Shown here in pieces: positions 1 through 37,887 of a DNA stretch of 37,887 nucleotides. A program made the position numbers and the translations under genes. The notes under the pieces are model-generated. The model was given only the letters and a program-made list of their open reading frames with translations. It had not been told where the DNA came from and searched no databases. Origin of the DNA: a virus; the IMG/VR virus record IMGVR_UViG_3300044960_000771, positions 1 to 37,887 of that record. One strand, given 5' to 3'. Position 1 is the first letter of the stretch. Every line of letters starts with the position of its first letter.

Positions 1-487
1 ATAGGGATCTCCCCACTCCATAGTAATGGTTTGTGTGCGTTTCGTGCAATAGTATGGCACAACTCGCGCGTAAACCATAAGGGTCAGACGAAGAGAAAGT
101 TCGAACACCGTCCATGCCGGGGAGCCACACCCCAAAACCATAACTTCCCGCCGCCCCGTTTTGCTTGACGCCAGCGCCGATTGCAGTCGCCCGTTATCCC
201 AAACATTCGCCAGTATTTGCGTTCCGGCGCGGTTCTCCGGTTGGAAACACCGCCAACCGGGCCACGCGCTCAACCGCCATGGTTCGGTTCGTTGGCCTCT
301 CTCAACCCTCCAAACTCTCCGTTTTCTCCGTTGACAGGCCCGCTTTTGTTGACAGGCTGGTTGAGAGCGTAGGCCGGTTGGACACTTTCGAACTTGCGTG
401 AGTATCTATTGACAGAGCACCGGACAGCGCGCGTGGCCGCCCAGCGGAAGCCGTTGTGGGTGCCGGACCTCAAGGAACGGCATACCC
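1..487. other. Left-end region without a supported gene
   Basis: No open frame here has a convincing ribosome binding site or protein-like composition. The stretch holds three exact TTGACA hexamers (331-336, 349-354, 409-414), the first two inside a repeated GTTGACAGGC, but none has a good -10 element at normal spacing. An imperfect inverted repeat (ATGGTTT near 26, AAACCAT near 72) is also present. It lies upstream of the recombinase operon, so it may hold that operon's promoter or recombinase-binding sites. No attachment core can be recognised from this sequence alone. Confidence 0.4.
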
Positions 488-676
488 ATGGACTCCCGCG
501 ACCGAACCACCGACGCGGCGCTGGCCGACATCGCCAGGCTTCTTTCCACTGCTTACGTCCGCTACCGGCGCGTGCGGCGCATCGAAACCGCCGCCAAAGA
601 TGCGCCCGAAACCGTCAATGGAGAACTTGATAACCCGCGCCCGGAGAGCCTTCATGTCAGTGAGGTTGACGCATGA
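488..676 (+). CDS. Small hypothetical protein upstream of DUF2924
   Basis: A 62-residue, charged, soluble protein with many Arg, Asp and Glu residues, no Cys and no membrane segment. The ATG at 488 follows an AAGGAACGG stretch that can act as a ribosome binding site. Its stop overlaps the start of the DUF2924 gene in an ATGA junction (673-676), so the two are probably translationally coupled. I do not recognise a family. Its place as first gene of the recombinase operon suggests a role linked to that cassette, but this is inferred from position only. Confidence 0.6.
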   Translation: MDSRDRTTDAALADIARLLSTAYVRYRRVRRIETAAKDAPETVNGELDNPRPESLHVSEVDA

Positions 677-1185
677 AGAAGACGCTCCGGGATCGGATCG
701 CTGCGCTCTCTGCGATGGACGTGCCGGCGTTGCGCGAAGAGCATCGCAGGGTATTCAACAAGGAGCCGGTCAGTTCGCACCGGCAGTTTCTGTTCCGCAA
801 GATCGCCTGGCGCTTGCAGGCCGAAGAGGAACGCTGGAAGCCTGACGCTCTCCACGAGCTGGCGCGCGGCATCGCGCGGGACTCGCCGCTACGGAACCGG
901 GTGATCACCAACGTCAAAAAGCGCCGCGCCGGGCTCCCGCCCGAGCAGACCGCCGTAGCGACGATTGAGCCCGATCACGATCCGCGGCTGCCCATGCCCG
1001 GCGGGGTGATCGTGAAGCAGCACAAGGGCAAGACACACGTCGTACAGGTCCTCGACGACGGACGCTTCTCGTATGACGACCGGCGCTACACGTCGCTCAG
1101 TGCGATCGCCCACGAGATCACAGGCACCAAGTGGAATGGCCTGCTGTTCTTTGGCCTGACGGAGAAGAAGAATGGCCGCCGCTAA
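673..1185 (+). CDS. DUF2924 family protein
   Basis: The 170-residue product matches the DUF2924 pattern. An N-terminal helical part (residues 1-90, Leu/Arg-rich, with LREEHRRVFNKEP and FRKIAWRLQAEEE) is followed by a compact basic domain (about 105-165) with PGGVIVKQHKGKTHVVQVLDDGRF and the SLSAIAHEITGTKWNG segment typical of the family. Family members are usually found next to serine recombinases, as here: the gene overlaps the recombinase start by 14 bases. The molecular function of DUF2924 is not known to me. A role in recombinase control or DNA binding is inference. Confidence 0.85.
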   Translation: MKKTLRDRIAALSAMDVPALREEHRRVFNKEPVSSHRQFLFRKIAWRLQAEEERWKPDALHELARGIARDSPLRNRVITNVKKRRAGLPPEQTAVATIEPDHDPRLPMPGGVIVKQHKGKTHVVQVLDDGRFSYDDRRYTSLSAIAHEITGTKWNGLLFFGLTEKKNGRR

Positions 1186-2731
1186 CGGAAACCTCACCAC
1201 GCCGCGCCGGTCGACGGTCCGCTGCGCCATCTACACGCGCAAGTCGACCGAGGAAGGACTCGAGCAGGAGTTCAATACGCTCGACGCGCAGCGCGATGCG
1301 GCCGAGGCCTTCATCCGCAGCCAGCGCGGCGAAGGCTGGGTGGCGCTGGAGGAGCACTACGACGACGGCGGGTTCACGGGCGCGAATATGGACCGTCCCG
1401 CGTTGCAGAAGCTTCTTCAGGACGTGCGCGACGGGCTGGTCGATTGCGTGATGGTCTACAAGGTGGACCGCCTGACCCGCTCGCTGCTCGACTTCGCGCG
1501 AATCATGGAGGTGCTCGACAAGCACGGCGTCAGCTTCGTTTCGGTCACCCAGCAGTTCAACACGACCAGCTCGCTGGGCCGGCTGACTCTCAACATCCTC
1601 CTTTCCTTCGCCCAGTTCGAGCGCGAGATGATCGCCGAACGCACGCGGGACAAGATGTCTGCGGCTCGGCGCAAAGGCCGGTGGATCGGCGGCATTCCGA
1701 TGCTCGGCTATGACATCAGCGAGCACGGCGGCGCGCTGGTGGTGAACGAAGACGAAGCCGCGCGCGTGCGGGCCATCTTCGATCTGTACCTCGAGCACGG
1801 CTCGCTGATTCCGGTGGTGCAGGAGTTGAACCGCCGCGGCTGGCGGATGAAGCAATGGACCACGCGGAAAGGCCGGCTGGCCGGCGGTGGCCCGTTCACC
1901 AAGAACCGCCTGTACAACCTGCTGACGAACCGGGTCTACGTCGGCAAGATCGAGTTTGGCGGCGAGGTGTACGAGGGCGAACACGATGCCATCGTCGATC
2001 CCGAGGTCTGGCAGCGGGTGCAGGACCGGCTCCACTTCAACGGGCGAACTGGCGGACGTCAGGTGCGCAACAAGTACGGAGCAGTGCTCAAGGGCATCCT
2101 GCGCTGCGCGAGTTGTGATGCGGGCATGGTCCACACCTATACGCAGAAAACGCCGAACAAGCTCTACCGCTACTACGTCTGCGTGAACGCGCACCAGAAG
2201 GGCTATAACCAGTGTCCGACACGGAGCGTGTCGGCGCCCGCGATCGAACAGGCGGTGATCGAACAGATCCGTGGCATTGCCGCGAACCCCGCCGTGGTGG
2301 AACGGGTGGTCGAGTCCCTGGGCGAACACCGAGTGGCAGACATCGAGAGCCTGGAGCGCGAGAAACGGCTGATCGAGCGCGAACTCGAGCGGCTGAGCCA
2401 GGAACTCGCGGGCCTTGTGCGGACGGGCGGCAAGCTGGCCGTGGACCGCATGGCCGAGGTGCAAGAGCGCGCGTCGGTGCTCGAACGGAAGCTGCGCGAG
2501 GTCCGCGACCAGTTGGCCGAGTGGGTGGGGCAGACGGTGGAGGTGGCCGACGTCCGCAGGACCCTGCGTGAGTTTGACCGGCTGTGGGCTGAGATGACGC
2601 CGCGCGAGCAGGAGAAGTTCGTCAAGACGCTGGTCGAGCAGGTGACCTACGACGGCCCGAGCGGCGAGGTGACGGTGGGCTTCCGGACAGCGGCGATCAA
2701 ACAACTTTGCAAGGAGGCCACAGGAAAGTAA
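1172..2731 (+). CDS. Large serine recombinase (site-specific integrase)
   Basis: This 519-residue protein has the full large serine recombinase layout. The resolvase catalytic domain spans about residues 16-165, with Ser25 in YTRKS as the expected nucleophile, the YKVDRLTRS block at 96-104 and SFAQFEREMIAERTRD at about 145-160. A recombinase domain follows (about 175-300), then a zinc ribbon with Cys312, Cys315, Cys337 and Cys348. A coiled coil (about 385-420) sits in the C-terminal part, as in phage integrases. It would integrate and excise the element by a covalent Ser-DNA mechanism between att sites. The start is backed by a GGAGAAGAAGA stretch, and the stop overlaps the next gene in TAATG. 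It is the only integrase in the window, which places this at the integration end of the element. Confidence 0.95.
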   Translation: MAAANGNLTTPRRSTVRCAIYTRKSTEEGLEQEFNTLDAQRDAAEAFIRSQRGEGWVALEEHYDDGGFTGANMDRPALQKLLQDVRDGLVDCVMVYKVDRLTRSLLDFARIMEVLDKHGVSFVSVTQQFNTTSSLGRLTLNILLSFAQFEREMIAERTRDKMSAARRKGRWIGGIPMLGYDISEHGGALVVNEDEAARVRAIFDLYLEHGSLIPVVQELNRRGWRMKQWTTRKGRLAGGGPFTKNRLYNLLTNRVYVGKIEFGGEVYEGEHDAIVDPEVWQRVQDRLHFNGRTGGRQVRNKYGAVLKGILRCASCDAGMVHTYTQKTPNKLYRYYVCVNAHQKGYNQCPTRSVSAPAIEQAVIEQIRGIAANPAVVERVVESLGEHRVADIESLEREKRLIERELERLSQELAGLVRTGGKLAVDRMAEVQERASVLERKLREVRDQLAEWVGQTVEVADVRRTLREFDRLWAEMTPREQEKFVKTLVEQVTYDGPSGEVTVGFRTAAIKQLCKEATGK

Positions 2732-3150
2732 TGGCGGCGAGCAGCCTGTTCGAAGTGAGGTTCAAGCTAAGGCCAGCCGTGCGGGAGATCCAACGCGCGG
2801 AGCAAGCAACGGAACCCACGGTGAGGGCCGTGCGGCGGACCGGGCGCTACCCGCGTGCCGCGCAGGTGCTGGCGCTGGCGCTTCAGTTTCAGGAGATGAT
2901 CGACCGCGGCGAGGTGCGCGACTACGCGGATCTGGCGCGCCTGGGATGCGTGAGCCGCGAGCGGATCAGCCAAATCATGATGCTCGTCTGGCTCGCGCCA
3001 GATATCCAGCAGGCGGTGCTGCGCTTGCCGCCCTCTGAGCGCGCGCCGTTCAGCGAAGGGGCGTTGCGGAGGATCGCCAAGAAGCCTCTTTGGGAGGATC
3101 AGCGCAGGGCCTCGCGAGTACTATTCGGCGAGCCTGAGGCGCTGGAGTAA
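2731..3150 (+). CDS. Helix-turn-helix protein of the recombinase cassette
   Basis: A basic 139-residue protein. Residues about 40-105 contain GRYPRAAQVLALALQFQ and then DYADLARLGCVSRERISQIM, a clear helix-turn-helix resembling those of sigma-4 and ParB-like proteins. ATG 2731 shares one base with the recombinase stop (TAATG); an AAGGAGG lies at 2711-2717, rather far upstream. A TTG at 2707 is in frame but lies inside the ribosome binding site. Proteins of this type commonly follow serine recombinases and may act as directionality or regulatory factors, which is inference. The last 30 bases overlap the convergent PIN gene on the other strand. Confidence 0.75.
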   Translation: MAASSLFEVRFKLRPAVREIQRAEQATEPTVRAVRRTGRYPRAAQVLALALQFQEMIDRGEVRDYADLARLGCVSRERISQIMMLVWLAPDIQQAVLRLPPSERAPFSEGALRRIAKKPLWEDQRRASRVLFGEPEALE

Positions 3151-3531
3151 TTCGGCGGTGGTGTACCACTCGACCCTGGCGACCTCAAAATCGTTGTCGT
3201 TCGACCACAAAGGCCATCCCAGGTGCATCGCGAGCGCCAGTATCTCGACGTCATCCGGATCACGCTTCCCGATCTTCCGTCGAGCGCGCGGGAGAGCATC
3301 CTTATATTGCTCTCTCGGCACAATGGCGACGGGCAGCGTCGCCACGGCAAGCAGAACGAGTTCGAGGTCCAGCCGTTTCTTCTGCGCAAGATGTCCGGCG
3401 TACTCCTGAACTTCCTCGAACGTGACCGCAGTCGTGACCACGCCTTCTACGCCGGGATGCTCGAGCACGGCCTTCGCTTGTCCGCCGATCACGGCCGAGA
3501 GCAGGACGTTGGCATCAGCCACGAGGCGCAC
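3121..3531 (-). CDS. PIN-domain toxin (putative ribonuclease)
   Basis: A 136-residue PIN-domain protein. The first acidic residue is Asp6 in LVADANVLLSAVIGG, Glu39/40 lie in TFEEVQEY, and the acidic cluster RDPDDVEILALA at 90-101 with SNDNDF at 110-115 supplies the metal-binding carboxylates of the fold. In VapC-type toxins this site cleaves RNA, often tRNA. The start lies inside the 3' end of the upstream Phd-like antitoxin gene (17-base overlap), the usual order for a toxin-antitoxin operon. Its 3' end overlaps the convergent HTH gene by 30 bases. Whether it is active or only a relic cannot be told from sequence, but no key residue is missing. Confidence 0.85.
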   Translation of the reverse strand: MRLVADANVLLSAVIGGQAKAVLEHPGVEGVVTTAVTFEEVQEYAGHLAQKKRLDLELVLLAVATLPVAIVPREQYKDALPRARRKIGKRDPDDVEILALAMHLGWPLWSNDNDFEVARVEWYTTAELLQRLRLAE

Positions 3532-3784
3532 GGCGGGCCTTTCGCCAACTCTCGAAATCCGCCTGGACCTCCTCCTCGCTGATCTTCCGCTTCTTGAGTT
3601 CGCGGCCCAACTCGGCAGAGAGAACGGAGAAGAGCTCCTTCTTGAATTCCACGGGCAGGCTTTCTTCCGGCCAAGGGAAGAAGACCCCAGCCAGACGGCC
3701 CCGGCGTGTAACCAGAATGGGAGCCTTCGAGCGCAGCAGCCCGGTGGCGTTGTCGCGAAACTCCCGAACGGTCGTGATTCTCAT
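3515..3784 (-). CDS. Phd/YefM-type antitoxin
   Basis: An 89-residue protein whose N-terminus (ITTVREFRDNATGLLRSKAPILVTRRGRLAGVFFP) is the Phd/YefM DNA-binding fold. The C-terminal half is helical and charged and would wrap the toxin. It precedes and overlaps the PIN toxin gene, so the pair should be co-transcribed leftward. On the minus strand GAGGTGG sits just before the ATG, and a TAAAAT-like -10 lies near 3803-3812. Antitoxins of this family repress their own operon by binding the promoter, which is expected here but not shown. Confidence 0.85.
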   Translation of the reverse strand: MRITTVREFRDNATGLLRSKAPILVTRRGRLAGVFFPWPEESLPVEFKKELFSVLSAELGRELKKRKISEEEVQADFESWRKARRAPRG

Positions 3785-4087
3785 GTGGCCACCTCAGTGA
3801 CCATTTTACCAGCCGCAGTTTCGTCACGCGCTAGACAGCCCGATTTCCACAGCGATCCACAGGCCGGAAGCTGTCAAGCCGCAGATTTGCAGGCGGATCA
3901 AGGCACTATCCTGTGACTTATTTCGCTAAATCTTCGCCATGATAAAATGGCCGAGTCAGCAGCGTTTGTGCAGAGCGTTTTCCTGGCTCCGGCACCTTGG
4001 GGCCTCGCCTCGTCTTGTCGTTGTCCCCGGCTGCTGGCCGCTGTACTGATCGCGCGGAGCCTTGACCAGTAGCGAGGTATTCGTGTG
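3785..4087. promoter_or_regulatory. Divergent intergenic region, TA operon and unknown module
   Basis: About 300 bases between the leftward toxin-antitoxin operon and the rightward unknown module, with no supported gene. GTAAAATGG occurs on the minus strand near 3801-3810 and GATAAAATGG on the plus strand near 3940-3950; both could serve as -10 elements of divergent promoters. Two tandem TCCACAG heptamers (within 3845-3852 and 3855-3862, 10 bases apart) resemble half of a DnaA box but do not fit the full consensus. These assignments are weak. Confidence 0.35.
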
Positions 4088-5245
4088 ATGCAGTACAACG
4101 CCAAGACCGTCCTCCGGCTTATTCCCAACGAAACACTGGCCCGGCTGTTTGCTCCGTACCCTGCCTTTGCAGACTTTGACTGGAACGCGGGCGCCAAAGG
4201 CGGCGCCGACCGCATCTTCGAGCGCTGGCAAACGATGGGCGACGGCGACGTCCGCGCCGTGGGTCGTGTCTTGCGGCAGGTCCATAGCCTGGCGACGCCG
4301 CGAGGCACGAGGGCGCTGATCGAGGCCGGGCGGGATCAGGGACTCGATCTGGTTGAAAAACTCGCCGCGCTCGGCAATGCCCACGAGCGCGCACTCGCCT
4401 GCTCGCTGGATCATCCGGAGGTTTTCTCGGCGGCGCGGATTCTCGATCACATCGAAGGGTTGAGGCGCACCTCGTGGGAGAAGCGAAACGGCTTTCCCAA
4501 GCAAGATCTCGGTTCCCCGGACGCGATGAAGGCGCAGCTTGGCCCTCGGATCGGAGACTACTACAGGGCGCGCGATGGCCGCGGTGCGCCGTGCAAGGTC
4601 GAGCACCAGAAGCGCAGCAACGGCAGCCACTGGTTCTTCGCCTACCCGGCGGATTACGAAGACGAGGTGCTCGGCTATGACGAAGCGGGTGAGTTGGGCC
4701 GGCGGCCCTGGAGCAAGGCTTTCGAAGTGGTCTTCATCTATGACGGAACATCGGGGACCATTGACCTCTACGCCCAGGGTGGCCGGGTCGTGCGTGACGA
4801 GTTGACGGGCATCTTCACGGAGATCGCATTCGGCGAAGCGCGGGAGTCCGAACCGTGGAAGCCCGCGCCGTACAATCTCGATCTGTTCAAGAAGTCCGGC
4901 GTCGAGCTGCCGACGAAGCCCGAACACCACATCACCTCCGTCCGCGTGAAGGCACTCCGATTCGATGTGCATGGGGCCGACAGCGGGACGATCACGGTCG
5001 ATACCGGGCGCTCCCAAAAGCCCGTTTACGACTTGATCCGGGCGCACCTGGCCGAGCAGACGGCAACACTGTCGAACGTCACCATCCGCGAGGTGAGCTT
5101 GCAGGTGGTGTTCGAGCCGCCTGGCAAGCGCAAGCGCACGGTTACGTTCGAGATCACGCCGACACACTGCAATCTGGACGACTCGGAAGAGGCGGATATC
5201 CTTCGGGGATACCTCAAGGAGTGGACGATTGAGGTCGCCGGCTGA
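4088..5245 (+). CDS. Unknown protein A of a two-gene module
   Basis: A 385-residue soluble protein that I do not recognise. It has no signal peptide, membrane span or nucleotide-binding motif. Residues about 1-150 look helical and charged. Residues about 150-250 contain an aromatic-rich segment (RSNGSHWFFAYPADYEDEVLG, then AFEVVFIYDGTSGTIDLYAQGG) that reads as beta-rich. The C-terminal third (VRVKALRFDVHGADSGTITVD...) is also beta-rich. ATG 4088 has GAGG about 10 bases upstream; a GTG one codon earlier is possible. The gene ends 17 bases inside the next gene, so the two products are probably made together and may form a complex. Its position between a toxin-antitoxin pair and the phage early operon is typical of accessory cargo. 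Confidence 0.75.
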   Translation: MQYNAKTVLRLIPNETLARLFAPYPAFADFDWNAGAKGGADRIFERWQTMGDGDVRAVGRVLRQVHSLATPRGTRALIEAGRDQGLDLVEKLAALGNAHERALACSLDHPEVFSAARILDHIEGLRRTSWEKRNGFPKQDLGSPDAMKAQLGPRIGDYYRARDGRGAPCKVEHQKRSNGSHWFFAYPADYEDEVLGYDEAGELGRRPWSKAFEVVFIYDGTSGTIDLYAQGGRVVRDELTGIFTEIAFGEARESEPWKPAPYNLDLFKKSGVELPTKPEHHITSVRVKALRFDVHGADSGTITVDTGRSQKPVYDLIRAHLAEQTATLSNVTIREVSLQVVFEPPGKRKRTVTFEITPTHCNLDDSEEADILRGYLKEWTIEVAG

Positions 5246-6689
5246 ACTCTGGCGCGCGGTTGTGCGCCGCGCCGCTTCCGGGGATCGCAGCTTCTGCTTC
5301 GACGAGGCGCGCGAGTGGCCTCGGGCAGACTTCGAGCACTTGGTCAGGTTGGGCATCCTGCGGGAAGGGCCGCTCGCCGCTTCGGTGGTGTGTGATGCCT
5401 GCGGAAAGATGCACCGGGCGGATGTTCTGTGGGAGCCGAGTGTTCGGGACCCATTGGGCAAGCGCGCCTACATCCAGTGTGAGGATGAGGGCCCGGTGCA
5501 TGTTCCGGAGTTCCGCCTGCGGCAGTGGGTCGTCGATGGCAGCGTGATCGCGAAGAGTCTCGCTGCGGCGATGTCTCTTTCGGGAACGGTTGAGGAGATC
5601 TTGGCCGGCAGGGTGTGGAGACTCGGGCGGCGTCGCCTGGCAGGCCGGTTCCGTGACGTGTTCCTGTCGATGGCCGGGACCAGCGAGCACGCGAGGATCG
5701 CGGAGGTAGCCGCACGACATCTCACCGCCAAAGACGGGATCTTGCTTGCCGCACAGCCCCACCTCAGCAGCCACGGCCTGGACCGGCTGACTACGTTTGA
5801 CGTGGCCCAAGTGGTGGAACTCGGCGCGGAAGGACTCACGGTTGATCTCGATTACATCGAGGATGCCCTGCCCAGAGACCGCGCCATCAAAGAAGATAAG
5901 ATCCGCAGTCTACCCATCCCGGAACGGATCACTTGGCCGGAGATCACGCTGGAGATTGGCGAGACATCGCTGCGCGTCCTCGCGCGGGGCCAATCCTGGG
6001 ATGTCGACCTGGGTGAGGCAGGGTTCGCCGACACCAGGCGGAAGTCGGGAGAAGTCGACCAGATCTTCCAGATCCTCGGACTTTTCGCGCTGCGTCGCGG
6101 AAGCGTGCCGCTCGCAGAGGTCAAACGGCGCAAGAACAACGCGGACGGCTTTCGCCGGCAGATCAGCAGTCTGCGAAAGCGGCTGGGCAACCTGATCCCC
6201 GCCGAGGGAGAGTCCATCCTCTGGGATCCGGCTGAGGAAGCCTACACGTGCTGCTTCAGAATCCAGCGGAGCGGAGATGTGGCGCTGCCGCAGCCCTCCA
6301 ACGGCTCCTGGATGAGCTTCGAATTCGTGGAACGCCGCGATGGCCGCATCGCCGTGGGGGTGAAAGCGAACCAGCTTCAGCGCGCCAAGAACGCCCGCAC
6401 TGGCGAGACCGGCGCAGCCGAACATCAGGAAACGCTTTGGAAGGAGTATTCCCTGCTGGACCTGGGGCTCGCACGGGATGTGGACCGGCTTCTGCCGGAG
6501 GGCCAAGCCTTGATTGATCTGCTGCGTTCGGGCGGGAGGCTCGTGCGGGCCGGGGATGATCTGGCCGTGCTCAAGCTCACCAAGTGGCTTCGTGACCGAA
6601 CCGGCCTCGCTGGCGCCCCTCTCCAGTTCAGCGAGGCTACAGGGACCTGGATCGCCGCTTTCGACTGCTCCTCGGAGCGCCGCCGATAG
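5229..6689 (+). CDS. Unknown protein B, zinc-knuckle and winged-helix-like
   Basis: A 486-residue protein of unknown function. The TTG start at 5229 is favoured by an AAGGAG at 5216-5221 with 7-base spacing, inside the end of gene A. Near residue 55 it has CDACGKMHR with a further Cys (YIQC) about 30 residues on, a possible zinc-binding site. Around residues 275-340 the run from KSGEVDQIFQILGLFALRRGSVPLAE to RQISSLRKRLGNLIPAEGES looks like the winged helix of response-regulator output domains, so DNA binding is plausible. No catalytic motif was found. Paired with gene A it forms a coupled two-gene unit; a defence, regulatory or maintenance role is possible, but nothing in the sequence decides among them. 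Confidence 0.75.
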   Translation: MRSPAELWRAVVRRAASGDRSFCFDEAREWPRADFEHLVRLGILREGPLAASVVCDACGKMHRADVLWEPSVRDPLGKRAYIQCEDEGPVHVPEFRLRQWVVDGSVIAKSLAAAMSLSGTVEEILAGRVWRLGRRRLAGRFRDVFLSMAGTSEHARIAEVAARHLTAKDGILLAAQPHLSSHGLDRLTTFDVAQVVELGAEGLTVDLDYIEDALPRDRAIKEDKIRSLPIPERITWPEITLEIGETSLRVLARGQSWDVDLGEAGFADTRRKSGEVDQIFQILGLFALRRGSVPLAEVKRRKNNADGFRRQISSLRKRLGNLIPAEGESILWDPAEEAYTCCFRIQRSGDVALPQPSNGSWMSFEFVERRDGRIAVGVKANQLQRAKNARTGETGAAEHQETLWKEYSLLDLGLARDVDRLLPEGQALIDLLRSGGRLVRAGDDLAVLKLTKWLRDRTGLAGAPLQFSEATGTWIAAFDCSSERRR

Positions 6690-6704
6690 ATCCGTTTTGG
6701 CAGG

Positions 6705-6722
6705 CCGTGGAATTTTCCACGG
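6705..6722. repeat. Palindrome copy 1, CCGTGGAA-TT-TTCCACGG
   Basis: An 18-base inverted repeat with 8-base arms (CCGTGGAA / TTCCACGG) around a central TT. It lies 16 bases after the stop of unknown protein B. An identical copy sits 107 bases downstream. Dyads of this size are usual operator or partition-type sites for dimeric DNA-binding proteins. Confidence 0.8.
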
Positions 6723-6848
6723 CCCCGGCCGCACCTGCCGAAAATTCTTCCCAACTAAATTTCTCCTGTTTTCAGACACATAGCTCAGCACGCCGGCGGA
6801 AAACCGCTGCTCCGTGGAATTTTCCACGGATCGGAGCAGAGGCAATCG
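6723..6848 (+). promoter_or_regulatory. Control region of the early operon, with palindrome copy 2
   Basis: The stretch between the two palindromes has an AT-rich core (about 6740-6782) in otherwise GC-rich DNA, as expected of a promoter. The second palindrome, identical to the first over 18 bases, lies at 6812-6829, 20 bases before the ATG at 6849, and could act as an operator over the transcription start. Exact -35 and -10 elements are not clear. The gene products most likely to bind here are the HTH, sigma-like or ParB-like proteins of this element, but that is inference. Confidence 0.55.
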
Positions 6849-7181
6849 ATGAGCACGCTACCCTCTGCAACGAACCCAACGCCGCCGCCGGCGGCCGCAC
6901 CTCCCAACGCCGGCCCTCCGATCAACGTGGAATCCCTCGTGCGCGAGGCGCTGTCCGACGTGGCGCTCGTCATCGGCAGCGCCGCCGCCCTGCACCAGCT
7001 CGATGACGATCTGGTGTGGACGGTTATGAAGCGGCTGGACCGCATCCGCGTCCGGTTGCTCCGCGAACTCAAGGGCCTCGCCCCGCGCGAGGAGTATGAA
7101 CCGGGCGGAGCGCGCCCGCCGCGAATTCACGCCGCAGTGGACGAGTTCCTCGTCCGCAACCGCGCCGGGATGGGGGAGTAG
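6849..7181 (+). CDS. Hypothetical phage early protein
   Basis: A 110-residue protein with a Pro/Ala-rich disordered N-terminus (residues 5-25) and a helical remainder (VESLVREALSDVALVIGSAAALHQLDDDLVWTVMKRLDRI and on). A GGAGCAGAGG stretch lies before the ATG. It is the first gene of the long rightward early operon and follows the palindrome control region closely. I do not recognise a family. The helical, amphipathic core suggests a small structural or adaptor protein without enzymatic motifs. Confidence 0.65.
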   Translation: MSTLPSATNPTPPPAAAPPNAGPPINVESLVREALSDVALVIGSAAALHQLDDDLVWTVMKRLDRIRVRLLRELKGLAPREEYEPGGARPPRIHAAVDEFLVRNRAGMGE

Positions 7182-7184
7182 GCC

Positions 7185-7514
7185 ATGCAGTTCATCGATC
7201 TTTCCCCATCCTGGCGGCGCCTGCTGCGTCTGTTCCAGACGATCAACTTCGGACGCGTCGAGGAACTGGAAATCCGCAACGGCGAGCCCGTGTTCAGCCC
7301 GGAGCCGCGCGTCTTCCTCGATCTGAAACTCGATGCCGCCGATGGTCCGCGACCCGAATGCCGGCTCGACCGGTTCGAACTGCGGAGACAGGTCGAACGG
7401 TTTATCGAGCAGGTAGGCCGGTTGAAGGACGGCACGGTGGAACGCATCGAGGTGCGCCACGGCCTGCCCTTCCGGATGGTGATCGAGGCGATGCCGGCGG
7501 AGGCGGAGTCATGA
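7185..7514 (+). CDS. Hypothetical phage early protein
   Basis: A 109-residue protein with an N-terminal alternating hydrophobic/charged beta-like segment (INFGRVEELEIRNGEPVFSPEPRVFLDLKL) and a helical middle (RFELRRQVERFIEQVGRL). The end repeats the pattern of the start (VERIEVRHGLPF compared with VEELEIRNGEPVF), so it may be an internal duplication. A strong GGGGGAG lies 7 bases before the ATG. It overlaps the sigma-like gene in ATGA. No family is recognised; the spacing shows it belongs to the early operon. Confidence 0.65.
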   Translation: MQFIDLSPSWRRLLRLFQTINFGRVEELEIRNGEPVFSPEPRVFLDLKLDAADGPRPECRLDRFELRRQVERFIEQVGRLKDGTVERIEVRHGLPFRMVIEAMPAEAES

Positions 7515-8038
7515 GCGCCGCCGCGATCGATCCCTTTGTCCTCCGGCAGGCCGAGATCCGGGCCAGCCGGATTGTGGGCGCCAACGGCTACACGCCAGAT
7601 GATTGGGAGGACCTCCGTCAAGAGCTACTGCTTGACTATGTCCGCCGCCAGCCCAGGTTCGATCCCGCGCGCGGGGATCAGCGCGGTTTCGTCTTCGGAG
7701 TTCTTCGCAACCACGCCGCGAAACTCGCGAAAGCGGGCAACAGGGCAAGGGCCGTCAGCGAACTGACGGACGATGCGCCTGACCCAAGCATTTTCGCAAC
7801 TACACGGCTGGAGGCCGAACTGCACCTCCGCATCGATGTCCAAACGGTTCTTTCGCGCCTGCCCGATCATCTTCGTGTCCTCGCCGTTCAGTTAACGGAG
7901 ATGAGCCCGGGCGAGGTGTGCCGGGAATCGGGCAGATCGCGATCGTGCATCTACCGTTGGATCGCCGAACTCCGCCGCGCGTTCCTCTCAGCCGGGCTCA
8001 CTCCGGCCGCTCTGGATGGCCGTGGAGGTGCGCGGTGA
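7511..8038 (+). CDS. Small sigma-like factor
   Basis: A 175-residue protein with the two-domain plan of ECF-type sigma factors. Residues about 30-75 (DDWEDLRQELLLDYVRRQPRF, then GFVFGVLRNHAAKLAK) match region 2, which binds the -10 element and core polymerase. Residues about 107-157 (VLSRLPDHLRVLAVQL then EVCRESGRSRSCIYRWIAELRRAF) match region 4 with its helix-turn-helix. ATG 7511 overlaps the preceding stop (ATGA). It could redirect host RNA polymerase to phage promoters. Alternatively it may be a sigma-derived DNA-binding protein that no longer initiates transcription, since region 2 is short. No anti-sigma gene is adjacent. Confidence 0.75.
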   Translation: MSAAAIDPFVLRQAEIRASRIVGANGYTPDDWEDLRQELLLDYVRRQPRFDPARGDQRGFVFGVLRNHAAKLAKAGNRARAVSELTDDAPDPSIFATTRLEAELHLRIDVQTVLSRLPDHLRVLAVQLTEMSPGEVCRESGRSRSCIYRWIAELRRAFLSAGLTPAALDGRGGAR

Positions 8039-8982
8039 GTCGGCGACAAACAATTGTCGAGATGCCGTGCGACGAGATCCGCATCGGCGAACGCCACCGC
8101 AAGGATATGGGTGAGTTGGAGGTGCTCGCCGCCAGTATCTCTAAGGTGGGCCTTCTTCATCCGCCCGTGGTCACCAAGGACGGCGTGCTCGTCTGTGGGG
8201 AGCGCCGGTTCCGAGCCATTTGGGAGATTCTCGGCTGGAAGACGATCCCGGTGATCGTGTTGGAAGTGCCGAGCCTCCTCGAAGGAGAGTACGCCGAGAA
8301 CGAGATCCGCAAGGACTTCACGCCCTCCGAACGCGTGGCCATCGGCCAAGCGATCGAAGCGGAGATCGGCAAGCGCCAAGGACAACGAACCGACCTCGAA
8401 CCTGTGAAAGATCTTCCACAAGTCCCGCCCGGAACCAAGACGCGCGAGATTGCGGCCGAGAAGGCTGGCTTTGGCAACCCGAGGACCTATCAGCAGGCCA
8501 AGAAAGTTACCGAGGCCGGGACGCCCGAACTCGTCGCGGCGATGGACGCTGGCGAAATCTCGATTGACGCCGCCGCCGTCATCGCCCAAGAGCCGCCCAA
8601 CGCGCAGCGCGAGATCGTCCAGATGCCCGCCGCGGTGCGCCGCCAGATCGTGCGCCAACTACGCGAGGCCATCGAACTGCCTTCCACCGCCGAAGCGCGG
8701 CGCATCGCTCGCGAGACGGGCATGCTTGTGGCCGACCGCACGGGCCGGTACCGCTCGGGCCTCTCGGACGGGGAACGCAAGGCTCTCAAGGAAGACCTTG
8801 ACTCGATCTGGGCAGTGACGCGCGCCGTCCTAGCTCTGGCCGAGACACCGCTCGATCCGGTCGAACTCGCTTCGCGGCTTGAGTACTGGCACTGCCCGGG
8901 CATCCGGGCCAAATCGCCGGTCGCCCTCGACTGGCTCCACCGCTTTGGGGAGGCAATCCGTGACAAGACCCAGATTTCATGA
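8035..8982 (+). CDS. ParB-like nuclease/partition-domain protein
   Basis: A 315-residue ParB-family protein. Its GTG start at 8035 overlaps the preceding stop (GTGA) and has GGAGG 6 bases upstream. The N-terminal ParB/Srx-fold domain carries the GERRFRA motif (55-61) and the ENEIRKDFTPSE motif (88-99), the CTP-binding or nuclease-type signature of the family. A central helix-turn-helix-like part (about 140-200, with TREIAAEKAGFGNPRTYQQAKKV) follows, then a helical C-terminus. There is no ParA ATPase next to it, so a classical partition role is not supported. A role as a DNA-sliding regulator or in replication is more likely, but is inference. The twin palindromes at 6705 and 6812 are candidate targets. 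Confidence 0.85.
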   Translation: MSRRQTIVEMPCDEIRIGERHRKDMGELEVLAASISKVGLLHPPVVTKDGVLVCGERRFRAIWEILGWKTIPVIVLEVPSLLEGEYAENEIRKDFTPSERVAIGQAIEAEIGKRQGQRTDLEPVKDLPQVPPGTKTREIAAEKAGFGNPRTYQQAKKVTEAGTPELVAAMDAGEISIDAAAVIAQEPPNAQREIVQMPAAVRRQIVRQLREAIELPSTAEARRIARETGMLVADRTGRYRSGLSDGERKALKEDLDSIWAVTRAVLALAETPLDPVELASRLEYWHCPGIRAKSPVALDWLHRFGEAIRDKTQIS

Positions 8983-9472
8983 CTCGGAACTCTCGCGCCG
9001 GATCGACGAGGTAATCCTGGCGCACCTGGAGACCCGCGAGCCCACGGCTGACGAGGTGAGCGCGGAGGTGCTGGAGCGCTACGGCGACCTGGTCGACGAC
9101 TACGGCCGCGAACTGGCCGTGGCGCAAGTGCGGTCGATCGTTTCCGACCGAATGAAGAAGACGCTGGCGACGCGGAAGGGGCGCGCGCTGCAACTGCGGC
9201 TGGAGATGCGCTTCGGAGGCCTGGAACCCGAGTCGGCGCTGACCTTCCGCGATGACAGCGGTGCCATCCGCTACGTGGCCACGGCGCGGGCGACCCAGGA
9301 ACATCACCGGCGCTACATGGCATTGCTCAAGGAGCAGATTGAAGCCGACACCGCGCGGCTGAAGGTCGCCGAGTGGTTCTACGCCTGGCTGGAACCGGTC
9401 TTCGCAAAACATCCGGGCATCACCACCGCCGAGGCGATCGCATTGCTCGCGCCGGAAGGTCAGGCGGTGTAA
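8960..9472 (+). CDS. Hypothetical phage protein
   Basis: A 170-residue protein, mostly helical and highly charged. The GTG at 8960 is chosen because GGGGAGG lies 6 bases upstream, inside the end of the ParB-like gene. Its content (SRRIDEVILAHLETREPTADEVSAEVLERYGDLVDDYGRELAVAQVRSIVSDRMKK) gives no known catalytic motif. It sits between the ParB-like gene and the nuclease gene set, so it is probably an accessory factor of the replication module. No family is recognised. Confidence 0.65.
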   Translation: MTRPRFHDSELSRRIDEVILAHLETREPTADEVSAEVLERYGDLVDDYGRELAVAQVRSIVSDRMKKTLATRKGRALQLRLEMRFGGLEPESALTFRDDSGAIRYVATARATQEHHRRYMALLKEQIEADTARLKVAEWFYAWLEPVFAKHPGITTAEAIALLAPEGQAV

Positions 9473-9484
9473 GGAGTGGCAGCC

Positions 9485-9709
9485 ATGAACAAACGACTCA
9501 CTCGAGAGGATCTGCAACAGGCGGCCTTAGATTCGGAGCACGCCCAACTCGAGGCGCGGCTGATCCGGCAACAGAAACAGCGGCAGGCGCTCGCCCGGCT
9601 GCGCGAAATCTGCGAGCCGTATCTGCGGGAGAACCCGAATCTGACCATCGGCGAGGCGCTGGAACTGGACCGGAGGGCAAGGCCATGGGCCTACCGCAAG
9701 CCGAACTGA
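9485..9709 (+). CDS. Small coiled-coil-like hypothetical protein
   Basis: A 74-residue, strongly helical protein rich in Gln, Arg, Ala and Leu (LQQAALDSEHAQLEARLIRQQKQRQALARLREI), probably a short coiled coil. ATG 9485 has AAGGAG at 9471-9476. The end overlaps the start of the nuclease gene by 25 bases, so co-translation is likely. No family is recognised. Such small helical proteins often modify or scaffold a neighbouring enzyme, which is only a guess here. Confidence 0.6.
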   Translation: MNKRLTREDLQQAALDSEHAQLEARLIRQQKQRQALARLREICEPYLRENPNLTIGEALELDRRARPWAYRKPN

Positions 9710-10743
9710 AAGTACCGATGACCCACGATGCCTCCCTCATGGTGACCACCTATTCGATGTGGAACCAGTTCCGGAACTGCCGCAAGGCGGCCGAACTGCG
9801 GTACCTCCAACATCTGGTGCCGCTCGAGCGGGACCGCAACCTGCACTTCGGCTCCCTCATCCACGAGTGCCTGGAGTTGTGGCATCGGGAGCGCGACCTC
9901 GCGCGAGTGCTTGATCTCATTGACCGGCGCTGCGCGGCTCGCGCACAGGACGAGGATCAGAAGCGTGACTGGCAGTTGGCCACGGCCATGATGCGGGCCT
10001 ATGCGCAGCGTTACGCCGAAGAAGAGTTCGAGATTGTGGCCCTCGAGCACGTCTTCGAGGGGCCGATTGTGAATCCGGCCACGGGCGCCGCCTCGCGCAG
10101 CTTCCGGCTGGCGGGCAAGGTCGATGGGATCGTTCGCATCGGCCAAGAGTATTTCATTCTGGAGCACAAGACCGCCTCGCAGATCGATTCCGATTACCTC
10201 GAACGCCTCTGGACCGACTTTCAGATCACGCTCTACGCGCACTACGTCGAGCAGACGATGGGCATCCCTGTTACCGGGATTCTCTACAACGTCCTTGTCA
10301 AGGCACGGCTCCAGCAATCCAGGGGCGAGACCGAGGAAGAGTTCGAAGCCCGCCGAGCGGAACTGCTCGCCAAGTCGAAGACCGGCCGCACGACGGCGCG
10401 GCGGCGCGAGCCGGAATCGGATGATGACTTCCAGCGGCGGCTGGCCGAGAAGTACTCGGATCCGGCGATGTTTCACCGCGAGCGGCTGTATCTGTCGCGG
10501 GAGCAGTTTGACACGTTGCGCGCCGAGTTGTGGGAGCTGACACAGGCCTTCCTCGACGCGCGCCGCCGCGGGGTCTTCTACCAGAACACCTCGTTCTGCT
10601 TCAACTACCAGCGGCCCTGCCCGTACTTCGCCCTTTGCCGCTCTAACGGCAATCCCAACGTGATCGAGAACTTCTACCAGCGCGCCGAGCCCAACGAGGA
10701 ACTCCGCGTCCTCGCGGCCGGCGCGAGTGAACCCGCTTTTTGA
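9685..10743 (+). CDS. PD-(D/E)XK exonuclease with likely Fe-S cluster
   Basis: A 352-residue RecB-type nuclease. The motifs are in order: FGSLIHE (55-61, with His60), Glu121 in the beta strand before the core, Asp147 in KVDGIV, and EHK at 160-162 as the (D/E)XK pair; QxxxY (FQITLYAHYV, about 179-188) follows. Cys32 near the N-terminus and Cys305, Cys312 and Cys318 near the C-terminus form the C...C-x6-C-x5-C pattern of the AddB/Cas4-type 4Fe-4S cluster that ties the two ends of the fold. It would be a DNA end-processing exonuclease of phage recombination. The helicase in the same operon is a natural partner. The ATG at 9685 is preceded by AAGG. Confidence 0.85.
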   Translation: MGLPQAELKVPMTHDASLMVTTYSMWNQFRNCRKAAELRYLQHLVPLERDRNLHFGSLIHECLELWHRERDLARVLDLIDRRCAARAQDEDQKRDWQLATAMMRAYAQRYAEEEFEIVALEHVFEGPIVNPATGAASRSFRLAGKVDGIVRIGQEYFILEHKTASQIDSDYLERLWTDFQITLYAHYVEQTMGIPVTGILYNVLVKARLQQSRGETEEEFEARRAELLAKSKTGRTTARRREPESDDDFQRRLAEKYSDPAMFHRERLYLSREQFDTLRAELWELTQAFLDARRRGVFYQNTSFCFNYQRPCPYFALCRSNGNPNVIENFYQRAEPNEELRVLAAGASEPAF

Positions 10744-10760
10744 AACCCAAGGAGACTTCC

Positions 10761-11504
10761 ATGCCCATTCTTCCCACGACGAAAACCCCGCCCAAGCCGA
10801 GCCTGTCGGATCTGACCGTGCTCTGGTATGGGCAAACAAAAATCGGAAAAACGGCCACGTGCGCGCAAGCCGATGGCGCGGTCTTTCTAGCCACCGAGCC
10901 GGGCTTGAACGCCCTCGAGGTTTTCCAGGCGCCCATCCTTTCCTGGGAAGACCTGCTGGCCGCCTGCGCCGAAATCGGCGAGGGCAAGCACCCGTTCAAG
11001 ACCGTCGTGATCGACACGATCGACAACGCCTACAAGTTCTGCACCGAGTACATCCTGCGCAAGTACAAGGTCGAGCACGAGTCCGACCTCGCTTACGGGA
11101 AGGGCTATGCGATTGTCAACAACGAGTTCCAGCGCGTGCTCACGAAGCTCGCTTTCCTGCCCTACGGGCTGTACCTGATCTCGCACGCCAAGGAGATCGA
11201 GGTCGAAACGCGCACGGGCCGCTACACCCGCATCGTGCCGACGCTGCCCGAGAAGGCGCGCAAGATCGTCCTCGGCATGGTCGACATGGTCCTTTACTGC
11301 GACCTCGATGTGTCGGCCGGCGCCGACGGCGAGCCGCTCATCCGGCGCGTGATCCGCACCAAGCCGAGCCTCTACTACGAAGCCGGGGACCGCACTGGGC
11401 GGCTGCCCGAGACGATCGAGCTCGACTACCGCAAGTTTCTCGAAGCCTTCCAGGCGGCCGGTGCGCCGGCAAAACCGCAGGCCGGCCCCAAGCAGGCCAA
11501 GTAA
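10761..11504 (+). CDS. RecA-like ATPase (AAA_24 type)
   Basis: A 247-residue P-loop protein. Walker A is GQTKIGKT (24-31); Walker B is TVVIDTIDN (81-89), preceded by a typical hydrophobic strand. It matches the phage AAA_24/Sak4-like group, single-domain RecA-type ATPases that pair with a single-strand binding protein for annealing or recombination. Here the next gene is a DUF669 protein, the usual neighbour of this ATPase. A C-terminal Pro/Ala/Lys-rich tail (about 230-247) could be a protein-binding tail. CAAGGAGA lies just before the ATG. Confidence 0.85.
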   Translation: MPILPTTKTPPKPSLSDLTVLWYGQTKIGKTATCAQADGAVFLATEPGLNALEVFQAPILSWEDLLAACAEIGEGKHPFKTVVIDTIDNAYKFCTEYILRKYKVEHESDLAYGKGYAIVNNEFQRVLTKLAFLPYGLYLISHAKEIEVETRTGRYTRIVPTLPEKARKIVLGMVDMVLYCDLDVSAGADGEPLIRRVIRTKPSLYYEAGDRTGRLPETIELDYRKFLEAFQAAGAPAKPQAGPKQAK

Positions 11505-11527
11505 TCCCCACGACAGGAGACAACACG

Positions 11528-11986
11528 ATGAGCAGACACTCGATTGATCTTTCGCAGTTCGATGACGACTTCCGGGCCGAGCAGCCCGAGGAGCGCGGCG
11601 ACTTCGAGAGCGTGCCCGACGGCAAGTATCAGGTCACGGTCGAGAAGGTCGAGTTGACCGAGTCGCAGTCCTCGGGCAACCCGATGATCAAGTGGACGCT
11701 GCGGATTCTCGCGCCGCGCTTCGCCAACCGCCTGATGTGGCGCAACAGCGTCATCACGCAGAACACGCTCAGATACATCAAGACCGACCTGCACTTGTGC
11801 GGGCTCGATCTCGAACGGCTGTCGGATCTGCCCAAGCACCTCGACCGGTTGCTCGACGTGAAGCTCGAAGTGACCAAGCGCACCAAGGGCGACAGCGAGA
11901 ACATCTACTTCAACCGCCGCATCGAATCGAGCCCGAGCGCAGCGAAGTTCCGGCGGGAGGCCGGCGACGCCCTTGTCCCGTTCTGA
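11528..11986 (+). CDS. DUF669 protein, probable single-strand DNA-binding partner
   Basis: A 152-residue protein of the DUF669 family. The block FESVPDGKYQVTVEKVELTESQSSGNPMI is the recognisable family signature, followed by IKWTLRIL and a central basic helical part (KHLDRLLDVKLEVTKRTKG). Family members sit in phage replication modules beside Sak4-like ATPases and are thought to be OB-fold or single-strand binding proteins. An AGGAGA lies before the ATG. The 3' end overlaps the ERCC4 nuclease gene by 14 bases. The DNA-binding role is inferred from the family and context. Confidence 0.8.
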   Translation: MSRHSIDLSQFDDDFRAEQPEERGDFESVPDGKYQVTVEKVELTESQSSGNPMIKWTLRILAPRFANRLMWRNSVITQNTLRYIKTDLHLCGLDLERLSDLPKHLDRLLDVKLEVTKRTKGDSENIYFNRRIESSPSAAKFRREAGDALVPF

Positions 11987-12422
11987 CGCGGCGCGGCCCA
12001 CCATTGTCATCGACTCGCGCGAAAAGGAACCCTACTCGTTCGATCCCCGGCTCATCGGCGCCGTGCGGCGGGCGCTCAAGGCCGGGGACTACTCCATCGC
12101 CGGGCTCGAGGACCAGGTGGCCGTGGAACGTAAGACACTCGATGATTTCGTTTCGACCGTGATCCACCGAAGGCGGCGCTTCCGGCAGGAGCTCGGCAAG
12201 CTCAGCCGGTACCGCGCCGCCTGCATAGTGGTCGAGGCCGAGCTTCTCGACGTGCTCGGCAAGCGCTATCGCGGCGAGGCCCGCCCCGAGGCGATCGTGG
12301 GCACGACGCTCTCAATTCTGCTCGATTACGGCGTGCCGGTCCTGTTCTGCGGCAACCGTCAGGCGGCGTGCCATTTCACTAGAGGCTTTCTGCTGGCGGC
12401 GTGGAAGAGGTGGGGACGATGA
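11973..12422 (+). CDS. ERCC4-domain nuclease
   Basis: A 149-residue single-domain nuclease of the XPF/ERCC4 fold. The catalytic core is complete: DSREK at 14-18 gives the first acidic pair, GDY at 38-40 follows, and ERKTLDD at 52-58 is the ERKxxxD catalytic motif. The enzyme should cut branched or single-strand/double-strand junction DNA, in keeping with a recombination module. The TTG start at 11973 lies inside DUF669 and has GGGAGG 12 bases upstream. The stop overlaps the helicase start in ATGA. It lacks the helicase and HhH domains of cellular XPF, as is usual in phages. Confidence 0.85.
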   Translation: MSRSDAARPTIVIDSREKEPYSFDPRLIGAVRRALKAGDYSIAGLEDQVAVERKTLDDFVSTVIHRRRRFRQELGKLSRYRAACIVVEAELLDVLGKRYRGEARPEAIVGTTLSILLDYGVPVLFCGNRQAACHFTRGFLLAAWKRWGR

Positions 12423-15400
12423 GGGATCAGCGCGAGTCGATCCGCGGCACGGTCGATGCGGTCTTCTACTCCGGCCCCACGTTCAGCGCGGGCCGCCTGG
12501 TGACGCCCGATGGCAAGGAGGTGAAGTTCGCAGGCAAAGTCTTTGTTCGCGAGCACGACGCCGTCAGACTTGAAGGCCGCTGGGTGACGCATCCCAAGTA
12601 CGGCCGCCAGTTCGAGGCCGAGTTCTTGGGGCATGACCTGGAACTCGATCCCGAGGGGCTTGCCCGCTTCCTCGCCAACCATCCCGACATCAAGGGTATC
12701 GGCCCGGCCAAGGCGAAATTGATCGCTGATCGATTCGGACGCGGCTTCGATGCGGCTATCCGCAACGAGCCTGAGTCGGTGGCGGCTGTGGCCAAAGCGC
12801 CCATCGAGACCATCGGCGAACTGCGCCGCATCTGGATCGCCAACCGTGATTTCAACCACGCGATGGCGCACCTGGCCGCTTACGGCCTGACGCATCACCA
12901 GGTGACGACACTCGTTGAGAAGTTCGGCAGCCAGGTGGTCGTCATCCTCGAACGCGATCCCTACGTGCTGATGCGCGAGGTCCCGGGCTTCGGCTTCAAG
13001 CGCGTCGACAAGATCGCCCGCAAGATGGGTACGCCTAAGGATCTGCCGTCGCGGATTCGCGCGGGGATTCAATATTGCGTGCTCGCGGCGCTCGATGACG
13101 GCGACTGCTGGGTTGAGTACGAGGATCTGCTCGACCGCGGCAACACGCTACTGGTGATGGACACGCTCGACAGCCGGGAGGTGATCGAGCGGCATCTGGA
13201 GGCGCTGATTGAGGAGGGCGTGCTGGTCTCGCAGGCCTTCGAACGCCTCGTGGTGGCCGATCCCGAGATCCACCGCATGGAAACGGAGCTGGCGGCGGTC
13301 TTCCGGGAATCGCGGCGGTGCGGACCGCGTGCAGTGACCACTCTCGATGCGCTGCTCGACGTCGAAGGCGGCGAGTTGACTCCCGAACAGCGGGAGGCCG
13401 TCAGGAACGCGCTCACCTTTCTCATTTCCTTGATGACTGGCGGCGCGGGCAGCGGCAAGACCTATGCGGTGTCGGCCATCACGACCATTGCAGAGAGGCT
13501 CGAGAAGAAAGTCGTACTTGCCGCTCCGACTGGCAAGGCCGCAAAACGCCTCGAAGAGGTCGTGGGCCATGAGGCGAGCACCATCCACCGGCTGCTCGGC
13601 TTCAATGGCCACAGCTACGCGCGGGATGCGCTGAATCCGATCGAGGCCGACATCCTCGTGGTGGATGAGTGCTTCGATTACAAGCAACCCATACTCACGG
13701 AGGACGGCTGGCGCTGCATCGGAAGTATCGTCAACAACGAAGCGCCGGTTCGCGTCTGGTCCCGGAATCCAGTGACCGGAGAACTGGAACTCAAGCCTAT
13801 CGTCCGGTGGCTGAAACGTAATGCACCTAAGGAGCTCATCCACCTTACCGCAGGACGATCAAACAGTCAGCGGGACGCCCGTTCGATCCTCTGCACTTGC
13901 GACCACAAGATCCTCACGCCCTATGGCTACCGGCGCGCGGGAGAGATACTGCCGGGTGAGGAAATCATAGTTCGTGGACCGGCATTCACTCCGCAGCAAA
14001 AATCGATCCTGATTGGCTCTCTGCTCGGGGATGGCTGCATGGGCAGGCGGAGAAGCGGCCACCCACAGGTCGTAATTACACACGGTCAGGCTCAGCTCGA
14101 ATATCTAACGTTCAAGCAGAAAGCCTTTGGTGCCCTGTCAAGCGCCTTGAGACAGGGGAAATCCGGCTACGGGGCGAAAACCGTCTGGCGTTTGACGCTG
14201 GCGACAACCGACGAAACCTACCAGATCGCCCGAGAAATGATTCAGTCCGGCAACCACGGCTCGGGGCGGCGGCGCTGGATCCCTACCGACCGTTTTCTGG
14301 AGTGGGTAGACGAACAAGCTCTTGCCATCTGGTACTTGGACAACGGGAGCCGCGCGACGCGCATCTCGGCTTCGGGTTCACAGACGTACTTTGCAAAACT
14401 TCACACCGAACGGTTCGGCCAAGCGGACAATTTACGCCTTGCCGGCTTTCTGAAAGCACGGTTCGGATTGGTAGCACAGGTGGCCCCAGACTCCCGAGGA
14501 AACTGGTTCCTACGCTTCAGCAAGGCCGAATCCGGGAAGTTGTTCGACATCATTACGCCCTTCGTCCCCGCCTGCATGGAATATAAGATCCCCGGACGAG
14601 GAACCTACGAGTATCTTCCGGCGATTGAACCACAAACCTGCGTGGCGCGGGTGCGGACCGTGGAGCGCTGTCGGCCCAGCAGCCGTTACGTTTTCGATAT
14701 CGAAGTCGAGGATCATCACAACTACGTCGCCGGCAACATCATCGTCTCCAATTGCTCCATGGTGGATGTCCCTCTGGCCTGGAGGCTGTTTCAGGCGGTC
14801 GACCTGACCAGGACCGCCGTGGTCCTGGTCGGCGATCACAACCAATTGCCGCCCGTCGGCCCTGGCAACCTACTGCGAGATCTGGTCAAGTCGCGGGCAG
14901 TCCCGACGACAATCTTGACCCGGATCATCCGTCAGGCAGGGGTGCTCAAGGAGAACTCGACCGCCATCCTCTCGGGCGAAGTGCGGCCCACCACGGAAGT
15001 CCAAAATGGCGCGCGCCGGCCCTGGTACGTCATCGACCGCTTCAGCGACCGCGAGGACGTGCGGCGGATGCTGCTCTTGCTCTTCGAAGAAGTCCTGGCC
15101 GAGCGTCTCGGCTACGACCTGCTGCGCGATGTGCAGGTGCTGACGCCGACGCACAAGGGCCCGCTCGGCACGGCCGAGTTGAACGTCGCGCTCCAGCGGC
15201 TCCTGCAAAAGAAACTGCGCGGCTTCGACGTGCCGGACGGCGCGCCCGGGCTCAGGCCTGTCTTCTACGCCGGCGACAAGGTCATCCAGACGCGGAACGA
15301 CTACGAACTGGGCGTCATGAACGGCGCAGTGGGCTACGTCGTTGAAGCCACCGCCAAGGGTGCGCTCACGGTCGAATTCGACGGCGCCGTGGTCGAGATC

Positions 15401-15679
15401 GAGCCCGGATCGGACGCGGCCAGCCGCCTTCAGCTTGCCTATGCCTGCTCGGTCCACAAGGTGCAGGGCTCGGAATTTCCCTGCGCCATCGTCGTCGCCC
15501 ACAAGTCGCACTCCTTCATGCACCACCGCAATCTCCTCTACACGGCGGTCACGCGCGCCAAGCAGTCCGTAATCATACTCGGCGACCGCTGGGGCATTGA
15601 GAACTGCGCGGCCAAGCGCCAGGTGGACCGGCGCCACACCTTCCTTTCCTTCCTGCTTCGACCGGAGGCACGCCCATGA
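12419..15679 (+). CDS. RecD2-like helicase interrupted by an intein
   Basis: The 1086-residue precursor is a superfamily 1B helicase with a 361-residue intein (residues 418-778), leaving a mature protein of about 725 residues. The N-terminus has an OB-like part and a helix-hairpin-helix (HPDIKGIGPAKAK near 88-100). Walker A is GGAGSGKT (341-348) and motif Ia is AAPTGKAAKR. Walker B reads VVDE (414-417), then the intein, then CSMVD. GDHNQLPPVGPG (motif III) and a C-terminal UvrD-like VHKVQGSEF...YTAVTRAKQ follow. The domain order fits RecD2, a 5'-3' DNA helicase. ATG 12419 overlaps the ERCC4 stop (ATGA). Function depends on splicing, because the insertion splits the active site. The gene probably unwinds DNA in phage replication or recombination. 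Confidence 0.9.
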   Translation: MRDQRESIRGTVDAVFYSGPTFSAGRLVTPDGKEVKFAGKVFVREHDAVRLEGRWVTHPKYGRQFEAEFLGHDLELDPEGLARFLANHPDIKGIGPAKAKLIADRFGRGFDAAIRNEPESVAAVAKAPIETIGELRRIWIANRDFNHAMAHLAAYGLTHHQVTTLVEKFGSQVVVILERDPYVLMREVPGFGFKRVDKIARKMGTPKDLPSRIRAGIQYCVLAALDDGDCWVEYEDLLDRGNTLLVMDTLDSREVIERHLEALIEEGVLVSQAFERLVVADPEIHRMETELAAVFRESRRCGPRAVTTLDALLDVEGGELTPEQREAVRNALTFLISLMTGGAGSGKTYAVSAITTIAERLEKKVVLAAPTGKAAKRLEEVVGHEASTIHRLLGFNGHSYARDALNPIEADILVVDECFDYKQPILTEDGWRCIGSIVNNEAPVRVWSRNPVTGELELKPIVRWLKRNAPKELIHLTAGRSNSQRDARSILCTCDHKILTPYGYRRAGEILPGEEIIVRGPAFTPQQKSILIGSLLGDGCMGRRRSGHPQVVITHGQAQLEYLTFKQKAFGALSSALRQGKSGYGAKTVWRLTLATTDETYQIAREMIQSGNHGSGRRRWIPTDRFLEWVDEQALAIWYLDNGSRATRISASGSQTYFAKLHTERFGQADNLRLAGFLKARFGLVAQVAPDSRGNWFLRFSKAESGKLFDIITPFVPACMEYKIPGRGTYEYLPAIEPQTCVARVRTVERCRPSSRYVFDIEVEDHHNYVAGNIIVSNCSMVDVPLAWRLFQAVDLTRTAVVLVGDHNQLPPVGPGNLLRDLVKSRAVPTTILTRIIRQAGVLKENSTAILSGEVRPTTEVQNGARRPWYVIDRFSDREDVRRMLLLLFEEVLAERLGYDLLRDVQVLTPTHKGPLGTAELNVALQRLLQKKLRGFDVPDGAPGLRPVFYAGDKVIQTRNDYELGVMNGAVGYVVEATAKGALTVEFDGAVVEIEPGSDAASRLQLAYACSVHKVQGSEFPCAIVVAHKSHSFMHHRNLLYTAVTRAKQSVIILGDRWGIENCAAKRQVDRRHTFLSFLLRPEARP
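13670..14752 (+). mobile_element. Intein with LAGLIDADG homing endonuclease
   Basis: A 361-codon in-frame insertion. It starts with Cys1 (CFDY), contains the N-terminal block A pattern (PILTEDG) and block B TCDH (76-79), and ends in RYVFDIEVEDHHNYVAGNIIVSN, with Cys at +1 of the extein. Two LAGLIDADG motifs are visible: ILIGSLLGDG (113-122) and LAIWYLDNGS (218-227), so it is probably an active homing endonuclease. Removing it restores VVDE-CSMVD, an intact Walker B. The penultimate residue is Ser instead of the usual His, which may change splicing efficiency. The insertion site at the catalytic Glu is a typical intein niche. Confidence 0.93.
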
Positions 15680-18408
15680 GCCCTTGCGTGGATGTCCATG
15701 CCTACTACCGCCAGATCACCGAGGTCGATATTGGCGGGATCGCCCGCGAGCTGCTCGGCGGCCGCATCGTCGAAGAGTCGCCGCGCACGCTGTTCTGCGA
15801 TTGCCCGAACCACAAAAGCCAGTCGCGCCGCTCGCTCCACGTCATGCTCGACAAGCAGGGCTGGTATTGCTTCGGCTGCGCGGTGGGCGGCGACGTGCTG
15901 CAACTGGTCGAGTTCGTCCGCTTCGGCCGAGTGACGCGCGGCCAGTCGGGGCAGATGCCGGAATCGCACCGCCAGGCGCGCGATTTTCTGGCCGCCCGCG
16001 CGGGCTTGCCGCCGCTGGCTCAGCTTGCCTCGAGTTCTCCAGAAGAAGCCGAGGCCGAACACCGCCTCACGCTGCGCGTACGCGAAGCGCTGACCGCGCT
16101 GGCCGAAATCTATCACCAGCGGCTCGTGAGCCATGCGGAAGTCTACTCGTGGTTCCGCGCCAAGTATGGCATCCGCGAGGAGACGATCGAGCGTTTGAAG
16201 ATCGGCTACGCCGAGGACGGCTCGCCCACTGCCGCGCGCCTGCTTATGGACGGGCCCGCCGCGTTCACGCCGCGCGAGCTGACAGCGACTTCCGCCTTCC
16301 GGCCCACGGCGCAGGATGGCATCGCGCCATTCTTCGACCGCCGCATCGTCTTTCCTTACTGGAGCCGCGGCCATGTCGTCTTCCTGATCGGCCGCCGAAC
16401 GCCGTGGACGCCCGATCAGCCTTGGGAGAAGTCGAAGTACAAGAAGCTGGCCGTCCGCAACGACCGCAACCACAGCCACGTCGCCGCCTGCATCCGCAAC
16501 GACGTGCTCTATAACGAGGATGTCTTGCTCACGGGACCCGAGCGCGTTGTCATCACCGAGGGTGTGACTGATTGCATCTCGCTCATGGAGCACGGCTTCG
16601 CGGCCGTCTCGCCCGTCACGGTCCAGATCCGCGAGGCGGATTGGGACCGGCTCGTCGCGAAACTCGCAGGCGTGAAGAGTGTCTACATCTGCCAGGACAA
16701 CGAGGTCTCCGAAGCCGGACTTCAAGGCGCAATGAAGACGGCCCGCCGGCTGGCCCGGCACGGCGTCGCCACGCGCGTGGCCGTTCTGCCGCTCGGCGAG
16801 AAACAGACGGCCGCGCGCGCCCAGCTCGCCGAGTTGCCAGAACACAGTCCGGAGGCAGACGCTCTGCGCGCCGATGCCAAGATCGACGTCAACGAGTACT
16901 TCGCCTCGGGTAAGACCGCCGCCGACTTCGAAGCGATCCTCGGAGCCGCGCAGACACCGCTCGAGATGGCGATTGGGAAGTTGCAGCCCAATGCGCAGGA
17001 CCTCGCGAAACTGCTCGACCCGATCCTGGCCGAGGTCCATCAACTGGATCCGATTGAGCAGCCGCGCTACCTGAAGCTCATTCAGGAGAAATGCGGCAAA
17101 GGCCGCCTGCCCATCTCGGCCCTGCGGCAGCAGATGAAGGTGGTGCGGATCGACGGAGCGCGTGGCGGCAAGGGCAAGCGGGCTGGCGCGCAGGCCTTGC
17201 GGGCCGTCAATGATAGTGCGGCCTCCTGGCGCAACGATCTTCTGCTGAACCTGAACGGCACGGTGAAGCCCGTGCTCGCCAACGCGATCACCGCGCTGCG
17301 CGGAGCACAGGAGTGGTCGGGTGCGCTCGCCTTCAACGAGTTCGCGAACTGCACCGTGTTGCGCAAGCCCGCGCCATGGATGAAGCCCAGTGCGGATGTC
17401 CACGAGGAATGGACCCCGAACCACGACGTGCTCGCCACCGAGTGGCTGCACCATCAGGGCATCTTCGTCTCGGTCGACGTGACCGGCCAGGCGATCGAAG
17501 CCGTCGCCCGGGAGCGCCCCTTCCACCCCGTGCGGACCTATCTCAAGGAACTCACCTGGGACGGCACGCCGCGCCTCGAAGGGTGGCTCTCGGAATATCT
17601 CGGCGTCGATCCCTCGCCTTATGCGGCAGCGGTCGGCTCTCGCTGGCTGATCTCGGCCGTGGCGCGCGTATTCGAGCCGGGCTCGAAGGCCGACTGCTGC
17701 CTGATCCTCGAAGGCGAACAGGGCATCCGCAAGTCAACCGCCCTGCGTCTTCTGGCCGAGCCTTGGTTCACGGACGAGATCGCCGACCTGGGCTCCAAGG
17801 ACGCGGCATTGCAGACCCGTGGCGTCTGGGTGATCGAGATCGCCGAACTGGATTCGATGTCGCGTTCCGAGATTGGCCGGATCAAGGCGTTCATGAGCCG
17901 CGCGGTCGACCGTTTCCGGCCGCCGTACGGCAAGCGCCTCATTACTTCTCCGCGCCAATGCGTCTTCGCCGGCAGCGTGAATCACGGGACATACCTGCGG
18001 GATGAGACGGGCGGGCGCCGCTTCTGGCCGGTCGAGTGCAAGGCCGCGGTGATCGACACGGATGGGCTGGCTATCATCCGGGATCAACTGTGGGCCGAGG
18101 CGACTTACCTTTACTTCGAAGGCAAACCGTGGTGGCTCGATTCGGTGGATCTCAACCGCGAGGCGGCCGAGGAACAGGCCGAACGCTACGAAGGCGATCC
18201 ATGGGATGAGTTGATCCTCAAGTGGGTCGAGGGGCGGGAGTCGGTGTCGATTCCGGAGATCCTCACGCAGTGCATCGAGAAGAAGACCGAGATGTGGACG
18301 CAGATGGACCGCAACCGGGTGGCGCGGTGCTTGAGAGCGCACGGGTGGAAGCAGTACAAGGCCAGAGAAGGTGAACGCCGCGAATGGCGGTACCGGCGCC
18401 TGTGCTAA
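15676..18408 (+). CDS. Primase-helicase (CHC2 + TOPRIM + VirE-type ATPase)
   Basis: A 910-residue fusion. The N-terminal zinc finger (CPNH at 43-46, then CFGC at 65-68) is the CHC2 type of DnaG-like primases. A TOPRIM-like domain follows, with VVITEGVTD (291-299) and the DNE acidic motif (341-343). The C-terminal part is a VirE (PF05272)-type ATPase: Walker A GEQGIRKST (680-688), Walker B VWVIEIAELD (717-726), then SEIGRIKAFMSRAVDRFRPPYG. The P-loop has Arg where the GKS/GKT loop usually has Gly. The protein could prime and unwind at the phage origin. The ATG at 15676 overlaps the helicase stop by 4 bases. The repeat array that starts at 18411 lies immediately after its stop, which fits an origin beside its initiator. 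Confidence 0.9.
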   Translation: MSPCVDVHAYYRQITEVDIGGIARELLGGRIVEESPRTLFCDCPNHKSQSRRSLHVMLDKQGWYCFGCAVGGDVLQLVEFVRFGRVTRGQSGQMPESHRQARDFLAARAGLPPLAQLASSSPEEAEAEHRLTLRVREALTALAEIYHQRLVSHAEVYSWFRAKYGIREETIERLKIGYAEDGSPTAARLLMDGPAAFTPRELTATSAFRPTAQDGIAPFFDRRIVFPYWSRGHVVFLIGRRTPWTPDQPWEKSKYKKLAVRNDRNHSHVAACIRNDVLYNEDVLLTGPERVVITEGVTDCISLMEHGFAAVSPVTVQIREADWDRLVAKLAGVKSVYICQDNEVSEAGLQGAMKTARRLARHGVATRVAVLPLGEKQTAARAQLAELPEHSPEADALRADAKIDVNEYFASGKTAADFEAILGAAQTPLEMAIGKLQPNAQDLAKLLDPILAEVHQLDPIEQPRYLKLIQEKCGKGRLPISALRQQMKVVRIDGARGGKGKRAGAQALRAVNDSAASWRNDLLLNLNGTVKPVLANAITALRGAQEWSGALAFNEFANCTVLRKPAPWMKPSADVHEEWTPNHDVLATEWLHHQGIFVSVDVTGQAIEAVARERPFHPVRTYLKELTWDGTPRLEGWLSEYLGVDPSPYAAAVGSRWLISAVARVFEPGSKADCCLILEGEQGIRKSTALRLLAEPWFTDEIADLGSKDAALQTRGVWVIEIAELDSMSRSEIGRIKAFMSRAVDRFRPPYGKRLITSPRQCVFAGSVNHGTYLRDETGGRRFWPVECKAAVIDTDGLAIIRDQLWAEATYLYFEGKPWWLDSVDLNREAAEEQAERYEGDPWDELILKWVEGRESVSIPEILTQCIEKKTEMWTQMDRNRVARCLRAHGWKQYKAREGERREWRYRRLC

Positions 18409-18410
18409 GT

Positions 18411-18713
18411 AGGTCCACGTCATGGCTTAGGTCCACGTGTGGTCCACGTCTAGGTCCACGCATGCAGGCGCTGGAATCGGTTGACCAGAAACGACTTAGC
18501 GCTTAGGTCCACGTGGTCCACGTCTGCTGCTGTTAATTACTTTACGAAAACACGCACACAAAGCCAGAGAAAAAAAGTGAATGCGTTTTTTTTATAGAAA
18601 GAGAGAGAACACCCATGGTCCCCATGGACCCCGTGGACCTAAATCGGTAAGCCACATTTCATCAATAACTTGCAGCGAAGCCGTCTCCAGCAGAGACGTG
18701 GACCTGGTCCACG
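18411..18713. repeat. GGTCCACG repeat array, candidate replication origin
   Basis: Nine exact copies of the 8-mer GGTCCACG or its complement CGTGGACC. Six direct copies lie at 18412, 18430, 18441, 18453, 18506 and 18515. Two inverted copies lie at 18632 and 18697, and one more direct copy at 18706. Several are followed by T or TC, extending the unit. Between the clusters is an AT-rich tract (about 18528-18600) with long A and T runs in an otherwise GC-rich element. Repeats around an AT-rich region next to a primase-helicase gene are the classic layout of an iteron origin. A dense operator cluster is the alternative. Confidence 0.75.
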
Positions 18714-18718
18714 TCTCT
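18692..18718. repeat. 27-base palindrome at the right end of the repeat array
   Basis: Two exact 13-base arms (AGAGACGTGGACC and its complement) around a single T at 18705, built from one inverted and one direct GGTCCACG unit. It is the strongest dyad in the array and could be the key binding site or a cruciform-forming element. A possible GTG start for the next gene (18698) lies inside it, so the gene may be under control of whatever binds here. Confidence 0.8.
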
Positions 18719-19417
18719 TCGTGCACCTCTCTGTTCGTCTCGACCAGCCTGGACACTTGGGCCACCGGTCAGCCGGAAATCTTCGCCCGCGACGTCCAGA
18801 TCAACGATACGGCCTACCGGCGGCTGGATCCGGAATACTACGCCTGGCTCCGCTCGCGCATGAACCTGGCCAAGCTGGCCGCCGGCGCGGGCCGGCTCAG
18901 CCAGGACGCGTTCAATGATCTGTGTGAGAAGTTCAACGCCGTGCACGAGTGGGCCGTCGCCCGCTTCGGCGAGGACTCGCTGCGTGAGGCCGTTCGCAAT
19001 CTCGATACGCGCAGCTACGCGCCGCCCGTCGCGGAACCAGACCAGCCGGTTCGTCCGGCGCGCGCCGTTGAGAACATCGCCGCGGAGGCTGTGGCCTTGG
19101 TTGATGCGATCAGGGATCAGGCGCTCGCGCTGGGCTGGACGGAACAGAGCCTTTACGGGACCGGCGGCGCCACGCGCGCGGTGTGCGCGAAAGCGTGTGG
19201 GCTCGCGAACCTGCTCAGAGCCAACGACCGCATCGGCGAGGTCACGAGTCAGTCGATTGAAATTCTCCGTGCCAGCGGCGCGCGGCAACGTTTCTATAAC
19301 CTCCTTGCTGATCAGCCCTGGATTCGAACCCTGGCGAGAAAAACATGCGGGCATGGTGGGGAAAAATCAGTGTCCCGGCCAGACACATGCGCCACCGGCG
19401 GCGAAGATAGCCCGTGA
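18698..19417 (+). CDS. Hypothetical phage protein next to the repeat array
   Basis: A helical, charged protein of about 239 residues. The convincing part starts with the DTAYRRLDPEYYAWLRSRM region. No family is recognised. The start is uncertain: an ATG at 18581 would translate through the AT-rich tract and repeats and looks non-coding there. GTG 18698 is used here, though it has no clear ribosome binding site. ATG 18860 would drop part of the convincing region. Location beside a candidate origin makes an origin-related function worth testing, but the sequence does not show one. Helices with EKFNAVHEWAVARFGEDSLREAV are followed by a Cys-containing C-terminus. Confidence 0.55.
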   Translation: MDLVHVSSCTSLFVSTSLDTWATGQPEIFARDVQINDTAYRRLDPEYYAWLRSRMNLAKLAAGAGRLSQDAFNDLCEKFNAVHEWAVARFGEDSLREAVRNLDTRSYAPPVAEPDQPVRPARAVENIAAEAVALVDAIRDQALALGWTEQSLYGTGGATRAVCAKACGLANLLRANDRIGEVTSQSIEILRASGARQRFYNLLADQPWIRTLARKTCGHGGEKSVSRPDTCATGGEDSP

Positions 19418-19675
19418 GCAGTGGACATTCATGCCGCAACGAATCCCGCGCCGGTTCGAGATGAGATCACCGCGGCGGGAAGCCGTGAGAGAAATCCTCG
19501 CCGCGCGCGGACAATTCAGACGCGGGGCGAGTATATAGTACATGGAAACTCGGCACGGCCGGCAGACCGCCAAGCGGACGTCGCGTGGGGGAATCCAGAA
19601 ATCAGTTGGAACGAGCGCCGGGACGCTCGTGAATCTCTTTCCCGCAGATTCGGTGCTCTCTGTGTGTCTTCCCTC

Positions 19676-20017
19676 ATGAATGCGACCATCCCTGTCTACC
19701 GCGCCGATGGCCGGCTTTACGATCACGTCACCGAGCGGGGCTTGGGACGGCTGGAAGCCGCCGGGCTCATCGCGCGCGTTGTGCGCCACCGCAAAGGACA
19801 CATCAACCGCGCGATCCTCGTCTCGCGCCCTGGCGAAGAGCCGCTGCGGCGCACGGCGTACCTGGGCACGCGGTACAGCTTCAAAGATCGCCTCGAGCAT
19901 GGCGTCTGTTGGGACTTGAAGCGGCTTGGCGGCGCGCGCTGGGGCACGAACTACGCGCCCGAGGAATTGCGGCCCATTTTCTTGCAGGTGGTGACCGATT
20001 GCCTGGTGCGGACCTGA
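19676..20017 (+). CDS. Hypothetical phage protein
   Basis: A 113-residue basic protein. The ATG at 19676 starts a coding-like frame; upstream codons in the same frame are unconvincing. The protein is short and contains a plausible winged or helix-turn-helix type run (DHVTERGLGRLEAAGLIARVVRHRKGHINRAILV). This could bind nucleic acid, but no family is recognised. The 258 bases before it (19418-19675) have no supported gene and hold a small hairpin (CGAGCG/CGCTCG). It ends just before the hairpin at 20020. Confidence 0.55.
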   Translation: MNATIPVYRADGRLYDHVTERGLGRLEAAGLIARVVRHRKGHINRAILVSRPGEEPLRRTAYLGTRYSFKDRLEHGVCWDLKRLGGARWGTNYAPEELRPIFLQVVTDCLVRT

Positions 20018-20019
20018 GC

Positions 20020-20042
20020 CATCTTCGGAAATTCCGAAGATG
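20020..20042 (+). terminator. Hairpin after the early region
   Basis: A perfect 9-base stem (CATCTTCGG / CCGAAGATG) with the loop AAATT begins 3 bases after the stop of the preceding gene. No T run follows, so it is not a standard intrinsic terminator and may instead be a rho-dependent end or mRNA-stabilising structure. It coincides with a 158-base gap without genes before the next gene at 20176, so it may close one transcription unit. Confidence 0.5.
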
Positions 20043-20175
20043 CGAGGCACGTCTGGGTCCTTCCTGGGGCTCGCCGGCGGCGGTGGTTGGGTGGCACAAT
20101 TTCGCTTGCGTTACGGTTCTGAAAAGGTTGTCGGTGGTCGGTTGTCACCCGGCGCTCTGAGTTCAGCACAAGACC

Positions 20176-20535
20176 ATGGCTGATTCTCCCTCCCTCCAGC
20201 CGCGATCGTTGGGCAAGATTGCGGTCCCGACGCCAGGAACGCCTGTCCGGGTGACCTCCGATGCCTCGATCCGGGCCCACCGGATCCGGTTCGCCGTCGT
20301 CATCGGCGAGACGGGACGCGTGTTCCTTGGCATGGCGGGCATGAACAAGGCCACCGGGGCGGGTGTGGTGAAGGAGTTCTGGCCCACGGGCGCGGGCGGT
20401 GGCGTGGCCGACGAGTTGGTGCTCGAATCGGCTACCGGAGAACTGCGGCCGGCGGATTACTACGTCGACGCCAACACGGCGGGCGAGGGGGTGATCGTCG
20501 CCTACTGGGTCTGGGTTCCGAGCTATGCCAGTTGA
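20176..20535 (+). CDS. Hypothetical phage protein
   Basis: A 119-residue protein with beta-rich, Gly- and Val-rich composition (VRVTSDASIRAHRIRFAVVIGETGRVFLGMAGMN). There is no Cys, signal peptide or membrane helix. Its 3' end overlaps the first methyltransferase gene by 11 bases. I do not recognise a family; the small beta-rich fold would fit a virion decoration or accessory protein, but this is speculative. It lies in the region between the candidate origin and the packaging genes. Confidence 0.6.
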   Translation: MADSPSLQPRSLGKIAVPTPGTPVRVTSDASIRAHRIRFAVVIGETGRVFLGMAGMNKATGAGVVKEFWPTGAGGGVADELVLESATGELRPADYYVDANTAGEGVIVAYWVWVPSYAS

Positions 20536-21985
20536 TCGCGTGACGCCGGCGATGGCGAGGCGGATCGAGTTGTGGCCCCTGGAACGCCTTGTGCCCTACC
20601 AGCGCAACCCGAGGACGCACTCCGAGGAGCAGGTGACGCAGATCGCGGCGTCGATCGCCGAGTTCGGCTTCTGCAATCCGATCCTTGTCGACTCGCGGGA
20701 CGGCATCATCGCCGGACACGGCCGGCTGCTGGCGGCAAAGAAACTGGGCTTCGCCGAGGTGCCGGTGATCGTGTTGGATCATCTGGACGAGACCCAGCGC
20801 CGCGCCTACTTGCTGGCCGACAACCGGCTCTCGGAACTCGCCGGGTGGGACAGCGAGATGCTGGCGCGCGAGTTGAAGGAGCTGGCTGACGCCGGATTCG
20901 ACGCGACGCTGGCCGGGTTCGACTCGAAGGAGATCGACGACTTCCTGGCGTCGCTCGAGCGCGGCGCGGAGGCTGAAGCCGAGGAAGTTGCCGATACAGT
21001 TCCAGAGCCGCCAGTCAAGGCGATCACTCACCCCGGCGACCTCTGGCTGATCGGGCCGCACCGGCTGATCTGCGGCGACTGCCGCGATCGCGGCGTGATC
21101 GCGCGGTTGTTCGATGGAGCGAAGGCGAACGTCGTCATCACGTCGCCGCCTTACGCCACGCAGCGCCAGTACGATCCATCAAGCGGCTTCGAGCCGGTGC
21201 CGCCGGAGAAGTACGTCGCCTGGTTCAAGGACGTCGCCGCGGCCATCGAATCGGTGCTGGCGTCGGACGGCTCCTACTTCCTCAACATCAAAGCCCACGC
21301 CGAGGAGGGCGAGCGCCACACCTATGTGATGGACCTCGTGCTGGCACACAGGCGGCAGTGGGGCTGGCGGTTCGTCGACGAGTTCTGCTGGCGCAAGACC
21401 GACGACGGCGTGCCGGGCGGCTGGAACAATCGCTTCAAGAACGCCTGGGAGCCGATCTATCATTTCTCGCGCGAGCGCAAGATCAAGTTCCGGCCGCGCG
21501 AGGTAGCGCACTGGTCCGACGACTGCTTCGACTACTCGCCCGGCAATCCGAAGTCGACCTCGGGTAGCGGGTTGCTCGGCACCGGGCCGCGTGGCGCGGC
21601 GGCCGACAAAGGCAAGAACCATGCGGCCTGGCAGACCACACGCCGCAACGCCAACGACCTCGAAGGGCGACACGGCGGCCTGGCGCGCCCGTCGAATGTG
21701 ATCGAAGCCAAGACCGAGTCCTCGCAGGGGAATCATTCGGCCCCGTTTCCGCGCGCGATCCCGGAGTTCTTCATCAAAGCGTTCTCGGACGCGGGCGATG
21801 TGATCTTCGATCCGTTCTCGGGCAGCGGCACGACACTGGTCGCCGCCGGGCTGCTCGACCGGGCAGGCTTCGGCGTCGAGATCAGCCCGGCCTACTGCGA
21901 CGTGATCCTGCGCCGAATGCAGGAGACCTTGAAGCTCACGCCCGTGCATGCGGTGACGGGCAAACCATTTCAATCCAACACGTGA
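20525..21985 (+). CDS. ParB-DNA methyltransferase fusion (TSPPY type)
   Basis: A 486-residue fusion. Residues about 13-140 form a ParB-like domain (LVPYQRNPRTHSEEQ, GIIAGHGRLLAAKKLG, VIVLDHLDETQRRAYLLADN). Residues about 165-470 are a permuted beta-class amino-methyltransferase: TSPPY at 206-210 is the catalytic motif IV and DPFSGSGTT at 429-437 the SAM-binding motif I. TSPPY is most often N4-cytosine, sometimes N6-adenine. The enzyme would modify phage DNA, for protection from restriction or for regulation. ATG 20525 overlaps the preceding gene; ATG 20552 is an alternative. A second fusion of the same architecture lies at 23315. Confidence 0.9.
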   Translation: MPVDRVTPAMARRIELWPLERLVPYQRNPRTHSEEQVTQIAASIAEFGFCNPILVDSRDGIIAGHGRLLAAKKLGFAEVPVIVLDHLDETQRRAYLLADNRLSELAGWDSEMLARELKELADAGFDATLAGFDSKEIDDFLASLERGAEAEAEEVADTVPEPPVKAITHPGDLWLIGPHRLICGDCRDRGVIARLFDGAKANVVITSPPYATQRQYDPSSGFEPVPPEKYVAWFKDVAAAIESVLASDGSYFLNIKAHAEEGERHTYVMDLVLAHRRQWGWRFVDEFCWRKTDDGVPGGWNNRFKNAWEPIYHFSRERKIKFRPREVAHWSDDCFDYSPGNPKSTSGSGLLGTGPRGAAADKGKNHAAWQTTRRNANDLEGRHGGLARPSNVIEAKTESSQGNHSAPFPRAIPEFFIKAFSDAGDVIFDPFSGSGTTLVAAGLLDRAGFGVEISPAYCDVILRRMQETLKLTPVHAVTGKPFQSNT

Positions 21986-21999
21986 AGGAGTGAATCACC

Positions 22000-22437
22000 A
22001 TGCCTGAAGTTGCCACGCCGAACCAGGCCGAACGCGAGTTCGAGACTGGGACGGACGAATCGTTCAAGAACACGAGCGCCACCGGCAGCGCCGCCCACAA
22101 CGAGAACCAGCGGGTGACGTTCGCAAACATCAAGCGGACCTACGACGTCTACCAGGACCTGGACATCCAGGCCGCGCGGCAGGCGCTGACGGAGCAGACG
22201 CGGCTCAACCAGATCGCCTCGCAGGCGCTCCAGAACGCGGTCGAGACGGCGAACCTGGTTTCGAAGCAGGCCGTGCGCCACGGCGACATCGCCATCGACG
22301 GCCAATGGAATCCCATCCAGGCCGGCGCCGGTGACTCACTGACCGCCCGCGCGGTCTCGATTGATGACGCATCGCTCAAGGCCATCGGGGCGGTAGTCGC
22401 CGCCGCGGTGGCCGACGCGCTGGCCAATCGCAAGTAG
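22000..22437 (+). CDS. Hypothetical phage protein
   Basis: A 145-residue protein with a polar, probably disordered N-terminus (residues 1-45) and a long helical middle (TYDVYQDLDIQAARQALTEQTRLNQIASQALQNAVETANLVSKQAV). A strong GAAGGAG (21984-21990) precedes the ATG. It ends with a small Ala-rich segment (IGAVVAAAVADALANRK). The long amphipathic helix suggests a structural role such as scaffolding or internal virion protein. No family is recognised. It is followed by a strong intrinsic terminator. Confidence 0.65.
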   Translation: MPEVATPNQAEREFETGTDESFKNTSATGSAAHNENQRVTFANIKRTYDVYQDLDIQAARQALTEQTRLNQIASQALQNAVETANLVSKQAVRHGDIAIDGQWNPIQAGAGDSLTARAVSIDDASLKAIGAVVAAAVADALANRK

Positions 22438-22458
22438 TCTTTCTCCTCCAGGGCGCAA

Positions 22459-22503
22459 GGAAGGGGCGGCTGGGCATCCCCGTGCCGGGCCGCCCTTCTT
22501 TTT
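22459..22503 (+). terminator. Rho-independent terminator
   Basis: A GC-rich stem (GAAGGGGCGGC pairing with GCCGCCCTTC, one bulged G) with a loop of about 14 bases is followed by CTTCTTTTT. It directly follows the stop at 22437, so it ends the transcription unit of the methyltransferase and the hypothetical gene. This is the clearest intrinsic terminator in the window. Confidence 0.85.
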
Positions 22504-22512
22504 GAGCAGGCG

Positions 22513-22782
22513 ATGATTCGCCAACTGCGGCTGTGGTGGCGGCTGCGGCCGCTCGTCAGTCGATTCCAGGAGCTCACGAAAATGAAGTTTTCTGTGAACG
22601 TCGCCATTCAAATGCTGGCGCTCGTGGCGCAGGGCTTGAACGCCTCGATCGACCTGCTGCCCGGGCGCGGAAAGTTCTGGGCCATGGTCGGGCTGTCGGC
22701 GGTGCAGGGTCTCACGGCCGTGCTCGCCCACTTCGCCAATCCGGACGGCACTCCGGCGCAGGCCCCCTACATCAAGAAGTGA
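22513..22782 (+). CDS. Small hydrophobic phage protein
   Basis: An 89-residue protein with two moderately hydrophobic stretches (about 28-45, SVNVAIQMLALVAQGLNA, and about 56-74, WAMVGLSAVQGLTAVLAHF). A weak AGCAGG precedes ATG 22513; an internal ATG at 22582 (MKFSVN...) could be the true start. Holin-like or other membrane-active roles are possible, but no lysis enzyme lies nearby, so this is not called. Its stop overlaps the GTG start of the HNH gene (GTGA). Confidence 0.6.
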   Translation: MIRQLRLWWRLRPLVSRFQELTKMKFSVNVAIQMLALVAQGLNASIDLLPGRGKFWAMVGLSAVQGLTAVLAHFANPDGTPAQAPYIKK

Positions 22783-23315
22783 AGCCTGCGGCCCCACACG
22801 GCCCGCTAGAATGGCGCCCAATTCCAGGATTCCCCTCCTACGAGGCGTCTGAGCGCGGCGACATCCGAAGCGCGGTTGCGTTCCGCCATTACCCAGCCGG
22901 AATGGTCCTACGGCAACGAAGGAATCGCTTCGGCTATCTGACCGTCAGGCTTTCGGAACGCGGCATCGCTCGTGATGTCTTCGTCCATCGACTGGTCGCG
23001 CTTGCTTTCACCGGCCCTCAACCGGCTCCGCAGCATGAAGTGGCCCACCGCGACGGCGACAAGGCGAACAATCATTGGCGCAATCCGCGGTGGGCGACGA
23101 AGTCCGAGAACTGCAAGGAGAAGCGCATTCTTGGAGAGCTACCGGATATTCGCGGTGAGAAGCATCCCCAGGCACGACTTACTGAGGCGCTGGTGCTCGC
23201 CATGCGTGAGCGGAGACGACAAGGGGCATTCTTTAGGGTGATCGCGGCGGAGTTCGGCGTCCCGAAACTCACGGCCTACGATGCCATCAAGGGGATCACT
23301 TGGAGCCACATATAA
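22779..23315 (+). CDS. NUMOD4-HNH homing-type endonuclease
   Basis: A 178-residue endonuclease. It opens with a NUMOD4 motif (EWRPIPGFPSYEASERGDIRS, 11-31), and the HNH core follows, with VHRLVALAF at 69-77, VAHRDGDKANN at 88-98 and NPRWAT at 102-107. A C-terminal helix-turn-helix-like end (FRVIAAEFGVPKLTAYDAIKG) could read the target. Such genes are free-standing homing endonucleases that insert into phage genomes. The GTG start overlaps the upstream stop (GTGA), and its stop overlaps the second methyltransferase start (TAATG), so it is tightly set into the operon. Confidence 0.85.
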   Translation: MKPAAPHGPLEWRPIPGFPSYEASERGDIRSAVAFRHYPAGMVLRQRRNRFGYLTVRLSERGIARDVFVHRLVALAFTGPQPAPQHEVAHRDGDKANNHWRNPRWATKSENCKEKRILGELPDIRGEKHPQARLTEALVLAMRERRRQGAFFRVIAAEFGVPKLTAYDAIKGITWSHI

Positions 23316-24703
23316 TGGCCGACAACCCTCGAATCGCCACCAACTTCGAATTGTGGCAGGTGGATCGACTGATCCCCTATGCGAGGAATCCCCGCACGCA
23401 TACTGATGAGCAAGTTGCTCAACTGGCCGCGAGTATCATGGAATTCGGGTTTGCAAATCCGCTTCTTGTCGGCAGCGACGGGGTGGTGATCGCAGGCCAT
23501 GCGCGCCTTCAAGCTGCGCGGAAGCTGGGCTTAAGCGACGTTCCGGTCATCGTACTCGATCACCTGACCGAGGCGCAGCGGCGGGCACTGGTCATCGCCG
23601 ACAACCAACTCGCCCTCACAGGCACGGGATGGGATGAAGAGTTGCTGCGCGGCTTGCTCGTTGATCTGCGGCAGGACGAGTTCAACCTGGACCTGCTCGG
23701 GTTCTCCGACGAGGAGATCGCCGGTTGGCTGACGCAGGATCCCGACGCGCCGCAGGAAGGCCTCACCGAGGAAGACGCGGTTCCCGAGCCGCTCGAGGAA
23801 CCGGTTACTCGCCGCGGCGATTTGTGGATTCTGGGCAACCACCGGCTGCTGTGCGGGGATTCGGCGAGCAACGAAGATGTGAAGCGCCTGGTGGAAGGCG
23901 CGCCGGTCGACCTGGTCAACACCGATCCGCCTTACAATGTGCGCGTCGAGCCGCGCTCGAACAACGCCATCGCCGCCGGGCTTTCGTCGTTTGCGGGCTT
24001 GCAGCATCATCAGAGCTTCGACGTTCACCGGGGCGCATCCAAGGCCAAGGCCACCACGAAGAAGATGCGGCCGAAGGACCGCGCGCTGGCCAACGATTTC
24101 ATGAAGGACGCCGACTACGATGTCCTTCTGCGCCAATGGTTCGGCAACATCGCGGCGGCGCTCAAGCCCGGCGGCGCCTTCTACCTTTGGGGCGGCTACG
24201 CCAACTGCGCCAACTACCCTCCGGCGCTGGCCGAATGCGGCTTGTACTTCTCGCAGGCGATCATCTGGGTCAAGAACATGCCCGTGCTCACGCGCAAGGA
24301 CTTTATGGGAGCGCATGAGTGGTGTTTCTATGGTTGGCGTGAAGGGGCGGCGCACTGGTTCAACCCGGACTACAACAACGTGCGGGACGTCTGGGAAGTG
24401 GCGAAAGTGCCTCCGCAATCGATGATTCACTTGACCGAGAAGCCGGTGGAGCTGGCTGCCCGGGCGCTGACCTATTCGTCGAAGGCGGGCGAGACGGTGC
24501 TGGATCTGTTCGGAGGGTCGGGTTCGACGCTGATCGCCTGCGAGAAGCTCGGCCGCCGGGCGAGGCTGATGGAGATCGATCCGCCTTACTGTGACGTGAT
24601 TATCCAGCGGTGGCAGCAATACGCCGGAAGGACAGCGACGCTGGAAGGCGATGGGCGCAGCTTCGATGAGATCCGTGGCGAGCGAATCCAGAATCGAGCG
24701 TGA
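23315..24703 (+). CDS. ParB-DNA methyltransferase fusion (DPPY type)
   Basis: A 462-residue paralog of the fusion at 20525. The N-terminal ParB-like domain (LIPYARNPRTHTDEQ, VIAGHARLQAARKLG, VIVLDHLTEAQRRALVIADN) is clearly related to that of the first copy. The methyltransferase half has DPPY (204-207) as motif IV and DLFGGSGST (about 397-405) as motif I. DPPY predicts an N6-adenine methyltransferase, unlike TSPPY of the first. ATG 23315 shares one base with the HNH stop (TAATG). An in-frame TTG at 23300 is less likely. The two genes may protect the phage against different restriction systems, which is inference. Confidence 0.9.
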   Translation: MADNPRIATNFELWQVDRLIPYARNPRTHTDEQVAQLAASIMEFGFANPLLVGSDGVVIAGHARLQAARKLGLSDVPVIVLDHLTEAQRRALVIADNQLALTGTGWDEELLRGLLVDLRQDEFNLDLLGFSDEEIAGWLTQDPDAPQEGLTEEDAVPEPLEEPVTRRGDLWILGNHRLLCGDSASNEDVKRLVEGAPVDLVNTDPPYNVRVEPRSNNAIAAGLSSFAGLQHHQSFDVHRGASKAKATTKKMRPKDRALANDFMKDADYDVLLRQWFGNIAAALKPGGAFYLWGGYANCANYPPALAECGLYFSQAIIWVKNMPVLTRKDFMGAHEWCFYGWREGAAHWFNPDYNNVRDVWEVAKVPPQSMIHLTEKPVELAARALTYSSKAGETVLDLFGGSGSTLIACEKLGRRARLMEIDPPYCDVIIQRWQQYAGRTATLEGDGRSFDEIRGERIQNRA

Positions 24704-24857
24704 GATCGAGCGCTGCCGCCAGGAGATTGCGGAGATTGAACGGCAGATCCTTGATGGCCATCCCGACGTCGCGGGCCTATGCCTCGCGCTTCACGACTGG
24801 GCGCAGGAACTGCGGATCTTGCAGAGGGAGCGTGAGCAATGGATGAACGCATCCTGA
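24651..24857 (+). CDS. Small charged helical protein
   Basis: A 68-residue, highly charged protein (EREIERCRQEIAEIERQILDG), likely coiled-coil. ATG 24651 has GGAAGG but with too short a spacing; ATG 24666 is a better-spaced alternative. The gene overlaps the end of the methyltransferase gene by about 50 bases and the next gene by 19. No family is recognised. Such dense overlaps are typical of compact phage genomes. Confidence 0.5.
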   Translation: MGAASMRSVASESRIEREIERCRQEIAEIERQILDGHPDVAGLCLALHDWAQELRILQREREQWMNAS

Positions 24858-25093
24858 CCGCCATCGTGCCGGCCATTGGTTTGGTCTCAGGGCTCATCGC
24901 TACCTACGTGAGCCTCCAGAACCGGGCGCTGCTGGCGGAGGTGCGCAAGGAGCTGGCCGAACTCGAGAGCCGGATTATTTTGCGCCTCAACGGTCTGTAC
25001 ATCCGGCGGCAAGAGTGTGAGTTGCACAACGCGCTGCTGGAGGAACGGATCGAGGGGATTGCGCGGCAGAAGAGAGAAACCGCCAGCGATTGA
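24839..25093 (+). CDS. Small membrane protein with coiled-coil tail
   Basis: An 84-residue protein with one N-terminal membrane span (about residues 8-26, AIVPAIGLVSGLIATYVSL) and a charged helical tail (AEVRKELAELESRIILRL and on), the plan of small phage inner-membrane proteins. An AGGGAG lies before ATG 24839. Lysis-related or superinfection roles are possible but unsupported. Its stop lies within a hairpin (25080-25102) that faces the leftward cassette. Confidence 0.6.
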   Translation: MDERILTAIVPAIGLVSGLIATYVSLQNRALLAEVRKELAELESRIILRLNGLYIRRQECELHNALLEERIEGIARQKRETASD

Positions 25094-25102
25094 GGCTGGC
25101 GG
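25080..25102. terminator. Hairpin at convergent gene ends
   Basis: Eight-base arms CCGCCAGC / GCTGGCGG around a 7-base loop, spanning the stop of the small membrane gene. The leftward DUF3489 gene ends 20 bases beyond it. No T tract is present on either side, so termination strength is uncertain, but the position between convergent units makes a bidirectional terminator plausible. Confidence 0.4.
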
Positions 25103-25122
25103 CGGAGGGTGCGGCGGTGATG

Positions 25123-25668
25123 CTATTGAGGTTTGATCCGATACGCCCGGGCGCCTTCGGCGGTCTTGAGAGATTCGACTGTGAGGCCCATCTTCTTGCC
25201 GAGCGCACCGGAGAGGAAGCCGCGCACCGAATGCGCCATCCAGCCGGTGGCGGACATGATCTCCTGCAACGTGGCACCCTCGGGGCGGCGCAGGAGATCG
25301 AGGACGAGGGCCTTCTTGCTGCCTTCGCGCGCGTCGTTGGGCCGCGCGGACTCCTTGGCCGCCTTGGTCTTCCTCGGCGCGACAGGCGCGACCTGGGGCG
25401 CGGCAGTGGGCGTCAAGGCCTGGACCGCCTTCCAGATCCGCGCGATGGCGGTCTTGCGGTCGGTGAACTTCTTGACCGGCTTGAGGTCGCCGAAGGGGGG
25501 CACGCCGGCGAAGCCGTTCCAGATCTCGACCAGCCGCTCGGCCGGCCAGTTGGCGGCGAGCTTGGTGAGCTCCTTCTCGCTCGAGAATCGAGCCTGGTCC
25601 TCCGGGATCGCTTCTCCGGCCAGGTAGGCGGTGATGGTGTTGTCGGTGTCGATGGCAAACGTCGTCAT
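25123..25668 (-). CDS. DUF3489 family protein
   Basis: A 181-residue protein of the DUF3489 type. The C-terminal family domain (about 115-180) carries SKKALVLDLLRRPEGATLQEIMSATGWMAHSVRGFLSGALGKKMGL, a winged helix-turn-helix-like fold. The N-terminal half is acidic and helical with a Pro/Ala-rich linker. Family members occur in prophages and are probably DNA-binding. The minus-strand start at 25668 has AAAGGAC before it. The gene is the last of a four-gene leftward cassette (26318 to 25123). Confidence 0.75.
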   Translation of the reverse strand: MTTFAIDTDNTITAYLAGEAIPEDQARFSSEKELTKLAANWPAERLVEIWNGFAGVPPFGDLKPVKKFTDRKTAIARIWKAVQALTPTAAPQVAPVAPRKTKAAKESARPNDAREGSKKALVLDLLRRPEGATLQEIMSATGWMAHSVRGFLSGALGKKMGLTVESLKTAEGARAYRIKPQ

Positions 25669-25682
25669 TTTGGGTGTCCTTT

Positions 25683-25916
25683 CTATCGGGTCATGCCGGC
25701 GAGTTGATCGTCGGCGGTGAGATGCAAGTTCTTGTAGTAGCCGCTGGCCAGGCGCGCCCAGCCCCACGGTGTGTGCAACTCATGGCGAACTGCGATCCGG
25801 CTCAGCTTCAGGCGATGCCAGCCGTTGTCGAACTCCTTCTTGAGGTGGGCCCAGCGGTCGAGCTTCCAGCCGTTCCGCGTGGCCCAGGTGATCAGTTCAT
25901 CGCGCGTCATGGCCAT
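25683..25916 (-). CDS. Small hypothetical protein of the leftward cassette
   Basis: A 77-residue protein, Trp-rich (5 Trp) and helical (ELITWATRNGWKLDRWAHLKKEF). A strong AGGAGG precedes the ATG at 25916 on the minus strand. It starts 4 bases after the upstream stop and ends 14 bases before DUF3489, so it is co-transcribed. No family is recognised. Confidence 0.65.
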   Translation of the reverse strand: MAMTRDELITWATRNGWKLDRWAHLKKEFDNGWHRLKLSRIAVRHELHTPWGWARLASGYYKNLHLTADDQLAGMTR

Positions 25917-25920
25917 GGCG

Positions 25921-26109
25921 TTAGTCCTCCTGGCGGCGGTCGATCAGGCCGCTCGCGTCCTCGACCGACTGCCGGATGTCGTTCCAGCAGTCGCGGCAGA
26001 AACGGGCCTTGTCGAGGAGAAGCTCCCCGCGGTTGGTCAACACAAGCTCGCGGTGGATCGGCTTCGCCTCATCGCAAAGCGAGCATTCGATGTAGGGTGT
26101 TGCGGTCAT
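25921..26109 (-). CDS. Small Cys-rich zinc-binding-like protein
   Basis: A 62-residue protein with CSLC at about 9-12 and CRDC at about 38-41, a four-Cys arrangement typical of a small zinc ribbon (spacing 25 residues). The minus-strand ATG is preceded by AGGAGA. It probably binds zinc and perhaps nucleic acid or a protein partner. It lies between two small genes of the leftward cassette. No specific family can be given. Confidence 0.65.
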   Translation of the reverse strand: MTATPYIECSLCDEAKPIHRELVLTNRGELLLDKARFCRDCWNDIRQSVEDASGLIDRRQED

Positions 26110-26126
26110 GGTTCGTCTCCTGGTGG

Positions 26127-26318
26127 TCAGTAGTAGATCGCGTAGAGCATCCGGTGGTCCTGGCAGAACCGGACGATGAAATCAGCGGCGGCGGCCTCGG
26201 ATGCGAAGCCGCTGTCGAGCACCTGGCCGTGAACGTCGAGGATGGCCCACGCGCCAGAAACGCGGCGGATGAAGAAGTCGTTCTTGGTGGTTTGCTTTCG
26301 CATGTTCGTGTTCCTCAT
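26127..26318 (-). CDS. Small hypothetical protein, first of the leftward cassette
   Basis: A 63-residue basic protein (ATG 26318) with KNDFFIRRVSGAWAILDVHGQVLDSGFASEAAAADFIV, a beta-alpha pattern. Two starts are possible: 26318 (GGAG nearby) and 26303 (GAGGA, within the first start's codons). It is the promoter-proximal gene of a four-gene leftward unit that runs against the packaging genes. No family is recognised. Confidence 0.6.
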   Translation of the reverse strand: MRNTNMRKQTTKNDFFIRRVSGAWAILDVHGQVLDSGFASEAAAADFIVRFCQDHRMLYAIYY

Positions 26319-26408
26319 GGCGACTCCATTCATCCCTCGGGGGCGCGGCACAATCAAGCAGAATCGAACAACTAAATCTCGCGACGTTTCAAACAGATAG
26401 GGCCGTAA
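26319..26408. promoter_or_regulatory. Divergent promoter region, leftward cassette / packaging operon
   Basis: Ninety bases between divergent starts, with an AT-rich half (about 26350-26408: AATCAAGCAGAATCGAACAACTAAATCTCGCG...). It must contain the promoter of the leftward cassette and probably a late promoter for the packaging and virion operon. No exact -35/-10 pair can be assigned. Confidence 0.45.
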
Positions 26409-26897
26409 ATGTCGGACCGGCTGATGACCCAGGCCGAGTATGCGCGGCATCGCGGCAAGAGCCGCCAGTACATCAGCCGCCTTGCCAAGGCGGGCGTCCT
26501 GGTCATGCGCGGCGGCAAGGTGGACGCGCCGGCCTCGGACGCCGTGCTCGACGACCGGCCCGAGCCGGTCTCCGAACGGGTGGCCGCCGCTCCGGTTGAG
26601 ACTGCGTCAACGGGGACGACGTTTGCCCAGGCCAAGACCGCCGACATGGTCTTCAAGGCCCGGCTTCGCAAGATCGAATACGACCAGAAAATGGGCCGGC
26701 TGATGGAGACGGATTTGTTCCGGCAGCGGATCGAGGCGATCCTCGTGGCGATCAAGGAAACCGTGATGGCGTGGCCGAACCGCGTCGCGCCGGAGGTTGC
26801 GCCGCTCACCGATGAACGCCAGGTGTGGGAGGTGCTGATGCGCGAGGCGCGCGTCCTGCTGCACGATGCCCACCGGGCAGTCCAGCATGCGCGTTGA
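26409..26897 (+). CDS. Terminase small subunit
   Basis: A 162-residue protein. The N-terminus (MTQAEYARHRGKSRQYISRLAKAGVLVMRGGKVDA) is a winged helix-turn-helix of the lambda Nu1 or DUF1441 type that binds the packaging site. Central and C-terminal helices (about 80-160) would assemble the ring and contact the large subunit. The gene ends 32 bases inside the large subunit gene, which supports the pairing. The specific recognition sequence on the DNA cannot be told. Confidence 0.85.
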   Translation: MSDRLMTQAEYARHRGKSRQYISRLAKAGVLVMRGGKVDAPASDAVLDDRPEPVSERVAAAPVETASTGTTFAQAKTADMVFKARLRKIEYDQKMGRLMETDLFRQRIEAILVAIKETVMAWPNRVAPEVAPLTDERQVWEVLMREARVLLHDAHRAVQHAR

Positions 26898-28719
26898 CGA
26901 GATCCAGATTCTGGCGGCCGATGTGCTGTTGCCGCCGCCGGACCTGACGGTGTCGCAATGGGCGGATCAGAATGCGCGGCTTAGTTCTGAATTTGCCGCG
27001 GAGAAGGGCGAGTGGCGCACGGACCGCGCGCCGTATCAGCGGGCGGTGATGGATGCCATGGGCCCGTCGAGCGCATACGAAACCGTCGTCATGATGTGGG
27101 CGGCACAGTCAGGCAAGACCAGTCTTCTGTGTCACTTCCTCGGCTACATCATCGAACTCGATCCCGGGCCGGTGCTGCTCGTGGAACCGCGCGAGGTCGA
27201 CGCGGAGGCATTCTCGAAAGACCGGCTCGCTCCGATGCTGCGCGATACGCCGTGCCTGCGCGGCAAGGTGGCGGATGCGCGATCGCGGGATTCGAACAAC
27301 ACGATCCTGCACAAGAAGTTCCTGGGCGGCTCGATTACGCTCGCGGCCGCGAACTCGCCGGCAGGCCTCGCGATGCGTTCGATCCGCTACTGCCTGCTCG
27401 ACGAAGTGGACCGTTATCCGGCAAGCGCCGGCAGCGAAGGCGATCCGGTGAACCTCGCCATTACGCGAACGGCGAACTTCTGGAACCGGAAGATCGTGCT
27501 CTGCTCGACGCCGACGACCAAGGACGCCTCGCGCATCGAGCAAGCCTGGCTCAACTCGAATCAGCAGAGCTTCTGGGCGCCCTGCCCGCACTGCGGCGAG
27601 TTCCAAGTGCTCGCGTGGGGCAACTTGGTCTGGCCCAAAGATGCGCCGGAGAAAGCGCAGTACCGCTGCGAGCACTGCTCGAAGCTGATCGCCGACTGGC
27701 AGAAGCACCAGATGCTCAAAGCCGGCGAGTGGCGCGCGGCGCGGCCCGAGGTGACTGATATCGCGGGCTTCTGGATCAACGGTCTCTATTCGCCGTGGCG
27801 CAAGTGGGGTGCGCTGGCCAAGAAGTTTCTCGCCGACAAGAAGTCGATCGAGACGCTGCGCGAGTTCGTCAACACGGTGCTCGCCGAGCCTTGGGACGAC
27901 GCCGCGGAGACGACGGTCGACCAGGCGACGGTCATGGCGCGGCGCGAGCACTACCGCGCCGCGGTGCCCTATGGCGCTGTTGTGCTGACGGCGGGCGTCG
28001 ACGTGCAGAAGGACCGGCTCGAGCTGGAACTCGTGGGCTGGGGGCGCGGCGAAGAATCGTGGTCAATTGAGTACCGCGTGCTGCCGGGCGATCCGTCGGG
28101 CGCGTTGGTCTGGCAGGAGCTGGACACGTACCTCGAACGGCGGTGGGCGCATGAGACGGGGATCTCGCTGCCCGTAGCGGCGTGCGCGATCGATTCCGGC
28201 TACGAATCGCAAGCGGTGTATGAGTTCTGCCGGACGCGCTATCACCGGCGCATCTTCGCGGTGAAGGGCAAAGGTGGCCCATTGCCTGTCTGGCAGCGCA
28301 GGCCAACGGCAAAGAACATTCGCGGGGAGAAGCCGTGGATCGTAGGCACGGACACGGCGAAGGAGACGATCTACGGGCGGCTCCGAAACCCGACGCCGGG
28401 CACGCCCGGTTACTCGCATTTTCCTGCGGACCGCGAGGAGGGTTACTTCGAGCAGCTCCTGGGCGAAGTGCTCGTGACCACCTACGCGAAGGGTCAGCCC
28501 AAGCGCGAGTGGCGGCCGAAGCCCGGCGTGCGGCAGGAGGCGCTCGATGCGCGCGTCTACGCTTACGCCGCGCTGCGGGCGTTGGTCTCGATGGGGCTCT
28601 CGCTCGATAACGAAGCCGACCGGATCCTGGCTGCGAACCGGCCGCGCCCCGTTCCGGAGGATGACACCGACCGCGCCCGATGGCTGGGCGATCGGGGAAG
28701 GAAGTGGCTCACGCGATGA
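26866..28719 (+). CDS. Terminase large subunit (GpA family)
   Basis: A 617-residue GpA-type packaging motor. Walker A is AAQSGKTS (79-86), Walker B CLLDEVD (176-182) and the coupling motif lies in CSTPTTKDASRI (about 213-224). A zinc ribbon follows with Cys240, Cys243, Cys268 and Cys271. The nuclease domain is C-terminal, with TAGVDVQKDRLELELVGWG, ACAIDSGYES and LDARVYAYAAL. Starts at 26866 or 26887 are both possible; neither has a clear ribosome binding site, which suggests translational coupling. With the small subunit it cuts and pumps phage DNA into the prohead. The GpA type usually accompanies cos-type packaging, as in lambda. Confidence 0.95.
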   Translation: MPTGQSSMRVDEIQILAADVLLPPPDLTVSQWADQNARLSSEFAAEKGEWRTDRAPYQRAVMDAMGPSSAYETVVMMWAAQSGKTSLLCHFLGYIIELDPGPVLLVEPREVDAEAFSKDRLAPMLRDTPCLRGKVADARSRDSNNTILHKKFLGGSITLAAANSPAGLAMRSIRYCLLDEVDRYPASAGSEGDPVNLAITRTANFWNRKIVLCSTPTTKDASRIEQAWLNSNQQSFWAPCPHCGEFQVLAWGNLVWPKDAPEKAQYRCEHCSKLIADWQKHQMLKAGEWRAARPEVTDIAGFWINGLYSPWRKWGALAKKFLADKKSIETLREFVNTVLAEPWDDAAETTVDQATVMARREHYRAAVPYGAVVLTAGVDVQKDRLELELVGWGRGEESWSIEYRVLPGDPSGALVWQELDTYLERRWAHETGISLPVAACAIDSGYESQAVYEFCRTRYHRRIFAVKGKGGPLPVWQRRPTAKNIRGEKPWIVGTDTAKETIYGRLRNPTPGTPGYSHFPADREEGYFEQLLGEVLVTTYAKGQPKREWRPKPGVRQEALDARVYAYAALRALVSMGLSLDNEADRILAANRPRPVPEDDTDRARWLGDRGRKWLTR

Positions 28720-28895
28720 AAGTCAGAAGTCAGGCGCTAGCGTCTGCGCTCACTTGGGAGTACCTGGTGATTACCAGCGAAGCGGACTCGGCGGGCGTTC
28801 TCGCTGAATACGGCGCGCAAGGGTGGGAACTGGTCGCCGTCGTCCGCGAGTTCGGAACGCGGGCGACCTTTTACTTCAAACGCCGGGGAATCTGA
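28716..28895 (+). CDS. Small DUF4177-like protein
   Basis: A 59-residue protein with WEYLVITSEADSAGVLAEYGAQGWELVAVVREFGTRATFYFKR, the typical DUF4177 pattern (a short beta-alpha-beta). ATG 28716 overlaps the terminase stop (ATGA), and AAGGAAG lies upstream. The family is common in phages and prophages but has no assigned function. A virion-assembly role is suggested only by position between terminase and head-joining genes. Confidence 0.75.
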   Translation: MKVRSQALASALTWEYLVITSEADSAGVLAEYGAQGWELVAVVREFGTRATFYFKRRGI

Positions 28896-29099
28896 GTGCC
28901 CTGGACGCAGCAACAACTCGATGCCATCGAGGCGGCGATCGCGAGCGGCGAGTTGACCGTCCGCTTTGGCGACCGCACGGTGACCTACCGCTCGATGGAG
29001 GAACTGCTTCAGGCGCGGGCAGTGATCCTGGAAGCGCTCGCAGCAGCATCCGGCACCGCGACGGACCGTTTCTCGTTCGCTCAGACCTCAAAAGGATGA
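28896..29099 (+). CDS. Head-tail joining protein, gpW-like
   Basis: A 67-residue protein matching the small joining proteins that lie between terminase and portal (QLDAIEAAIASGELTVRFGDRTVTYRSMEELLQARAVIL), the lambda gpW type. These proteins complete the neck after packaging. The GTG start at 28896 follows the preceding stop directly (TGAGTG). Its end overlaps the portal start (ATGA). Position and sequence pattern agree. Confidence 0.85.
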   Translation: MPWTQQQLDAIEAAIASGELTVRFGDRTVTYRSMEELLQARAVILEALAAASGTATDRFSFAQTSKG

Positions 29100-30616
29100 A
29101 CTGGCTCGACAAAGCGATCTCCTGGATCTCGCCCGAGGCGGGTCTGCGCCGGATGCGCGCACGCCGCGCCGGAGAGCTCATGCGCCTCGCCTACGAAGGC
29201 GCCCGCACGGATCGCCGCACGGGCGGCTGGGTCACCACCGGCAACTCGGCGAACGCCGAGATCTCGGTGGCGCTCTCGAAGCTGCGCGAACGCTCGCGCG
29301 ATCTGATCCGCAACAACGCCTATGCGGCGCGCGCCGTGGCCGAGGTAGTGGGCAACGCCATCGGCACGGGCATCACGGCGCAGGCGCGCACCGGCGAGCA
29401 GGATCTGGACCGGGTGATCAACGCGGCATGGGCCGAGTGGATCGAAGAATGCGACGCCGACGGCCAGCTCGACTTCTATGGCCTTCAGGCGCTGATCGCG
29501 CGGACCGTGTTTGAGAGCGGTGAGTGCCTGGTCCGCTTCCGGCAGCGGCGCGAAAGCGATGGACTTACGGTTCCGTTGCAGTTCCAGGTGCTCGAGCCCG
29601 ACTACCTCGATCACGCGAAGACGCAGAAGACCGTGACGGGCTACATCATCCAAGGCGTCGAGTTCGATTTCGTCGGCCGCCGCATCTTCTACTGGCTCTA
29701 CGGCCAGCATCCCGGCGATGTGGTGCAGACGGGCGTGCGAGGCGGCGCGTCGCTCCAATCCGTGCGTGTCCCAGCGACCGAGGTTCTGCACATCTACCGG
29801 AAAGACCGCCCGGGACAGGTGCGCGGCGTCCCGTGGCTCGCGCCGGTTGTGGTGACGCTGCGGGATCTCGATGAGTACGAGGAAGCGGAACTGGTCCGCA
29901 AGAAGATCGAGGCCTGTTTTGCAGCCTTCGTGACGCAGCCGCAGGGCCCGGATGGGCCGCCGATTGCGCCGGCCGCGCCGGATCCGGCCACCGGCAAGCG
30001 CGTCGAGAGCTTCGAGCCGGGCATGATCGAGTACCTGAAGCCAGGCGAGGAGATCACCTTCGCCTCTCCGTCGGCCTCGGCGGGCTACCGCGACTATGTC
30101 GCGGCGAAGCAGGCGCAGATCGCCACGGGGTTGCAGCTCACTTATGAGCAACTGACGGGCGACCTGTCGCGCGTGAACTACTCGAGCTACCGCGCCGGCC
30201 TGCTGAGCTTCCGCAACGGCATCGAGGGCTTCCGGTGGCTGACCTTCATTCCGATGCTGTGCACGCCGGTCTGGGAGCGGTTTCTCACGGTGGCCTACGC
30301 GGCCGGCGCAATCCCGGAGCCCGGACCGTTCCGCGCCGAGTGGACACCGCCTGGATTCGGCAGCGTCGACCCGTACAAGGACTCGGTCGCTACGCTGAAC
30401 CGCCTGCGCACCGGAACGCTGACGCTACGGCAGGCGATCGCCGAGCAAGGTTATGACCCCGACGCGCAGCTCGAACAGATCGCCGAAATCAACCGGATGC
30501 TTGACGAGCGCGGCATCGTGCTCGACTGCGACCCGCGCCGCGTGACGCAAAGCGGATCGCAACAGAAGGAGCTTCAGAATGACCCCAGCGAGAGAACGGC
30601 TGGAAGCCCAGTTTGA
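29096..30616 (+). CDS. Portal protein (lambda family)
   Basis: A 506-residue lambda-type portal. Recognisable blocks are the N-terminal RARRAGELMRLAYEGARTDRRTGGW, ANAEISVALSKLRERSRDLIRNNAYAARAVAEVVGNAIGTG (about 51-90), the stem-like LVRKKIEACFAAFVTQ, and LQLTYEQLTGDLSRVNYSSYRAGLLSFRNGIEGF. Twelve copies form the ring through which DNA passes. AAAGG sits just before the ATG, which overlaps the gpW stop. The 3' end overlaps the protease-capsid gene by 38 bases. Confidence 0.95.
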   Translation: MNWLDKAISWISPEAGLRRMRARRAGELMRLAYEGARTDRRTGGWVTTGNSANAEISVALSKLRERSRDLIRNNAYAARAVAEVVGNAIGTGITAQARTGEQDLDRVINAAWAEWIEECDADGQLDFYGLQALIARTVFESGECLVRFRQRRESDGLTVPLQFQVLEPDYLDHAKTQKTVTGYIIQGVEFDFVGRRIFYWLYGQHPGDVVQTGVRGGASLQSVRVPATEVLHIYRKDRPGQVRGVPWLAPVVVTLRDLDEYEEAELVRKKIEACFAAFVTQPQGPDGPPIAPAAPDPATGKRVESFEPGMIEYLKPGEEITFASPSASAGYRDYVAAKQAQIATGLQLTYEQLTGDLSRVNYSSYRAGLLSFRNGIEGFRWLTFIPMLCTPVWERFLTVAYAAGAIPEPGPFRAEWTPPGFGSVDPYKDSVATLNRLRTGTLTLRQAIAEQGYDPDAQLEQIAEINRMLDERGIVLDCDPRRVTQSGSQQKELQNDPSERTAGSPV

Positions 30617-32489
30617 GGCGCTGGCCCCAGCCGACCGCGACGAACGCACGGCGACGCTCACTTGGTACACCGGCGCATCCGTCCGCCGCTATGACGCGCG
30701 CGGCCCGTTTGAGATGCGCTTCTCGATGGAGCCGGGCGCGATCCGCCTGGGGCGCCTGGCGAGCGGCTCGGCGCCGCTGCTGAACTCGCACCGCGACTTC
30801 ACCGTGGACGATGTCATCGGCGTCATCGCCAGGGCCTGGATTGAGAACGGCCAGGGCAAGGCGACTGTCCGGTTCTCGAAGCGTGCCGACGTGGATCCGG
30901 TCTGGCAGGACGTCCAGGACGGCATCCTGCGCAACGCCTCGATGGGCGTGGCGATTCACGCCATCGAAGACGTGACGCCGCAGGGAGCGGCATTGCGACA
31001 GGTGCTGGTGACCGACTGGGAGCCCGATGAAGTGTCGCTGGTTCCAATCGGCGCCGACCCGGGCGCGGGATTCAAGTTCGAACGGGCAACTGGCCCACAG
31101 GAGCAGAAGATGGACGAAACCATCGTGGAAGCCGGCCTCACAGCCGGCGCCAAGAACAATGCCACGGGCGAAGCGGCCCGTGACGATGTGAAGATCAACC
31201 TCGATGCCGAGCGCCAGGCCGCCGCACTGGCCGAACGCGCGCGCATCCGGGAAATCGAGAAGGTCGGCCGCACGCTCGGCCTCGATGCGCACCTGGTCGC
31301 TCAGCACGTCGAGTCGGGCACGTCGATTGAAGAGTTCCGCAAGCTGGCGCTGGACAAGCGGGCGGAAGAGGATGAGCGCAATCCCATACGCAGCGCGGCC
31401 GCCGTGGTCACGCGCGATCAAACCGACACCCGCCGCGCCGGGATCATGGCGGCGCTGTTGCACCGCTACGATCCGGCGGTCTTCCCCTTGAAGGACGATC
31501 TCGGCCGCGACTGGGCCGGGCAGACGCTGCTCGACCTGGCCAAGGAGTGCCTGGAAATCGCCGGTACGCGCACGCGCCGGCTGCCGCGCCATGAGATCGC
31601 CAAGCTCGCCTTGTCGACCTCCGACTTCCCCTCGATCCTCGCCGACGTCGCCAACAAAACGCTGCGCCAAGCCTATGAGGCCTACCCGCGCACGTTCCTG
31701 CCGTTCTCGCGGCGGCGCTCGGCGGTCGACTTCAAGAACATCAACGCCGTGCAGTTGGGCGAAGCGCCGAGCTTGATGAAGGTCAACGAGAAGGGCGAGT
31801 TCACGCACGGCTCGATCGCCGAATCGAAGGAGACCTACAAGCTCGCCACCTACGGCCGCATCGTCTCGATCACTCGCCAGACGATCATCAACGACGATCT
31901 GAGCGCCTTCACGCGCATCCCCGCTGGGTTCGGCGTGGCGGCGGCGACGCTTGAAAGCGATACCGTATGGGGCATCATCACCTCGAACCCGGCGATGGGC
32001 GATGGCGTCGCGCTGTTCCACGCGAACCACGCGAACCTCAACACGGGCGCGGGCAGCGCGCTGGCCCTGACGGGCCTGGGCGCGGGCATGGCGGCGATGG
32101 CAAAGCAGAAGGGCCTCGACGGCGTCACCGTGCTGAACGTGCAGCCGCGCTATCTGGTGGTGCCCGTGGCGCTGCAACTCGCCGCATTCCAGATGATCGC
32201 GCCGAACCTCGCCCCGGCGAAATCGGCAGACCTGGTGCCCGACTACATCCGGGCCTTGACGCCGATCGCCGAACCGCGCCTGGATGCGGCGAGCACCACG
32301 GCCTGGTATCTGTTCGCCTCGCCGGACCAGATCGACACCATCGAATACGCCTACCTCGAAGGCCAGGACGGCGTCTACATCGAGACCCGCCAGGGCTTCG
32401 ACGTGGATGGGGTCGAGATCAAGGCGCGGCTCGACTTCGGGGCCAAGGCGATCGACTGGCGCGGGCTCCAGAAGAACTTGGGCAGCTAG
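30579..32489 (+). CDS. Fused prohead protease and major capsid protein
   Basis: A 636-residue fusion. Residues about 25-165 are a prohead protease: His71 in LLNSHRDFTVDD and Ser121 in LRNASMGVAIH are the expected catalytic pair, and EPDEVSLVPIGADPG is typical of the family end. A helical linker (about 180-270, scaffold-like) precedes the major capsid part (about 320-636), with LADVANKTLRQAYEAYPRTF, FTHGSIAESKETYKLATYGRIVSITRQTIINDD and the C-terminal RALTPIAEPRLD. The protease must cut itself and the capsid during maturation. The GAAGGAG before ATG 30579 is strong, as needed for the major virion protein. The fusion is a known but uncommon arrangement. Confidence 0.93.
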   Translation: MTPARERLEAQFEALAPADRDERTATLTWYTGASVRRYDARGPFEMRFSMEPGAIRLGRLASGSAPLLNSHRDFTVDDVIGVIARAWIENGQGKATVRFSKRADVDPVWQDVQDGILRNASMGVAIHAIEDVTPQGAALRQVLVTDWEPDEVSLVPIGADPGAGFKFERATGPQEQKMDETIVEAGLTAGAKNNATGEAARDDVKINLDAERQAAALAERARIREIEKVGRTLGLDAHLVAQHVESGTSIEEFRKLALDKRAEEDERNPIRSAAAVVTRDQTDTRRAGIMAALLHRYDPAVFPLKDDLGRDWAGQTLLDLAKECLEIAGTRTRRLPRHEIAKLALSTSDFPSILADVANKTLRQAYEAYPRTFLPFSRRRSAVDFKNINAVQLGEAPSLMKVNEKGEFTHGSIAESKETYKLATYGRIVSITRQTIINDDLSAFTRIPAGFGVAAATLESDTVWGIITSNPAMGDGVALFHANHANLNTGAGSALALTGLGAGMAAMAKQKGLDGVTVLNVQPRYLVVPVALQLAAFQMIAPNLAPAKSADLVPDYIRALTPIAEPRLDAASTTAWYLFASPDQIDTIEYAYLEGQDGVYIETRQGFDVDGVEIKARLDFGAKAIDWRGLQKNLGS

Positions 32490-32505
32490 GAAGGAGGCTT
32501 CAGCG

Positions 32506-32847
32506 ATGAAGAACTTTGTACAGAAGGGCGAGACTCTGACGCTCACCGCGCCCTATGCGGTGAGCTCTGGCGGCGGCGCGCTGGTCGGATCCATCTTCGG
32601 CGTCGCCGCAACCGACGTCGCCAGCGGCGAGGAGGGCGAGTTCCAGGTGGCGGGCGTCTTCGATCTGACCCGAGAGGCCGGCGCGAGCACCGGCTGGTCG
32701 CAGGGCACACTGATCTACTGGAACAACACAACGAAGGTCATCACCAAGACCGCGACCAGCAACAAGCTGATCGGTGTGGCAGTGCGGGCCGCAGCCGACG
32801 GCGACGCCACGGGCCGCGTGCGGCTGAACGGGGCGTTTATCTCCTGA
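32506..32847 (+). CDS. DUF2190 capsid-decoration protein
   Basis: A 113-residue protein of the DUF2190 type, beta-rich, with KGETLTLTAPYAVSSGGGALVGSIFGVAATDVASGEEGEFQVAGVFDL. This small protein commonly follows the capsid gene and is thought to decorate or stabilise the shell. Strong AAGGAGG (32491-32497) precedes ATG 32506. The TGA overlaps the next start (TGATG). Confidence 0.9.
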   Translation: MKNFVQKGETLTLTAPYAVSSGGGALVGSIFGVAATDVASGEEGEFQVAGVFDLTREAGASTGWSQGTLIYWNNTTKVITKTATSNKLIGVAVRAAADGDATGRVRLNGAFIS

Positions 32848-33149
32848 TGGCGTTTGGGGACCAAGTGAGCCGCGTGGACGAGGCCTGCCTGCGGGTCTTC
32901 GGGCGGGAGGTTCTCTACCTTCCCGAGGGGGGTGGGCAGGCCGTCGTCCGAGCGGTATTTCAGCCGGCGCGGGAGGCCGAGGACGCTTCGCCCGGCGTCT
33001 ATTCGGTGATCTTTGTGCGGCTATCGGACCTGCCTGCGCCGCCCGTCCGCGGAGACGAGGTCGAGATCGAAGGCAGTCGGTACAAGGTCTTCGATATCGA
33101 AGCCGACGCCGAGGGAGCCGCCGTTCTCCGGCTGCGTAAAGCCAACTGA
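32847..33149 (+). CDS. Head-tail adaptor or head completion protein
   Basis: A 100-residue, beta-rich protein (VVRAVFQPAREAEDASPGVYSVIFVRLSDLPAPPVRGDEVEIEGSRYKVFDIEADAEGAAVLRLRK), the plan of head-tail adaptors that follow DUF2190 genes. It starts at 32847 in a TGATG junction. Function is given by position and fold pattern rather than a firm family match. Confidence 0.7.
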   Translation: MAFGDQVSRVDEACLRVFGREVLYLPEGGGQAVVRAVFQPAREAEDASPGVYSVIFVRLSDLPAPPVRGDEVEIEGSRYKVFDIEADAEGAAVLRLRKAN

Positions 33150-33152
33150 CTT

Positions 33153-33202
33153 CCGCCAAATCTGGCGGAGGTTTCTCGACTTGTGCGCAATTGCGCACAA
33201 GT
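33153..33202. promoter_or_regulatory. Two inverted repeats within the head-tail operon
   Basis: Within a 70-base gap between genes lie a stem of 6 bases (CCGCCA / TGGCGG, 33153-33168) and, 10 bases later, a perfect 24-base palindrome (33179-33202, centred on GCAATTGC). No T run follows, so an ordinary terminator is unlikely. A protein-binding dyad (operator) or a processing or attenuation hairpin is more likely. The next gene lies 18 bases downstream. Confidence 0.7.
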
Positions 33203-33219
33203 TCTCTTCAAGGCGACTC

Positions 33220-33675
33220 ATGCCGAGCGTCCGGGTCTATCAGAAGAAGCAACTGCGGCTCGACGTGCTCAACTTCCGGCAGCGCCAGATGTATGAGCTG
33301 GGTACGGCGGGCGTCGCGGCAGTGAAGGCGCGCCTCGCCGCCGCCCAAGGCCCGGAGGATTCCGCCGCCAAGCCGCTCACCAAGCGCTACGCGATCTTCA
33401 AGACTCGAAAGGGCAAGGGCAACCGCCGCAACCTGACTTTTTCGGGCGATCTGCTGCGCAACTTCCAGGTCCGCACGGTCAGCGAGAACCGCGCCAAGGC
33501 CAACGTCTCGACCCGCAAGGACCGGATCAAGGCCTGGGCCAACCAGAAGCGCGAGGCTTGGATGGTGTTTTCGCCGAAGAACAAGGCGGCGGTCGCTGAG
33601 GCAGCGCGCAGGATGCTGGATGCCATGAAGTCCCGTCTGCTCGTGGAACGCGCCTTGGGAGGGAAGCAACGATGA
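33220..33675 (+). CDS. Head-tail joining or tail completion protein
   Basis: A 151-residue, very basic protein (many Lys and Arg) with a helical N-terminus (KKQLRLDVLNFRQRQMYELGTAGVAAVKARL) and PLTKRYAIFKTRKGKGNRRNLTFSGDLLRNFQVRTVSENRAKANV, a plan seen in tail-completion or neck proteins. ATG 33220 lies 18 bases after the palindrome; no strong ribosome binding site. Stop overlaps the next start (ATGA). Assignment is by position and general pattern. Confidence 0.7.
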   Translation: MPSVRVYQKKQLRLDVLNFRQRQMYELGTAGVAAVKARLAAAQGPEDSAAKPLTKRYAIFKTRKGKGNRRNLTFSGDLLRNFQVRTVSENRAKANVSTRKDRIKAWANQKREAWMVFSPKNKAAVAEAARRMLDAMKSRLLVERALGGKQR

Positions 33676-34145
33676 TCAATCCTGCGGAATTGGTCGACAA
33701 CCTGGTCGCTCTGCTCCGTGACATCCCGGAGCTGGTCGCCGAGATGGGCGGCGATGAGCAGCGGATCCTTGCTTACCACGATCAATATCCGAAGCGCGCG
33801 AGCCTCGCGGCGGCGATCCACGACATGCCCGCTCCTGGAATCATGGCCGCCTGGCAGGGGACGCAGCCCGCGAGCTTCGGCGGCGTGGATGTCTGGCGGC
33901 ACCAGGTGACGCTGTATCTGCGGGCGCGAGAGACCTTCGAGGGCGATCCGCCCACAGCCTGCTACCGGCTGTTCCGCCTGATCACCAAGGGGGTGCCGGC
34001 GTCCGCGGGTGTGCCGATGCTCAACGCCTCCGTACACCCTGCCTGCCACCCGATGGATCTGCCTCTGATCCAGCGGCAAACCGACGCCGAAGGCCTCGAC
34101 TATTTCGAAGTTCCGCTCAGCTTCGTGGAGATGGGAGATGAATGA
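33672..34145 (+). CDS. Tail completion or tail terminator-like protein
   Basis: A 157-residue protein (INPAELVDNLVALLRDIPELVAEMGGDEQRILAYHDQYPKRASL, then DVWRHQVTLYLRA...). The length and place, directly before the tail tube, fit a tail terminator or completion protein such as lambda gpU-type proteins, but no motif proves it. ATG overlaps the previous stop (ATGA), and the end overlaps the next small ORF by 8 bases. Confidence 0.65.
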   Translation: MINPAELVDNLVALLRDIPELVAEMGGDEQRILAYHDQYPKRASLAAAIHDMPAPGIMAAWQGTQPASFGGVDVWRHQVTLYLRARETFEGDPPTACYRLFRLITKGVPASAGVPMLNASVHPACHPMDLPLIQRQTDAEGLDYFEVPLSFVEMGDE

Positions 34146-34308
34146 AACCGTGCTGATGCGCTCGCCCGAGGGCGAGGTGCAGGAAGTGGAAGCCACGCCG
34201 GCAACGCTCGTACCGCTTATGGTGCGCGGCTGGCGGCAAGTCACTCAAGAGGAGGTAACGCCTGATGTCCGTCGCGCGGATGCAGGAAATCCAGATCTGC
34301 TTCGGTAA
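34138..34308 (+). CDS. Small phage protein before the tail tube
   Basis: A 56-residue protein beginning with MNETVLMRSPEGEVQEVEAT and continuing ATLVPLMVRGWRQVTQEE. The pattern (a short beta motif followed by a helix with RGWR) is typical of small tail-region proteins found just before the tube gene. ATG 34138 overlaps the preceding stop. Its last 44 bases overlap the first codons of the tube gene in another frame, and the GAGGAGGT that serves the tube gene lies inside it. Confidence 0.65.
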   Translation: MNETVLMRSPEGEVQEVEATPATLVPLMVRGWRQVTQEEVTPDVRRADAGNPDLLR

Positions 34309-35305
34309 GCAGAAGCAGACCAACATCTCTATGCCCAACACCGGCGTCCAGATGTGGCAGTTGCGGAAACTCAATGCCGCGCTCGCCAATCCAAAGCTCA
34401 ACACCGAAAACGACGCCGAAGAGTTCGGCAAGGGGCACGAGTTTCCGACGCAGTCCTTCCAGACCTCCTGGGACGTAAACGGGACGCTCGAGAAGTATCT
34501 CGGCGCGGAGATCGGTGCCTGGGCGATGGCCTTCGGCCTGGGGAAAGTGGTGAAGTCGGGCACGACGCCGAACTTCACCTACACCTGCACGCCGCTATTC
34601 CCGGCGTCGGGCGACGCGGCCGAGCTGCCCTACTTCTCCTTCGTTGAGCAGATCCGCCCGGGCGCGGGTGTTGTGGTGGACCGGATGGCCGTCGGCTGCG
34701 TCGTTGAAGGCTGGACCATCTCCATTGGCTCGGGGCCGGGCCGCGCCAACTCGAAGATCACCGTCGAGTTCGTCGGTTCTGGCAAGACCACGGAACCATC
34801 GGGCATCACCATGCCGGCGGCGACGGTCGAAAAGCTCCTGCCGTCGGCGTCGCTGGCGCTCTCGATCAACGGCGTCAACTACGTCTCGAACAAGAACATC
34901 GTCTCGCTGGAGGCGTCGTGGAAGAACAACGTTCGCCTCGACGGCGGATTCTACCCCGGCTCGGGCTTCCAGGTGCCCGGCGACGGCGCGAGCGGCGCCA
35001 TCCGTGGCCGCCTCGAGTTCGGCAACCGCCAGGGCACGCTGCGCTTCGTCGCCCGCTTCGAGAACGATTCGACCGAGTTGACCAAGCTCAAGAGCCAGTC
35101 CACGGGCACGGCGGTGCTGGCGCTCACCTACGACTCAAACAACTCGCTCGAGATCACCTGGCACAGGGTCAGCTTCGCTTCTGCCGAGGTGGGCGAGACG
35201 GACGGCATCGTCACCGTCTCGGTCGAGTGCCTGCCGATGTGGGACGAAACCAACGGCATCGTCTCGGCGGTGGCCAAGTGCAACGTGGACGGGATCTGTC
35301 AGTAG
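34265..35305 (+). CDS. Tail tube protein
   Basis: A 346-residue, beta-rich protein with many Gly, Thr and Ser residues, and blocks such as EEFGKGHEFPTQSFQTSWDVNGTLEKYLGAEIGAWAMAFGLG and GRLEFGNRQGTLRFVARFENDSTELTKLK. No membrane segment. The GAGGAGGT at 34249-34256 is one of the best ribosome binding sites in the window, fitting a highly made tube protein. The tail chaperone pair with a frameshift follows at once, as in other siphoviruses. Tube identity rests on size, beta content and this order. Confidence 0.85.
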   Translation: MSVARMQEIQICFGKQKQTNISMPNTGVQMWQLRKLNAALANPKLNTENDAEEFGKGHEFPTQSFQTSWDVNGTLEKYLGAEIGAWAMAFGLGKVVKSGTTPNFTYTCTPLFPASGDAAELPYFSFVEQIRPGAGVVVDRMAVGCVVEGWTISIGSGPGRANSKITVEFVGSGKTTEPSGITMPAATVEKLLPSASLALSINGVNYVSNKNIVSLEASWKNNVRLDGGFYPGSGFQVPGDGASGAIRGRLEFGNRQGTLRFVARFENDSTELTKLKSQSTGTAVLALTYDSNNSLEITWHRVSFASAEVGETDGIVTVSVECLPMWDETNGIVSAVAKCNVDGICQ

Positions 35306-35316
35306 GGAGGACTGTC

Positions 35317-35919
35317 ATGTTTGACGCAAAGCAACCCATCACCATTCACCTGCGCACGCCCGATGGCGTGAAGCCTGTTCGGGTGCGCTTCCCGACCGAC
35401 GAGGAGTGGATCGACCGCCAGAAGAAACGCAAGGTCATCGTGAAGCAGTTGGGGCGCGGGGTGTCAGAGACCACCATCCCCGACTCGGCAGATGCCGACG
35501 CCGCGCTGCTCGCCAAGATCCGCCTGCCGGAGGAGAATGCGCCCGAAGTCGATGCCTTCGAGGCCAGCCGCATCATGGAGCAGCTCAGCCAGGCCGATGT
35601 CGACGACGTCGTCCAGGAGGGTGACGCCTTTCGCGTGACGCTGCGCGTGCTCGGCGGCACCGTGAGCCACGTGCTGCGGATGCCGTCGGCCAAGGACGTC
35701 TTCGAGTACCGCCGCGGCTTCGCGCGCGTGCTCGATCTGCCTTATAACCGCCAAGAGTTGATCATCAACCTCGCCCCGGCGGCCACGCTCTTCAAGAAGC
35801 TGCTCGAATCCTCCGAGGGCTACTCGGGCGAGGTGCCCATCATCCACCAGGCCGTCGCAGCGAAAGCGGCGATTGATGCCCTGGACGGTGCATTCCAGGA
35901 GACCGGCGGCCCAAACTGA
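35317..35919 (+). CDS. Tail assembly chaperone, G-like
   Basis: A 200-residue protein that lies between tube and tape measure, the place of lambda gpG. It starts with PITIHLRTPDGVKPVRVRFPTDEEWIDRQKKRKVIVKQLGRG and has a helical end. GGGAGG lies just before ATG 35317. A -1 frameshift signal sits at the end of the frame, so a minor part of ribosomes would read on into the T-like frame and make a 310-residue G-T fusion. The chaperone binds tape measure and tube subunits during tail assembly. Confidence 0.85.
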   Translation: MFDAKQPITIHLRTPDGVKPVRVRFPTDEEWIDRQKKRKVIVKQLGRGVSETTIPDSADADAALLAKIRLPEENAPEVDAFEASRIMEQLSQADVDDVVQEGDAFRVTLRVLGGTVSHVLRMPSAKDVFEYRRGFARVLDLPYNRQELIINLAPAATLFKKLLESSEGYSGEVPIIHQAVAAKAAIDALDGAFQETGGPN

Positions 35920-35949
35920 CTCACCGGGAGTGGCCTGAGCGGCCCTCCC
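35910..35949 (+). promoter_or_regulatory. -1 ribosomal frameshift signal: CCCAAAC plus stem-loop
   Basis: The heptamer C CCA AAC (35910-35916) is placed in the zero frame exactly as X XXY YYZ requires. It is followed at once by the stop TGA of G, a 9-base spacer (35917-35925), and a hairpin (35926-35949) with GGGAG/CTCCC and GGCC/GGCC stems and a one-base bulge. Slipping back one base changes CCA AAC to CCC AAA and moves reading into the T-like frame, which is open to 36248 and has no AUG/GUG/UUG start of its own. This is the classical arrangement for tail chaperones. Confidence 0.85.
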
Positions 35950-36248
35950 TGCGGTTCCTGATTCATTGGGCGCTCCGCCGCGACGAACTCTGCGATCCGG
36001 GCCTCTGCCCGGACGCGCCCGACGATGGCGGCCGCTGCGACCACTGCCCGCTGGACAAGCTGGATGCCGCACAATCCTCTGAGGCGGGTCTGTTGCTGCG
36101 GCGTGCGCTCGACCTTCGGGCGGCGCTGAAGTTGGGCGTCCGGATCGGCCTGGACGAGATTCGGGCGGATGAGTTCCAGGCGCTGGTGGTGCTGGAGGAA
36201 GAGCAGGAGAAACTCGACCGGGAAAGGCTGAACGCGAGCCGGCCCTAA
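35916..36248 (+). CDS. T-like extension of the tail chaperone (frameshift product)
   Basis: A 110-codon open frame in the -1 frame relative to G. It has no ATG, GTG or TTG start near its beginning, so it is probably expressed only as a fusion of about 310 residues with G. A CTG at 35916 (CTGA overlap) is a weak alternative start. The protein part is THREWPERPSLRFLIHWALRRDELCDPG, then a Cys-rich segment (four Cys, CDPGLC and CDHC, about residues 24-46) that may bind zinc, and a helical end. In lambda the T domain of gpGT recruits the tube. The frame ends where the leftward DUF4926 gene ends, overlapping it by 4 bases. Confidence 0.8.
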   Translation: MTHREWPERPSLRFLIHWALRRDELCDPGLCPDAPDDGGRCDHCPLDKLDAAQSSEAGLLLRRALDLRAALKLGVRIGLDEIRADEFQALVVLEEEQEKLDRERLNASRP

Positions 36249-36496
36249 GCTGCCTGATGAACCGGTTCGTGATGAAGGCGCATGAGCTGTTCCGCCTTAA
36301 GGGCAACCATCGCGTATGTGCGCCCTTGATCATCGCTGAACTCGACTTCATACACTCCGGGCGCCCAGCTCTCCACAACGGTCCCGACCTGGCCGCGAAC
36401 CAGACCTTGTTCCGGCAAATCTCCCAGGAGGGCGACAACCGAATGTAGCGTGATTTCGTGAACCGATGTTCCTACTTGTGCGTTTCCCGTACTCAT
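36245..36496 (-). CDS. DUF4926-type protein
   Basis: An 83-residue protein with ITLHSVVALLGDLPEQGLVRGQVGTVVESWAPGVYEVEFSDDQGRTYAMVALKAEQLMRL, the pattern of the DUF4926 family: a small beta-barrel-like fold. Its ATG overlaps the XRE gene's stop (36493-36496), so the two form one leftward unit. DUF4926 proteins often sit next to toxin-antitoxin-like partners, so it may be a toxin or immunity part; this is inference. Its stop overlaps the T-like frame by 4 bases. Confidence 0.8.
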   Translation of the reverse strand: MSTGNAQVGTSVHEITLHSVVALLGDLPEQGLVRGQVGTVVESWAPGVYEVEFSDDQGRTYAMVALKAEQLMRLHHEPVHQAA

Positions 36497-36825
36497 ACAG
36501 ACCGCCGGACCGGAACGAAACGAATCTCGACCCGCTTATCCAGGGCCGCCGCAATCCGGCGCAGCATCGCGAGCGAGTGACCTTCATAGTCCGCGTCCTC
36601 GAGGCGTGAAATCACCGACGCCGTCGTGCCGATCATCTTCGCCAATTGGGCTTGCGTCAGACCAGCCTTCTTACGCAATTCGAAGATCTTGCGGGCGACT
36701 TCGTCGTCGGCCCGCGCCTCTTCCAAGGCCATGATGCGCTCTGGCTGGCCCTTGAAGAACCGCCGGTAAAGGATCTCCACCGCCTCCGTCGTGGGCTTCT
36801 TCTTCGAACCCCTTGTCCCTGACAT
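36493..36825 (-). CDS. XRE-family HTH regulator (HigA-like)
   Basis: A 110-residue protein. Residues about 46-78 (KIFELRKKAGLTQAQLAKMIGTTASVISRLEDADY) form a Cro/XRE helix-turn-helix. The C-terminus EGHSLAMLRRIAAALDKRVEIRFVPV matches HigA-type antitoxins. ATG 36825 is used; a TTG three codons earlier is less likely. It lies upstream of, and overlaps, DUF4926, as an antitoxin would with its toxin, or as a repressor with its target gene. It is inserted on the reverse strand between tail genes. Confidence 0.85.
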   Translation of the reverse strand: MSGTRGSKKKPTTEAVEILYRRFFKGQPERIMALEEARADDEVARKIFELRKKAGLTQAQLAKMIGTTASVISRLEDADYEGHSLAMLRRIAAALDKRVEIRFVPVRRSV

Positions 36826-36878
36826 TCTTCTCAAGCCTACCTACCGCTATGTCTGTGACGCTCGAACCGGAATCCACG

Positions 36879-37256
36879 TCACCGATGACGGCGAGAGGGC
36901 TCCTTTCGCCCGAGTCCTTCCGCAATCAACGTGGTGACGAGGGTGTTGAGACTGACACCCTCCTGTTGTGCGCGAGACACCAGGCGGGCGTGCAGGGATC
37001 GCGGCACCCGTTGCCGCCACTGCCCGCTGGCCGATGTGCCCTGGCTCGGCTTGGGAATCGGATCTCCAAACTCTTGCATTGTCATGAGTGCGGCAGCGAG
37101 CGCATCCTGGCCGTTGCGGATCGCCTCTTCCGGAGTCTCGCCATCGGAGATGACGCCAGGAAAGTCCGGGAACTCCACCAAATATCCGCCTCCTTCTTCT
37201 TTGGAGAGCGGACGGACGAGAAACGGATACCGATCCAGGGGGAGTCTCTTCTTCAT
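36879..37256 (-). CDS. hicB: HicB antitoxin
   Basis: A 125-residue HicB protein. The N-terminal degraded RNase-H fold has GYLVEFPDFPGVISDGETPEEAI (24-46), and the C-terminal ribbon-helix-helix (84-115, VPRSLHARLVSRAQQEGVSLNTLVTTLI) binds the operator. It neutralises HicA by direct binding and represses the hicAB promoter. The start overlaps the end of hicA (37253-37256). The complete set of both domains suggests a working antitoxin. Confidence 0.93.
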   Translation of the reverse strand: MKKRLPLDRYPFLVRPLSKEEGGGYLVEFPDFPGVISDGETPEEAIRNGQDALAAALMTMQEFGDPIPKPSQGTSASGQWRQRVPRSLHARLVSRAQQEGVSLNTLVTTLIAEGLGRKEPSRRHR

Positions 37257-37492
37257 GGCTTGCCCTCCACAAGGTCAATCAGCGCCACGAATCGCCGGAT
37301 GTAAACCGGCTTGATCGGGCGAGCGCTCGGAACCGTAAGCAGACCCGCCACGGGGTGGCGGAATACAACGTGGCTCGTGCCGTGCTGTCGATAGTCGATG
37401 GAGAATCTGTCCGCAACCACTTTCAGATCCTCAATCCGCCAGTCCCGCGGGTTGGTCCGCATCCGCTGAAGGATCTTGGCGGCATTGCTCAC
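37253..37492 (-). CDS. hicA: HicA toxin
   Basis: A 79-residue HicA mRNA interferase with the double-stranded-RNA-binding-like fold. The catalytic His is His41 in HGTSHVVF (GTSH at 38-41). Family lengths are about 60-80 residues. The GTG start at 37492 is used; an internal ATG (MRTNPRDW...) could also serve. It cleaves mRNA and is held in check by HicB. The gene leads the leftward operon, with an inverted repeat just upstream. Confidence 0.9.
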   Translation of the reverse strand: MSNAAKILQRMRTNPRDWRIEDLKVVADRFSIDYRQHGTSHVVFRHPVAGLLTVPSARPIKPVYIRRFVALIDLVEGKP

Positions 37493-37499
37493 ACTCTGA

Positions 37500-37519
37500 T
37501 GGTACCAGCAGCGGTACCA
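37500..37519. promoter_or_regulatory. Inverted repeat upstream of hicA, candidate operator
   Basis: Two 7-base arms, TGGTACC and GGTACCA, around AGCAGC, 8 bases upstream of the hicA start on the leftward strand. HicB-type ribbon-helix-helix proteins bind such dyads in their own promoter, so this is the most likely autoregulatory site. No clear -10/-35 pair was recognised around it. Confidence 0.65.
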
Positions 37520-37544
37520 CTAGACAAGGCCATTCGCCCCGACC

Positions 37545-37887
37545 ATGGCCGATAACAGACTTGAACTCGTCGTTGAAGTCGACACCAACAGGGCCAATGC
37601 GTCCATCAAGAGCGTCAACGCGAGTCTGTCGAGCATGGAGGCGTCGGCGGTGAAGACCGCCCGGGGCGCGGCGCAGGGAATCGACGGAATGACCGCCGCC
37701 ATGGTGAAAGGCGCCACCACAGGGAACCTGCTGGCCGACGCCATCAAGAGCGCGCTCACGTGGGCCAAGGAGTTCACCGTCGGCTCCGTCATGATGGCGG
37801 CCGAGAATGCCAAAGCCGAGGCCTCGCTCAAGGCGCTGGCCAACGCGCACGGCGTGGGCGCGGTTGCCGCGGCCAGGCAGGTTGCAG
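37545..37887 (+). CDS. Tape measure protein, N-terminal part
   Basis: An open frame that begins at ATG 37545 and runs off the end of the window (114 codons and one base seen). The N-terminus MADNRLELVVEVDTNRANASIKSVNASLSSMEAS is the beta-strand plus helix start typical of tail tape measure proteins, followed by Ala-rich helices. This gene sets tail length and is expected right after the G/T chaperones. Here the XRE/DUF4926 and HicAB units separate it from them. Confidence 0.85.
   Translation, partial: MADNRLELVVEVDTNRANASIKSVNASLSSMEASAVKTARGAAQGIDGMTAAMVKGATTGNLLADAIKSALTWAKEFTVGSVMMAAENAKAEASLKALANAHGVGAVAAARQVA

Follow-up and report, generated by a model that had tools for sequence, protein, structure and literature searches.

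The RecD2 gene and its intein

The window, i.e. the whole 37,887-nt stretch of DNA analysed here (IMG/VR virus record IMGVR_UViG_3300044960_000771), carries a gene for a RecD2 helicase that is interrupted in frame by an intein. The gene is organised as follows:

12401 to 15679, + strand: RecD2 helicase precursor ORF with the intein; GTG at 12401, likelier start ATG at 12419
12419 to 13669, + strand: N-extein, comprising OB, HHH and the first part of the SF1B ATPase up to Walker B VVDE
13670 to 14752, + strand: intein, in frame, 361 aa from Cys1 to Asn361 (ORF residues 424-784)
13670 to 13981, + strand: N-terminal splicing region, blocks A and B (Cys1; Thr76-x-x-His79), a relative of the Mtu RecA intein in PDB
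14597 to 14752, + strand: C-terminal splicing region, blocks F and G (Asp343, His350, Ser360-Asn361)
14747 to 14755, + strand: splice junction, Ser360-Asn361 followed by Cys+1
14753 to 15679, + strand: C-extein, comprising the remaining helicase core, SH3 and UvrD_C_2

The ORF encodes 1092 aa from the GTG or 1086 aa from the ATG, which shares ATGA with the TGA stop codon of the ERCC4 nuclease gene lying upstream. With the insert still in place, the product scores 542.6 bits against the RecD2 model TIGR01448 (cut-off 500), and the domains HHH_RecD2, OB_YrrC, SH3_13 and UvrD_C_2 all exceed their cut-offs. The TIGR01448 score and the RecD2-specific N-terminal HHH/OB domains, with PF14490, PF23139 and PF18335 above cut-off, place the protein in RecD2 (SF1B); the first-pass annotation had called it RecD2-like. 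AAA_19/AAA_30 domains are also present. Surrounding genes encode a Sak4-like ATPase (10740-11504), a DUF669 region, the ERCC4 nuclease and a primase/VapE-type helicase. The phage probably has a host among the Acidobacteriota, since helicase homologues at ~73-89% identity are found mainly in Acidobacteriota MAGs (Bryobacterales and relatives). Elsewhere in the window, this one phage carries two similar ParB-like/DNA methyltransferase fusion genes (20525-21985 and 23300-24703).

The first-pass annotation described a 361-residue intein splitting VVDE from CSMVD, and its coordinates, frame and length hold. The junctions read VVDE/CFDYK...IIVSN/CSMVD, with Cys1 directly after Walker B VVDE and Cys+1 opening CSMVD, and the insert matches the intein profiles PF14890 (36.4 against a cut-off of 35.8), TIGR01445 and TIGR01443. 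Because the insertion splits Walker B, the unspliced precursor should lack a normal ATPase site and hence ATPase activity, as was also proposed there. Intein GC content is 57.8% (GC3 67.9%) compared with 64.6% (GC3 82.8%) for the exteins, which is in line with a foreign origin.

Class 1 splicing requires Cys, Ser or Thr at +1, and a penultimate His is usual in class 1 inteins without defining them, natural exceptions being in existence. Cys1 and block B Thr76/His79 are invariant across the four genomes that carry an intein at this site, and Asn361 is followed by Cys+1 in every carrier. The penultimate residue is Ser360 (codon 14747-14749) where His is usual. This Ser was initially noted as a deviation and is real; it is not a one-off lesion, as it is fixed in all four genomes, which end in VSN/C even where the intein is a mini-intein, and penultimate Ser is known from phage inteins. 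According to Kelley et al. 2016 (PMC5050341), Gly, Lys and Ser occur at the penultimate position of mycobacteriophage inteins, insertion of His in place of a penultimate Gly made one of them splice more slowly, and an upstream block F His can assume the role of the penultimate His. Ser360 is thus a known natural variant that gives no ground for exclusion from class 1, and splicing is expected, since penultimate non-His inteins are known, a block F His can take over and the block F His350 is invariant in the same-site inteins. Most likely, the intein splices autocatalytically to yield a helicase with a predicted length of 725 aa (from the 1086-aa precursor starting at ATG 12419), the size anticipated in the first-pass annotation. 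The mycobacteriophage inteins are likewise class 1 phage inteins with LAGLIDADG endonucleases in ATPase motifs, one of them in the Walker B of TerL1. They differ in lying in other host proteins, the word RecD being absent from PMC5050341, and its passages drawn on here do not mention a conserved Asp-to-Asn change in the endonuclease.

The predicted fold of the splicing domain matches NpuDnaE and Mtu RecA, although the structure model of the intein has a mean pLDDT of 62 (blocks within residues 211-300 at 73-89) and only its endonuclease part is relied on. The Mtu RecA intein is also the best PDB sequence relative of this domain, albeit a distant one (phmmer 34 bits) that differs in its RecA host and its penultimate His.

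Empty sites and same-site inteins

A query of the joined exteins matched 76 viral loci, and among those in which both halves aligned the site is uninterrupted in 60; the closest of these intein-free viral homologues, L010-L013, share 90-92% protein identity with the window. Readable sites in genome contigs are likewise empty (77/77). The first-pass annotation had staked its reading on intein-free homologues joining exactly at this junction, and the 60 viral and 77 genome loci do so. An intein-based scan of the genome contigs found no cellular relative. When 297 genomes of the phylum of L121, an Acidobacteriota relative, were searched with the RecD2 profile, the full-length matches listed spanned ~2.1 kb for ~710 model positions and showed no intein-sized gap; PF03161 is present in seven of the 297, and their endonucleases were sampled in part. 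A near-DNA search of phage records gave no match.

The search for the same site in related helicases, also suggested at the outset, identified inteins in three genomes besides the window: L002, L066 and the 485-kb huge phage LR745208 (L006/L008). The L002 intein is 98% identical to that of the window, and the L066 intein is 362 aa long and 59% identical. LR745208 carries a 149-aa mini-intein that occupies the identical site and ends in VSN/C but lacks the endonuclease; it shares 53-57% identity in shared columns. The RecD2 exteins of LR745208 are only 25-35% identical to those of the window, below the identity of the inteins, which fits, without proving, intein transfer between distant lineages. 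Four weak C-terminal matches (L003, L004, L005 and L009) were rejected because they belong to different proteins, in which they are separate inteins or regions resembling inteins. A literature search of incomplete coverage returned no paper on a RecD2 intein, and a first report is not claimed.

Other inteins were seen in the same material. The Sak4-like ATPase gene has no intein in the window and contains a 352-353-aa Walker A (GK/S) intein in L002 (1124-2179), L013 (1393-2448) and L066 (1393-2451), with 1037 of 1056 bases shared between the Sak4 inteins of L002 and L013. The combinations therefore vary: RecD2 only in the window, Sak4 only in L013, and both in L002 and L066. Three further phage proteins (L088, L090 and L098), at least one of which is a helicase (L090), have inteins directly after an acidic pair resembling Walker B (DE/C), and from this position a Walker B-like point seems to have been invaded repeatedly in unrelated proteins. 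L187/L188, at 319208-320632 of the huge phage record of L008, mark a 1230-aa open frame with two tandem LAGLIDADG_2 domains, the first of which has degenerate motifs (LGNG, FLDRGG).

The residue at +1 separates carriers from most empty alleles. It is Cys in all carriers, whereas Val is found in 48 of the 60 empty viral loci and in 20 of the 22 genome loci with more than 70% identity; only this genome subset was used for the +1 argument, as Cys counts at genome empty sites are biased by the presence of VDECSMVD among the search patterns. Given this distribution, the incoming intein would have needed to supply the Cys itself, and the right flank common to the window and L002 (see below) fits. 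Cys is also natural at the empty site in L050, L061, L070 and many cellular RecD2 proteins, and splicing is accordingly expected to yield a normal helicase. The haloarchaeal MCM-d intein is comparable: it too lies in a helicase, most of its empty sites have a +1 residue that does not suit splicing, and this residue is co-converted from Pro to Ser on invasion (PMC10643990); that case concerns an archaeal MCM and Pro to Ser, this one a phage RecD2 and Val to Cys.

The endonuclease domain and the tract shared with L002

Between the two splicing regions lies a putative homing endonuclease:

13982 to 14596 (approximate limits), + strand: LAGLIDADG_2 homing endonuclease domain, I-SceI/I-WcaI type
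14021 to 14035, + strand: motif C LLGDG, Asp121 aligned with I-SceI Asp44
14318 to 14347, + strand: motif E ALAIWYLDNG, Asn225 (codon AAC, 14342-14344) aligned with I-SceI Asp145

The domain matches PF03161 (1.6e-19), and the closest solved folds to its predicted structure are I-SceI (Foldseek 3e-10, Z 16.8, rmsd 5.2, 196 aligned) and I-WcaI (9e-10, Z 16.4). Homology to LAGLIDADG_2 stands on both profile and fold, and an active double-strand cutter is not claimed. Both LAGLIDADG motifs had been read as intact in the first-pass annotation, which is correct for motif C, where the equivalent of I-SceI Asp44 is kept, but not for motif E (WYLDNG), where Asn225 takes the place of Asp145. This placement comes from profile alignment and not from the structure model, and the numbering passes through a two-residue offset between chains 3oor and 1r7m. 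The domain further differs from I-SceI and I-WcaI in sitting in an intein instead of an intron. The I-SceI D145A mutant gave no cleavage in 12 h (PMC3928301), and replacing an acid by its amide in I-OnuI (E22Q) abolishes activity (PMC3769382), which makes homing by a double-strand cut of the intein's own questionable.

Asn at this position of motif E is common to the window, L002, L066 and a distant polymerase intein, L105, with Asp in the other 8 of 11 aligned intein endonucleases. Its occurrence in the L066 intein, only 59% identical, argues that Asn225 is not private decay, and its occurrence in the polymerase-like intein of L105 (4001-5008, motif E WYGDNG) indicates that Asp has been replaced by Asn outside RecD2 inteins as well. 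Between the window and L066, amino acid identity is 55.6% in the endonuclease domain (dN/dS ~0.13) and 62.8% in the splicing domain (dN/dS ~0.16), dS being saturated in both. The endonuclease domain thus appears to be conserved about as strongly as the splicing domain and does not look like a decaying relic.

Comparison of the window with L002 reveals a tract of low divergence that extends beyond the intein into two short flanks:

13619 to 13669, + strand: left flank, apparently co-converted; 0/51 mismatches to L002, empty alleles differ at 2-12 positions
14753 to 14782, + strand: right flank, apparently co-converted, including Cys+1 (TGC); 0/30 mismatches to L002, close empty alleles have Val and differ at 8-11 positions

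Intein DNA differs at 15 of 1083 positions (98.6% identical), compared with identities of 88.4% in the N-extein and 91.3% in the C-extein, and dS is 0.035 in the intein against 0.42 (N) and 0.35 (C) in the exteins. The tract spans 13619-14782, i.e. 51 bp and 30 bp past the intein ends, and contains 15 mismatches in 1164 positions against 228 in 2115 for the remainder of the gene (Fisher p 9e-29). The flanks alone contribute 0/81 mismatches (p 2.5e-4), and none of the 1916 other 81-nt extein windows is mismatch-free. These stretches are not intrinsically invariant, given the differences of the empty alleles listed above. The best 1-kb window elsewhere in the region shared by the window and L002 is 92.9% identical. 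The N-extein of L002 is closer to those of the empty L010/L012 (90.5-90.7%) than to that of the window (87.9%), and an extein tree left the relation of the window and L002 unresolved. A dS below that of the exteins, together with matching flanks, marks the intein as recently mobile. The simplest account is that the intein and its short flanks were recently copied between related phages, probably of soil bacteria; the tract looks like homing with flank co-conversion, for which the intein's own endonuclease would be the putative agent.

A model of recent homing and its alternatives

The reading preferred here, with a probability of roughly 0.8, is that of a class 1 cis-splicing mobile intein with an I-SceI-like LAGLIDADG endonuclease, situated in Walker B of a phage RecD2 and recently spread by homing; the element is of a known kind. 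Cys1 would initiate splicing, Cys+1 would accept the acyl group and Asn361 would cyclise, with block F His350 probably substituting for the His usually found where Ser360 stands, and the product would be an uninterrupted 725-aa helicase with DECSMVD. Homing would have copied the intein into intein-free alleles together with ~50 bp of flank on its left side and ~30 bp on its right, and in doing so converted Val+1 to the Cys that splicing needs.

There is a tension between Asn225 and the recent tract, for which three readings may be considered: the enzyme may cut or nick DNA despite its Asn, the break may come from a different nuclease, or the region may have been copied by general recombination. 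The latter two belong to the best surviving alternative, possible albeit doubtful, in which the endonuclease has little or no activity and the intein is now a passenger, the identical tract being due to ordinary homologous recombination among phages or to another nuclease acting in trans. Asn225 at the position where D145A inactivates I-SceI (PMC3928301) favours it, and the second intein in the neighbouring Sak4-like gene of L002 and L066 might give help in trans. However, the tract stops 51 and 30 bp from the intein, and the ~10 kb of sequence in common contain no second one of its kind; conservation of the endonuclease domain persists from one lineage to another where dS is saturated, and Asn225 is itself kept in two lineages. 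A more specific version of the homing model is put forward only tentatively, namely that the endonuclease of the RecD2 intein lineage has naturally fixed Asp-to-Asn in one of two active sites and still drives homing, e.g. by nicking DNA or by means of a modified active site. Within this group of phages, invasion would then always require co-conversion of the intein's own +1 Cys.

The first-pass annotation also suggested that splicing could gate the replication module, i.e. that conditional splicing holds the helicase off until a signal arrives. The split Walker B would be compatible with such a switch, and penultimate-residue changes shift the splicing rate of one phage intein (PMC5050341). 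The idea is nevertheless improbable and gained no positive support: close relatives run the same gene without an intein, mobility accounts for the patchy presence, no conditional-splicing feature was found in the RecD2 intein and, in the RDF case of PMC5050341, splicing is faster with the native non-His residue than with His, and is not conditional.

The compared phage sequences are all metagenomic, the window and L002 included, so that intein-region reads of one phage might have been built into the contig of another; such a chimera is very unlikely, as the two inteins differ at 15 positions and L066 and the huge phage carry same-site inteins independently. Strong purifying selection on a functional-looking, conserved intein is the least credible source of the window/L002 identity, since protein-level constraint cannot explain an intein synonymous divergence of about one tenth of that seen in the exteins, or a tract that reaches into both flanks.

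Recent homing, as preferred here, makes this locus a well-bracketed natural case for phage inteins, in which two genomes share a conversion tract of 1.2 kb, empty alleles number in the dozens, a mini-intein occupies the same site and the +1 residue needed changing. Furthermore, the conserved Asn at a catalytic position in an endonuclease that was recently mobile would allow a direct test of whether nicking can drive homing in nature.

Follow-up and report, generated by a model that had tools for sequence, protein, structure and literature searches.

The closest described systems couple a replication initiator to an origin made of short repeats. The C-terminal domain of the SaPI Rep protein is reported to act on an iteron origin located directly downstream (PMC7581432), while in the origins of E. 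coli PICIs an AT-rich region lies between two sets of iterons, and the rep-ori unit drives plasmid replication (PMC6092414). The SCCmec initiator helicase Cch2 has a C-terminal domain that, in isolation, binds repeats located in the intergenic region after its gene (PMC7581432). In the RepA-ori system of the Vibrio cholerae PLE, the initiator has a DNA-binding domain that varies together with the iterons of the origin and has been exchanged repeatedly (PMC8263062).

Here we examined a stretch of 37,887 nucleotides (the window), which is an IMG/VR virus record in its own right. Because it carries genes for an integrase, terminase large subunit, portal, major head and minor tail proteins, we classify it as a temperate tailed phage rather than a satellite; this structural gene set and the integrase ruled out a PICI satellite as the identity of the whole element. 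Close relatives reside on contigs labelled Bryobacterales, Terriglobia and other Acidobacteriota, from which we infer the host group of the window phage, and the family was found in 32 of 257 genomes belonging to the order of one relative's host. The window additionally encodes a RecD2-type helicase (12401-15679) with a probable intein bearing a LAGLIDADG endonuclease domain (residues ~430-780), two proteins that each join a ParB N-terminal-like domain to a DNA methyltransferase (20525-21985 and 23300-24703), and a possible phage sigma factor with a weak sigma-70 match (7358-8038).

The original prediction described nine exact 8-mers on both sides of an AT-rich tract, directly after a primase-helicase gene, and each of these elements was confirmed (Table 1). 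Exact copies of GGTCCACG occur six times on the + strand to the left of the tract and three times to its right (18632 and 18697 on the - strand, 18706 on the + strand), with one-mismatch copies at 18623-18630 (-) and 18720-18727 (-). The first copy begins 3 bases past the stop codon of the primase-helicase gene. In total, the 37.9 kb window contains 11 exact copies, compared to ~2 expected by chance (100 dinucleotide shuffles: mean 1.98, maximum 7), and a Poisson estimate for at least nine copies within 308 bp is ~2e-22. A scan of Rfam and of promoter and terminator models gave no match that accounts for the array, and a DNA search of a phage collection left the array unmatched, the sole match being a ParB/methyltransferase gene.

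Table 1. Features of the repeat array and its neighbouring genes (positions in the window).
Feature	Coordinates	Strand	Description
Primase-helicase, probable initiator	15676..18408	+	910 aa; CHC2 zinc finger, DNAG_N, Toprim, VapE-like AAA+ helicase, C-terminal winged helix (Pfam/PHROG)
Predicted winged-helix domain	18196..18405	+	Residues 841-910; AlphaFold2 and co-variation
Left iteron block	18411..18523	+	4 direct copies (18412, 18430, 18441, 18453) and a tandem pair 9 bp apart (18506, 18515); plan shared with relatives
AT-rich tract, probable melting site	18524..18616		Highest A+T 93 bp of the window
Right iteron block	18617..18639	-	Inverted pair CATGGACC (18623) and CGTGGACC (18632)
27-base palindrome	18692..18718		Two convergent iterons (18697 -, 18706 +); perfect, 13 bp + 1 + 13 bp
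Next gene, conserved	18698..19417	+	Likely start codon within palindrome

The AT-rich tract is 63% A+T within a window of 64% G+C and overlaps the only 93-bp stretches of the window that are this AT-rich. It contains a TTTTTTTATAGAAAGAGAGAGAA motif that recurs in relatives and, as judged by eye, is kept across iteron classes. The 27-base palindrome that had been noted at the end of the array is present and perfect, but it does not hold as a general feature, since it is formed by two convergent iterons and is specific to the window's own clade. The gene that follows probably starts with GTG in the window and with ATG at the equivalent place in three relatives (L004, L005 and L007); its product had no match in Pfam, PHROG or NCBIfam. 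GC skew, suggested earlier as a check, does shift across the array site (-0.005 before, +0.051 after), but the change is small and we do not take it as evidence.

To place the array in a wider context, we compared it with related loci. A whole-protein search returned 72 viral loci, 20 of which share the C-terminus of the primase-helicase. Lack of conservation in homologous phages had been named as the finding that would speak against an origin; instead, the array lies at exactly the same place in 20 of 20 relatives with a homologous C-terminus and is present in about half of the wider VapE-helicase family. What is kept is the place and the layout, with 3-4 direct copies, a tandem pair 8-9 bp apart, ~100 bp of AT-rich sequence, an inverted tandem pair and then scattered copies. 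The same 8-mer had been suggested as a search target in related phages, but the repeat varies by phage (GGTCCACG, GGTGCACG/GGTTCACG, GGTGCGCG, GTGTTCCAGT, TGGTTCCAGT, GTGTCCCAGT, GCGTCCCAGT or GTGTACCAGT).

Among loci with a helicase/CTD profile match, a repeat score of at least 7 downstream of the stop codon was found for 51% of 165 VapE-helicase representatives, which include relatives down to ~30% identity, compared to 0.9% of 4878 control windows drawn from the same loci. In 105 loci of these 165 representatives, the post-stop window outscored all other windows of its locus. Of six cultured phages in which distant relatives occur, four carry clear arrays, namely Marinobacter PS3, Rhodobacter RcAqua, Staphylococcus phiSP15-1 and Paenibacillus ApiWellbeing; the array of Streptococcus phage Javan100 is doubtful, and some relatives, for example L149 and Pseudomonas phage Haddon, have no clear array after the helicase. 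In most of the loci L020-L073, similarity is largely confined to the N-terminal primase part, and the helicase half is a different one; two loci with the N-terminal part in common (L036 and L037) have AGATCCCC(A) arrays downstream. In a further five loci (L158, L161, L168, L177 and L193), TGACGCA-type iterons seem to enter the 3' end of the helicase gene, and the protein ends HDA-like.

The helicase part of the window protein is readily assigned, with a Pfam match to the VapE-like domain (E 7e-78) and a match to SaPI PriRep1 (PDB 7pds) in profile comparison (E 2e-57). When the helicase and C-terminal domain (CTD) were modelled together with AlphaFold2, the helicase core was poorly predicted and only the CTD was usable. 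Its last 70 residues are predicted to form helices and a beta-hairpin in the manner of a winged helix (domain pLDDT ~82-91), with a helix at ~876-888 followed by a beta-hairpin wing at ~891-908. Fold matches of this domain were weak (best E ~0.05) and comprised the winged-helix repressors BlaI, on DNA, and MecI, as well as PriRep1 (7pds).

Changes in iteron sequence track the last ~20 residues of the protein, which correspond to the predicted wing. This is illustrated by natural swaps between otherwise similar loci. Between L010 and L006, only 13 of the 400 aligned helicase/CTD positions are changed, five of them in the wing, and the iterons are changed on both sides of the origin around a nearly identical AT-rich tract. 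L074 matches L007 and L008 over 40-odd residues before the wing, with 1-2 changes, and has a different wing and GGTGCGCG repeats. Two loci of a single genome, L278 and L282, stay identical through the recognition helix and have different wings and different arrays.

In 29 sequences with iterons that align without gaps, column 895 alone of 400 aligned columns fully determines the central base of the iteron, the next best column reaching 0.77. The central base is C where this position holds K or R, T where it holds N, G (or T) where it holds Y and A where it holds H; the corresponding residue of the window protein is K and lies within the predicted wing. With the central base left free, the copy counts were 87 of 88 C for K/R, 92 of 98 T for N, 28 G and 14 T of 42 for Y, and 8 of 9 A for H. 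The Y895 loci (L003, L006, L009 and L139) have mostly G, with T in about 1/3-1/2 of copies, while the other classes are nearly uniform. In addition, the second base of the 10-mer varies with residue 897, being G where the residue is R, and T or C where the residue is G.

On a helicase tree built without the domain, at least nine base changes and at least nine residue-class changes (K and R merged) can be counted. Only two independent pairs fall on well-supported branches, a number at which a sign test cannot reach significance. Base and residue share ancestry, and linked recombination of the gene end and the array would give the same pattern, so the separate changes are fewer than the sequences; such linked exchange does not compete with recognition as an explanation. 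The residue-base relationship was noticed first and a prediction was written down before new loci were fetched: all five new wings agreed, each with R and C, in a draw that mostly re-found known loci. A blind ungapped alignment of all iterons was rejected, as it anchors on TGT and reverses the window's and L003-type iterons, and we consequently claim the relationship only for the gap-free 10-mer class. The pairing of Q with A and the TGTTCCCAG class depend on CCAG anchoring, and at other iteron lengths the reading likewise depends on the anchor. Within these bounds, we favour, with some reservation, a code in VapE-type initiators whereby residue 895 would set the central base (K/R-C, N-T, Y-G/T, H-A and perhaps Q-A) and residues 896-897 the base three before it, such that few wing changes could switch origin specificity, with the copies on both sides following.

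The conserved place and layout, the domain make-up of the adjacent protein and the co-variation support the earlier proposal of a candidate replication origin. We consider it very probable that the array serves as the phage origin and that the C-terminal winged helix of the primase-helicase binds GGTCCACG. The winged helix would bind the iterons to the left and right of the AT-rich tract. The VapE AAA+ parts would then assemble there, probably forming two hexamers of opposite orientation, and would melt the tract and begin unwinding; the N-terminal DnaG-type primase would then prime synthesis. Iteron choice would be set mainly by the wing, with residue 895 as the predicted reader of the base that follows GGT (K with C).

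Since the gene 18698-19417 probably starts within the palindrome, the repeats could instead act mainly as an operator through which the primase-helicase or another regulator controls transcription of that gene; indeed, an initiator bound at the palindrome would probably repress it too. As the main function, however, this is very unlikely: some nine copies flanking an AT-rich tract are more than an operator requires, the array follows other VapE helicases regardless of the next gene, and a search of 17900-19500 with an E. coli-type consensus found no promoter-like site. The original prediction also put forward, as possible binders of an origin-like array, a ParB-like protein (7918-8982), a kind of protein that generally binds DNA repeats, and the product of 18698-19417. 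We named the primase-helicase as the candidate binder because iteron sequence co-varies with its C-terminal domain. Iteron identity tracks the helicase wing and changes between near-identical helicases, in a comparison that measured co-variation for the helicase alone, and VapE helicases are followed by the array even where their surrounding genes are unrelated. Binding by either of the other proteins is thus highly improbable, and the sequence comparisons point to the predicted winged helix of the adjacent primase-helicase as the repeat reader.

Short repeat arrays also serve in recombination, packaging or partition, but this array is tied to a replication helicase gene and not to terminase or recombinase genes, making such a site the least probable of the readings considered. 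A classical iteron plasmid origin of the Rep_3/RepA kind was rejected, with start-to-start spacings of 18, 11, 12, 53 and 9 that are neither even nor in helical phase; no Rep_3/RepA initiator was found among the ORFs scanned around the array.

These results name a likely initiator and origin for a phage family of little-studied soil bacteria, and provide a usable rule for finding phage origins, namely a short-repeat origin directly after a VapE helicase. If the wing code is true, sequence could be used to predict origin specificity across an entire class of phage and satellite replicons. Frequent switching of specificity would also raise the question of why it occurs, with competition among prophages that share a host, or nucleases that target origins, such as Odn, as possible reasons.

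Compared with described systems, the domain order of the primase-helicase fits the P4 alpha type, in which primase, helicase and origin binding are combined in one protein that acts with ori/crr and short iterons (general knowledge and PMC6092414); the likeness noted here is one of domain order, and P4, unlike the window phage, is a satellite. SCCmec Cch2 resembles the predicted layout as an initiator helicase with downstream iterons (AAGTG), but it is a D5-type helicase with three iterons and a separate primase-polymerase. The PLE initiator is unrelated (RepA_N), and its iterons are semi-palindromic and ~30 bp long. Swapping of domain and origin is already known from PLE, whereas a residue-level wing-to-iteron code is possibly new: none was met in the literature searched, which covered few subscription papers and not the original ones on the SaPI origin, and is not proof of novelty. 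Overall, the system fits the known SaPI/PICI Rep-ori kind, with a homologous VapE helicase, an origin directly 3' of the initiator gene and two iteron sets flanking an AT-rich tract. Where the C-terminal domain of SaPI and PICI initiators is reported to recognise the origin (PMC7581432, PMC6092414), the window protein has a predicted winged helix with a weak fold match to 7pds and BlaI and co-variation with its repeats. Unlike in SaPIs and PICIs, the array resides in a full temperate tailed phage, has its own iteron sequence and follows a helicase with a DnaG-type primase fused in front.
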